The translations under genes were made by a program, and so were the position numbers. From assembly GCA_011051715.1 (NCBI GenBank), contig DRKP01000044.1, positions 1 through 44,255 of the forward strand: a DNA stretch of 44,255 nt, given 5' to 3'. The notes beneath the pieces are model-generated. The model was not told where the DNA came from. It made no database searches and worked only from the letters and a program-made list of their open reading frames with translations. Positions 1 through 44,255 of this stretch are shown here, piece after piece. Within the stretch, counting starts at the first letter, position 1. Each line of letters begins with the position of its first letter. Source of the DNA: Sedimenticola thiotaurini. Lineage in GTDB: Bacteria; Pseudomonadota; Gammaproteobacteria; Chromatiales; Chromatiaceae.

Positions 1-21
1 AGTGCCTGAACGGCTCCCTCC

Positions 22-91
22 CCGTCATCCCAGTGCAGGCCGGAAGCGACCCGTTCGACCGCCTGGATCCCGGCCTCCGCCGGGATGACGG
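22..91. repeat. REP-like inverted repeat downstream of nifJ
   Basis: A 10-base inverted repeat (CCGTCATCCC at 22-31, GGGATGACGG at 82-91) bounds this element. An internal hairpin has an 8-base stem (ATCCCGGC at 67-74, GCCGGGAT at 79-86) and a CTCC loop. The right half resembles the widespread extragenic palindromes of the form TGGATyCCCG...CGGGrATGACG. It starts a few bases past the nifJ stop on the minus strand, so it may stabilise or terminate that transcript. There is no T-tract. The family assignment is inference; the symmetry is directly visible. Confidence 0.45.
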
Positions 92-96
92 CCTGT

Positions 97-3000
97 TCAA
101 CGCCCCTGGGACTCATCCTTCTCTTCGCCGCCTCCGCCGATCGCCAGGTGGGAGAGCTGTTCGTACAGGTGGAAGCGCTGCTTCGCGTGCTTCTCTGCCT
201 TGCTGAAGTAGCGCTCCGCCAGGTCCGGGTGGGTGCGCAGCAGCACGCTGAAGCGGGCCTCGGTGCCGACATAGTCGCGGTACGGCACCGACGGCGGCTT
301 GGAGTCGATCTTCAGCGGATGTTCGCCCTGCTCGGCGCGACGCGGGTCGTAACGGAACAGGGGCCAGTGGCCGGTGTTCACCGCCAGGTCCTGCTGGCGC
401 AGGTTGTTGGAGAGGTCCACTCCGTGGGCGATGCAGGGGGAGTAGGCGATGATCATCGAAGGCCCGGGGTACGATTCGGCCTCCAGGAAGGCGCGCAGGG
501 TCTGCACGTCCTTGGCGCCGAACGCCACCTGGGCGACATAGACGTTCTGGTAGGCCATCGCCATCAGGGCGATGTCCTTCTTGAACGTGGGCTTGCCGGA
601 GGCGGAGAATTTGGCCACCGCCCCCATCGGCGTCGCCTTGGAGGTCTGGCCGCCGGTGTTGGAGTAGACCTCGGTGTCCAGCAGCAGGATATTGACGTCG
701 CGGCCGCTGGCGAGGACGTGGTCGAGACCGCCATAGCCGATGTCGTAGGCCCAGCCGTCGCCGCCGATGATCCAGACGCTCTTCCTCGCCAGCATGTCGG
801 CGATGCCCTCCAGCTCCCGGGCGCGCTGATCGTCGATCCCCTTCAGTTTCTGCTTCAGGGCCTCGATGCGCTCGCGCTGCTCGAAGATGCCGGCCTCGCT
901 GCTCTGGTCCGCCTGCAGCAGGGCATCGGCCAGGTCGCCGCCGATGCGGTCGGCCAGGGCCGTCACCAGTTCACGGGCGTGCTCCGCCTGCTTGGTCACC
1001 GCCACCTGCATGCCGAGGCCGAACTCGGCCGTATCCTCGAACAGGGAGTTGTTCCAGGCCGGCCCGCGTCCCTCCGGGTTGGTGGTCCATGGGGTGGTCG
1101 GCAGGTTGCCGCCGTAGATGGAGGAGCAGCCGGTGGCATTGGCGACCAGCATGCGGTCGCCGAACAGCTGGGAGGCGAGCTTGACATAGGGGGTCTCGCC
1201 GCAACCGACGCAGGCGCCGGAGAATTCGAACAGCGGCTGCATGATCATGGAGCCCTTCAGGGTGGTCGGCTTCAGCTTGGTGCGGTCGTATTCCGGCAGG
1301 CCGAGGAAGAAGTCCCAGTTGGCCCGTTCCTGCGCCTTGTAGGCCGGATCCGGGGTCATGTTCAGGGCCTTGCGTTCCGGGTTCTTCTTGTCGCGGATGG
1401 GGCAGATCTCCACGCACAGGCCGCAGCCGGTGCAGTCGTCCGGCGCCACCTGGTAGGCGATGTGCCAACCGGGGCCGAAGTCCTTGCCCTTCACCGGGGC
1501 GTGGTGGAAGGTCTCGGGCGCCTGCTCGGTGAGTTCCACCTTGAACACCTTGGAGCGGATGGCGCCGTGGGGGCAGGTAAAGGGACACTTGCCGCAATCG
1601 GTGCACAGGTCCGGTTCCCAACGGGGCAGTTCCAGGGCGATATCGCGCTTCTCGTAGGCGGCGGTGCCCAGCGGCCAGGTGCCGTCCGCCGGCATCAGGC
1701 TGACCGGGATGCTGTCGCCGCGACCGGCGATCAGCTCGGCGGTCACCTTGCGCACGAACTCGGGCGCATCGTCCGGAACCGGTGGTGGCCTGTCGAAGCC
1801 GCTGGTCACCCGGTCCGGCACCTCGACCTGGTGCAGACCGGCGAGGGCGGCATCGATGGCGGCGTAGTTGCGCTCCAGCAGGCGCCGGCCCTTGCGGCCG
1901 TAGGTCTTCTTCACCGCCTCCTTGATCCGGTCGATCGCCTCCTCTGCCGGAATGATCTCGCTGATGGCGAAGAAGCAGGTCTGCATGATGGTATTGATGC
2001 GCCGGCCCATGCCGGTGTCGGCGGCGATGCCGTAGGCGTCGATCACATAGAAGCGGATCCGCTTGTCGATCATCTGCTGCTGCATGCGCCGTGGCAGATC
2101 GTCCCACACCTTTTCCGGCGGGGTGGGCGAGTTGAGCAGGAACACGGCACCCGGCGCCGCCTTGTCCAGCATCTCGTAGCGGGTCAGGAAGGTGGGCTGG
2201 TGGCAGGCGACGAAACCGGCCTCGCCTTCGCCGATCAGGTAGGTGGAGCGGATCGGCTTCGGGCCGAAGCGCAGGTGGGAGACGGTGACCGCGCCGGCCT
2301 TCTTGGAGTCGTACTGGAAGTAGCCCTGGGCGTGGTTGTCGGTCTCGGTGCCGATGATCTTGATCGAATTCTTGTTGGCGGAGACGGTGCCGTCGGAGCC
2401 GAGGCCGTAGAACACGCAGCAGGTGACATCGTCGGCGGCATCGGGACGGAACGCCGGGTCCCACTCCAGGCTGCTGTGGCTGACGTCATCGATGATGCCG
2501 ATGGTGAAGTGGTTCTTCGGCCGCTCCTTTTTCAGCTCGTCGAAGATCCCCTTCACCATGCCCGGGGTGAACTCCTTGGACGACAGGCCGTAGCGGCCGC
2601 CGGTGATACGCGGCAGCCGGTCGCGGCGGCCGTCGCTGTAGGCCTGGGCGAAGGCGCCGAGGACGTCCTTGTACAGCGGCTCGCCGTCGGAGCCCGGCTC
2701 CTTGGTGCGGTCGAGCACGGCGATCTTCGCCGCCGTCTGCGGGATCGCGTCCAGCAGGCGCCCGGCGTCGAACGGCCGGTACAGGCGTACCTTCAGCAGC
2801 CCCACCTTTTCGCCCCTGGCGTTGAGGTGCTCGACCGTCTCCTCTGCGGCCCCGGCGCCGGATCCCATCAATACCACGATCCGCTCCGCCTCGGCGTCGC
2901 CGACATAGTCGAACAGACGGTAGCTGCGGCCGGTGAGGCCGGCGAAGCGGTCCATCACCTGCTGCAGGATGCCGGGCAGGGCGGCGTAGTAGGGGTTGAC

Positions 3001-3696
3001 CGTCTCCCGGCCCTGGAAATAGACGTCCGGATTCTGGGAGGTGCCGCGGATCACCGGATGATCCGGTGACAGCGCCCGGTCACGATGGGCCCTGACCAGC
3101 TTCTCGTCGATCATGGCCCGCACCACGTCGTGACCGATGCGTTCGATCTTGTTGATCTCGTGGGAGATGCGGAAACCGTCGAAGAAGTGGAGGAAGGGGA
3201 TGCGCCCCTCCAGGGTGGCGGCCTGGGCGATCAGGGCGAAGTCCATCGCCTCCTGCACCGAGTTGGAGGCGAGCATGGCGTAGCCGATGGAGCGGCAGGC
3301 CATCACGTCGCTGTGGTCGCCGAAGATGGAGAGGGCCTGGGCCGCCAGGGAGCGGGCCGACACGTGCAGCACCGTCGGCGACAGCTCGCCGGCGATCTTG
3401 TACATGTTGGGGATCATCAGCAGCAGCCCCTGGGAGGCGGTGAAGGAGGTGGCCAGGGAGCCGGCCTGCAGGGCGCCGTGGATGGCGCCGGCGGCGCCGG
3501 CCTCGCTCTGCATCTCGATCACCTCGGGCACCGTTCCCCACAGGTTCTTCACTCCCTGCGCCGACCACTCGTCGGCCCATTCGCCCATCGGCGATGCCGG
3601 GGTGATGGGGTAGATGGCGACCACCTCGTTGGTGAGGTGGGCGATGTAGGCGGTGGCCTCGTTACCGTCGATGGTGACTACGGTGGATTCCGTCAT
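97..3696 (-). CDS. nifJ: Pyruvate:ferredoxin (flavodoxin) oxidoreductase
   Basis: This 1199-residue single-chain enzyme oxidises pyruvate to acetyl-CoA and CO2 and reduces ferredoxin or flavodoxin (the reverse direction is possible). The N-terminal domain carries the family's YPITPASPM motif. Two 4Fe-4S motifs lie near residues 695 (CTDCGKCPFTCP) and 753 (CTGCGLCVEICP), a further cluster motif CVGCGE near 827, and the thiamine-diphosphate motif GDGWAYDIGYGG near 977. The length is normal for NifJ. The start chosen is the ATG at 3694-3696 (MTESTVVTIDGNEA), where family similarity begins; the reading frame stays open about 160 codons further upstream but that part has no recognisable content. 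The gene is divergent from the HDOD regulator, and an FNR-like promoter lies upstream. No partner subunit is needed. Confidence 0.97.
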   Translation of the reverse strand: MTESTVVTIDGNEATAYIAHLTNEVVAIYPITPASPMGEWADEWSAQGVKNLWGTVPEVIEMQSEAGAAGAIHGALQAGSLATSFTASQGLLLMIPNMYKIAGELSPTVLHVSARSLAAQALSIFGDHSDVMACRSIGYAMLASNSVQEAMDFALIAQAATLEGRIPFLHFFDGFRISHEINKIERIGHDVVRAMIDEKLVRAHRDRALSPDHPVIRGTSQNPDVYFQGRETVNPYYAALPGILQQVMDRFAGLTGRSYRLFDYVGDAEAERIVVLMGSGAGAAEETVEHLNARGEKVGLLKVRLYRPFDAGRLLDAIPQTAAKIAVLDRTKEPGSDGEPLYKDVLGAFAQAYSDGRRDRLPRITGGRYGLSSKEFTPGMVKGIFDELKKERPKNHFTIGIIDDVSHSSLEWDPAFRPDAADDVTCCVFYGLGSDGTVSANKNSIKIIGTETDNHAQGYFQYDSKKAGAVTVSHLRFGPKPIRSTYLIGEGEAGFVACHQPTFLTRYEMLDKAAPGAVFLLNSPTPPEKVWDDLPRRMQQQMIDKRIRFYVIDAYGIAADTGMGRRINTIMQTCFFAISEIIPAEEAIDRIKEAVKKTYGRKGRRLLERNYAAIDAALAGLHQVEVPDRVTSGFDRPPPVPDDAPEFVRKVTAELIAGRGDSIPVSLMPADGTWPLGTAAYEKRDIALELPRWEPDLCTDCGKCPFTCPHGAIRSKVFKVELTEQAPETFHHAPVKGKDFGPGWHIAYQVAPDDCTGCGLCVEICPIRDKKNPERKALNMTPDPAYKAQERANWDFFLGLPEYDRTKLKPTTLKGSMIMQPLFEFSGACVGCGETPYVKLASQLFGDRMLVANATGCSSIYGGNLPTTPWTTNPEGRGPAWNNSLFEDTAEFGLGMQVAVTKQAEHARELVTALADRIGGDLADALLQADQSSEAGIFEQRERIEALKQKLKGIDDQRARELEGIADMLARKSVWIIGGDGWAYDIGYGGLDHVLASGRDVNILLLDTEVYSNTGGQTSKATPMGAVAKFSASGKPTFKKDIALMAMAYQNVYVAQVAFGAKDVQTLRAFLEAESYPGPSMIIAYSPCIAHGVDLSNNLRQQDLAVNTGHWPLFRYDPRRAEQGEHPLKIDSKPPSVPYRDYVGTEARFSVLLRTHPDLAERYFSKAEKHAKQRFHLYEQLSHLAIGGGGEEKDESQGR

Positions 3697-3734
3697 ATCT
3701 TGGCCTGGACTCCGGTGGTGGCTCGATGCCCCAC

Positions 3735-3776
3735 ATCCTAGACCAGCGGCGTTGCGGGGCGGATGACCTGGGTCAA
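3735..3776 (-). promoter_or_regulatory. Candidate FNR/ANR-dependent promoter of nifJ
   Basis: On the minus strand TTGAC-N4-GTCAT (3763-3776) matches 7 of the 10 specified bases of the FNR/ANR consensus TTGAT-N4-ATCAA. A -10-like TAGGAT lies at 3735-3740. If transcription starts near 3728, the dyad is centred at exactly -41.5, the class II activator position. The leader would be about 31 bases. The spacing fits an oxygen-sensitive enzyme that would be induced without oxygen. The motif is imperfect and unproven. Confidence 0.45.
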
Positions 3777-3859
3777 TCCCGGCCGACGCCGGTCGGGGGT
3801 GGCGCATGCCGCTCCGGCCGGGGGGAAAGATTTTCTGTTCCGGGACGCTAACCTGGAAG

Positions 3860-5530
3860 ATGAACGGCAATATCGCAGACAAGCGGATATCCGACCGGGG
3901 CCGGCCCGACCCGTCGCCGGGGCCGGCTCCTGCCGACACAGGGGAATTTCCCGCGGCCCCGGAGGGGGGATCGTCTCCGCTGGAGACTTCCCATGGCGGC
4001 ACCGTCGAGTTCCTGTTGCGGCGCATGCAGCACCAGAGTGATCTGCCGGTGCTGGCGGAATCGATCCGCACGCTCAACCAGGTGGCCGACGCCGGGGACC
4101 AGGATCTGGGCCGCCTGGCCGGCGTCCTGGTTCGCGATTTCGCCCTCACCAGCAAGATCCTGAAGGTGGTCAACTCGGCCTTCTACAGCCGCTTCTCGGG
4201 TCATATCGGCAGTGTCAGTCGCGCCATCGTGGTGCTGGGCATCAACACGGTACGCTCCATCGCCACCTCGCTGATCCTGTTCGAGCACCTGCACGACCGG
4301 GCCAGGGCGGAGCGGCTCAAGGACGAGATCGCCGGCGCCGTGTTCGCCGCCACCCTGGCGCGGCAGGTGGCCGCTGAGGCGGGACTCGACGACGGTGAGG
4401 GGGCGTTTCTCTGCGGCATGCTGCACAATCTGGGGCGGCTGCTGGTCACCTACTATCTGCCGGAGGAGACCGCCGAGATCGAGCGGCTGACGGGGCAGGA
4501 ACAGATGGCCGCGCCGGTGGCGGAACAGCGGGTGCTCGGCCTGACCCTGGAGCAGGTGGGGATCGAGGTGGCGCGGGCGTGGAACTTTCCCGCCGACGTC
4601 ACCATGGGTATGGTCCGTGCCGATCCCGATGCACCGGGGGACCTGACCAATCCCTACCTGAAGATCCGCCTGATTGCCGGTTTCGCCAACGAGGCGGCGT
4701 CCCTGATCGGCGAATCAGGGGAGGGGGACGCAGGGGCCAGACGGCGGCTGCTGAAGCGTTACCGCATGGGCCTGGCGATCAGCGACAAGTCCTTCGAGCG
4801 CGTTCTCGGCGCGGCGCGTCGCGAGTTCATGGAATTGAGCAGTGATCTGGTCCGGCACCGGTCCCCGAGCCCCTTTCTCGGCAATCTTCTGCACCAGGAG
4901 CCGGAGACCGGTGACGCCCCTGCCGATCCGGAGATGGAGGCGGGCCGCGTCCTGGAGACGGCCGCCGACGGCGGGCTGCAGCCCGCTGACCTGGCCATGG
5001 CCCGGCCCTCCCCGGACGCGGAGCGGATCCTGACCGAGGGGCTGCAGGAGCTCTCCTCCATGCTGGCGGAGGGGGCCGGCAATGTCAGTCAGGTCCTCAA
5101 TGTCACCCTGGAGACCATCTATCGGGCGATGGGGTTTCAGAGGGTGCTGGTCTGCCTGCGGGACCGGAGTGGACGGGAGTATGTGGCGCGCCTGGGTTTC
5201 GGCCGCGAGATCGATGCCTACCTGGAACGCTTCCGTTTCCCTGCCGCCTACAGTGCCGATGTGTTCCATGTCGTCCTGAAGAACGGTGTCGATCTCCATA
5301 TCACCGATACCGGTGCCGCCAATATCCGCGACCGGCTGCCCGACTGGTACCGGCGTCTGCCGGCGGCGGGCTCCTTCCTGCTGTTCCCCCTGCAGGTGCG
5401 GCAGCGCCCCCTGGGGCTGATCTACGCCGACCACCCGCGACCCGACGGTCTCTCCCTGAGCGAGGAGCAGCTCAACCTGCTGAAGGCCCTGCGCAACCAG
5501 GTGCTGCTGGGATTTCGCGCCCGCGGCTGA
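3860..5530 (+). CDS. HDOD-GAF domain regulator
   Basis: A 556-residue cytoplasmic protein. Residues about 1-45 are a proline- and glycine-rich, probably disordered leader. An HDOD domain follows (about 48-260), with the ILKVVNSAFYS stretch and a degenerate HD motif (MLHNLGRL), so it is probably a non-catalytic relative of HD phosphohydrolases. Residues about 385-550 resemble a GAF domain (LNVTLETIYRAMGFQRVLVC through LGLIYADHP). HDOD proteins generally act in signalling; the ligand and partner cannot be read here. It is divergent from nifJ, so the two share a 163-base control region. The start is uncertain: ATG 3860 is chosen because the sequence before it looks non-coding, but ATG 3806 has a G-rich stretch in ribosome-binding position. 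Confidence 0.85.
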   Translation: MNGNIADKRISDRGRPDPSPGPAPADTGEFPAAPEGGSSPLETSHGGTVEFLLRRMQHQSDLPVLAESIRTLNQVADAGDQDLGRLAGVLVRDFALTSKILKVVNSAFYSRFSGHIGSVSRAIVVLGINTVRSIATSLILFEHLHDRARAERLKDEIAGAVFAATLARQVAAEAGLDDGEGAFLCGMLHNLGRLLVTYYLPEETAEIERLTGQEQMAAPVAEQRVLGLTLEQVGIEVARAWNFPADVTMGMVRADPDAPGDLTNPYLKIRLIAGFANEAASLIGESGEGDAGARRRLLKRYRMGLAISDKSFERVLGAARREFMELSSDLVRHRSPSPFLGNLLHQEPETGDAPADPEMEAGRVLETAADGGLQPADLAMARPSPDAERILTEGLQELSSMLAEGAGNVSQVLNVTLETIYRAMGFQRVLVCLRDRSGREYVARLGFGREIDAYLERFRFPAAYSADVFHVVLKNGVDLHITDTGAANIRDRLPDWYRRLPAAGSFLLFPLQVRQRPLGLIYADHPRPDGLSLSEEQLNLLKALRNQVLLGFRARG

Positions 5531-5685
5531 GCCCGCCGTCGCGGCCGATCAGCCCCGCAGGGGCGGCACCCCCGCCGCGAAGAATCCGTGGTGCCCGTGG
5601 TGGGTGGTATACGGCCGCCGCAACGCCCGCTGCTGCGCTATAGTTACGCCTTTCATCTCGACAGCGGGAGAGGCCCGGACAAACC

Positions 5686-6090
5686 ATGCTCGAATACATC
5701 TTCTTCGATCCACGACCCTGGCGGCTGTTCATCGATTTCCTGCGCGACAGGGGACTGGAGCCGGAATCCACGGATGAGGAGCAGGGGTTGCTGGTGCGGT
5801 TGCCGGACGATACCGACGACCGGCTGATGGATGAGATCGAGGCGCGCTACGACGAGCTGCTGGACATGAACGAGCAGCTGTTCGCGGAGCAGGAGGGCGA
5901 GGCCCATGTCCATCGCGCCGGGGTCAGCGTCAGCCTGTCCGACGGACGGGTGGTGGAGGCGGGGGTCCCGCCGGAGCTGCTGAACCGCATCCTGCAGGTG
6001 ATCGGCACCGACGAGCTCGGCCTGTTCGTCAGCGCCATCGTGGATGCGGTGGAGAACCCGGACGAGCGCCCCTTCTGTCAGCGCGACTGA
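5686..6090 (+). CDS. Conserved-looking acidic protein of unknown function
   Basis: A 134-residue soluble acidic protein, not assigned to a family. It opens MLEYIFFDPRPWRLFIDFLR and has a central acidic helix-prone segment (DRLMDEIEARYDELLDMNEQ), a short beta-rich part (HVHRAGVSVSLSDGRVVEAG), and a C-terminal helix ending in VENPDERPFCQRD. There is no signal peptide or membrane segment. A -10-like TATAGT at 5639-5644 and a purine-rich GGGAGAGG about 15 bases before the ATG suggest its own transcript. Its last 13 bases overlap the end of the convergent small membrane protein gene. GC-rich third positions like those of its neighbours support real coding. Confidence 0.75.
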   Translation: MLEYIFFDPRPWRLFIDFLRDRGLEPESTDEEQGLLVRLPDDTDDRLMDEIEARYDELLDMNEQLFAEQEGEAHVHRAGVSVSLSDGRVVEAGVPPELLNRILQVIGTDELGLFVSAIVDAVENPDERPFCQRD

Positions 6091-6272
6091 GCCGGCTCCT
6101 GCTTCCCGCGCTCCGCCTGCAATCGCCTGGCCTTGTCCTTCTCGACCATCTCGATGTACTGCCGGGGCGTCGCCGTCATCCCCTTCTTCGGCCGGGTATC
6201 CGATTCCAGATAGATGTAGAGGATACCGGCGATCAGCACCAGCAGGATCAGGAAAAAGGGTTTGATCTTCAT
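6078..6272 (-). CDS. Small single-pass membrane protein
   Basis: A 64-residue protein starting MKIKPFFLILLVLIAGILYI. One hydrophobic segment (about residues 5-22) is followed by a highly charged tail rich in Lys, Arg, Glu and Gln (MVEKDKARRLQAERGKQE). It is probably anchored in the inner membrane; its topology and function are unknown. The ATG lies at 6270-6272, with only a weak GGGCGAG before it. It follows the HAD phosphatase gene on the same strand after about 98 bases that include a strong palindrome, so co-transcription is uncertain. Its 3' end overlaps the convergent 134-residue gene by 13 bases. Confidence 0.6.
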   Translation of the reverse strand: MKIKPFFLILLVLIAGILYIYLESDTRPKKGMTATPRQYIEMVEKDKARRLQAERGKQEPAQSR

Positions 6273-6333
6273 CGCTCGCCCGGTATCGCCGTCACCACGT
6301 ACCATCCGAGCATAGCCCTTCGCTCCCGCTGCC

Positions 6334-6361
6334 GCCAGCCCCCACCCGGGTGGGGGCTGGC
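6334..6361. terminator. Perfect 28-base palindrome, possible terminator or processing hairpin
   Basis: Two 14-base arms (GCCAGCCCCCACCC and its exact complement) meet with no spacer, between the HAD phosphatase gene and the small membrane protein gene. As RNA it forms a very stable hairpin ten bases past the phosphatase stop. There is no T-run on either side, so intrinsic termination is doubtful; RNA-end protection or a protein-binding site are alternatives. Confidence 0.45.
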
Positions 6362-6370
6362 GCCTGCTGC

Positions 6371-7048
6371 TCACTCCTGTCCCGGGACCTCTGCTCCGCG
6401 CAGGCTGATCACCGGCCAGCCGTGGCGGCGGGCATGGGCCGCCAGTGCCCGGTCCGGGTCCACCGCCACCGGCCGTTCCACCCGCTCCAGCAGGGGGATG
6501 TCGTTGTGGGAGTCGCTGTAGAAGCTGCTCCCCCGCAGTGTCTCGCCGTGGTCCTGCAGCCACTGCTGCAGCCGCTCCACCTTGCCCTCGCGGAAACTGG
6601 GGATTCCGGAGACTTCACCGGTATAGCGGCCGTCGATCTGTTCCGGCTCGGTGGCGATGAGGTGGGGAACGCCCAGGCGCCGGGCGATGGGCTCGGTGAC
6701 GAAGCGGTTGGTGGCGGTGATGATGAGCAGGGTGTCACCGGCGCGGCGGTGCCTCTCCACCAGCTCCAGGGCCGGCGGCTGGATGAGGGGCTCGATCTCC
6801 TGTTCCAGGAAGCGTTCGCGCCAGGCCAGCAGCCGGTCCAGCGGCTGCTCCTTCAGCGGCCGCAGGGAGAAGCGCAGGAATTCCATGATGTCCAGGGTAC
6901 CGGCCTCATAGGCGCGGTAGTAGCGTTCGTTCTCCTGCTCGTACCAGGCCCGGTCCACGGCCCCGGTATCGGCCAGGAAGCGTCCCCAGAGATAGTCCGA
7001 GTCCCCGGCCAGCAGGGTGTTGTCGAGATCGAAGATGGCCAGTGCCAA
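6371..7048 (-). CDS. HAD-superfamily phosphatase (HAD-IB, SerB-like)
   Basis: A 225-residue soluble hydrolase. HAD motif I is FDLDNTL (Asp7, Asp9), motif II is near ITATNRF, and motif IV is SDSHNDIPLL. The helical cap between motifs I and II is typical of HAD-IB enzymes such as phosphoserine phosphatase relatives. The substrate cannot be deduced. The start chosen is TTG (7046-7048), because GGGAGG lies six bases upstream and the encoded MALAIFDLDNT fits the family N-terminus; an upstream in-frame ATG at 7091-7093 would add 15 unrelated residues. It is divergent from rppH-ptsP. A HAD phosphatase beside nudH and ptsP also occurs in pseudomonads (from memory). Confidence 0.88.
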   Translation of the reverse strand: MALAIFDLDNTLLAGDSDYLWGRFLADTGAVDRAWYEQENERYYRAYEAGTLDIMEFLRFSLRPLKEQPLDRLLAWRERFLEQEIEPLIQPPALELVERHRRAGDTLLIITATNRFVTEPIARRLGVPHLIATEPEQIDGRYTGEVSGIPSFREGKVERLQQWLQDHGETLRGSSFYSDSHNDIPLLERVERPVAVDPDRALAAHARRHGWPVISLRGAEVPGQE

Positions 7049-7168
7049 GTGTGTCCTCCCGGGAAAGCCTTCACCATGGCCGGCGGTGGCCACGGCAGCC
7101 GCATGATACGGGTTTTTGATGCTCTTCGCTGCCTTTGTCCGGGGCGGGGTCCCGCGACCGTGCCCAGG

Positions 7169-7197
7169 TTGCCGGGGTGGGGGGACTGTGGAACAAT
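7169..7197 (+). promoter_or_regulatory. Candidate sigma-70 promoter of rppH-ptsP
   Basis: TTGCCG (7169-7174), a 17-base spacer, then AACAAT (7192-7197); each hexamer matches four of six consensus bases. The predicted start near 7204 leaves a leader of about 30 bases before the rppH GTG. This is a visual match only. Confidence 0.3.
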
Positions 7198-7233
7198 CTG
7201 AAGCATCCAGAATACACGATTGGGTTCTCCTCA

Positions 7234-7758
7234 GTGATCGATTCGGAAGGTTTCAGACCCAACGTCGGCATCATTCTCTGCAATCACCAGCGGCAGCTGT
7301 TCTGGGGCCGCCGGGTGGGGCAGAACGCCTGGCAGTTTCCCCAGGGCGGCATCAAGGAGCACGAGACACCGGAGCAGGCCATGTTCCGGGAGCTGGAGGA
7401 GGAGGTGGGGCTGAAGGCCCATCAGGTGGAGGTGATGGGTGTCACCGGTGACTGGCTCCACTACCGGCTGCCGAAGCGCTATATCCGCCGTCACAGCCAG
7501 CCCCTGTGCATCGGTCAGAAACAGCGCTGGTTCCTGCTCCGGGTGCTGTGCGACGAGACCGACTTCTGCCTCGACAACTCGCCCAAGCCTGAGTTCGATG
7601 GCTGGCGCTGGGTGAAGTACTGGCAGCCGTTGCGCGAGGTGGTCTACTTCAAGCGCCAGGTCTATTCCCGGGCCCTGGAGGAGCTGGCGCCGCTGTTGTT
7701 CCCGGAGGGTGCCCCCTCGCGCTCCCAGAGCAAGTACCTGCGCAAGCGCCGGCGCTGA
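7234..7758 (+). CDS. rppH: RNA pyrophosphohydrolase (Nudix)
   Basis: A 174-residue enzyme that removes pyrophosphate from triphosphorylated mRNA 5' ends and so triggers 5'-dependent decay. A full Nudix box (G-x5-E-x7-RELEEEVGL) spans residues 38-60. Flanking family signatures are [30 protein letters not shown] and [13 protein letters not shown], collinear with E. coli RppH. The start chosen is GTG 7234 ([10 protein letters not shown]), which aligns with E. coli MIDDDGYRPN; no good ribosome-binding site is visible. Upstream in-frame ATG 7135 would add 33 unlike residues. The basic C-terminus (SKYLRKRRR) may bind RNA. ptsP follows after eight bases, the same order as in E. coli. Confidence 0.95.
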
Positions 7759-7766
7759 CCGGGTCC

Positions 7767-10028
7767 ATGCTCGACGTCCTGCACCGCATCGTCCAGAAGG
7801 TCAATGCGGCGCCCGACCTGGACCGGGCGCTCAGCGTCATCGTGCAGGAGGTGAAGCAGGCGATCCGGGCCGATGTCTGTTCCGTCTATCTCACCGATTT
7901 CGAACAGCGGCGCCATGTCCTGCGCGCCACCCACGGGCTGCGCCGGGCCGCGGTGGGCCGGGTCAGCCTGCCGCTGCACCAGGGGCTGGTCGGCCTGGTC
8001 TGTGAGCGGGCCGAGCCCCTCAATCTGGACGATGCCCCGGGCCATCCCCGCTATCGTTTCATCACCGAGACCGGCGAGGTGCCCTACCACGGTTTTCTCG
8101 GTGTTCCCATCATTCAGAATCGTCAGGTGCTGGGGGTGCTGGTGGTCCGGCAGCGGGATCCGCGCCGTTTCGCCGACGAGGAGGTCAGCTTCCTGTTCAC
8201 CCTGGCGGCCCAGCTGGCGGGTGCCATCGTCCATGCCCGGGTCAGTGGCGAGCTGAGCGGGAGCGAGGAGCAGGCAGCGGGACCCGAGCGTTTTCTGCAG
8301 GGACTGCCCGGGGCGGCGGGGGTGGCCATCGGTCGGGCGGTGGTGGTCTACCGGGAGGCAGACCTGGACGCCGTGCCGGACCGACCCGCGGAACAGCCGG
8401 AGCAGGAGATCGCCCTGCTGCATCGCGCGGTGGCACGGGTGCGGGAGGAGCTGCGCCGGCTGCAGGGGCAGATGCAGGAGACCCTGCCGGCGGAGGAGCT
8501 GGCCCTGTTCGATGCCCTGTTGCTGATGCTCTCCGGCGACACCCTGGTGACCCAGACCATCGAGCGCATCCAGGCCGGCGAGTGGGTGCAGAGCGCCCTG
8601 CACCACACCGTGGAGGAGCACGCCGCCGTGTTCGAACGGATGGAGGACGCCTACCTGCGGGAACGGGCCTCGGACATCCGTGACCTGGGGCGCCGCATCC
8701 TGATGCGGCTGCAGAGCGAGCAGCCGGAGAGGGCGGAGTATCCCGACCGGACCATCCTGGTGGGCGAATCGGTGGGGGCGGTGGAGCTGGCCGGGGTGCC
8801 GCGGTCACGGCTGGCGGGGGTGATCTGCGCCGGCGGGTCCCGCTCCTCCCACGTGGCGATCCTGGCCCGGGCCATGGGGGTGCCGGCGGTGATGGGGGTG
8901 ACCGACCTGCCGGTGGCGCGGATGGAGGGAAGGGAGGTGATCCTCGACGGTTACCGCGGCCGCGTCTACCCGTCACCGACGCCGTCGGTGCGGCGTGAAT
9001 ACAGCCGCCTGCTGCGCGAGGAGCAGGTCCTGAGCGCCGAGCTGGAGGCCTTGCGCGGGGAACCGGCGGTGACCACCGACGGTGTGCCCATGACCCTCTA
9101 CCTCAATACCGGTCTGGTCTCGGAGATGAGCTCCCTCGGCACCAGCGAGGCCCAGGGGGTCGGGCTCTACCGTACCGAGTTGCCGTTCATGGTGCGCGAC
9201 CGCTTCCCGGGGGAGGAGTCCCAGGGTGCCAACTACCGGCGGGTGCTGGAGACCTTCGCGCCACGCCCGGTGATCCTGCGTACCCTGGACGTGGGGGGCG
9301 ACAAGCCACTGCCCTATTTTCCGGTGCAGGAGTCCAACCCCTTTCTCGGCTGGCGCGGCATCCGCATCTCCCTGGACCATCCGGAGATCTTCCTGACCCA
9401 GATCCGCGCCATGCTGCGCGCTGCCGTCGGTCTCGGCAACCTGCGCATCATGCTGCCCATGGTCACCCGCATCAGTGAGGTGGAGGAGCTGACCCTGCTG
9501 ATCCAGCGCGCCCACGACGAGCTGCAGGAGGAGGGTGAGGCGGTGACCCTGCCGCCGGTCGGGGTGATGGTGGAGGTGCCCGCCCTGGTCTACCAGATCG
9601 AGGCCCTGGCCCGGCGGGTGGATTTCGTCTCCGTCGGCAGCAACGACCTGACCCAGTACCTGCTGGCGGTGGACCGCAACAATCCCCGGGTGGCGGAGCT
9701 CTATGACGAGCTGCACCCCTCGGTGCTGCGGGCGCTGCAGCAGGTCGTCGATGGCGCCCGTTCCCTCAACCGCCCGGTCAGTGTCTGTGGCGAGATGGCC
9801 GGCAACCCGCTGGCGGCGGTCCTGTTGCTGGGCATGGGGGTGGAGAGCCTGAGCATGAGCGCCGCCAGTCTGCTGCGGATCAAGTGGGTGATCCGCAGCT
9901 TCAGCCGCAGCCGCGCGCGCCAGCTGCTGCAGGCGGCCCTGCGCCTGGAGGAGGGGGGGCAGGTGCGGCAGATGATGGAGCAGGCCCTGGCCGAGGTGGG
10001 CCTGGAGCGGCTGTTCCAGGTACGCTGA
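7767..10028 (+). CDS. ptsP: PEP-protein phosphotransferase PtsP (EI-Ntr)
   Basis: A 753-residue first enzyme of the nitrogen phosphotransferase system; it transfers phosphate from phosphoenolpyruvate to NPr. An N-terminal GAF domain (about 1-160) is the usual sensor for nitrogen status. The EI part follows, with the phospho-acceptor His362 in GGSRSSHVAILAR, the PEP-binding RTLDVGGDKPLPYF, and the C-terminal VGSNDLTQYLLAVDRN and VCGEMAGNP motifs. The length is normal. It lies eight bases after rppH and is probably co-transcribed with it. Its partners NPr (ptsO) and EIIA-Ntr (ptsN) are not in the window. Confidence 0.96.
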   Translation: MLDVLHRIVQKVNAAPDLDRALSVIVQEVKQAIRADVCSVYLTDFEQRRHVLRATHGLRRAAVGRVSLPLHQGLVGLVCERAEPLNLDDAPGHPRYRFITETGEVPYHGFLGVPIIQNRQVLGVLVVRQRDPRRFADEEVSFLFTLAAQLAGAIVHARVSGELSGSEEQAAGPERFLQGLPGAAGVAIGRAVVVYREADLDAVPDRPAEQPEQEIALLHRAVARVREELRRLQGQMQETLPAEELALFDALLLMLSGDTLVTQTIERIQAGEWVQSALHHTVEEHAAVFERMEDAYLRERASDIRDLGRRILMRLQSEQPERAEYPDRTILVGESVGAVELAGVPRSRLAGVICAGGSRSSHVAILARAMGVPAVMGVTDLPVARMEGREVILDGYRGRVYPSPTPSVRREYSRLLREEQVLSAELEALRGEPAVTTDGVPMTLYLNTGLVSEMSSLGTSEAQGVGLYRTELPFMVRDRFPGEESQGANYRRVLETFAPRPVILRTLDVGGDKPLPYFPVQESNPFLGWRGIRISLDHPEIFLTQIRAMLRAAVGLGNLRIMLPMVTRISEVEELTLLIQRAHDELQEEGEAVTLPPVGVMVEVPALVYQIEALARRVDFVSVGSNDLTQYLLAVDRNNPRVAELYDELHPSVLRALQQVVDGARSLNRPVSVCGEMAGNPLAAVLLLGMGVESLSMSAASLLRIKWVIRSFSRSRARQLLQAALRLEEGGQVRQMMEQALAEVGLERLFQVR

Positions 10029-10075
10029 GATCCGCCTCCGCCGCCTTCCCGCAGAGTCCCGTGATCACGGCGGGT

Positions 10076-10104
10076 TTGACATCGCTGCCGGAGCGGTCAC
10101 ACTC
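10076..10104 (+). promoter_or_regulatory. Possible pepN promoter
   Basis: A perfect -35 hexamer TTGACA (10076-10081) stands 16-17 bases before a poor -10 (CACACT at 10098-10103 or ACACTC at 10099-10104), within the 117-base ptsP-pepN gap. The weak -10 keeps this tentative. Confidence 0.25.
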
Positions 10105-10145
10105 ACCGGCTCTGTCGTCACCTTGTCCATCCCGGAGGGCCAGAG

Positions 10146-12785
10146 ATGCTCCGCGACACACCGCAACCGATCCACCTGAAGGACTACCGGCCACCCGAAT
10201 ACCTGGTGGACGAAACCCGGCTCGAGATCCGACTGGGGGAAGAGGAGACGCTGGTGCGGTCCCGCCTGCTGCTGCGGCGCAACCCGGCCCGGCCCGATGC
10301 CGGCGATACCCTGCGACTGGACGGTGAGCGGCTGGAGCTGCGCCGGCTGGCGCTGGACGGCAGGGAGCTGCCGGAGGGGGCCTACGAGGTGGACGACGGG
10401 GGGCTCACCGTCCACCGGGTTCCCGATCGCTTCGAGCTGGAGAGCGAGGTGGCGATCCGGCCCCAGGAGAACACCGCGCTGGAGGGGCTGTATCGTTCCG
10501 GCGGTCTCTACTGCACCCAGTGCGAGGCGGAGGGGTTCCGGCGCATCACCTGGTACCCCGACCGGCCGGATGTGATGTCCCGCTTCACCACCACCATCGA
10601 GGCCGACCGGGAGCGCTGTCCGGTGCTGCTCTCCAACGGCAACCCGGTACGGGAGGAGTCACTGCCGGGCGGCCGTCACCGGGTCACCTGGGAGGATCCC
10701 TTCCCCAAGCCCTGCTACCTGTTCGCCCTGGTGGCAGGGGACCTGCGCATGGTGGAGGACTCCTTCACCACCGCCTCCGGCCGCCAGGTGGCGCTGCGCA
10801 TCTACGTGGAACCGGAGAATCTGGACAAGTGCGGCCACGCCATGCGTTCGCTGCAGCAGGCGATGGCCTGGGACGAGCGCAACTACGGGCGCGAGTACGA
10901 TCTGGACATCTACATGATCGTGGCGGTCAACGACTTCAACATGGGGGCGATGGAGAACAAGGGGCTCAACATCTTCAACGCCAAGTATGTGCTGGCCCGC
11001 CCCGACAGCGCCACCGACCGCGACTTCCAGGGCATCGAGGGGGTGATCGCCCACGAGTACTTCCACAACTGGACCGGCAACCGCATCACCTGCCGCGACT
11101 GGTTCCAGCTCAGCCTGAAGGAGGGGCTGACCGTGTTCCGCGACCAGGAGTTCTCCGCCGACATGGGTTCGCGCGGGGTCAAGCGGATCGAGGACGTGCG
11201 CCTGCTGCGGGCCCACCAGTTCGCCGAGGACGCCGGCCCCATGGCCCACCCGGTGCGCCCCGATTCCTACATCGAGATCAACAACTTCTACACCGTCACC
11301 GTGTACGAGAAGGGGGCGGAGGTGGTGCGCATGCAGCACACCCTGCTGGGGCCGGAGCGGTTCCGCCGTGGCATGGATCTCTACTTCCGGCGTTTCGACG
11401 GCCAGGCGGTGACCACCGACGACTTCGTCCAATGCATGGCCGATGCCGGCGGCCGCGACCTGGAGCAGTTCAAGCGCTGGTACGACCAGGCCGGCACGCC
11501 GGAGCTGACGGTCAGCGACCACTTCGACGCGGCCGGCGGCGTCTATACCCTGGAGGTGAGCCAGTCCTGTCCCCCCACGCCGGGACAGCCGGAGAAGCTG
11601 CCGTTCCATATTCCCCTGGCGGTCGGTCTGCTGGACCGGGAGAGTGGCGCCGAGCTGGCGCTGCGACTGGAGGGGGAGACGGAGGAGACGGTCGGGACCC
11701 GGGTGCTGGAGCTGCGTGAGGAGCGGCAGCGGTTCCGTTTCACCGGCCTGCACCGGCGTCCGGTTCCCTCCCTGCTGCGCGGTTTCTCGGCACCGGTGAA
11801 ACTGCGCTTCGACTACAGCGATGACGACCTGATGTTCCTGATGGCACGGGACAGCGACGGCTTCAACCGCTGGGACGCGGCCCAGTTGCTGGCCCAGCGG
11901 CTGCTGCTGCGGCGGGTGGCGGGGGAGGAGAGCCCGGCGGAGGCGCGTTACATCGAGGCCTTCGCCCGTGCCCTCGACGACCAGGAGGCGGATCAGGCGC
12001 TGCTGGCGGAGGTGCTGATCCTGCCGTCGGAGTCCTATCTCGGTGACCAGATGGAGGAGGTGGACGTGGACGGGATCCACGCCGCCCGCGAGGATCTGAG
12101 GCGGCGTCTGTCGGAGGCGCTGCGTGACCGCTTCCTGGCCCGCTACCGGGCCTGCCGGGAACAGGGGCCCTACCGGCTGACGCCGGCGGACATCGGCCGC
12201 CGCCGGCTCAAGAATCTCTGTCTCGACTATCTGATGCAGTCGCCGGACGCGGCGATCGGGGCGCTCTGCCGTGACCAGTTCCAGGCGCAGCACAACATGA
12301 CCGACGTGATGGCGGCCCTCTCCCTGATCGCCGGCAGTGACATGGCCGAAAGGGAGCAGCTGCTGCAGGAGTTCTACCGGCGGTGGCGGCACGATCCGCT
12401 GGTGCTGGACAAGTGGTTCACGGTGCAGGCGGTGTCGAAGCGGGAGGACACCCTGCAACGGGTGGAGTCCCTCCTGCAGCACCCGGACTTCTCCCTCACC
12501 AACCCGAACCGGGTGCGCAGCCTGGTGGGGGCCTTCTGCTCCGGCAATCCGGTGCGTTTCCACGATGCCGGCGGCGCCGGCTACCGCTTCCTGGCCGACC
12601 GGGTGCTGGAGCTGGATCCGCTCAACCCGCAGATCGCCTCGCGGCTGCTGCGGGTGATGGCGCGCTGGCGCCGCTACGATCCGGCGCGCCAGTCGCTGAT
12701 GAAGGGGCAGCTGGAGCGCATCCTGGGGCACGAGGGCCTGTCCCGGGACGTCTACGAGATCGCCTCCCGCAGCCTCGGGGAGTGA
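10146..12785 (+). CDS. pepN: Aminopeptidase N (M1 zinc metallopeptidase)
   Basis: An 879-residue cytosolic exopeptidase that removes N-terminal residues from peptides. The exopeptidase motif GAMENKGLN is near residue 266. The zinc motif HEYFHNWTGN (His-Glu-x2-His, near 302) is followed by the second glutamate in LKEGLTVFRDQEF. The C-terminal helical domain runs to the end, as in the E. coli enzyme (about 870 residues). GGAGGG stands 5-10 bases ahead of the ATG. It lies 117 bases after ptsP and converges on the chemoreceptor gene with only 19 bases between stops. Confidence 0.97.
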   Translation: MLRDTPQPIHLKDYRPPEYLVDETRLEIRLGEEETLVRSRLLLRRNPARPDAGDTLRLDGERLELRRLALDGRELPEGAYEVDDGGLTVHRVPDRFELESEVAIRPQENTALEGLYRSGGLYCTQCEAEGFRRITWYPDRPDVMSRFTTTIEADRERCPVLLSNGNPVREESLPGGRHRVTWEDPFPKPCYLFALVAGDLRMVEDSFTTASGRQVALRIYVEPENLDKCGHAMRSLQQAMAWDERNYGREYDLDIYMIVAVNDFNMGAMENKGLNIFNAKYVLARPDSATDRDFQGIEGVIAHEYFHNWTGNRITCRDWFQLSLKEGLTVFRDQEFSADMGSRGVKRIEDVRLLRAHQFAEDAGPMAHPVRPDSYIEINNFYTVTVYEKGAEVVRMQHTLLGPERFRRGMDLYFRRFDGQAVTTDDFVQCMADAGGRDLEQFKRWYDQAGTPELTVSDHFDAAGGVYTLEVSQSCPPTPGQPEKLPFHIPLAVGLLDRESGAELALRLEGETEETVGTRVLELREERQRFRFTGLHRRPVPSLLRGFSAPVKLRFDYSDDDLMFLMARDSDGFNRWDAAQLLAQRLLLRRVAGEESPAEARYIEAFARALDDQEADQALLAEVLILPSESYLGDQMEEVDVDGIHAAREDLRRRLSEALRDRFLARYRACREQGPYRLTPADIGRRRLKNLCLDYLMQSPDAAIGALCRDQFQAQHNMTDVMAALSLIAGSDMAEREQLLQEFYRRWRHDPLVLDKWFTVQAVSKREDTLQRVESLLQHPDFSLTNPNRVRSLVGAFCSGNPVRFHDAGGAGYRFLADRVLELDPLNPQIASRLLRVMARWRRYDPARQSLMKGQLERILGHEGLSRDVYEIASRSLGE

Positions 12786-12804
12786 CGGCCGGGTCCGGGA
12801 GGGC

Positions 12805-14520
12805 TCAGCCGGACTGCTCCTCCGCCTTGTATCCCATGCGGAAGCCGCCCCAGTGGCGGCCGCCGACGTGGATCGGCACCGAGATGTCGTGCATCACCTC
12901 ACCGGTGTCGCGCTTGTAGGTCTGCAGCAGGAACGGCTGGGTGTGGGAGCCGCAACGGCGGCCGGTGGGGTCGTCGAAGATGCGCTTGGTACGGTTGTTG
13001 ACCAGGTCGGTCTGGTAGTCACCCGTGAGCGGCCGGGAGAAGCGCCGGTTGTGGGTGGGGAAGTAGCCGTTGTCGTCCACCGCTCCGGCATAGGCGATCT
13101 CCGGATGCTGTTCCAGGATCCTCTCCTGGATCGGCGGCAGTACCTGGTCGGTGAAGTCGTCGAAACGGGTCTTGTACTTCTGTGGATCGGTATCCGGGAT
13201 CGGCTGGTAGTCGCGGTCGAACAGGTCGTCGCTGCCGAGCCGGCCACTGGCCACCGCCTGTTCGAACACCCGGCCGACCTCGGCCGCGGCGTCGGCCGCG
13301 ATCTGCCGCATCCGGCAGTGCAGGGAGTCGTGGTTGAAGTCCATCAGCAGAACATGGATCTGCTCCGCCATCGTCGACAGGCGGGATGCCTGCTCGGCCA
13401 CCCCCTGGATCTCGACCTCGGTTTCGCTCAGGTGGCTGCTCACCGACTGGATGGCGGTGGAGATCCGCGCCACCTCGGCGGCGTTCTGCTCGGTCCCCCC
13501 GGCGATGCCCTCCACCTGCTGCTGCATGTTCTCCGAGTGGCGGTGGATCAGGGCCAGCTGTTCGCCCACCGCCTCGGTACGCCCGGTGCCGTCGACGATG
13601 GCCTCGACCAGACCCGACATGGTGCCAACCGCCTGCTCGATGTCGGTGCCGATCTGATCCACCATCTGGCCGATCTCACCGGTTGCCTCCGCCGTCTTCC
13701 GGGCCAGGTTGCGCACCTCGTCCGCCACCACGGCGAATCCCCGTCCCTGCTCGCCCGCCCGGGCCGCCTCGATGGCGGCGTTCAGGGCCAGCAGGTTGGT
13801 CTGCTCCGCGATACCGCTGATGACCGAGGTGATCTGCTGGATCTGCCCCGACTTGCCTTCCAGGCTGGCGATGATGGCGGAGGTCTCCTCCGCCCTGCGG
13901 GTGGTCTGACGCATCTGCTCCACCGCCCCCCGCACCTTCTGTTCCCCCTCGCTGCTCGCCTCCCGGGTCTGGCGGGCGAAATCGGCGGCGTTGCTGGCGC
14001 TGGCCGCGGCCTGTTCAACGATCTCGGAGATGCGGCTGGCGGAATCGGCGATGGCGCGGATGTCGGCCACCTCCCGGTGCACGCTGTCGGAGAGGCCGTC
14101 GGCGGCGAAGGAGACCTCGGCCGCGGCGATGGCGATGCGGCTGCCGTTCTCCACCAGGCTGCCGGTCATCTCGTGAAAGCGCTCCAGCCCGTCGCTGATC
14201 TCGCCGTGGCGCTGCCCGATCCGCCGGTGCCGCCGCAGATCCTGGTCATCGAATCCGTGTCCGTTCGCCGCCACGGCCCCCCCCTCTCCCTGCAGTCGGC
14301 GGGTGATATGGTCCAGCGATCCCTGCAACGGCGCCACGATCCAGTACCAGGAGACAACAGCGGTGCCGGTCACCGCCAGCAGCGCCGAGGCCAGCAGGGT
14401 CACCAGGATCCCCGCGGCCGGTGTCAATAACCAGTGCAGCGTGATGGCACCGCCCAGGGCGATGGCGCCGGCGATCAGGGTGGGAATGACGAAAACCTTT
14501 TTACCTTGGTCGATGAGCAT
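12805..14520 (-). CDS. Methyl-accepting chemotaxis protein with C-terminal extra domain
   Basis: A 571-residue chemoreceptor. Two membrane helices (about residues 8-30 and 35-65) are joined by almost no periplasmic loop, so sensing is not periplasmic. The signalling hairpin carries the canonical [20 protein letters not shown] tip and [12 protein letters not shown]. After the coiled coil, residues about 395-571 form an extra domain with conserved-looking blocks ([54 protein letters not shown]), possibly PAS/Cache-like. I recognise the pattern from other receptors but not the ligand. There is no CheR-binding pentapeptide. A candidate sigma-28 promoter lies upstream. It is divergent from the CYTH-CHAD gene. 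Confidence 0.93.
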
Positions 14521-14582
14521 GCAGGATTCTCGCTGGTCGGTGGTTTGGCGGGGCCGCTGTCGGGGCCGGTGGCATACCGGTG

Positions 14583-14610
14583 TTGGCGGCCGCGGGGGGA
14601 GCGGACTTTA
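14583..14610 (-). promoter_or_regulatory. Candidate sigma-28 (FliA) promoter of the chemoreceptor
   Basis: On the minus strand TAAAGTCC (14603-14610) and GCCGCCAA (14583-14590) are separated by 12 bases. The sigma-28 consensus is TAAAGTTT-N11-GCCGATAA; each block matches six of eight bases and the spacer is one base long. Chemoreceptors are classic sigma-28 targets. The leader would be about 55 bases. Confidence 0.4.
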
Positions 14611-14798
14611 GCGGCAGAGCCCGCCGTCACCGGTCCGGATGCGGCTCCCGCGCCCCGTTCCGCGGTGACGGCACGTGGCGAGCGGTCGCCCCGGGCGATC
14701 CGCCGGGGGCACCGGTTTCCTCCCGGGGAGAGGGTGCTTTAGTATCGTGGATCCCCTATCATCGTCCCATGCCCAGGACCGACCGAGAGCGCCGCCCC

Positions 14799-16382
14799 AT
14801 GTCCAGCCAGCCCCTCTGTTTCCGCATCCCGGATTCGCAGCCGCAGGAGCAGATTCTCACCGCCCTGCGTGGTGCGTTCAATCTGCAGGAGGAGGAGGAG
14901 CGTACCCTGGCCCAGACCTACTACGACAGCTTCGACTGGCGTCTCTATGGAGGCGGATCGGTGCTTCGCTGTGAGCGCGAAGGTCGCGAGCGGCGACTGG
15001 TCTGGAGTGATCCCGGGGAACTGCACAGCCGCGAGACGCAGCGCCTGGCCGGTGATCCGCCCCGCTTCGGCCAGGATCTGCCACCCGGGCTGATGCGGGA
15101 GGGCCTGACGCCCCTGCTCGAGATGCGCGCCCTGCTGCCCCAGGTCGAGGTGAAGAGCCGTCTGCTGCCGCTGCGGGTGACGAACCGGGACGACAAGACG
15201 GTACTGCGGCTGACCCTGGAGTGGCACCGCAGCCGCGAGCCGGGGCGGGCCGAGTATCACGACCTGGATGGCCGCCTCTGCCTGCGGCCGGTACGGGGCT
15301 ACGTCAAGACCCTGCAGCGGATGCAGGCGTTCCTGGGGGAGGAGCTGGGACTGCCCCGGGCCGAGTCCGGCCTGCTGCAGCCGGCCCTGGCCGCCATCGG
15401 CCGCCGGCCCGCCGACTACACCTCCCGGCTGGACTTCCACTTCCTGCCCGAGACCCCGGCCGGGGTGGTCGCGCGGGAGATCCACCTGCACCTGCTGGAC
15501 ACCATCGAGCGCAACCTGCCCGGTACCCGGGCCGACCTGGACTCGGAGTTCCTGCACGACCTGCGGGTGGCGGTGCGGCGCACCCGCTCGGCCCTGACCC
15601 AGATCAAGGGGGTGTTTCCGCCGGCGGCGGTGGAGTCGTTCGGCAGCCGCTTCGCCTGGGTCGGCCAGATCACCGGCCCGACCAGGGACCTGGACGTCTA
15701 CCTGCTCGATTACGAGCGCTACCGCGACAGCCTGCCGGAGCCGTTCCGTGCCGACCTGGATCCGCTGCGTGACTTTCTCGTCGTCCATCAGAGACAGGCC
15801 CACCAGGAGATGGTGAAACGGCTCAACTCCCCCCATTTCCGTGGCCTGCTGAAGGAGTGGCGCGCCTTCCTGGAGCAGCCGCCGGAGGCGGACGGGGAGG
15901 CACCCAATGCCCTGCGCCCGGTGAAGGAGGTGGCGGACCGGCGCATCCGCCGCATCTACCGGCGGGTGCTGCAGGAGGGTAGTGCCATCGGTGACCATTC
16001 GCCGCCGGAGGCCCTGCACGACCTGCGCAAGTCGTGCAAGAAGCTGCGCTACCTGATGGAGTTCTTCCAGAGCCTCTACCCGAAGAAGAGGATCCGGCCC
16101 CTGATCAAGGCGCTGAAGGGCCTGCTGGACAACCTGGGCGGCTTCCAGGACCTGGAGGTGCAGGCGATGAAGCTGCGCGAGTTCGCCCACCAGATGGTGG
16201 CGGAGGACGCCGCGCCGGCGGACACCCTGCTGGCCATGGGGATGCTGGTGGACGGCCTGCTGCGGCGCCAGCAGGAGGCACGCAGGCGCTTCGCCAGCGA
16301 ATTCGAACAGTTTGCCGACCCGGCCCGCCAGCGGGTGTTCCGGGAGCTGTTTCCCGGCAAGGGGCGGAGGGCCGGCGGATGA
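14799..16382 (+). CDS. CYTH-CHAD domain protein
   Basis: A 527-residue soluble protein. Residues about 1-200 look like a CYTH (triphosphate tunnel) domain, but the N-terminal ExExK catalytic motif is not visible (SSQPLCFRIPDSQ stands there), so triphosphatase activity is doubtful. Residues about 225-510 form a CHAD domain, two helical repeats with His and Arg/Lys-rich motifs (FLHDLRVAVRRTRSAL and ALHDLRKSCKKLRYLM). CHAD domains bind polyphosphate and target polyphosphate granules in the cases studied. The start chosen is ATG 14799, with GAGAG about 13 bases before it; ATG 14769 is an alternative without a ribosome-binding site. The stop overlaps the start of the ParA-like gene (ATGA), implying translational coupling. 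Confidence 0.9.
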   Translation: MSSQPLCFRIPDSQPQEQILTALRGAFNLQEEEERTLAQTYYDSFDWRLYGGGSVLRCEREGRERRLVWSDPGELHSRETQRLAGDPPRFGQDLPPGLMREGLTPLLEMRALLPQVEVKSRLLPLRVTNRDDKTVLRLTLEWHRSREPGRAEYHDLDGRLCLRPVRGYVKTLQRMQAFLGEELGLPRAESGLLQPALAAIGRRPADYTSRLDFHFLPETPAGVVAREIHLHLLDTIERNLPGTRADLDSEFLHDLRVAVRRTRSALTQIKGVFPPAAVESFGSRFAWVGQITGPTRDLDVYLLDYERYRDSLPEPFRADLDPLRDFLVVHQRQAHQEMVKRLNSPHFRGLLKEWRAFLEQPPEADGEAPNALRPVKEVADRRIRRIYRRVLQEGSAIGDHSPPEALHDLRKSCKKLRYLMEFFQSLYPKKRIRPLIKALKGLLDNLGGFQDLEVQAMKLREFAHQMVAEDAAPADTLLAMGMLVDGLLRRQQEARRRFASEFEQFADPARQRVFRELFPGKGRRAGG

Positions 16383-17125
16383 GGATCTTCGGCGTCTACA
16401 ACATCAAGGGCGGGGTGGGCAAGACCGCCACCGCCGTCAACCTGGCGCACCTGTCGGCGCTGGAGGGGCATCGCACCCTGGTCTGGGACCTGGATCCCCA
16501 GGCCGCCGCCACCTACTACTTCCGCATCAAGCCGCGGATCAAGGGCGGCGGGCGCAAGATGATCCGGGGCCGGAAGGAGCTGGACCGGCTGATCAAGGGC
16601 ACCGACTTCGACAACCTCGACCTGCTGCCGGCGGACTTCTCCTACCGCAACATGGACCTGATGCTGGGCGAGGCGAAGAAGCCGGTGAAGCAGCTGCTGC
16701 GGCTGCTGCGGCCGCTGGCGGAGGAGTTCGACCATGTGTTCCTGGACTGCCCGCCGAGCATCTCGCTGGTGTCGGAGAACATCTTCCGCGCCGCCGATGC
16801 CCTGCTGATCCCCTCCATACCGACCACCCTCTCCATGCGCACCTACCAGCAGCTGCTGGACTTTCTCGAGGGACACAAGCTGGAGAGCGTCCGCCTGATG
16901 CCCTTCTTCTCCATGGTGGACCGGCGCAAGCGCATGCACCTGGAGATCATGGAACGGATGCCGGCGCTCTACCCCGAGGCCCTGGAGACGGCGATTCCCT
17001 ATGCCAGCGACGTGGAGCGCATGGGCCTGCACCGGGCGCCCCTGGCCAGCTATGCCCCGCGCAGCCCGGCGGCACTCGCCTATCAGGGGTTGTGGGACGA
17101 GGTGAAGGAGCGGCTGGCACGCTGA
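16379..17125 (+). CDS. Orphan ParA/MinD-type ATPase coupled to CYTH-CHAD gene
   Basis: A 248-residue ATPase with the deviant Walker A box KGGVGKT (10-16), a Walker A'-like VWDLDPQ (35-41) and Walker B FLDCPPS (121-127). Residues 49-73 form a strongly basic stretch with 11 Arg/Lys in 25 positions, in a region that varies between ParA proteins. Family members form ATP-dependent dimers on the nucleoid and move or space a cargo. No ParB or parS site lies nearby, so chromosome segregation is unlikely. The start overlaps the CYTH-CHAD stop by four bases (ATGA), with GGAGG about 8-12 bases upstream. It is not MinD or FlhG by context. Cargo is inferred: polyphosphate granules through the CHAD partner. 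Confidence 0.88.
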   Translation: MRIFGVYNIKGGVGKTATAVNLAHLSALEGHRTLVWDLDPQAAATYYFRIKPRIKGGGRKMIRGRKELDRLIKGTDFDNLDLLPADFSYRNMDLMLGEAKKPVKQLLRLLRPLAEEFDHVFLDCPPSISLVSENIFRAADALLIPSIPTTLSMRTYQQLLDFLEGHKLESVRLMPFFSMVDRRKRMHLEIMERMPALYPEALETAIPYASDVERMGLHRAPLASYAPRSPAALAYQGLWDEVKERLAR

Positions 17126-17132
17126 CCGGGGT

Positions 17133-17157
17133 GGCAGCGGCCGGATCCGTCGCTGCC
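17133..17157. terminator. Hairpin between convergent genes
   Basis: GGCAGCG (17133-17139) and CGCTGCC (17151-17157) form a 7-base stem with an 11-base loop. It occupies the 37-base gap between the ParA-like gene and the convergent RND permease gene. No T-tract follows on either strand, so a role as terminator is only plausible by position. Confidence 0.3.
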
Positions 17158-17162
17158 GCGGT

Positions 17163-20100
17163 TCAGCTGCCCGGCACGGCGGAACGGGATGCCCGGTCGT
17201 CCCCGGCGGCGGCCACCACCTCCGCCGCCCGGGGATCGCCCCGGGTCAGCAGCCGGTACACCACCGGTACCAGCAGCAGGCTCACCAGGGTGGAGAACAG
17301 CAGGCCGGAGACGATGGTCACCGCCAGCGGCTGCAGCATCTCGGAACCCTCGCCCAGGGCCAGCGCCAGCGGCAGCATCCCCACCACGGTGGTGAGGGTG
17401 GTCATCAGGATCGGCCGGATGCGCAGGCGGGCGGCGGCGACGATGGCCCGCTCCAGCGGCCGGCCGCGCTGGCGCTCGATCTCGATGTATTCCACCAGCA
17501 CGATGGCGTTGTTGACCACGATTCCGGCCAGCATGATCATCCCCAGCCAGACCGGCATGGAGAGGGGCAGTCCGGTCAGCTGCAGACCGATGGCGACGCC
17601 GATGGCGGCGAACGGCACGGAGAGGATGATCACCAGCGGATTGCGCAGCGACTCGTACTGCACCGCCATCACCACGAACACCAGGAACAGGGCCAGCGCC
17701 AGCAGCTGGTAGCTCAGGTCGCGGCCGGCCTGCAGGGTCTCCAGGTTGCCGGCGTCGTAGAGGCTGTAGCCGCGTGGCAGCTCCAGCCCCTGCAGGCGGC
17801 TGTCGGCCGCCTGCAGCACCTCGCCCAGGGTCCGTTCGCCGGTGAGGGTGGCGCCGATCTCGACGAAACGCTGCTGGCGATCGCGCTGGATGGTGGCGGG
17901 CACCGAGCGGATCTCGACCCGGGCCAGGTCGGACAGACGGACCGCACGGGGCGGACTGGTGTTGCTGAACAGGATGATATTCTCCACGTCCCGTGGCGAG
18001 CGCAATTGGGCCGGGTCCAGCCGCAGCCGTACATCGATGGAGCGGTCCCCGTCGATGAAACGGGTGACGCTGCGCCCCTGCAGCGCCAGGCGCACCGCCC
18101 GCCCCACCTGCTCCACCGTCAGCCCGTAGCCGGCCGCCCGCTCCCGGTCGACCTGGATCGACAGCTCCTGCCCCCTGTTCTCGGCCGAATGCTGCAGGTT
18201 GGTGATGCCGGGCAATCCCCGCAGCCGCTCCACCACCCGGTCGGCGATCCGTTCCAGCACCGCCAGGTCAGGGCCCTTCACCCGCAGGGCGAAATCGTCG
18301 TCGCTGCGGTTGAAGCGGATGCCGCGCACGCCGACGCTGTACATGCGGATGCGGGCGCCGGCGATGCGCGCCCGGCCGATCTCCCGTTTCACCCGCGCGA
18401 TCCAGCTGCGGCTGTCCAGGTTGCCCCGTTGTGCCTTCGGTTTCAGCTGCACCTTGATGCTGGCGCGGTTGGGCGCCTCGTGCTGGGAGCGGCCGAAGAT
18501 GTGGCCGCCGACGGTGGTGAACAGGGTCTCCACCTCGGGCTGCCGAGCCAGGATCTCCTCCACCCGCCGGGTCAGCCGGTCCATGGCGGGGACGTTGATC
18601 CCCTGGTCGGCGGTGATGCTCACGTAGATGGTCCCCTCGTCCAGGTTGGGCAGGAAGATCTGGCGGCTGTCGAGAAAACGGGGCGCGGTCCAGGCGAGCC
18701 CGGCGAGGAACAGCAGCGGTACCAGCCAGCGCAGCCGCAGCAGGCCGTTGAGGAGCCAGCCGTAGCCCCGCTGCAGTCCGGCCATGGCGCCGTCGACCAG
18801 GCGCCGCAGCAGGCCCGGCCGGCCAACCGGGATCCGGCCGGCCAGGGCCGGCACCAGGGTCAGGGCCACCAGCATGGCGGCGACGATGGCGGCGGAGATG
18901 GTGAAGATCAGCTCCCGGAACAGCAGCCCGACCAGGCCGCTGACGAACAGGAACGGCAGCACCGCCGCCAGGTTGGTGGAGGTGGAGGCGACGATGGCGC
19001 TGTTCACCTCGGCGGCGGCCCGCAGCGGTGCCTGCTGCGGCGATTCACCCATGCGCTGGTGGCGGTAGATGTTCTCCAGCATGACGATGGTGCTGTCCAC
19101 CAGCATGCCGATACCCAGGGCCAGACCGCCCAGGGTCATGATATTGAGGCTGAGCCCGGCGATGTCCATCAGGATGAAGGTGACCAGGATGGCGATGGGG
19201 ATGGCGCTGCCGATCACCAGGGTACGGCGCAGGCTGCCGAGGAACAGGTAGACCACCAGCATCGCCAGCAGGCCGCCGCTGGCGGCGGCGTCGATGGCGT
19301 TGTTCAGGGACTGGCGCACATAGCGTGCCTGATCGTCCACCAGCCGGATGCGGATGTCATCCGGGATCAGTCCCTGCCGCTTAAGTTCCGCCAGCCGGGC
19401 GTCGACCCGGTCCACCACCTGGACGGTATTGGCCTGGGGCTGCTTCTGGATCGACAGCTTGACTCCGGGCAGACCATCGAGGCGCACGCTCAGCCGCTCC
19501 TCCTCGGCGCCGTCGATCACCCGTGCCACCTCGCCCAGCCGCAGTGGCGGCCGGCCGGCCTGCTCCTGCGCGGCCGGCAGCGGCAGCTCCATGATCTCGC
19601 GCACGCTGCGGAAGCGCCCGGCGGTCCGGCCGCTGATCTCGCCCCGGCGCATCAGCAGCCGGCCGGCCGGGGTATCCCTGTTGCCCGCCTCCAGGGCTTC
19701 GGCCAGGTCGAGGATGTCCAGCCCCAGGCCGGCCAGCCGCTCCTGGTCGGCCAGCACCTGGATCTCCCGCACCAGGCCGCCGCCCACCTCGGCGGCGGCG
19801 ACTCCGGGGAGATTGAGCAGCCACTTGCCCAGGTTGTAGTCGACCCAGCTGCGCAGCTCCACCGGGTTGCGCAGGGGCGAGCTGATCACGTATTCGGCCA
19901 CCGGCCGCTGGGAGGGGTCGCGCTTGTAGATGATGGGCGGTTCGATGCTCTCCGGCAGGAAGCGCTTGGCCCGGTCGAGCCTGGTGCTGGCGTCGCGCAG
20001 GGCCTGGTCGATGTCCTTGCCGTATTCGAACGAGAGGGAGACACCGCTGCGTCCCTCGCTGGTCTGGGACTCGACGTGGATGGCGTCCTCGGTGATCGCC

Positions 20101-20336
20101 AGCTGCTCCTCCAGCTGCCGGGTCACCTCGTCCTCCATGATGGTGGCCGGCACTCCCGGATCCAGTACCCGCACCCGGATGTCCGGGTAGATGATGTGGG
20201 GCAGCAGGTCGATGTTCAGCCGCTGCAGCGAGAACACCCCCAGCACCATCACCGCCAGGGTGATCATCACCACCCCCACCGGGTGGCGCACCGACCAGGC
20301 CGCCAGGCCGCCGCCGATGCTGTGTCCCGCCTTCAT
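17163..20336 (-). CDS. RND efflux permease (HAE-like)
   Basis: A 1057-residue inner-membrane proton-driven transporter of the AcrB/HAE superfamily, normal in length. The first membrane helix follows WSVRHPVGVVMITLAV. Two large periplasmic loops flank the central helices. The TM4 motif reads GMLVDSTIVMLENIYRH, with Asp414 kept but the next residue Ser where AcrB has a second Asp. The C-terminal half repeats the fold (MVLAGIVVNNAIVLVEYIE-like segment). The substrate is not predictable. The adaptor gene lies upstream on the same strand, separated by an unusual 177-base gap with its own palindrome and -10 element. No outer-membrane TolC-type channel gene is present. Confidence 0.94.
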   Translation of the reverse strand: MKAGHSIGGGLAAWSVRHPVGVVMITLAVMVLGVFSLQRLNIDLLPHIIYPDIRVRVLDPGVPATIMEDEVTRQLEEQLAITEDAIHVESQTSEGRSGVSLSFEYGKDIDQALRDASTRLDRAKRFLPESIEPPIIYKRDPSQRPVAEYVISSPLRNPVELRSWVDYNLGKWLLNLPGVAAAEVGGGLVREIQVLADQERLAGLGLDILDLAEALEAGNRDTPAGRLLMRRGEISGRTAGRFRSVREIMELPLPAAQEQAGRPPLRLGEVARVIDGAEEERLSVRLDGLPGVKLSIQKQPQANTVQVVDRVDARLAELKRQGLIPDDIRIRLVDDQARYVRQSLNNAIDAAASGGLLAMLVVYLFLGSLRRTLVIGSAIPIAILVTFILMDIAGLSLNIMTLGGLALGIGMLVDSTIVMLENIYRHQRMGESPQQAPLRAAAEVNSAIVASTSTNLAAVLPFLFVSGLVGLLFRELIFTISAAIVAAMLVALTLVPALAGRIPVGRPGLLRRLVDGAMAGLQRGYGWLLNGLLRLRWLVPLLFLAGLAWTAPRFLDSRQIFLPNLDEGTIYVSITADQGINVPAMDRLTRRVEEILARQPEVETLFTTVGGHIFGRSQHEAPNRASIKVQLKPKAQRGNLDSRSWIARVKREIGRARIAGARIRMYSVGVRGIRFNRSDDDFALRVKGPDLAVLERIADRVVERLRGLPGITNLQHSAENRGQELSIQVDRERAAGYGLTVEQVGRAVRLALQGRSVTRFIDGDRSIDVRLRLDPAQLRSPRDVENIILFSNTSPPRAVRLSDLARVEIRSVPATIQRDRQQRFVEIGATLTGERTLGEVLQAADSRLQGLELPRGYSLYDAGNLETLQAGRDLSYQLLALALFLVFVVMAVQYESLRNPLVIILSVPFAAIGVAIGLQLTGLPLSMPVWLGMIMLAGIVVNNAIVLVEYIEIERQRGRPLERAIVAAARLRIRPILMTTLTTVVGMLPLALALGEGSEMLQPLAVTIVSGLLFSTLVSLLLVPVVYRLLTRGDPRAAEVVAAAGDDRASRSAVPGS

Positions 20337-20437
20337 GCGACGCCGGTCCCCCGCGGCCGGACAGGCAATGGATTCAACAGGGTTGGGGCATCCTGTTGAT
20401 GTGCCTTGTCAGGTAGCCGGGGTGTTCTGATTCGATA

Positions 20438-20492
20438 CATGAGCTATAGGTGGCAACTCATTATATTGATTGGATAATCATCGCTCATGAGC
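20438..20492 (-). promoter_or_regulatory. Palindromic operator-like region ahead of the RND permease gene
   Basis: A perfect 10-base palindrome GCTCATGAGC (20483-20492) is partly repeated as CATGAGC at 20438-20444, giving an inverted CATGAGC/GCTCATG pair 38 bases apart. Between them a perfect -10 hexamer TATAAT reads on the minus strand (20460-20465). No good -35 is seen, which would suit activator dependence. It would allow the permease to be expressed apart from the adaptor. The region is visibly AT-rich against its surroundings. Confidence 0.35.
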
Positions 20493-20513
20493 CGTCTGTC
20501 CGTGGCCGTTGCC

Positions 20514-21641
20514 TCAGCCATTTTTCGGGGCCCCGGCCGGCGTCCCGTCGCCGTCATCTCCGCTCCGCGCCGTGTCGGGCGGGGGGCGGTCGACCGGTTC
20601 GACCCTGTTGCCGTCGGATAGGCCGAGGAATCCCCGGCTCACCACCCGGTCCCCGGGTTCGAGGCCGTCCAGGATCTCGATCCCGGAGCCGATCCGCAGG
20701 CCGCTCCGGACCGGTGTCCGCCGGACCCGGTCGTCCCGGTCCAGGCGGTAGACGTACTCGCCCCCGCGGTCGCGACGGACCGCCTCGAACGGCACCAGCA
20801 GCCGGGGCGCACGGGTGGTCTCCAGGGTGACCCGGGCGAACTGTCCGGCCCGGGCCCCGGCCGGTACCGGGTCGAGGGCGATCTCCACCGTGCCCTGACG
20901 GGTGACCGGGTCCAGTTCCGGGTGGATGCGCCGGATGTGCCCGGGGAAGCTGCGCCGGCCGAGGGCGTCGATGCGTACCTGCACCGGATCCCCCGGCTTC
21001 ACCCGGGGGAGCAGCAGTTCCGACAGGTCGATCTCGATCACCAGGGAGCGGGGATCGGTGAGGGTGAGCAGGTGGCTGTACTTGGAGGCCACGTCGCCCG
21101 GTTCCGCCTTGCGCTCGGCGATCACGCCGTCGAACGGGGCGGTGATGCGGGTGTGGCCGAGCCGGGTCTCCAGCAGCCGCTGCTCCGCCAGGGCGACGTC
21201 GAGGGCGTTGCGCGCCCGGGCCAGTTCGTCCTTGGAGGCGGCCTTTCGTTTCAACAGGTCCTGCACCCGTCTCAGGTTGACCCGGGCCAGGCGGGTATTG
21301 GCCTTCGCCTTGTCCAGCTCGGCGCTGAGCAGATCGTCGTTGATCTGCACCAGCAGCTGGCCGGCCGCGACCGGCTCACCCTCGTAGAAGGGCATCTTGG
21401 TGATCTCCCCCTCCTCCTGGTTGTGGATGCGCACCCGCCGCCGGGCGCGCAGGGTACCGGTGCGCTCCTGGCTGGTGGAGACCTCCCGTGGTGCGATGGT
21501 CACCGTCTCCACCAGGTGGGATGGCTGCCTGCGCGGGGTGCCGTTGTCCGGTGCCGCCGGCGGTGGTCGGCTGCAGCCGGCCAGCAGCAGGATCGGCAGC
21601 AGGGGGATCAGCAGGGGCCGCAGGCCGGGGCGTGTCGACAT
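20514..21641 (-). CDS. RND periplasmic adaptor lipoprotein (HlyD/AcrA family)
   Basis: A 375-residue membrane-fusion protein linking the RND permease to an outer-membrane channel. A lipoprotein signal (LLLAGC, lipidated Cys at about 22) anchors it in the inner membrane. A split biotinyl-lipoyl hairpin region follows (RVRIHNQEEGEI and APFDGVIAERKAEPGD), flanking an alpha-helical hairpin (about 105-160), then beta-barrel and membrane-proximal domains. The C-terminus (PDTARSGDDGDGTPAG) is low-complexity. It begins six bases after the S24-like gene, so those two are co-transcribed; the permease follows after 177 bases. Confidence 0.92.
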   Translation of the reverse strand: MSTRPGLRPLLIPLLPILLLAGCSRPPPAAPDNGTPRRQPSHLVETVTIAPREVSTSQERTGTLRARRRVRIHNQEEGEITKMPFYEGEPVAAGQLLVQINDDLLSAELDKAKANTRLARVNLRRVQDLLKRKAASKDELARARNALDVALAEQRLLETRLGHTRITAPFDGVIAERKAEPGDVASKYSHLLTLTDPRSLVIEIDLSELLLPRVKPGDPVQVRIDALGRRSFPGHIRRIHPELDPVTRQGTVEIALDPVPAGARAGQFARVTLETTRAPRLLVPFEAVRRDRGGEYVYRLDRDDRVRRTPVRSGLRIGSGIEILDGLEPGDRVVSRGFLGLSDGNRVEPVDRPPPDTARSGDDGDGTPAGAPKNG

Positions 21642-21647
21642 CGACGG

Positions 21648-21992
21648 CTACTGCAGCGCCACGCCGTTGTTGGGTTCATAGGGCTTGTAGTGCTTGATCC
21701 GGCGCTTGACGTTGCGCTGCACCACCACCCCCTCGATCTCGTACTCGCCCTCGGTCAGGGGCAGGTCGGGATAGGCGTCGTTCTCCGCCACCAGCCGCGC
21801 GCTGCCATCGGCATCCTTCTCGAAACGCCGGAACCAGCGGTCGTTGTGCGCCTTGATCACCACGTAGGCACCGCTGGCACAGACGCGGGAGGGCTCGAGC
21901 ACGATGACACAGCCACGGGGGAACTCCGGTTCCATGCTGTCGTCCAGCACCTGCAGCGGGTAGAGTTCGTTGTAACTGCAATCCTGGGTCAT
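21648..21992 (-). CDS. Short S24/LexA-fold Ser-Lys protein
   Basis: A 114-residue protein matching the C-terminal catalytic core of S24 (LexA, UmuD, phage repressor) proteins. The candidate nucleophile is Ser19 in LDDSMEPEF and the general base Lys47 in YVVIKAHN, followed by a beta-rich tail (RRFEKDADG, EGVVVQRNVKRR). No DNA-binding domain is present, unlike LexA. It may be a processing peptidase or a ligand-sensing relic. The start is ATG 21990-21992 with GGGAG 7-11 bases upstream; an in-frame upstream ATG (22071-22073) gives a non-family N-terminus. It is first in the minus-strand unit with the RND adaptor and divergent from the ATM1-type transporter gene. Confidence 0.82.
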   Translation of the reverse strand: MTQDCSYNELYPLQVLDDSMEPEFPRGCVIVLEPSRVCASGAYVVIKAHNDRWFRRFEKDADGSARLVAENDAYPDLPLTEGEYEIEGVVVQRNVKRRIKHYKPYEPNNGVALQ

Positions 21993-22141
21993 GGTTGGAC
22001 TCCCGATACTGAAAACCACCGGCGGGATCGGTGGACGTCGCCGCGCCCGGTCCCCTGCAGCGACGAACCCCACGCGGCCAGCGTTTTTTATCCGCCGGTT
22101 TACTATAGAATCCCGATCGATGAACAGGTTCCAATTCTAGC

Positions 22142-23947
22142 ATGGCCCATTACGTCCAGGCCCGCTCCAGACCACACAGCGACCGCCGCGACTGGTACAA
22201 CCTCCGCCGCATGATCCCCTTTCTCCGGGTCTACCGGGGACGGGCCCTGTTCGCCCTGGTCTGCCTGGTGCTGGCCAAGCTGGCCAATGTCGGCATCCCG
22301 CTGGTGCTGAAGCAGATCGTCGACGTGATGGATGCGGCCGGCCGCGCCGTGCTGGTGCTGCCGGTGGCCCTGCTGCTCGGCTACGGCGCCCTGCGGCTGG
22401 CCAGTTCCCTGTTCAACGAACTGCGCGACGTGGTGTTCGCCCGCGTCCGTTTCCATGCCATGCGCCGGCTCTCCACCCGGGTGCTGCACCATCTGCACCA
22501 GCTGTCGCTGCGGTTTCACCTGGAGCGCAGGACCGGTGCCATCAGCCGCGACCTGGAGCGCGGCACCCGCAGCGTCAGCGCCATCCTCAACTACCTGGTG
22601 TTCAGCATCCTGCCCATGCTGGTGGAGTTCTCGCTGGTGGCGGTGGTGCTGCTGACCCAGTACGACCCGGTGTTCACCCTGGTCACCTTCGCCACGGTGG
22701 CGGTCTATATCGGTTTCACCTTCCTGGTCACCGAGTGGCGCATGGATCACCGTCACGCCATGAACCGGCTGGAGTCGGAGGCCAACGGCCAGGCCCTGGA
22801 CAGCCTGATCAACTACGAGACAGTGAAGTACTTCGGCAACGAGGGGCTGGAGCTGGAGCGCTTCGACCGCACCCTGGGGGAGTGGGAGGGGACGGCGGTG
22901 AAGAGCCAGACCTCCATGTCCCTGCTCAACTTCGGCCAGGGGGCGATCATCGCCGTGGGGGTGACGCTGATCATGCTCTTCGCCGCCCACGGGGTGGTGG
23001 AGGGGGAGATGAGCCTGGGCGACCTGGTGCTGGTCAACGCCTTCCTGCTGCAGCTGTTCATCCCGCTCAACTTTCTCGGCATGGTCTATCGCCAGATCAA
23101 ATATTCCCTGGCCGATATGGACCTGATCTTCAAACTGCTGGACCGGGAACCGGAGATCCGCGACCGGGACGGCGCCCGGCCGCTGCAGCTGCAGCGGGGA
23201 GCGGTGCGCTTCGAGCAGGTGGATTTCGCCTACCAGCCGGACCGGCCCATCCTGCACCAGGTCGACTTCGCCATCGGGCCGGGGGAGAAGGTGGCGGTGG
23301 TGGGTCACAGCGGCGCCGGCAAGTCGACCCTGTCGCGGCTGCTGTTCCGCTTCTACGACGTCACCGGCGGACGGGTGCTGATCGACGGTCAGGACGTGCG
23401 CGACGTCACCCAGGAGAGCCTGCGCCGGGTCATCGGCATCGTCCCCCAGGACACCGTGCTGTTCAACGACACCATCTACTACAACATCCTCTACGGCCGT
23501 CCCGACGCCGCCAGGGAGGAGGTGGAACAGGCCGCCGCCATGGCCCATATCCGTGACTTCATCGAGTCCCTGCCCCAGGGCTGGGACACCCTGGTGGGGG
23601 AGCGCGGGCTGAAGCTCTCCGGCGGTGAGAAACAGCGCGTCGCCATCGCCCGGGCGATCCTCAAGCGGCCGCGCATCCTGGTGTTCGACGAGGCCACCTC
23701 GTCCCTGGACAGCCATACCGAGCAGGCGATCCTGGAGACCCTGGGAGAGGTGGCGGAGAACCATACCACCCTGGTGATCGCCCACCGTCTCTCCACTGTG
23801 GTCGACGCCCACCGCATCCTGGTGATGGAGCAGGGACGCATCGTCGAGCAGGGCAGCCACCGGCAGCTGCTGCAGCGTCGCGGGGTCTACCAGGCCATGT
23901 GGCGGCTGCAGCAGCAGGAGCGCCAGGTGCTCGAGGCCGGCGCATGA
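22142..23947 (+). CDS. ATM1/HMT1-type ABC exporter (fused permease-ATPase)
   Basis: A 601-residue half-transporter acting as a homodimer in the inner membrane. Residues about 30-310 form the six-helix domain and about 340-590 the ATPase domain with Walker A GHSGAGKST, signature LSGGEKQRVAIARA, Walker B ILVFDEATSSLD and the switch histidine in IAHRLST. The sequence NYETVKYFGNEGLELERFD is characteristic of the mitochondrial ATM1 and heavy-metal tolerance group, whose bacterial members export glutathione-linked metals or sulfur species. No clear ribosome-binding site precedes the ATG; internal Met24 is an alternative start. TATAGAAT at 22104-22111 may be the -10. The stop overlaps the cca start (ATGA). 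Confidence 0.93.
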   Translation: MAHYVQARSRPHSDRRDWYNLRRMIPFLRVYRGRALFALVCLVLAKLANVGIPLVLKQIVDVMDAAGRAVLVLPVALLLGYGALRLASSLFNELRDVVFARVRFHAMRRLSTRVLHHLHQLSLRFHLERRTGAISRDLERGTRSVSAILNYLVFSILPMLVEFSLVAVVLLTQYDPVFTLVTFATVAVYIGFTFLVTEWRMDHRHAMNRLESEANGQALDSLINYETVKYFGNEGLELERFDRTLGEWEGTAVKSQTSMSLLNFGQGAIIAVGVTLIMLFAAHGVVEGEMSLGDLVLVNAFLLQLFIPLNFLGMVYRQIKYSLADMDLIFKLLDREPEIRDRDGARPLQLQRGAVRFEQVDFAYQPDRPILHQVDFAIGPGEKVAVVGHSGAGKSTLSRLLFRFYDVTGGRVLIDGQDVRDVTQESLRRVIGIVPQDTVLFNDTIYYNILYGRPDAAREEVEQAAAMAHIRDFIESLPQGWDTLVGERGLKLSGGEKQRVAIARAILKRPRILVFDEATSSLDSHTEQAILETLGEVAENHTTLVIAHRLSTVVDAHRILVMEQGRIVEQGSHRQLLQRRGVYQAMWRLQQQERQVLEAGA

Positions 23948-25086
23948 AGATCTACCTGGTTGGTGGCGCGGTGCGGGACCGGCTGCTGGATCTGCCGGTG
24001 CGGGACCGGGACTGGGTGGTGGTGGGTGCCACCGAGCAGGAGATGCTGGATCTCGGCTTCCGCCGCGCCGACGCCGAGTTCCCGGTCTTTCTCCATCCCG
24101 AGACCGGTGAGGAGTACGCCCTCGCCCGGCGCGAGGTGAAGACCGGTCCCGGCTACAAGGGGTTCGCGGTGGATGCCGGTCCCGACGTGACCCTGGAGGA
24201 GGACCTGGTGCGCCGGGATCTCACCATCAACGCCCTGGCGGAGGATGGAGAGGGGAGGGTGATCGATCTGTTCGACGGCCGCGAGGATCTGGACCAGGGA
24301 CTGCTGCGGCACATCTCCCCCGCCTTCGTCGAGGATCCGGTGCGACTGCTGCGCATCGCCCGCTTCGCCGCCCGCCTCGGCCGCTGGGGCTTCCGCGTGG
24401 CCCACGGCACCCATCGCCTGCTGCAGCGCATGGCGGCCTCCGACGAGCTGGCGGCGCTGCGGCCGGAGCGGTTGTGGCTGGAGATGAAATGGTCCCTGGC
24501 CGAAGATCAGCCGTGGCGTTTCTTCCAGGTGCTGCAGCGCTGCGGTGCCCTGGAACGGCTGATCCCGGAACTGGCCGGGGTGATGGACGACGTCGCCGGC
24601 CATGGCGGGCGGGACGACGGCACCGTGCTGGCCGCGCTGGAGCGGGTGGCTGCGGCCACCACCGCGCCCGAGGCCCGCTTCGCGGTCGCCTTTCATGATG
24701 CGGCCCTGGAAGCCGGCGATCCGGCGGCGTTGCTGCACCGTTTGCGCGCCGAGCGCGACTATTCCGAGCTGCTGCTGCGGCTGCTGGCACTGGGGCCCTG
24801 CTGCAGGGCGGCAGCGGCCGGTGATGCCCGGGCCCTGCTGGAACTGCTCGAGCGCGGACGCGCGCGTCAGCAGCCGCGGGGCTTCTCCCTCCTGATCGAA
24901 GCCTGCATGGCCCTGCATCCGAGATCGGCCGGTCCCCTGCGGGAGGCGGTGGAGCGGGCACAGCGGGTACTGGAGGAGGTGACCCCGGCCCTGCTGCAGC
25001 GCGAAGGACTGACCGGCAGGGCACTGGGGGAGGCCCTGCGGCAGCGCCGGCTCGAGCGGCTCCAATCCTGGCCGGATTCCGTATAA
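23944..25086 (+). CDS. cca: CCA-adding tRNA nucleotidyltransferase
   Basis: A 380-residue class II enzyme that adds or repairs the 3' CCA end of tRNA. The nucleotidyltransferase core begins at once with VGGAVRDRLLDLPVRDRDWV, including the catalytic DxD, and continues with RRDLTINALAED and RLLRIARFAARLG. In E. coli the C-terminal part is an HD phosphohydrolase domain; here the matching region (about 215-290) reads HGGRDDGT...FHDAALEAGD, keeping one His-Asp but not the other expected metal ligands, so that activity is probably lost. The total is about 30 residues shorter than the E. coli enzyme. The start overlaps the ABC exporter stop by four bases. Confidence 0.94.
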   Translation: MKIYLVGGAVRDRLLDLPVRDRDWVVVGATEQEMLDLGFRRADAEFPVFLHPETGEEYALARREVKTGPGYKGFAVDAGPDVTLEEDLVRRDLTINALAEDGEGRVIDLFDGREDLDQGLLRHISPAFVEDPVRLLRIARFAARLGRWGFRVAHGTHRLLQRMAASDELAALRPERLWLEMKWSLAEDQPWRFFQVLQRCGALERLIPELAGVMDDVAGHGGRDDGTVLAALERVAAATTAPEARFAVAFHDAALEAGDPAALLHRLRAERDYSELLLRLLALGPCCRAAAAGDARALLELLERGRARQQPRGFSLLIEACMALHPRSAGPLREAVERAQRVLEEVTPALLQREGLTGRALGEALRQRRLERLQSWPDSV

Positions 25087-25094
25087 TCAAGCAG

Positions 25095-26720
25095 ATGGAG
25101 AATCTTTCCGACAGTCTGTCGCAACGCCCGATGGCCCCGAAGGGAGGGGTGCTGGCGGGCCTGATGAACCGCTCGCCGGTGTTGCGGATCCTGGTCGTGG
25201 GCCGGTTGCTCGGCCCGATCGGGTTGCTGCTCGGGGCCCTCACCGTCAACCTGGTGCTGGCGCTGCTGTTCGCCGGTGGTTACCTGCAGCAGGGGCTGCC
25301 GGCCCTGTTCCTGCTCACCACCGGCATCGCCTTCGTCGCCGCCCTGGCCGCCACCTGGCGCCTGCGCAGCCAGCTGCTGAAGCCGCTGGCCGAGCTGGAG
25401 CGGGCGGTGGCCGATGTCTGCGAGGGGGAGCCCTGGTCCAACCTGCCGCTGGAGTCGGTGGGGGTTCTGGGACCGGTCACCCGGGACCTGGACAGCCTCA
25501 GCGGCGAACTGATCGACCTGTACGAGGACATGGACAACCGGGTGGCACGCCAGACCCGGCGCCTGGCCCAGCAGACCGCCTCGTTGAAGATCCTCTACGA
25601 CGTCGCCACCAACATCACTCAGCTGGATGATATCGAGGAGTTGCTGATGCGGCTGCTGCGGGTGGTGAAGGAGATGCTCAACGGCAAGGCGGCCACGGTA
25701 CAGCTCTCCACCCCGGGCGGCCAGATGCGCCTGGTCGGCAGCATCGGGCCCGACGGCCGGCTGCTGAGCGAGAAGGAGCAGTTGCCGGTCCCCCTGTGCC
25801 AGTGCGGCAAGACCCTCTCCAGCGGCGACATCCTGTGCGAGCACGACGCCGCCGCCTGTTCCCGGCGCAACGGCCGGCGCATGTACGGCCCCGACGAGCT
25901 GGAGACGGTGACCGTACCACTGGAGTTCCACGGCGACGTGCTGGGCCTGTTCCGTATCTACCTGCGGCCGCCTGGCCCCAAGGGACGCGAGGACATGATG
26001 GACCTGTTCGCCACCATCGGCCGCCACCTGGGGATCGCCATTGCCAAGCAGCGCTCCGACGAGGAGGCCCACCGCCTCTCCATCATGGAGGAGCGCACCG
26101 CCCTGGCCAACGAACTGCACGACTCCCTGGCCCAGACCCTGGCCAGCCTGCGTTTCCAGGTGCGGATGATGGACGAGACCCTGGAGAAGGAACACAGTGG
26201 CGAGCGCGCCCGCCGGGAGCTGGAGCGTATCCGCAACGGCCTGGACGAGGCCCATACCGAACTGCGTGAGCTGCTCACCAGTTTTCGTGCGCCACTGGAC
26301 GAGCGCGGCCTGCAGCCGGCGCTGGAGAAGCTGGCCCAGCGCTTCCGCCAGGAGACGGGCATCTCCATCTTCTTCCAGAGCAGCTGTCGCCAGGTCAGCC
26401 TGGGGGCGAGCGAGGAGATGCAGATGCTGCGCATCGTGCAGGAGTGCCTGGCCAACATCCGCAAGCACGCCCGCGCCCACACGGTGCGTATCCTGCTCAC
26501 CTGTAGCAAGGAGGGCGAATACCTGCTGCTGGTGGAGGATGACGGCGTCGGTTTCGTCAACGCCAAACCCGACGGCAAGCCGGGTGAACACATCGGCCTG
26601 TCGATCATGGAGGAGCGGGCGCGGCGCCTGGGTGGATCCCTGCGCATCGAGAGTGAACCCGGGGAGGGGACCCGGGTCGAACTCACCTACCGGCCGGGCG
26701 AGGGGGAGGGGGACGACTGA
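25095..26720 (+). CDS. NarX-like sensor histidine kinase without periplasmic domain
   Basis: A 541-residue membrane sensor kinase. Two membrane helices (about 39-60 and 69-87) are joined by a loop of about eight residues, so the NarX periplasmic nitrate-binding domain is missing. A HAMP-like linker and coiled coil lead to a GAF-like module (about 165-320) with four cysteines (235, 237, 248, 255), reminiscent of the cysteine cluster of NarX/NarQ, which could hold metal or sense redox state. The HisKA_3 motif NELHDSLAQTL contains His342. The ATPase domain carries EDDGVGF and GLSIMEERA. The regulator gene follows with one base of overlap (TGATG). No ribosome-binding site precedes the ATG; a TATAAT eight bases upstream suggests a leaderless start. 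Confidence 0.93.
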   Translation: MENLSDSLSQRPMAPKGGVLAGLMNRSPVLRILVVGRLLGPIGLLLGALTVNLVLALLFAGGYLQQGLPALFLLTTGIAFVAALAATWRLRSQLLKPLAELERAVADVCEGEPWSNLPLESVGVLGPVTRDLDSLSGELIDLYEDMDNRVARQTRRLAQQTASLKILYDVATNITQLDDIEELLMRLLRVVKEMLNGKAATVQLSTPGGQMRLVGSIGPDGRLLSEKEQLPVPLCQCGKTLSSGDILCEHDAAACSRRNGRRMYGPDELETVTVPLEFHGDVLGLFRIYLRPPGPKGREDMMDLFATIGRHLGIAIAKQRSDEEAHRLSIMEERTALANELHDSLAQTLASLRFQVRMMDETLEKEHSGERARRELERIRNGLDEAHTELRELLTSFRAPLDERGLQPALEKLAQRFRQETGISIFFQSSCRQVSLGASEEMQMLRIVQECLANIRKHARAHTVRILLTCSKEGEYLLLVEDDGVGFVNAKPDGKPGEHIGLSIMEERARRLGGSLRIESEPGEGTRVELTYRPGEGEGDD

Positions 26721-27364
26721 TGCGCATTCTGCTGATCGACGACCACGCCCTGTTCCGCGCCGGCCTGCAGGAGCTGCTGGAACGCAGGGGCATCCAGGTG
26801 ATCGGTGCGCTGGGCGACTGCCGCGAGGGGCTGGCCCTGGCCGAGCGGGAGCGGCCCGACGTGGTGCTGCTGGACATGCGCATGCCGGAGATGAACGGCA
26901 TCCAGGTGTTGCGCACCCTGCGCGAGCGCCAGCTCGCCATGCCCATCGCCATGCTCACCACCAGCGAAGAGGAGAAGGATGTGATCGAGGCGCTGCAGAA
27001 CGGTGCCCAGGGCTACCTGCTCAAGGACATGGAGCCGGATGAGCTGATCGATGCCCTGCGCGACATCGTCGCCGGCAGCACCGTGGTGGCCAAGGAGCTG
27101 ACCGGCGTGCTGGCCAAGGCGGTGCAGGGGGAGAGCGACGTGTCGGCGGCGAAGGACGCCTTCGCCGATCTGACGCCGCGGGAGCGGCAGATCCTGTGCC
27201 ACCTGGCCGAGGGCCAGAGCAACAAGGTCATCGCCCGCAATCTGGGCATCTCCGACGGTACCGTGAAGCTGCACGTGAAGGCGATCCTGCGCAAGCTGGA
27301 CGTCCACTCCCGGGTGGAGGCGGCGGTGATCGCAGTCGAGCAGAACCTGTGCCCGCGGGACTAG
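26720..27364 (+). CDS. NarL/FixJ-family response regulator
   Basis: A 214-residue regulator. The receiver domain (about 1-120) has the acidic pocket IDDH, the phospho-acceptor Asp52 in LLDMRMPEMNG, Thr in MLTTSEE, and Lys in LLKDM. A LuxR-type helix-turn-helix follows (about 148-210) with LTPRERQILCHLAEGQSNKVIA and DGTVKLHVKAILRKL. It is the partner of the kinase immediately upstream, sharing one base with it (TGATG). Targets are unknown. NarL-like regulators often bind heptamers near TACYNMT, which I did not find clearly in the window. Confidence 0.95.
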   Translation: MRILLIDDHALFRAGLQELLERRGIQVIGALGDCREGLALAERERPDVVLLDMRMPEMNGIQVLRTLRERQLAMPIAMLTTSEEEKDVIEALQNGAQGYLLKDMEPDELIDALRDIVAGSTVVAKELTGVLAKAVQGESDVSAAKDAFADLTPRERQILCHLAEGQSNKVIARNLGISDGTVKLHVKAILRKLDVHSRVEAAVIAVEQNLCPRD

Positions 27365-27539
27365 GAGCCCGTTTCTGTCGAGACGGTTGCGAATTCTCCT
27401 GTCCCTGGAGAAGGGGTATGGATTATCGTGGCGGGCAGTCGCTCCCGGCAACGGTCCGTCGACCGGTCGGGGCGTGGGGAGACCGGCCTTCCCGGTGGAT
27501 GAACGGCTTTTTTTCACGACAGAACAGGAACGACCCGAA

Positions 27540-28016
27540 ATGATGAAGTTTATCGAGATGATCCGGGGCTGCCTGACCGATATCAGGGAGATCATGCCCT
27601 GGGATCTGGAAGAGCGGATGCAGGCAAATCCGGATCTGCTGATCGTCGACGTGCGTGAGCCCTACGAGTTCGACGCCATGCGCATTCCCGGTTCCATGGG
27701 CGTACCACGGGGTATCCTCGAGTCGGCCTGTGAATGGGACTACGAGGAGACCGAGCCGGAACTGGTGCGGGCGCGGGAGCGGGAGATCGTGGTGGTGTGC
27801 CGCTCCGGCTACCGCAGCGTGCTCGCGGCCCACTCGATGCAGGTCCTGGGGTACAAGAACGTGGCCTCCCTGCAGACCGGGTTGCGCGGCTGGAACGACT
27901 ACGAGCAGCCGCTGGAGGACAAGGATGGCAATCCGGTCGACATCGAGGTCGCCGACGACTACTTCACCGCCAAGCTGCGGGAAGACCAGAAGCGGCCGGC
28001 CGACTGGTCCGGCTGA
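27540..28016 (+). CDS. Rhodanese-domain sulfurtransferase
   Basis: A 158-residue single-domain rhodanese. The active-site loop is CRSGYR with Cys87, preceded by the IVDVREPYEF and IPGS motifs and followed by LQTGLRGWNDY. Family members accept sulfane sulfur as a persulfide on this Cys and pass it to cyanide, thiols or protein partners. There is no signal peptide, so it is cytoplasmic. Two ATGs in tandem (27540 and 27543) can start it, with AGGAACG upstream. A 175-base gap after the response regulator holds a small hairpin (TTCTCC 27394-27399, GGAGAA 27407-27412) and a T-run (27504-27510), so it probably has its own promoter. Carbonic anhydrase follows. Confidence 0.92.
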   Translation: MMKFIEMIRGCLTDIREIMPWDLEERMQANPDLLIVDVREPYEFDAMRIPGSMGVPRGILESACEWDYEETEPELVRAREREIVVVCRSGYRSVLAAHSMQVLGYKNVASLQTGLRGWNDYEQPLEDKDGNPVDIEVADDYFTAKLREDQKRPADWSG

Positions 28017-28056
28017 ACCGCCTTCGCGACTTCCACTCCACTGAGACAGGCGACCC

Positions 28057-28662
28057 GTGGACGACCTGCAACACCTGTTCGACAACAACCTGGCCTGGGC
28101 CAGTTCCATCACCGAAAGAGACCCTGAGTTCTTCAGCCGCCTGTCGCGCCAGCAGGCCCCGGACTATCTCTGGATCGGCTGCTCCGACAGCCGGGTGCCG
28201 GCCAACCAGATCATCGACCTGCCGCCGGGAGAGGTGTTCGTCCACCGCAACATCGCCAATGTGGTGGTGCACACGGATCTCAACTGCCTGTCGGTGATCC
28301 AGTTCGCGGTGGACGTGCTGAAGGTGAAGCACATCATCGTCTGTGGCCACTACGGCTGTGGCGGCATCCGGGCGGCGATGGAGAATCAGGAGCACGGCCT
28401 GATCGACAACTGGCTGCGCCACGTGAAGGATGTGGTCCGGTTCAATAGCGGTGCGCTCGAGCCGCTGGAGCAGCAGGAGAGGCTGGACCGTCTGTGTGAA
28501 CTCAACGTGAGGGAGCAGGTGGTCAATGTCTGCAACACCACCATCGTCCGCGATGCCTGGCGCCGGGGCGCCGACCTGTCGGTGCACGGCTGGATCTACA
28601 ATATCCAGAACGGGATCCTGAAGCGCCTGGAGAGTCGTCCGCCACCCATGGACGGGAAGTGA
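28057..28662 (+). CDS. can: Beta-class carbonic anhydrase
   Basis: A 201-residue zinc enzyme interconverting CO2 and bicarbonate. The zinc ligands Cys42, His98 and Cys101 and the catalytic Asp44-Arg46 pair (CSDSR; HYGCGG) keep the E. coli Can numbering exactly, and blocks such as FVHRNIANVV, HTDLNCLSVIQFAVDVL and LCELNVREQV match it. It starts at GTG 28057, where alignment with Can begins. It lies 40 bases after the rhodanese gene and the next gene follows one base after its stop, so the three probably form one operon. A cytosolic role supplying bicarbonate for carboxylation is likely. Confidence 0.95.
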   Translation: MDDLQHLFDNNLAWASSITERDPEFFSRLSRQQAPDYLWIGCSDSRVPANQIIDLPPGEVFVHRNIANVVVHTDLNCLSVIQFAVDVLKVKHIIVCGHYGCGGIRAAMENQEHGLIDNWLRHVKDVVRFNSGALEPLEQQERLDRLCELNVREQVVNVCNTTIVRDAWRRGADLSVHGWIYNIQNGILKRLESRPPPMDGK

Positions 28663-28663
28663 C

Positions 28664-29158
28664 ATGGAGCGCCGGCCGGTGATCGTCTCCGGTGGGCAGA
28701 CCGGGGTCGATCGTGCCGCGCTGGATGCGGCGCTCGAGCTGGGATGGCCGGCAGGCGGCTGGTGTCCCCGGGGACGACTGGCCGAAGACGGTGCGATCCC
28801 GGAGCGTTACCCGCTGCGGGAGCTGGCCGGCGGCTATCTGGAACGAACCCGGAAAAATGTCCAGGACAGTGATGCCACCCTGATCGTTGGTTTCGGGCCG
28901 CCGACGGGTGGCACCGCCCGGACCATCGATTTCTGCCGCCAGGAGGGCCGTCCCTGGTTGCTGCTGGACGCCAGCGTGACACCGCTGGAGGAGGCCGTCG
29001 GGCTGGTGCGCGGGTTCATCGACCGGCACGGGATCGGGATCCTGAACGTGGCGGGACCGCGGGCGAGCGGTGAGCCCCGGAGCTACGACTATGCGCGGGA
29101 GCTGGTGCGGCGGGTGCTCACCGCCCCGTCACAGTCATCATCGGACCAGGACCGGTGA
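28664..29158 (+). CDS. Putative molybdenum carrier / Rossmann-like nucleotide-binding protein
   Basis: A 164-residue protein resembling the putative molybdenum-carrier family, related to LOG/DprA-type Rossmann folds. The N-terminal VSGGQTGVDRAALDAAL motif and WCPRGRLAEDG are hallmarks; GFGPPTGGTARTIDFC and LNVAGPRASG follow. The biochemical role is poorly known; the name comes from similarity to a molybdenum-cofactor-binding protein of algae. Its ATG is one base past the carbonic anhydrase stop, and it is the last gene before a strong terminator. Nothing else in the window handles molybdenum. Confidence 0.8.
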   Translation: MERRPVIVSGGQTGVDRAALDAALELGWPAGGWCPRGRLAEDGAIPERYPLRELAGGYLERTRKNVQDSDATLIVGFGPPTGGTARTIDFCRQEGRPWLLLDASVTPLEEAVGLVRGFIDRHGIGILNVAGPRASGEPRSYDYARELVRRVLTAPSQSSSDQDR

Positions 29159-29180
29159 CCGGGCCGGGATGGAGACCCAT

Positions 29181-29209
29181 AAAAAAGCCCCGCCGAAGCG
29201 GGGCTCTTT
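29181..29209. terminator. Bidirectional intrinsic terminator
   Basis: The stem AGCCCCGC (29186-29193) and GCGGGGCT (29198-29205) closes a CGAA tetraloop. A-run 29181-29186 on one side and CTTT on the other give T-tracts for both strands. It ends the rhodanese-can-carrier unit (plus) and the convergent cold-shock gene (minus). Confidence 0.9.
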
Positions 29210-29246
29210 CCAACAGGACGAATCCCGTCGTCTGCGGGACGTCTGC

Positions 29247-29450
29247 TTATTGAGGCACGACGTTGACAGCGCTCAACCCCTTGGGGCCGCTCTCAACTTC
29301 AAACGTCACCTGCTGGCCGTCCGCGAGGGACTTGAAGCCAGAGCCCTGGATCGCGCTGTGATGGACGAAGACGTCGTCCCCGCCATCGGAAGGAGCGATG
29401 AAGCCAAAGCCTTTGGTGTCGTTGAACCACTTTACTGTGCCTGTAGCCAT
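29247..29450 (-). CDS. Cold-shock domain protein (CspA family)
   Basis: A 67-residue single OB-fold nucleic-acid chaperone. RNP1 is KGFGFI (13-18) and RNP2 is VFVHHS (27-32), with the [16 protein letters not shown] opening typical of Csp proteins. It binds single-stranded RNA or DNA and melts RNA structure. The start is ATG 29448-29450 with GAGG 9-12 bases upstream; an upstream in-frame ATG exists but adds no family sequence. Whether it is induced by cold cannot be read. The long leader region is described separately. Confidence 0.96.
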
Positions 29451-29905
29451 TCTGGTTACCTCGGTGCTGAATATTGATAAACGTATGGTGTTGGTGTGCA
29501 GATTGTTGCGAAGGGAATTACGGACGGTCTGCTCTACGCTGCGAGGAACTGCCGGAACTGCCACAAGAAAAACTGCTACCGAACCGAAGCCTATACCATT
29601 CCCCGGGATAAATCCACCTCACATCGGCTTTTTCTTCATAATGGCTGCCAAAACAGTCGCTTGTAGGCGGGCTCGTGGTCCATGGGCCATTTGGGACGGG
29701 GCGGCGGTATCGACATGCACCGCCACCAGGGGCAGAATCCGGGTTCGATCCCCCGGGAGAACAGCCGGCCCAGGCTTCGCCGGTGCGCCGGCAACGGGTT
29801 GCGACTCGCGCCGGGGTGGCCATCCCCGGCAGCGACCGGGCCCGGGGGTGGAGCCACGGAATGGCCGGATCGGCGATCGTGCCCGGCACCGATGGAGTAA
29901 CCATA
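29451..29905. other. 455-base gene-free region between divergent genes
   Basis: This region separates the cold-shock gene (minus) and a small lipoprotein gene (plus). The half near the cold-shock gene is moderately AT-rich and holds a 9-base tandem repeat (GGAACTGCC at 29545-29553 and 29554-29562). The other half is GC-rich with a strong hairpin (CCGGG 29739-29743, CCCGG 29752-29756) whose loop begins TTCGATC. No convincing promoter, tRNA or ORF with neighbour-like codon use was found. A structured leader or small RNA is possible. Confidence 0.4.
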
Positions 29906-30202
29906 ATGATGAACGGACGTGGCCTGGCCGGTTTCGGGGTGGCGCTGCTGGCGGCACTCCTGGTTGCCGGCTGTTCCCAGGAGCAGCAGAACCGCCTGTC
30001 CCGGATCGGGGTCAGCTGGCTGGAGGGCGACTATCGCGTGACCTATGCCGACGGCAGCCATGTCAAGTCCTGGGTGGTCAGAAACGGCAAGGTGACCAGT
30101 GAGCCCGGCAAGGGATACTATTTCTTCTGGGCCGAGGGGGACGGCGGCAAGCGATACGTTCAGACGCCGATCGGCCGAACCTATATCGAGGAGATCCCCT
30201 GA
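29906..30202 (+). CDS. Small lipoprotein
   Basis: A 98-residue predicted lipoprotein. The signal peptide ends in a lipobox (LLVAGC, Cys about residue 22), so it would be exported and lipid-anchored. The mature part of about 76 residues is beta-rich (DYRVTYADGSHVKSWVVRNGKV, split by a short turn, then GKGYYFFWAEGDGGKRYVQT). No family was recognised. Two ATGs in tandem (29906 and 29909) may start it, with TGGAGT about 8-13 bases upstream. It is transcribed away from the cold-shock gene and is followed by the AT-rich leader of the ExeA-like gene. Confidence 0.72.
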   Translation: MMNGRGLAGFGVALLAALLVAGCSQEQQNRLSRIGVSWLEGDYRVTYADGSHVKSWVVRNGKVTSEPGKGYYFFWAEGDGGKRYVQTPIGRTYIEEIP

Positions 30203-30516
30203 ATCTTCGTCTGCTCACCCCCGCCCCTGAGGAGGATGGATCCGCCCGAGCCGCCCCCATGCAAGGATGCCCTCTCCTTCGTCGAATCCCGTTCCATCCC
30301 CGGTTTCTTCCCTCATTGTCAGGGCGGGAACCATATTCTGTATTGAAGATTGGGGATATTAATTTAATTACTGTGAACCAGTGCTCAAAAAAAGAGGAAT
30401 AAAACGCTTGAAAAATTAAATTGCATAGTTCTCTAAAAAGCTGTATTAAGTAAGGAAACGGTAAGGGACATCCCATGATTTTTGGGTTGAAGCAGCAGGC
30501 TGGGAGGTAGATCGAT
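30203..30516 (+). other. 314-base AT-rich leader before the ExeA-like ATPase gene
   Basis: After a GC-rich start, bases about 30330-30480 are far more AT-rich than anything else in the window (runs such as ATTAATTTAATTA and AAAAAAAGAGGAATAAAA). It holds the promoter candidate at 30316-30344 and a second weaker one (TTGCAT-N17-TATTAA near 30422-30450). No ORF was found. GGGAGG (30509-30514 region) lies just before the downstream ATG and is probably its ribosome-binding site. Confidence 0.5.
30316..30344 (+). promoter_or_regulatory. Candidate sigma-70 promoter of the ExeA-like gene
   Basis: TTGTCA (30316-30321, five of six matches), a 17-base spacer, then TGTATT (30339-30344, four of six). Transcription from about 30351 would give an AT-rich leader of some 165 bases before the ATG at 30517. 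Confidence 0.35.
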
Positions 30517-32061
30517 ATGTATGAAAAACACTATGGGCTCAGTGCCGATCCGTTTCGCCTGAGCCCCGATCATGGCTTCTGCCTGCGTCATGCCTCCTTT
30601 TCCCGTGCCCGTGCCTATATGCAGTATGCGCTGCAGCGGAAAGAGGGATTCGTCGTCATCACCGGTGCCCCCGGTACCGGCAAGACCACCCTGATCGACG
30701 ATCTGCTGGCGGATGCCAGTGCCGCCAATGTCCATGTGGCGCGTCTCGCCAGTGCCCAGCTGCAGGCAGACGACCTGCTGCGCATGGTGTGTTACGCCTT
30801 CGGCATCATGGCCGATGGCCAGGACAAGTCACTGCTGCTGCATCGGCTGTCGGAACGGTTCGGTGCCAGCCATCGTGTCGGCCGCCGGCCGTTGCTGATC
30901 GTCGACGAGGCCCAGGGGCTGAGCCACGACGCGCTCGAAGAGCTGCGACTGCTGACCAATCTGCGCAGTGGCAGCGAGCCCCTGCTGCAGATCTTTCTGA
31001 TCGGTCAGGAGGAGCTGCGCGAGATCGTCAATTCACCGGTGCTGGAACAGCTGAACCAGCGTGTGATCGCCAGCTGCCAGCTGACGCCCCTGCAACCCCA
31101 GGAGGTGGGTGCCTACATCCGTCACCGGCTGGAGGTGGCCGGCTGGAAGGGCCGTCCCCGTTTCGAGGCGGAGATGCTGCCCGGCATCGCCCGCTTCAGC
31201 CGGGGGGTTCCGCGTCGCATCAACCATATCTGCAGCCGTCTCCTGCTCCACGGCATGCTGGAGGAGCGGGAGGTGCTGACCCTCGATGACCTGAAACTGG
31301 TGATGACGGAACTGGAGAGCGAGCACTACGTCGACGGCGATGTATCCACCCGGGTGGAGCTGGAGGAGTTCGATCCGGAAGACCTGTCGGTCCTGTCCGA
31401 AGTCGCCGCAGAGCCGCAGGGCGTGGGTGCCAGGCTGGTGGAGGCCGAGGCGGCGCGTGAGCAGGTGGTGTCGATGGCGGAGCGGAGAAAGGAGCGGGAG
31501 AACCGGAAGGATCCGGAGACGGACTCCACATCGGGGCGGCAGGGGGATACGGAACAGGAGCGGCCGGCACCCCAGCAGGAAGCGGCGCCGGATGCCGCCG
31601 CCCCGGACGTTGCGGCGGAGAGCGGCGAACCGGAGGCACCGGTGGATGCGGTGCCCGGGGTGGCACCGAAGAAGGCCGAACCTCCCCTTGCCGGGGAAGC
31701 GAAGGGGAAGAAGGGGGACGGGAAGGAGAAGCAGGGGAACCAGGCGGAATCCCCTTCCGACGGCCACCCGGCACTCTGGGGGCTGTTGTCGTGCCTGATC
31801 CTGGTTGCGGCCCTGTTCGCGGCCGTGCTGGTGACCGCTCCCGAATACCAGTTCCGCCAGCTGGTGAAGGCGGATACCTGGGGTGACCAGAGCGTCGGCC
31901 GTCTGCGCGCCGGCATCTCCAGCCTGACCGGTGGCCACTGGCCCCTCTCCGAATCTGCGCCGGACAATCTGCAGGGCCTCAGGGTGATGTCGGTACCGGG
32001 CGGTATCGCCGGTTCCAGCGTCCGCATGCCGGAGCAGGTGGTCCGGCTCCAGGCGGGTTAG
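30517..32061 (+). CDS. ExeA/GspA-like AAA ATPase with C-terminal membrane anchor
   Basis: A 514-residue protein. The N-terminus (MYEKHYGLSADPFRLSPD) and AAA domain (about 1-270) are typical of ExeA/GspA ATPases: Walker A GAPGTGKT with Lys56, Walker B PLLIVDEAQ near 130, and the RGVPRRINHIC sensor region. A long charged, Ala/Pro/Glu-rich linker (about 290-410) leads to one membrane helix (about 421-441) and a 70-residue tail that would be periplasmic. ExeA proteins usually carry a peptidoglycan-binding domain there; none is recognisable. The linker looks disordered. No secretin or secretion genes are adjacent, so the role is open: envelope assembly or polysaccharide export are alternatives. 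Confidence 0.85.
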   Translation: MYEKHYGLSADPFRLSPDHGFCLRHASFSRARAYMQYALQRKEGFVVITGAPGTGKTTLIDDLLADASAANVHVARLASAQLQADDLLRMVCYAFGIMADGQDKSLLLHRLSERFGASHRVGRRPLLIVDEAQGLSHDALEELRLLTNLRSGSEPLLQIFLIGQEELREIVNSPVLEQLNQRVIASCQLTPLQPQEVGAYIRHRLEVAGWKGRPRFEAEMLPGIARFSRGVPRRINHICSRLLLHGMLEEREVLTLDDLKLVMTELESEHYVDGDVSTRVELEEFDPEDLSVLSEVAAEPQGVGARLVEAEAAREQVVSMAERRKERENRKDPETDSTSGRQGDTEQERPAPQQEAAPDAAAPDVAAESGEPEAPVDAVPGVAPKKAEPPLAGEAKGKKGDGKEKQGNQAESPSDGHPALWGLLSCLILVAALFAAVLVTAPEYQFRQLVKADTWGDQSVGRLRAGISSLTGGHWPLSESAPDNLQGLRVMSVPGGIAGSSVRMPEQVVRLQAG

Positions 32062-32080
32062 GCGATCCCGCCCAGGCCCG

Positions 32081-32132
32081 GAATCCGGAGGATTCGATCG
32101 CCCGAATCCCCGCCTGCACCTGGGTGGCGGGG
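32081..32132. terminator. Hairpins between convergent genes
   Basis: Two stems lie in the 106-base convergent gap. One is GAATCC/GGATTC (32081-32086, 32090-32095) with a GGA loop. The other is CCCCGCC/GGCGGGG (32108-32114, 32126-32132). Neither has a T-tract; the position suggests they end transcripts from both sides. Confidence 0.4.
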
Positions 32133-32167
32133 CGTCCGGAGTGCCGGGGGAGAGCGCAAGCGGCGTA

Positions 32168-32956
32168 TCAGCCTGCCGGCAACCTGGCGTACATCCCGGT
32201 GATCCGGTTCATCTGCACCAGCATCTTGTCCAGCATCCGTACCACCAGAGTCGGCACATACCGGCCTTCGCCGGTGCGGTTGCCGAGTTTGTACATGGCC
32301 CAGTTCTGGGCCACTTTCTTCAGTTCCCGGTTGATCTCCGGGGTGTTCTCCGGAGCGGACATCAGCTCCTGCAGGGCGCTGTCGAACTCCCTCATCGCCT
32401 GTTCGTAGTCCGCCCGGTAACGCGGGTTGTCGAATCCCCAGCTGCGCAGCAGGTAGAGGCTGCCCATGCGCTGGGTCAGCATGCGCTGGCGTCCGGCGAT
32501 GTTGACCAGGTGTCCCTGGCTGCTCCCCGATTTCCTTTCCAGCTGCAGCACCACCTTATGGGCCGAGGCCAGCAGGGTCTCGGCCAGGGCGCGCAGGCTC
32601 TCCGCCTGATCCCGGGAGACATCGTCGGTCGCGATCTGCTTCACCGGCTGCCACAGTGCCTCCACCCGGTCCAGGGTGCGCAGGATCTCTCCGTCGTCCA
32701 CGTACCGCTTCAGATTCTCCAGTTGTTGCTCGAACAGGGCGATCGCCGCGGTCAGGTCCTCGGCCGCCACCAGGTAGCGCACGTCCTGGCCCATCTGGCA
32801 ATAGGACTTGACGATGCGCTGGGTCAACATGCGCTGGCGTCCGGCCTGGTTGATCGCCTCCCCCATGGTCGTGATCGGGGCGGCGGATGCGGGGGGGATC
32901 GGCAGCAGCGCAATGATCAGCAACGGCAGCAGGCTAAAGAGTGTCCGGTAGTTCAT
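32168..32956 (-). CDS. Secreted protein with two PilJ/NarX-type sensor repeats
   Basis: A 262-residue protein with a signal peptide (cleavage near PPASA-AP, residue 25) and no later membrane helix, so probably periplasmic. Two helical repeats each begin with a near-identical box: INQAGRQRMLTQR (35-47) and VNIAGRQRMLTQR (151-163). This box matches the N-terminal sensor domain of PilJ-type chemoreceptors and resembles the nitrate-binding P-box of NarX/NarQ. Normally the domain is tethered to a signalling protein; here both copies are free. It might be a binding protein or partner of a membrane sensor. It is divergent from glyA. Confidence 0.85.
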   Translation of the reverse strand: MNYRTLFSLLPLLIIALLPIPPASAAPITTMGEAINQAGRQRMLTQRIVKSYCQMGQDVRYLVAAEDLTAAIALFEQQLENLKRYVDDGEILRTLDRVEALWQPVKQIATDDVSRDQAESLRALAETLLASAHKVVLQLERKSGSSQGHLVNIAGRQRMLTQRMGSLYLLRSWGFDNPRYRADYEQAMREFDSALQELMSAPENTPEINRELKKVAQNWAMYKLGNRTGEGRYVPTLVVRMLDKMLVQMNRITGMYARLPAG

Positions 32957-33013
32957 CGGTGTCGTCGGCTGGTTGTGGTCCTGACCGGATATAGCGGCCC
33001 CTTTCCCGTGAAA

Positions 33014-33061
33014 TTGAGAACTGCAGACGGTCGGTACAAATTCCTGTGGGGCTGATAAAAT
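33014..33061 (+). promoter_or_regulatory. Candidate glyA promoter region
   Basis: TTGAGA (33014-33019) stands 15 bases before TACAAA (33035-33040), or 16 before ACAAAT. A second -10-like TAAAAT lies at 33056-33061. Either would give a short leader to the ATG at 33091. GGAG at 33078-33081 is the likely ribosome-binding site. Confidence 0.35.
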
Positions 33062-33090
33062 ACGCTTTTTTCTCGGCGGAGTTGGGTGAC

Positions 33091-34344
33091 ATGTTCGAAA
33101 AAAATATGCAGATCGCGGGCTATGACGATGAGCTCTGGAACGCCATCCAGGCAGAGGAGCGGCGCCAGGAGGAGCACATCGAGCTGATCGCCTCGGAGAA
33201 CTATACCAGTCCGCGGGTGATGCAGGCGCAGGGCTCGGTGCTGACCAACAAGTACGCCGAGGGCTACCCGGGCAAGCGCTATTACGGTGGCTGCGAGTAT
33301 GTGGATATCGCCGAGCAGCTGGCCATCGACCGGGCCAAGGAGCTGTTCGGGGCCGACTACGCCAATGTCCAGCCCCATTCCGGTTCCCAGGCCAATGCCC
33401 CCGTCTACCTGGCCCTGTGCCAGCCGGGTGACACCATCCTCGGCATGAGCCTGGCCCACGGTGGTCACCTGACCCACGGTGCCAAGCCCAACTTCTCCGG
33501 CAAGCTCTACAACGCGGTTCAGTACGGCCTCGATCCGGCGACCGGCGAGATCGACTATGCCGAGGTCGAGCGGCTGGCGCAGGAGCACCGGCCGCGCATG
33601 ATCGTGGCCGGTTTCTCCGCCTATTCCCGGGTGGTCGACTGGCAGCGGTTCCGTGACATCGCCGACGGGGTGGACGCCTATCTGTTCGTCGACATGGCCC
33701 ACATCGCCGGCCTGGTGGCGGCCGGTCTCTATCCCAGCCCGGTGCAGATCGCCGATGTCACCACCACCACCACCCACAAGACCCTGCGCGGGCCGCGTGG
33801 CGGCCTGATCCTGGCGAAGGCGAATCCGGAGATCGAGAAGAAGCTCAACTCCCTGGTCTTTCCCGGCACCCAGGGCGGACCCCTGATGCACGTGATCGCC
33901 GCCAAGGCGGTCGCCTTCAAGGAGGCGATGGAGCCCGGTTTCGTCGACTACCAGAAGCAGGTCCTGGCCAATGCCCGCACCATGGCCGGGGTCTTCATGC
34001 AGCGGGGCTACGACGTGGTCTCCGGCGGCACCGACGATCACCTGTTCCTGGTCAGTTTCATCGAGGCCGGGCTCACCGGCAAGGATGTGGATGCCTGGCT
34101 CGGCGACGCCAATATCACCGTCAACAAGAATGCGGTGCCCAACGACCCCCAGTCCCCCTTCGTCACCAGCGGCATCCGGGTCGGCACCCCGGCGATGACC
34201 ACCCGGGGCATGGGCGAGGCCGAGGCGTTGGAGCTGGCCGGCTGGATGTGCGACGTCATCGACGGCCGCGGTGACCAGGCGGTGATCACGGATGTCAAGG
34301 GCCGGGTGCTGGAGCTGTGCAAGCGGTTTCCGGTCTACGGCTGA
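33091..34344 (+). CDS. glyA: Serine hydroxymethyltransferase
   Basis: A 417-residue PLP enzyme, the same length as E. coli GlyA. It converts serine and tetrahydrofolate to glycine and 5,10-methylene-tetrahydrofolate. Blocks include [36 protein letters not shown] and the PLP lysine (about 230) in [14 protein letters not shown], with the C-terminal [15 protein letters not shown]. The start is ATG 33091 ([16 protein letters not shown]), aligning with E. coli MLKREMNIADYDAELW; upstream in-frame ATG 33046 overlaps the -10-like TAAAAT and is unlikely. It leads the cluster with nrdR 26 bases downstream. Confidence 0.98.
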
Positions 34345-34370
34345 CCGCTGGCGGCTGAGGCGGGGAATCC

Positions 34371-34895
34371 ATGCGCTGTCCCTTCTGCGGGGCCCAGGAC
34401 ACCAAGGTGATCGACTCGCGCCTGTTCGGCGACGGTGACCAGGTGCGCCGCCGGCGCCAGTGCAGCGTCTGCAGCGAACGCTTCACCACCTACGAGACGG
34501 CGGAGCTCAATCTGCCCCGGGTGATCAAGCAGGACGGCAGCCGGGTACCGTTCGACGGCCGCAAGCTGGCCTCCGGCATGACCCGGGCGCTGGAGAAGCG
34601 GCCGGTCCGTACCGAGCAGGTGGAGGATGCCCTGAGCCGGATCCGTCGGCGCCTGCTGGCGACGGGGGAGCGGGAGGTGGCGTCGCGCCAGATCGGCGAG
34701 TGGGTGATGGACGAGCTGCGGGCGCTGGACCAGGTGGCCTATGTCCGCTTCGCCTCGGTCTATCGCCAGTTCGAGGACGTCAACGCCTTCCGCGAGGAGA
34801 TCGAGCGCCTGGAGCAGCAGCTGAGCCCCGATGCGCGGCGCCGGCAGCTGGATCTGCTCGCCGGCGACCACTCCGACGACGGCGAAGAATCGTGA
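34371..34895 (+). CDS. nrdR: Transcriptional repressor NrdR
   Basis: A 174-residue zinc-ribbon/ATP-cone repressor of ribonucleotide reductase genes. The ribbon is Cys3-x2-Cys6 ... Cys31-x2-Cys34 (MRCPFCG, CSVC). The ATP-cone spans about 48-140 ([19 protein letters not shown] onward), with [14 protein letters not shown] near the end. The C-terminus is about 25 residues longer than E. coli NrdR and Asp/Glu-rich (DDGEES). It follows glyA by 26 bases with GGGGAA before the ATG. Its last bases overlap the ribD GTG start (GTGA). The nrdR-ribD order is conserved in gammaproteobacteria. Confidence 0.97.
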
Positions 34896-36007
34896 ACGCC
34901 GGCGACAGTGGCTTCATGGCCCGAGCCCTGAGGCTGGCGGAGCGGGGTCTCTATACCACCCATCCCAACCCCCGTGTCGGCTGCGTACTGGTCAGCGACG
35001 GCGAGGTGGTGGGGGAGGGCTGGCACCGCCGCGCCGGCGAGCCCCATGCGGAGCGCAACGCCCTGGCGGCCGCCGGCGGGCGGGCCCGCGGGGCCACCGC
35101 CTATGTCACCCTCGAACCCTGCAGTCACCAGGGTCGCACCCCGGCCTGCAGCGAAGGCCTGATCGAGGCCGGCGTGGCGCGGGTGGTGGTGGCGATGCAG
35201 GATCCCAATCCCCTGGTCTCCGGCCGGGGCATCGCCGCCCTGCGCTCCGCCGGCATCGGGGTGGAGGTCGGACTGATGGAGGCGGCGGCCCGGGCCCTCA
35301 ATCCCGGCTTCATCCGGCGCATGGAGCAGGGCCGTCCCTGGGTGCGCTGCAAGCTGGCCATGAGCCTGGACGGCCGCACCGCCATGGCCAGCGGTGAAAG
35401 CAAGTGGATCACCGGCGAGGCGGCGCGGCTGGACGTGCAGCGGCTGCGCGCCCGCAGCGACGCCATCGTCACCGGCATCGGCACGGTGCGGGCGGACGAC
35501 CCCGCCATGAATGTCCGTATCGCCAGTGACGGGCTGTACGGTGTCGACTCGGAGGAGTATCTGCGCCAGCCCCTGCGGGTGGTGCTCGACCCGCTGCTGG
35601 AGACCGATCCGGGGGCGCGCCTGCTGCGACTGCCGGGAGACGCCCTGGTGGTCGGCTCCCTGGCCGCACCGGCCGCGCGTCGTGCGCTGTTGCGGCAGGC
35701 CCGGGTGGCGGTGGAACTGCTGCCGGGCGACGAGGACCGGGTGGAGCTGGAGCCGCTGCTGGAGCTGCTGGCCGGCCGCCAGATCAACGAGGTGCTGATC
35801 GAGGCCGGCCCCACCCTCGCCGGGGCGGCCCTTGGCGCCGGGCTCATCGACGAGCTGGTGATCTACGCCGCCCCCCATCTGATGGGCGACCAGGCCCGCG
35901 GGCTGTTCCGGCTTCCCGGGCTGGTGGCGATGAGCGACCGCATCGATCTGACGATCACCGATCTGCGCATGGTGGGGCGGGACGTCCGCATCACCGCCAG
36001 GCCCTAG
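34892..36007 (+). CDS. ribD: Bifunctional pyrimidine deaminase/reductase
   Basis: A 371-residue enzyme for two steps of riboflavin synthesis: deamination of the diaminopyrimidine made by GTP cyclohydrolase II, then NADPH-dependent reduction of its ribosyl side chain. The deaminase zinc motif is PHAE (His52-Glu54) with [11 protein letters not shown]. The reductase domain from about 150 has [28 protein letters not shown] and [12 protein letters not shown], close to E. coli RibD. The start is GTG 34892, overlapping the nrdR stop by four bases and giving an N-terminus collinear with E. coli; ATG 34916 would cut conserved residues close. ribE follows after 27 bases. Confidence 0.97.
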
Positions 36008-36034
36008 GACCTGCCACCGGATAGGGGAGGGCAA

Positions 36035-36706
36035 ATGTTCACCGGCATCATCCAGGCCATCGGCACTCTCGAGGGCCGCGAACCCCGGGGTGGCGACGTC
36101 CGCCTGTGGGTGCGGGCCGAAGGGCTGCCGCTGGCGGAGGCCTCCCCCGGCGACAGTATCGCCACCAATGGCGTCTGTCTCACCGTGGTGGAACTGACCA
36201 CGGACGGCTATGCCGCCGATGTCTCCAATGAGAGCCTGGCGCTGACCACCCTGGGTGGTCTGCAGCCGGGGGCGCCGCTCAACCTGGAGACGGCGCTTAC
36301 CCTGCGCACGCCGTTGGGCGGGCATCTGGTCAGCGGTCATGTGGATGGCATCGGCGAGGTGCTGGAGCGGCGCAGTGACGGCCGCTCGGTCCGCTTCACC
36401 CTGGAGGCGCCGGCGGCGCTGGCGCGCTACATCGCCGCCAAGGGCTCGATCTGTGTCGATGGCGCCAGCCTGACCGTCAACCGCGTGGAGGGCAGCCGCT
36501 TCCAGCTCAACGTGGTTCCCCACACCCTGGAGCAGACCATCATGGCCGGCTACCGCGCCGGTACCCGGGTCAACCTGGAGGTGGACCTGGTGGCCCGCTA
36601 CCTGGAACGGCTGCTGCTCGGTGAGCGGGCGGCCGAGCCGGACGCCGGTTCCGGCGTGACCCTGGAACTGCTGGCGCGCAGCGGTTTCCTGAAGCACGGC
36701 TCGTAG
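36035..36706 (+). CDS. ribE: Riboflavin synthase alpha subunit
   Basis: A 223-residue enzyme that dismutates two molecules of 6,7-dimethyl-8-ribityllumazine to riboflavin (the gene is called ribC in E. coli). Two lumazine-binding repeats are visible, beginning [12 protein letters not shown] and, near residue 98, [15 protein letters not shown], each with the conserved substrate loop ([19 protein letters not shown]). The N-terminal MFTGI is diagnostic. Length is normal. GGGGAGGG lies 7-14 bases upstream of the ATG. It continues the ribD unit and is followed by a 163-base gap with a promoter candidate for ribBX. Confidence 0.97.
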
Positions 36707-36794
36707 CCCTCTCCTGCCGCCGATGGATGTGAATGGGATGCGGTTGCCCCTGCTCCAGATCCCAGGGCCGGAGCCCGGTGGGGGCTGCCACGGT

Positions 36795-36823
36795 TTTCCA
36801 GCCGTCGGCCGATTTGCTACTAT
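36795..36823 (+). promoter_or_regulatory. Candidate promoter of ribBX
   Basis: TTTCCA (36795-36800), a 17-base spacer, then TACTAT (36818-36823); four of six matches each. Predicted start near 36830, 40 bases before the ribBX ATG. The 163-base gap shows no FMN riboswitch-like conserved core. Confidence 0.35.
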
Positions 36824-36869
36824 TCCTTGTTTGCCGCAGCGCGCCTGTCCGGTGCCGGTGAAGTGAGCG

Positions 36870-37982
36870 ATGGAACTGAACAGTACCGAAGAAATCATCG
36901 AGGATCTGCGCCAGGGACGGATGGTCGTCATCATGGACGACGAGGACCGGGAGAACGAGGGCGATCTGGTGATGGCGGCCGAGAAGGTGACGCCGGACGC
37001 GATCAACTTCATGGCCCGCTACGGCCGTGGCCTGATCTGCCTGACCCTGACCAAGGAGCGCTGCCAGCAGCTGCGCCTGCCGCTGATGGTGGGGGTCAAC
37101 GAGTCGGCCCATGCCACCAACTTCACCGTCTCGATCGAGGCGGCCGAGGGGGTGACGACCGGCATCTCCGCCGCCGACCGGGCCACCACGGTACTGGCGG
37201 CGGTGAAGCCGGACGCCCAGCCCCAGGACATCGTGCAGCCGGGCCACATCTTCCCGCTGATGGCCCAGCCTGGCGGCGTGCTGGTGCGGGCCGGCCACAC
37301 CGAGGCGGGCTGTGACCTGGCGCGGATGGCGGGCCTGACGCCGGCGGCGGTGATCGTGGAGATCCTCAACGAGGACGGCAGCATGGCGCGGCGCCCGGAC
37401 CTGGAGCGTTTCGCCGCGGAGCACGGCCTCAGGATCGGCACCATCGCCGACCTGATCCACTATCGGGTGCGCAACGAGAAGACGGTGGAGCGGGTGAGCG
37501 ACTGTCTCCTGCCCACCGAGCACGGTGAGTTCCGCATGCTCGCCTACCAGGACACGGTGGACAACGAACTGCACCTGGCCCTGGTGATGGGCGAGGTGTC
37601 GCCGGAGCGGCCGACCTTGGTACGGGTGCACATGCAGAACACCCTGTGCGACCTGTTCCGCACCCGCCACGAGGGCTGCGGCTGGCCGCTGGACAATGCC
37701 ATGCGCTGTGTCGCCCGGGAAGGGGCCGGTGTCATCGTGGTGCTGCGCAACCACGACACCAGCCGCGAGATCATCCAGCGCATGCGCGAGATCCAGTTCC
37801 AGGAGAAGGGGGAGACCACCGAGAGCGGCAACAGCGCCAAACACCTGCGCACCTTTGGTGTCGGCGCCCAGATCCTGTCCGACCTCGGGGTGCGCCAGAT
37901 GCGGGTGCTGAGTGCACCGATGGCGCTGCACGGCATCTCCGGCTTCCAGCTCGAGGTGGTGGAGTACGTGGAGTGCAAGTAG
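36870..37982 (+). CDS. ribBX: DHBP synthase with degenerate GTP cyclohydrolase II domain (RibBX)
   Basis: A 370-residue two-domain protein. Residues 1-200 are 3,4-dihydroxy-2-butanone-4-phosphate synthase, with the acidic loop [16 protein letters not shown] and [14 protein letters not shown]; it makes the four-carbon precursor from ribulose 5-phosphate. Residues about 205-370 resemble GTP cyclohydrolase II, but where RibA has three zinc cysteines (CLTGD...RCDCG) this protein reads [20 protein letters not shown], with two of the three missing. It is therefore probably inactive as a cyclohydrolase, matching the RibBX variant known in proteobacteria. A separate RibA should be encoded elsewhere. 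The role of the second domain is unknown. Confidence 0.95.
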
Positions 37983-38072
37983 GCGACCGGGGCGGCTGAC
38001 CACCGGACGGGCCGGCCCGGGATCCCCCGGCGTGCGGCGATACGGATCACGGGAAAACAGAAGGTTCGATTC

Positions 38073-38552
38073 ATGGCGATCAAGACAATCGAAGGGGCAT
38101 TGACCATCCACGGCGCGCGCTTCTGCCTGGTGGTGGCGCGATTCAACAGTTTCGTGGTGGAGAGCCTGCTGGATGGGGCGGTTGACGCCCTGCGCCGGCA
38201 CGGCGTCGGCGACGACGAGATCACCATCGTGCGGGTGCCCGGTGCGTTCGAGATGCCGCTGGTGCTGGAGCGGCTGGCGGCCAAGGGCGGATACGATGCC
38301 ATCGTCGCCCTTGGCGCGGTGATCCGCGGCGGCACTCCCCACTTCGACTACGTCGCCGGCGAGTGCGTCAAGGGGATGGCCCAGGTGAGCCTGAAGCATG
38401 GTGTCCCCATCGCCTTCGGCGTGCTCACCGTGGACACCATCGAGCAGGCGATCGAACGGGCCGGTACCAAGGCCGGAAACAAGGGGGCCGAGGCGGCCAT
38501 GTCGGCGCTGGAGATGGTCAACGTGCTGCGCCAGGTCGACCAGGGCCTGTGA
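38073..38552 (+). CDS. ribH: 6,7-dimethyl-8-ribityllumazine synthase
   Basis: A 159-residue enzyme that condenses the RibBX product with the RibD-pathway pyrimidine to form lumazine, usually as a 60-subunit capsid or a pentamer. Motifs: [48 protein letters not shown] with the catalytic His near 89, and [21 protein letters not shown] (substrate loop). GAAGG lies 9-13 bases before the ATG. It follows ribBX by 90 bases and precedes nusB by 140. Confidence 0.97.
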
Positions 38553-38692
38553 AACGATCATGAACCTGCGTTCAGCGCCTGAAGCGTCCGGTCACCGGGA
38601 CGGACTTGCTGCCGGCAGTCCGCCATCGGCCGCGGATGCCGCCCCTTCGAACACGATCCTCTTCGTCCGGATCCATCCAGAGGTTCCCTAGG

Positions 38693-39112
38693 ATGAGTCG
38701 CAGGAAGAGCCAGGCCCGGCACCACGCGGTCCAGGCCATCTACCAGTGGCAGATGACCGGGCAGGATATCGGCGAGATCCGGGACCAGTTTCTCTCGGAG
38801 CAGGAGGTTGGTGACTTCGACGTCGCCTACTTCGAGCGCCTGCTGCGCGGCGTTCCCACCCATCTGGGCGAGCTGGACCAGGCCCTGGGCCCCTGCCTCG
38901 ACCGCTCCATCGAGAGCGTCGACCCGGTGGAGCGGGCGATCCTGCGCATCGGCGCCTTCGAACTGCTGCACCAGCCGGACGTCCCCTACCGGGTGGTGAT
39001 CAACGAGGCGGTGGAGCGGGCCAAGGTGTTCGGCGCCGAGCAGGGTCACCGTTTCGTCAACGGTGTGCTGGACCGGCTGGCCCGGAGTGTGCGCAGCGCC
39101 GAGATCCGCTGA
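38693..39112 (+). CDS. nusB: Transcription antitermination factor NusB
   Basis: A 139-residue all-helical RNA-binding protein that pairs with NusE (S10) on boxA RNA in rRNA antitermination. The N-terminal SRRKSQARHHAVQAIYQWQMTG has the usual arginine-rich start, and the C-terminal half carries VDPVERAILRIGAFEL and NEAVERAKVFGAEQGHRFVNGV typical of NusB. The ATG at 38693 has AGAGG 8-12 bases upstream. The ribH-nusB-thiL order is conserved in gammaproteobacteria. The 140-base gap before it holds a 43-codon open frame that I do not believe is a gene. Confidence 0.97.
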   Translation: MSRRKSQARHHAVQAIYQWQMTGQDIGEIRDQFLSEQEVGDFDVAYFERLLRGVPTHLGELDQALGPCLDRSIESVDPVERAILRIGAFELLHQPDVPYRVVINEAVERAKVFGAEQGHRFVNGVLDRLARSVRSAEIR

Positions 39113-39214
39113 GCCGGCGCCCCAGCGATCACCGGTTCCGATGGTCCCGGCCGCTGGATCCCGGTCGCCGGCCGGCCCCTCCGGGCCACGGCCGGCCATG
39201 CTACCCTTGGTTCC

Positions 39215-40174
39215 ATGCCCCTGTCCGAATTCGACCTGATCCAGCGCTTCTTCTCCGCCGCCGGCCACCCCCGTGACGACGTCGTTGTCGGCATCGGGGA
39301 CGATTGTGCCCTGCTGCAGGTGCCCGCGGACGAGCAGCTGGTGGTGACCACCGACACCCTGGTCGAAGGGATCCATTTTCTGCCCGGCTGTGACCCCGGT
39401 TCCGTCGGTCACAAGGCGCTGGCGGTCAATCTCAGTGACCTGGCAGCGATGGCGGCCAGGCCCGCCTGGGTGACCCTGGCCCTGACCCTGCCAGCGGCCG
39501 ACGAGTCCTGGCTGACCGCCTTCAGCGCCGGTTTCTCTTCCCTCGCACGGTGTCACGACGTCGCACTGGTCGGCGGCGATACCACCCGCGGCCCCCTCAG
39601 CGTCACCGTCCAGGCGCTGGGGCTGGTGCCGTCGGGGGGGGCGCTGCGGCGCAACGGGGCCCGCCCCGGCGACCTGATCGCGGTCACCGGCACCCTGGGC
39701 GACGCCGGCCTGGCCCTGCGGCGGCGGTCGGAGGGTGTGGCGGCAGGTGAGCCCGGCCATCGGCTGGACCGGCCGCAGCCGCGGGTGGCCGCGGGCCTGG
39801 CCCTGCGTGGACTGGCCAGCGCGGCGATCGACATCTCGGATGGCCTGCTGGCGGACCTGGGACATATCTGCAGCGCCAGCGCAGTGGCGGCGGTGATCGA
39901 ACTGGAGTCCCTGCCCCTGTCACCGGCGGTGAGGGAAGCGGTCAAGGGCGGAGACGACTGGACGCTACCCCTGTCATCGGGGGACGACTACGAGCTGTGC
40001 GTCACCCTGCCGCCGGAGAACTGGGACCAGGCGCAGGCGCGGGTGGCGCAGACCGGTGTCCGCCTGGTGCAAATCGGCCGCATCGGTGAGGGAAGCGGCA
40101 TCCGTTGCCGCGCAGGTGACGGCCGCGTGACCGCTGTCACCGCGAACGGTTACCAGCACTTCAGGCGGTCATGA
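39215..40174 (+). CDS. thiL: Thiamine-monophosphate kinase
   Basis: A 319-residue enzyme that phosphorylates thiamine monophosphate to the active cofactor thiamine pyrophosphate. Motifs of the ThiL/PurM fold: VVVGIGDDCALL (metal and ATP), TDTLVEGIHF, GHKALAVNLSDLAAMAARP, LVGGDTTRGP and AIDISDGLLADLGHI. The length is normal. It starts at ATG 39215, 102 bases after nusB. The likely downstream partner in gammaproteobacteria, pgpA, is absent; a secreted protease gene follows instead after 31 bases. Confidence 0.96.
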   Translation: MPLSEFDLIQRFFSAAGHPRDDVVVGIGDDCALLQVPADEQLVVTTDTLVEGIHFLPGCDPGSVGHKALAVNLSDLAAMAARPAWVTLALTLPAADESWLTAFSAGFSSLARCHDVALVGGDTTRGPLSVTVQALGLVPSGGALRRNGARPGDLIAVTGTLGDAGLALRRRSEGVAAGEPGHRLDRPQPRVAAGLALRGLASAAIDISDGLLADLGHICSASAVAAVIELESLPLSPAVREAVKGGDDWTLPLSSGDDYELCVTLPPENWDQAQARVAQTGVRLVQIGRIGEGSGIRCRAGDGRVTAVTANGYQHFRRS

Positions 40175-40205
40175 GCAGGGGACGCAGACAGGAGAGGAGA
40201 GCGAC

Positions 40206-40859
40206 ATGCGAGCAAGGATCGGCATCATCTGCCTGACACTGGTGCTGGGACTGTCCGGCCCCGCCGGCGCCCAGGTCGGCCAGCTGCGGGTGATGGCCCT
40301 GTTTCCGGGCAAGGCGATGGTGGAGGTGGATGGCAAGCAGCGCATGCTGCGGGTCGGCGAGGTGGAGAAGGACGGGCTGCGGCTGATCTCCGCCAATGCC
40401 AGGGGGGCCGTCATCGAGATCGACGGCGAGCGCGGGGAGTACCGGGTGGGTTCCCACGTGGGCACCCGTTTCTCCGCCCCGGTGACCAGGGAGGCCAAGA
40501 TCTGGCGCGACCGCCAGGGCGCCTACCGTACCGTCGGCACCATCAACGGGCGCATGGCCGACATGCTGATCGACACCGGCGCCACCAGCGTCGCCATGAG
40601 CGAAACGGAGGCCAGGCGGCTGGGCATCCCCTACCGCCTGGAGGGGGAGAGGACCGGGGTGCGGACCGCCTCCGGCAGCGCCCGGGCCTATGCCGTGCGG
40701 CTGGACCAGGTGCGGGTGGGAGCGATCGAACTGCGCGGGGTGGATGCGGTGGTGATCGAGGGTGACGCCCCGCCCCAGGTGCTGCTGGGCATGAGTTTCC
40801 TCAAGCGGGTGGTGATGGAGAACCAGGGGGCCCTGCTGGTACTGCGCAGCAAGTTCTGA
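40206..40859 (+). CDS. Secreted retropepsin-like aspartic protease
   Basis: A 217-residue clan AA protein. A signal peptide (cleavage near GPAGA-QV, residue 22) exports it. Residues about 25-90 form a small beta-rich domain (VMALFPGKAMVEVDGK). The protease core carries the active-site triplet in LIDTGATSVAMS (Asp123) and the LLGMSFLKR motif near the end, as in the TIGR02281-type bacterial retropepsins, which would act as dimers. No substrate is known. It follows thiL by 31 bases on the same strand with AGGAGAGG ahead of the ATG, and converges on folE2 with 21 bases between stops. Confidence 0.9.
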   Translation: MRARIGIICLTLVLGLSGPAGAQVGQLRVMALFPGKAMVEVDGKQRMLRVGEVEKDGLRLISANARGAVIEIDGERGEYRVGSHVGTRFSAPVTREAKIWRDRQGAYRTVGTINGRMADMLIDTGATSVAMSETEARRLGIPYRLEGERTGVRTASGSARAYAVRLDQVRVGAIELRGVDAVVIEGDAPPQVLLGMSFLKRVVMENQGALLVLRSKF

Positions 40860-40880
40860 GCCGACAGGGTCGCGGCCTGC

Positions 40881-41696
40881 TCAGTCCCCGTCGGCGGTCT
40901 TGTCCCGCTCGATCAATGCGTAGGCCGAGTGGTTGTGGATCGACTCGAAGTTCTCCGACTCCACCACGTAGGCACTGAAGCGGGGATCCCGGTTGAGCCG
41001 TACCGCCACGTCACGCACCATGTCCTCGACGAACTTGGGGTTGTCGTAGGCCCGCTCGGTCACATATTTCTCGTCCGGCCGCTTGAGCAGGCCGAACAGC
41101 TCGCAGGAGGCCTCCTGCTCCACCAGCTCGATGATCTCCTCGATCCAGATGAAGCCGTTGGTGCGCACCTGCACGGTGACGTGGGAGCGCTGGTTGTGGG
41201 CGCCGCGGTCGGATATCTTCTTGGAGCAGGGGCAGAGGCTGGTGACCGGCACCACCACCTTGATGTACATGATGGGCACGCCGTCGTGGATCTCACCGAT
41301 CAGGGTGACGTCGTAGTCCATCAGGCTCATTACGCCGGAGACCGGGGCCTTCTTGTTGATGAAGTAGGGGAAGTTCATCTCGATGTGACCCGACTTCGCC
41401 TCCAGCTTCTCCGCCATCTCCGACAGCATGTCCTTGAACGACTCGACACTGATCTCCTTGTCGTGGCTGTTGAGGATCTCCACGAAGCGGGACATGTGGG
41501 TGCCCTTGAAGTTGTGGGGCAGGTTCACATACATGTTGAAGTTGGCGATCGTGTGCTGGTCGCCGTCGCTGCGATCCTTCACCCGCACCGGGTGGCGGAT
41601 GTCCTTGATCCCCACCTTGTTGATGGCGATGTGGCGGGTGTCGGCGCTGCTCTGCACGTCGGCGATGTCGCAGCTGTTGTCGGCGCATTCAGTCAA
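40881..41696 (-). CDS. folE2: GTP cyclohydrolase I type 2 (FolE2)
   Basis: A 271-residue enzyme making 7,8-dihydroneopterin triphosphate from GTP, the first step of folate and queuosine-type pathways. It is the COG1469 type that can use metals other than zinc, with the motif [10 protein letters not shown] and [10 protein letters not shown], plus the start-side block [14 protein letters not shown]. FolE2 is often a Zur-regulated backup for FolE1; no Zur site was found here. It lies downstream of ispA on the minus strand after 247 bases that contain a promoter candidate, so it is probably independent. It differs from the RibA activity missing in RibBX. Confidence 0.97.
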
Positions 41697-41857
41697 TGTC
41701 CTGGTCCTCGGTCACGCACGGGGCGTCGTGTCGGCGGCTGCCCGGCGTCCTCCCACCGGGCAGGCAGTCAAGCTACAGCCGGCCCGGCCGCGGGGACAAC
41801 CGACAGTTTGCCGGGTTTTGTCCCCCGTGACGGCGGGATTCGGCCACAGAACCGCGA

Positions 41858-41886
41858 ATTATCACCGTCCGGACGGCGCTCTGCAA
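41858..41886 (-). promoter_or_regulatory. Candidate folE2 promoter
   Basis: On the minus strand TTGCAG (41881-41886), a 17-base spacer, then GATAAT (41858-41863, five of six). Transcription near 41851 would give a leader of about 155 bases. The rest of the 247-base ispA-folE2 gap holds a GC-rich stem near 41919-41940 and no ORF. Confidence 0.4.
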
Positions 41887-41943
41887 GTCGTTGACAGTAC
41901 AGGGGGAGCCGGCGGGGGCGTGGCAGCGGCCCCGGGGGGGCGC

Positions 41944-42855
41944 TCAGTGGCGGCGCTCGACGATGTAGCCGGCCAGCCAGCGCAGGGGGTCGGCGGCGTG
42001 GTCGAAGCCGGACAGGCTGTCGCGGGCGTCGTCGCACAGCCGCCGTGCCATGCGGCGTGACTCCTCCAGACCGAGCAGGGCCGGGTAGGTGACCTTGTCG
42101 CTGGCCTGGTCCTTGCCCTGGGTCTTGCCCAGGGTCTCGGTATCGCCCTCCACGTCGAGGATGTCGTCCTGGACCTGGAACGCCAGGCCGATGCACTTGG
42201 CATAGTGCTCCAGCTGGTGGACCCGTGCCGGGTCGGCGGTTTCGGCACAGAGGCAGCCGAGCCGGACGCTGGCGTGGATCAGCGCCCCCGTCTTGTGGAT
42301 ATGCATGTTCTCCAGCTCCGCCAGGTCCAGCTCCCGGCCGGTCGCCTCCAGGTCCATCGCCTGGCCGCCGGCCATGCCGCGGGAACCGCTGGCCACCGCC
42401 AGGGTCTGGATCATCCGCAGCCTGGTGGCGGCGGCAGGCTGTCCCTCCCGGTCCGCCGACAGGATCCTGAAGGCCAGGGTCTGGAGGGCATCCCCCACCA
42501 GGATCGCGGTCGCCTCGTCGAACGCCACGTGGCAGGTCTCGCGGCCCCGGCGCAGCTCGTCGTCGTCCATCGCCGGCAGATCGTCGTGGACCAGGGAGTA
42601 GGCGTGGATCAGTTCCACCGCCGCCGCCGGGGGGTCGAGCCGTTCCGGCGCCACCCCAAGCGCCTGGCCGCTGGCGTAGACCAGCAGCGGGCGCACCCGC
42701 TTGCCGCCCTCCAGGGTCGCGTAGCGCATCGCCCGGTGCAGACGCTCGGGCGGGATCTCCGGGGCCGGCAGCCAGTGGTCCAGGGTCTGTTCCACCCGTT
42801 CCCGGCACTGTTGCCGGTAGGCCTCCAGTGCGGTGTCGGTGGTCTCAGTGGTCAC
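41944..42855 (-). CDS. ispA: Farnesyl diphosphate synthase
   Basis: A 303-residue prenyltransferase that builds farnesyl diphosphate from isopentenyl and dimethylallyl diphosphate. The first aspartate-rich motif is DDLPAMDDD (from Asp91) and the second is [22 protein letters not shown] binds the diphosphate. The length fits IspA (299 in E. coli). Its start lies within the xseB end (11 bases of overlap), the usual xseB-ispA arrangement, but dxs, which often follows, is replaced by folE2. Confidence 0.96.
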
Positions 42856-43084
42856 TGTCGAAAGGTTCCAGCCCGGCCTCCGGCGTGGTGCCGGAGAGGA
42901 TCTCCACCTTCTGCTCCGCCTCCTTAAGCGCCTGCTGGCAGGTGCGGGTCAGCTCGATGCCGCGCTCGAAGGTCTTCAGCGAGTCCTCCAGGGAGAGTTC
43001 CCCCCGTTCCAGGGTCTCGACCAGTGACTCCAGCTCGCTCAGGGCCTGTTCGAAGGAGAGGGTGTCGCTTTCTTTCTTGGCCAC
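42845..43084 (-). CDS. xseB: Exodeoxyribonuclease VII small subunit
   Basis: A 79-residue helical protein that binds the XseA catalytic subunit in the nuclease that degrades single-stranded DNA from both ends. [20 protein letters not shown] and [19 protein letters not shown] are family-typical. The length matches E. coli XseB (80). It overlaps ispA by 11 bases and is divergent from parE. XseA is not in the window. Confidence 0.96.
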
Positions 43085-43210
43085 GTGATCACCGCTACTG
43101 GTTGTGCAGGAAAATGGGGAAGAGGAGGTCGAGGCGCTAACCTAACCCAGGCCACCGACGGTGGTCAAACGGGGTGCCGGCGGTGTCTCGCCAGCGCCGG
43201 CGGCGGCGTG

Positions 43211-43216
43211 TACACT
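43211..43216 (+). promoter_or_regulatory. Possible -10 element of parE
   Basis: TACACT (four of six) in the 179-base xseB-parE gap, with no clear -35 at the correct distance and a predicted start near 43223. No ribosome-binding site is evident ahead of the parE ATG. Confidence 0.2.
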
Positions 43217-43263
43217 CTGCAGCCGATGCACGCCCTTCCCAACCCCATGACCACCCAGTACCG

Positions 43264-44255
43264 ATGAACACCCGCTACGACGCCTCGGACATCGAAGTCC
43301 TGAGCGGCCTGGAGCCGGTGCGCAAGCGCCCCGGCATGTACACCGATACCAGCCGCCCCAACCATCTGGCCCAGGAGGTGATCGACAACAGCGTCGACGA
43401 GGCGATCGCCGGTCACGCCAGCCGCATCGAGGTGACCCTGTTCGAGGACGGCTCGCTGCAGGTCAAGGACGACGGCCGCGGGATGCCGGTGGACATTCAC
43501 CCCAAGCAGGGACTGCCGGGGGTCGAGGTGATCCTGACCAAGCTGCATGCCGGCGGCAAGTTCTCCGGCAAGAACTACCGCTTCTCCGGTGGTCTGCACG
43601 GAGTGGGTGTGTCGGTGGTGAACGCCCTGTCCCGGCACCTGGAGGTGTGGGTGCGGCGCAACGGCCGTGAGTACAACATGGCCTTCGCCGACGGCCACAA
43701 GGTGTCGGAGCTGGAGGAGGTGGGCAGGGTCGGGCGCACCAATACCGGCACCACCCTGCGTTTCTGGCCCAACCCGAAATATTTCGATTCCAACCGCTTC
43801 TCGGTGCGTCAGCTGCTGCACGTGCTGCGCGCCAAGGCGGTGCTCTGCCCCGGGCTGGAGGTGCGTTTCCGCGACGAAAACAGCGGCGAGGAGTACCGTT
43901 GGCAGTACCAGGATGGTCTCCGGGACTACCTGCTGGACGCCCTGCGGGGGACGCCGCTGCTGCCGGAGGAGCCCTTCGTCGGCAGCATGAGCAGCGAGCG
44001 GGAGGCGGCCGACTGGGCGGTGGTGTGGCTGCCCGAGGGGGGCGAGGCGGTGACCGAGAGCTACGTCAACCTGATCCCCACCGCCCAGGGCGGCACCCAT
44101 GTCAACGGGTTGCGCACCGGTCTGACCGAGGCGGTGCGTGAGTTCTGCGAGTTCCGCAACCTGTTGCCGCGGGGGGTGAAGCTGACCCCGGACGACGTCT
44201 GGGGCCGCTGCAGCTACGTGCTGTCGGTGAAGATGGCCGACCCCCAGTTCTCCGG
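43264..44255 (+). CDS. parE: DNA topoisomerase IV subunit B (5' part)
   Basis: The first 330 codons of ParE, cut by the window end. With ParC it decatenates daughter chromosomes using ATP. The GHKL ATPase motifs are EVIDNSVDEAIAGHA (catalytic Glu and Mg-binding Asn), DDGRGMPVDIHPK, and GGLHGVGVSVVNALS. Choice of ParE over GyrB rests on near-identity with E. coli ParE in RPGMYTDTSRPNHL, LRFWPNPKYFD, FSVRQLLHVLRAKAVLCPG and ESYVNLIPTAQGGTHVNGL. The ATG at 43264 aligns with the E. coli start, one residue shorter in its leader. Confidence 0.97.
   Translation, partial: MNTRYDASDIEVLSGLEPVRKRPGMYTDTSRPNHLAQEVIDNSVDEAIAGHASRIEVTLFEDGSLQVKDDGRGMPVDIHPKQGLPGVEVILTKLHAGGKFSGKNYRFSGGLHGVGVSVVNALSRHLEVWVRRNGREYNMAFADGHKVSELEEVGRVGRTNTGTTLRFWPNPKYFDSNRFSVRQLLHVLRAKAVLCPGLEVRFRDENSGEEYRWQYQDGLRDYLLDALRGTPLLPEEPFVGSMSSEREAADWAVVWLPEGGEAVTESYVNLIPTAQGGTHVNGLRTGLTEAVREFCEFRNLLPRGVKLTPDDVWGRCSYVLSVKMADPQFS

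Follow-up and report, generated by a model that had tools for sequence, protein, structure and literature searches.

We describe an overlapping pair of genes, encoding a CHAD-domain protein and a ParA-type ATPase, that recurs across the Gammaproteobacteria and may position polyphosphate (polyP) granules in the cell. The pair lies in a stretch of 44,255 nucleotides from Sedimenticola thiotaurini (contig DRKP01000044.1), hereafter called the window. A polyP role is strongly supported for the CHAD-linked form of the ATPase. The interpretation of the pair as a whole is partly supported: ATP-driven granule positioning would be the likeliest mechanism, and we give somewhat less than an even chance to the pair being a module for the positioning and inheritance of polyP granules.

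Both genes are on the forward strand. The CHAD gene (14799..16382) is an ORF of 527 aa that combines a degenerate CYTH/TTM-fold N-terminal domain with a long CHAD domain, and the ORF of the ParA-type ATPase (16379..17125) has 248 aa. The CHAD stop and the ATPase start share the four bases ATGA at 16379..16382 (+ strand), as the initial annotation had stated and as can be read directly, and this overlap likely couples the translation of the two proteins. Next to the pair on the upstream side is a divergent chemoreceptor gene (12805-14520, - strand), beyond which lies the gene for aminopeptidase N (PepN). On the downstream side, the adjoining gene is that of a convergent RND pump (17163-20336, - strand). 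Since the flanking genes are divergent and convergent, CHAD and parA are probably a two-gene operon. A promoter and terminator scan returned no promoter-like sites and two terminator-like sites, compared to 0.7 in shuffles, and a repeat scan gave nothing notable. Among the window ORFs and their Pfam matches, the genes adjoining the pair are those for the chemoreceptor and the RND pump and none is ParB-like, which agrees with the earlier description of the ATPase as an orphan.

We determined how widely the pair is conserved by surveying 369 genomes of the class, where 58 ParAs of the same subfamily were found in 57 genomes from 39 families, and CHAD in 126 genomes. CHAD was directly upstream on the same strand of 43 of the 58 ParAs (42 genomes, 28 families). 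In 55 relatives, 17 of 18 subfamily ParAs had a same-strand CHAD gene no more than 5 kb away, versus none of 89 other ParA paralogs. We further used a set of named loci, which are the best 80 of 570 confirmed matches and are biased to close ones. At least 55 of these 80 had CHAD within 300 bp upstream, and the overlap was exactly -4 in at least 27 and -1 in at least 11 of those 55. These counts are lower bounds because our own CHAD profile missed two adjacent CHADs that Pfam found (L080 and L084). Considering that 43 of the 58 class members are adjacent to CHAD and that the -4 and -1 overlaps recur, the gene pairing is not chance. The other genes of the window were rarely retained: in the 42 named loci longer than 12 kb (again from the best 80 of 570), CHAD was present in 29, PepN in 9, RND in 2 (one of these at 26% identity), MFP in 1 and MCP in none. 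The pair stays while the window neighbors scramble.

The adjacency of CHAD and ParA is not limited to close relatives, as it occurs in 28 families of the class and in some Alphaproteobacteria. Methylotuvimicrobium buryatense 5G (L130) and Paracoccus marcusii (L203) are among the organisms that carry the pair. The adjacency is nevertheless not general: 15 of the 58 class ParAs, mostly at or below 45% identity, and 51 of the 54 ParA-containing genomes outside the class are without it. Among the best 80 of 570 matches, 25 named loci had no adjacent CHAD; 21 of these belong to Methylococcales at ~60% identity, four are at contig ends and two are both. A phylum survey identified ParA in 61 of 299 genomes, five of which had an adjacent CHAD (the window's genome G000, G355, G499, G523 and G538). 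The last three of these are the only ones among the 54 from outside the class. With the window's own genome left out, 50 of the 60 ParA-containing genomes of the phylum survey encoded CHAD anywhere in the genome, a co-presence for which we claim no enrichment, and 22 encoded PPK1. In a tree of 158 family and 8 outgroup rows, made with a quick method and including several long branches, the label "adjacent" needed 11 changes, and most of the sampled members from outside the class fell into a single standalone group of 16 rows. Given this grouping and the rare adjacency outside the class, the CHAD-linked form makes up one large portion of the subfamily. The standalone members may have another job, or their CHAD may be encoded elsewhere. 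No common partner emerged from ten chosen proteins encoded upstream of CHAD-less ParAs (HDOD-GGDEF, RTX/cadherin-like, MFS, two RmuC, inositol monophosphatase, PmbA/TldD, PIN and two unmatched).

The CHAD protein of the window resembles CHADs that are known to bind polyP. Pfam CHAD (PF05235) matched residues 231-459 with an E-value of 3e-64, and the model of the protein had a pLDDT of 94.6. The long CHAD domain (residues 207-522; 15417..16364, + strand) matched the Chlorobium tepidum CtCHAD structure 6QV7 with a Z-score of 36.5 and the polyP complex 6QVA with a Z-score of 35.2. The residues mutated at the center of the CtCHAD-polyP complex include His253, Arg256, Arg260, Arg296 and Arg418/Tyr419, according to the accessible text of that study (PMC6537752). 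The equivalents in the window are H253, R256, R260, R296, R417 and Y418. H253, R256 and R296 were kept in all 65 partner CHADs, and R260, R417 and Y418 in 64 of the 65. Peripheral polyP-contact positions were less conserved than these central ones. The front (R438/K441) and back (R385/K386/K389/K390) basic patches of CtCHAD align with window positions shifted by one; in window numbering, Lys or Arg occupied position 437 in 49, 440 in 63, 385 in 55, 388 in 50 and 389 in 53 of the 65 partner CHADs, and position 384 in only 5 or a few more, with Trp in 36. By homology, the partner CHADs are thus predicted to bind polyP, as is already in print for other CHADs.

A link to polyP is also seen at the level of whole genomes. 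In the class, CHAD was found in 51 of 57 genomes with the ParA and in 75 of 312 without it (Fisher p 3e-21), and the corresponding counts for PPK1 were 52 of 57 and 173 of 312 (Fisher p 9e-8), with kinship ignored in both tests. PPK1 lay within 5 kb of ParA in seven of the 58 class members, from six families, where ~0.17 would be expected with one ppk in 3.5 Mb. Four of the 80 named loci (L119, L125, L154 and L174; best 80 of 570) carried ppk1, CHAD and parA in that order on a single strand. In another genome (G041) PPK2 directly followed parA in the order CHAD-parA-PPK2, and in G192 ppk1 was followed by parA after a gap of 7 bp. Within the class, ppk genes are thus found near the pair above chance. 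Outside it, 16 of 54 ParA-containing genomes had PPK1 and none of these had it within 5 kb of ParA. The window's genome itself had no PPK1 match at E<=1e-5, and PPK1 was present in 6 of the 14 ParA-containing genomes of its family. Three PPK2 matches were found in the window's genome, one of them above the TIGR03707 curated cut-off. All 14 ParA-containing genomes of the family had PPK2, which is non-discriminating because it is present in 33 of the 34 family genomes regardless.

The ATPase matched Pfam AAA_31 (E-value 1e-32). A structure search with its AlphaFold model (pLDDT 90) returned Soj/ParA structures at TM 0.88-0.90 (~0.89), McdA at TM 0.81-0.82, and also BcsQ structures. In 55 related genomes searched at E<=1e-10, 18 ParAs were 53-100% identical to the window ATPase, while the remaining ParA matches listed in these relatives reached 37% at most. 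This gap marks the ATPase, as judged from sequence, as a member of a distinct, sharply bounded ParA subfamily.

These data bear on an alternative that we consider unlikely but serious, in which the ATPase is an ATP/ADP-dependent switch on CHAD or PPK that controls polyP synthesis, breakdown or granule nucleation, with no granule movement. ParA-fold proteins such as BcsQ, which is among the fold matches, work in biosynthetic complexes, and PPK1, PPK2, CYTH or NUDIX genes are joined to the pair in some loci. However, these enzyme neighbors vary and CHAD is the commonest, and the fold of the ATPase is nearer to Soj/ParA than to BcsQ, both of which argue against such a switch.

We then looked at the residues by which a positioning ATPase would bind nucleotide and DNA. 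The deviant Walker A motif KGGVGKT (residues 10-16; 16406..16426, + strand) was conserved in an alignment of 41 subfamily members that were 51-77% identical to the window ATPase, with K10, G11, G12, G14, K15 and T16 invariant. Residues 49-73 (16523..16597, + strand) form a basic segment, in which we reproduced the earlier count of 11 Arg/Lys. In the 41 members the segment contained 5-11 Lys or Arg (median 9), and we infer that it is a candidate DNA- or polyP-contact surface. In an alignment to structure 8RAY, the conserved R183 matches a DNA-contacting arginine of Soj, while a second DNA-binding arginine of Soj aligns with an acidic position in the subfamily. Since one of these two arginines is kept and the other replaced, non-specific DNA binding by the ATPase is plausible but not assured.

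If the ATPase linked CHAD-coated granules to the nucleoid without ATP-driven gradients, as is thought for AlgP or PhaM, it would be a tether. We regard this as improbable. The conserved basic segment would suit a tether, and a 2025 review lists the DNA-binding AlgP as the spacing factor of polyP granules with its ATP dependence marked unknown, in the part of the text that is accessible (PMC13052382). Conversely, a passive tether would not need nucleotide-binding motifs, and these are invariant in the 41 members.

In the positioning mechanism that we favor, the CHAD protein, by homology to other CHADs, would bind polyP and coat the granule, and the ATPase would bind the nucleoid as an ATP dimer. 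The CHAD-coated granule would locally release or stimulate the ATPase. Granules would then chase the resulting ATPase gradients, so that they would become spaced along the nucleoid and be passed on to both daughters, much as McdAB distributes carboxysomes. The computed support for this mechanism consists of the folds, the conserved nucleotide-binding and polyP-contact residues, the overlapping pair, and, within the class, the genetic linkage with polyP genes. The contact between CHAD and ATPase, DNA binding, gradient formation and granule movement are steps that we infer. More broadly, we propose tentatively, as something rather less than an even prospect, that many Gammaproteobacteria and some other Pseudomonadota have a dedicated ATP-driven system for the positioning and partition of polyP granules.

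Positioning has two main difficulties, which are the standalone members described above and the fact that CHAD is without a conserved basic disordered N-terminus. In known ParA partners, such an N-terminus is shown or suggested to act on the ATPase (accessible text of PMC10241942). A conserved basic N-terminal tail was absent from the 65 CHAD partners: with protein starts set by aligning each partner with the window CHAD, the first ~15 residues had a net charge of zero or below in 55 of them. The C-terminal tails had a median length of 8 aa and were net positive in 35 of the 65, and translation of the window CHAD gene from an alternative in-frame start would extend the protein by a short stretch rich in Arg. 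The part of a basic activating tail may instead be played by a folded surface or by polyP itself. In a bolder variant of the mechanism, polyP and DNA would compete for the ATPase's basic segment, so that polyP strips the ATPase off the nucleoid, which would account for a CHAD protein without a conserved basic activating tail.

The N-terminal part of the CHAD protein (residues ~1-207; 14799..15416, + strand) matched structures of TTM/CYTH enzymes with a Z-score of ~15, whereas neither Pfam nor NCBIfam gave a CYTH domain match in this protein at E<=1e-3. The "CYTH" label of the initial annotation thus applies to the fold but not to the sequence profiles. CYTH/TTM enzymes bind metal through an ExExK motif in strand 1. 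This motif was found in strand 1 of none of the 65 partner proteins, one of which had E.E in the strand-1 columns without the lysine. Three of the 65, including the window protein, had ExExK/R-like strings at other places within their first 60 residues, outside strand 1. Five of the 43 linked loci had a CHAD open frame of only 313-344 aa, too short to include a CYTH domain; a sixth short frame of 258 aa at a contig edge (G332) was set aside. Because these five have no room for CYTH, the constant part of the linked loci is CHAD and not CYTH.

These observations weigh against published readings of a similar locus in Acidithiobacillus (PMC6416229, PMC10892726, in the accessible text of both), in which CYTH would be a polyP-regulated class IV adenylate cyclase or CHAD a copper resistance factor, with parA as a bystander. 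The CYTH active-site residues of the Acidithiobacillus locus are described as well conserved in the accessible part of the first study (PMC6416229). In that of the second, an E. coli ygiF mutant was copper-sensitive and was complemented by the A. ferrooxidans CHAD (PMC10892726). For the pair we consider a role in signalling or metal resistance quite improbable, given that the strand-1 ExExK is missing from the 65 partner proteins (the Acidithiobacillus protein itself left aside) and that the five short CHAD frames could not hold a CYTH domain. We set aside the adenylate cyclase function on account of the missing motif, and copper resistance since this analysis found no independent evidence for it.

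The pair also occurs on plasmids. Among 11 plasmid records that contain the ParA, six had CHAD directly upstream; all six are from Paracoccus, and one strain accounts for two of them. A CYTH gene was downstream of CHAD-parA on all six Paracoccus plasmids, and an annotated NUDIX gene was found on four. The ParA is annotated as two pieces in P. liaowanqingii and as an unusually long frame on plasmid pKGP1. P. aestuarii encodes a free-standing CYTH in which EIERK is intact; in this it differs from the CYTH-like domain of the CHAD fusion. Upstream of the pair, the Paracoccus plasmids carry a small RHH-like gene that matched Pfam ParG with E-values of 0.014-0.047, below cut-off. RHH proteins such as ParG are partners of ParA. 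When the Paracoccus RHH protein was used as a phmmer query for a hidden small third gene among 22,489 open frames of 35-200 aa from the loci analysed, it found only the two Paracoccus copies. The window's genome (G000) contains three other ParA matches, of which one is beside a parB-like gene on another contig and one is clustered with cheB and two genes of the flagellar motor, while a search of the two neighbors of the third gave no NCBIfam name. We therefore set aside as very improbable that the pair is a DNA partition cassette of a plasmid or integrated element that acquired a CHAD gene, which the Paracoccus plasmid copies and their RHH-like gene would favor, since no parB-like gene is beside the window pair, the RHH protein was found only in Paracoccus among the loci searched, and a parA-parB pair exists elsewhere in the window's genome. 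The separate ParAs of this genome fit the picture of one ATPase per cargo in H. neapolitanus, as given in a study (PMC10241942) that uses neither the word polyphosphate nor the word CHAD in its main text.

If polyP granules are indeed positioned by this pair, the ParA family would gain a new class of cargo, an inorganic polymer condensate, and the conserved CHAD-ParA pair would provide two named genes through which the spacing and inheritance of polyP granules can be approached. The pair also argues for re-testing whether CYTH-CHAD proteins encoded at loci of this type are class IV cyclases. The gene pair itself is already known from Acidithiobacillus, while the positioning reading is new as far as the titles and abstract openings of the open-licence literature (few subscription journals, no preprints) go, among which we found no proposal of granule positioning by ParA and CHAD.

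The Acidithiobacillus locus, in print as folD-ppk-parA-CHAD in the accessible parts of two studies (PMC10892726, PMC6416229), has the same pair beside ppk, and a figure legend also names PepN and an RND transporter, as in the window. It differs in that one genus is described and that the locus is read as cAMP signalling (PMC6416229) or copper resistance (PMC10892726); a positioning role for ParA is absent from the accessible text of both accounts. The CHAD "phosins" PptA, ygiF and CtCHAD share the CHAD fold and the central polyP-contact residues with the window protein, which in contrast is encoded together with a ParA-type ATPase. AlgP, which spaces polyP granules in Pseudomonas aeruginosa, resembles the pair in its presumed cargo only, as it is a histone H1-like DNA-binding protein and no ATPase (PMC9239181, PMC13052382, accessible text). 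Whether energy goes into polyP granule localisation remains to be seen, according to the accessible part of the 2025 review (PMC13052382).

Among ParA systems, ParABS/Soj-Spo0J is similar in the ATPase fold (TM ~0.89) and motifs, but the pair has no ParB-like gene beside it and its ATPase belongs to a distinct subfamily. Compared to McdAB, a folded CHAD protein predicted to bind polyP takes the place of McdB as the candidate adaptor, this partner is without a conserved basic N-terminus, and the ATPase is nearer to Soj than to McdA. Like McdAB, the pair is a two-gene module of a ParA-type ATPase and a protein expected on the cargo, with a candidate cargo adaptor gene beside the ATPase in the window, in 43 of the 58 class members and in three of the 54 genomes outside the class.

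The CHAD gene of the window could begin upstream of the start at 14799, since an in-frame ATG lies ten codons 5' of it (14769-14798). If used, this ATG would give the CHAD protein a short, arginine-rich N-terminal addition. The start codons of the relatives in the CHAD alignment were picked to match 14799, and the alignment therefore cannot discriminate between the two starts.

Outside Gammaproteobacteria, divergent CHAD matches were found roughly 8-10 kb from the ParA gene in three surveyed genomes (contigs G461:C39, G435:C12 and G563:C161). The open frames containing these matches encode 531-560 amino acids, and the match in G563:C161 scores below the Pfam cut-off.

A divergent member of the ParA subfamily directly follows ppk1 after a 7 bp gap, with no adjoining CHAD gene (L058:4671-7689). 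On Thiodictyon syntrophicum plasmid pTs417, a pst phosphate-uptake operon lies approximately 3 kb from a CHAD gene (L206:5986-7572); ParA is absent among the genes listed for this plasmid, whose gene table is incomplete. A standalone Methylobacter ParA of the window subfamily is located behind an HDOD-response regulator-GGDEF gene (L135:3701-5632), and the window also contains an HDOD-GAF gene (3806-5530).

On Paracoccus liaowanqingii plasmid unnamed1, the ParA gene is annotated as two overlapping pieces (L209:2801-3567) and is probably broken. A small frame is annotated upstream of CHAD-ParA in five of the six Paracoccus plasmid records. The two that were translated (L204:6299-6487 and L203:6288-6476) both encode a 62-amino-acid protein whose N-terminus is basic and which weakly resembles ribbon-helix-helix/ParG proteins; its matches to Pfam RHH_1 (E-values 0.0035-0.0066) are below the cut-off. 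This protein is possibly a ParG-like partner or a repressor.
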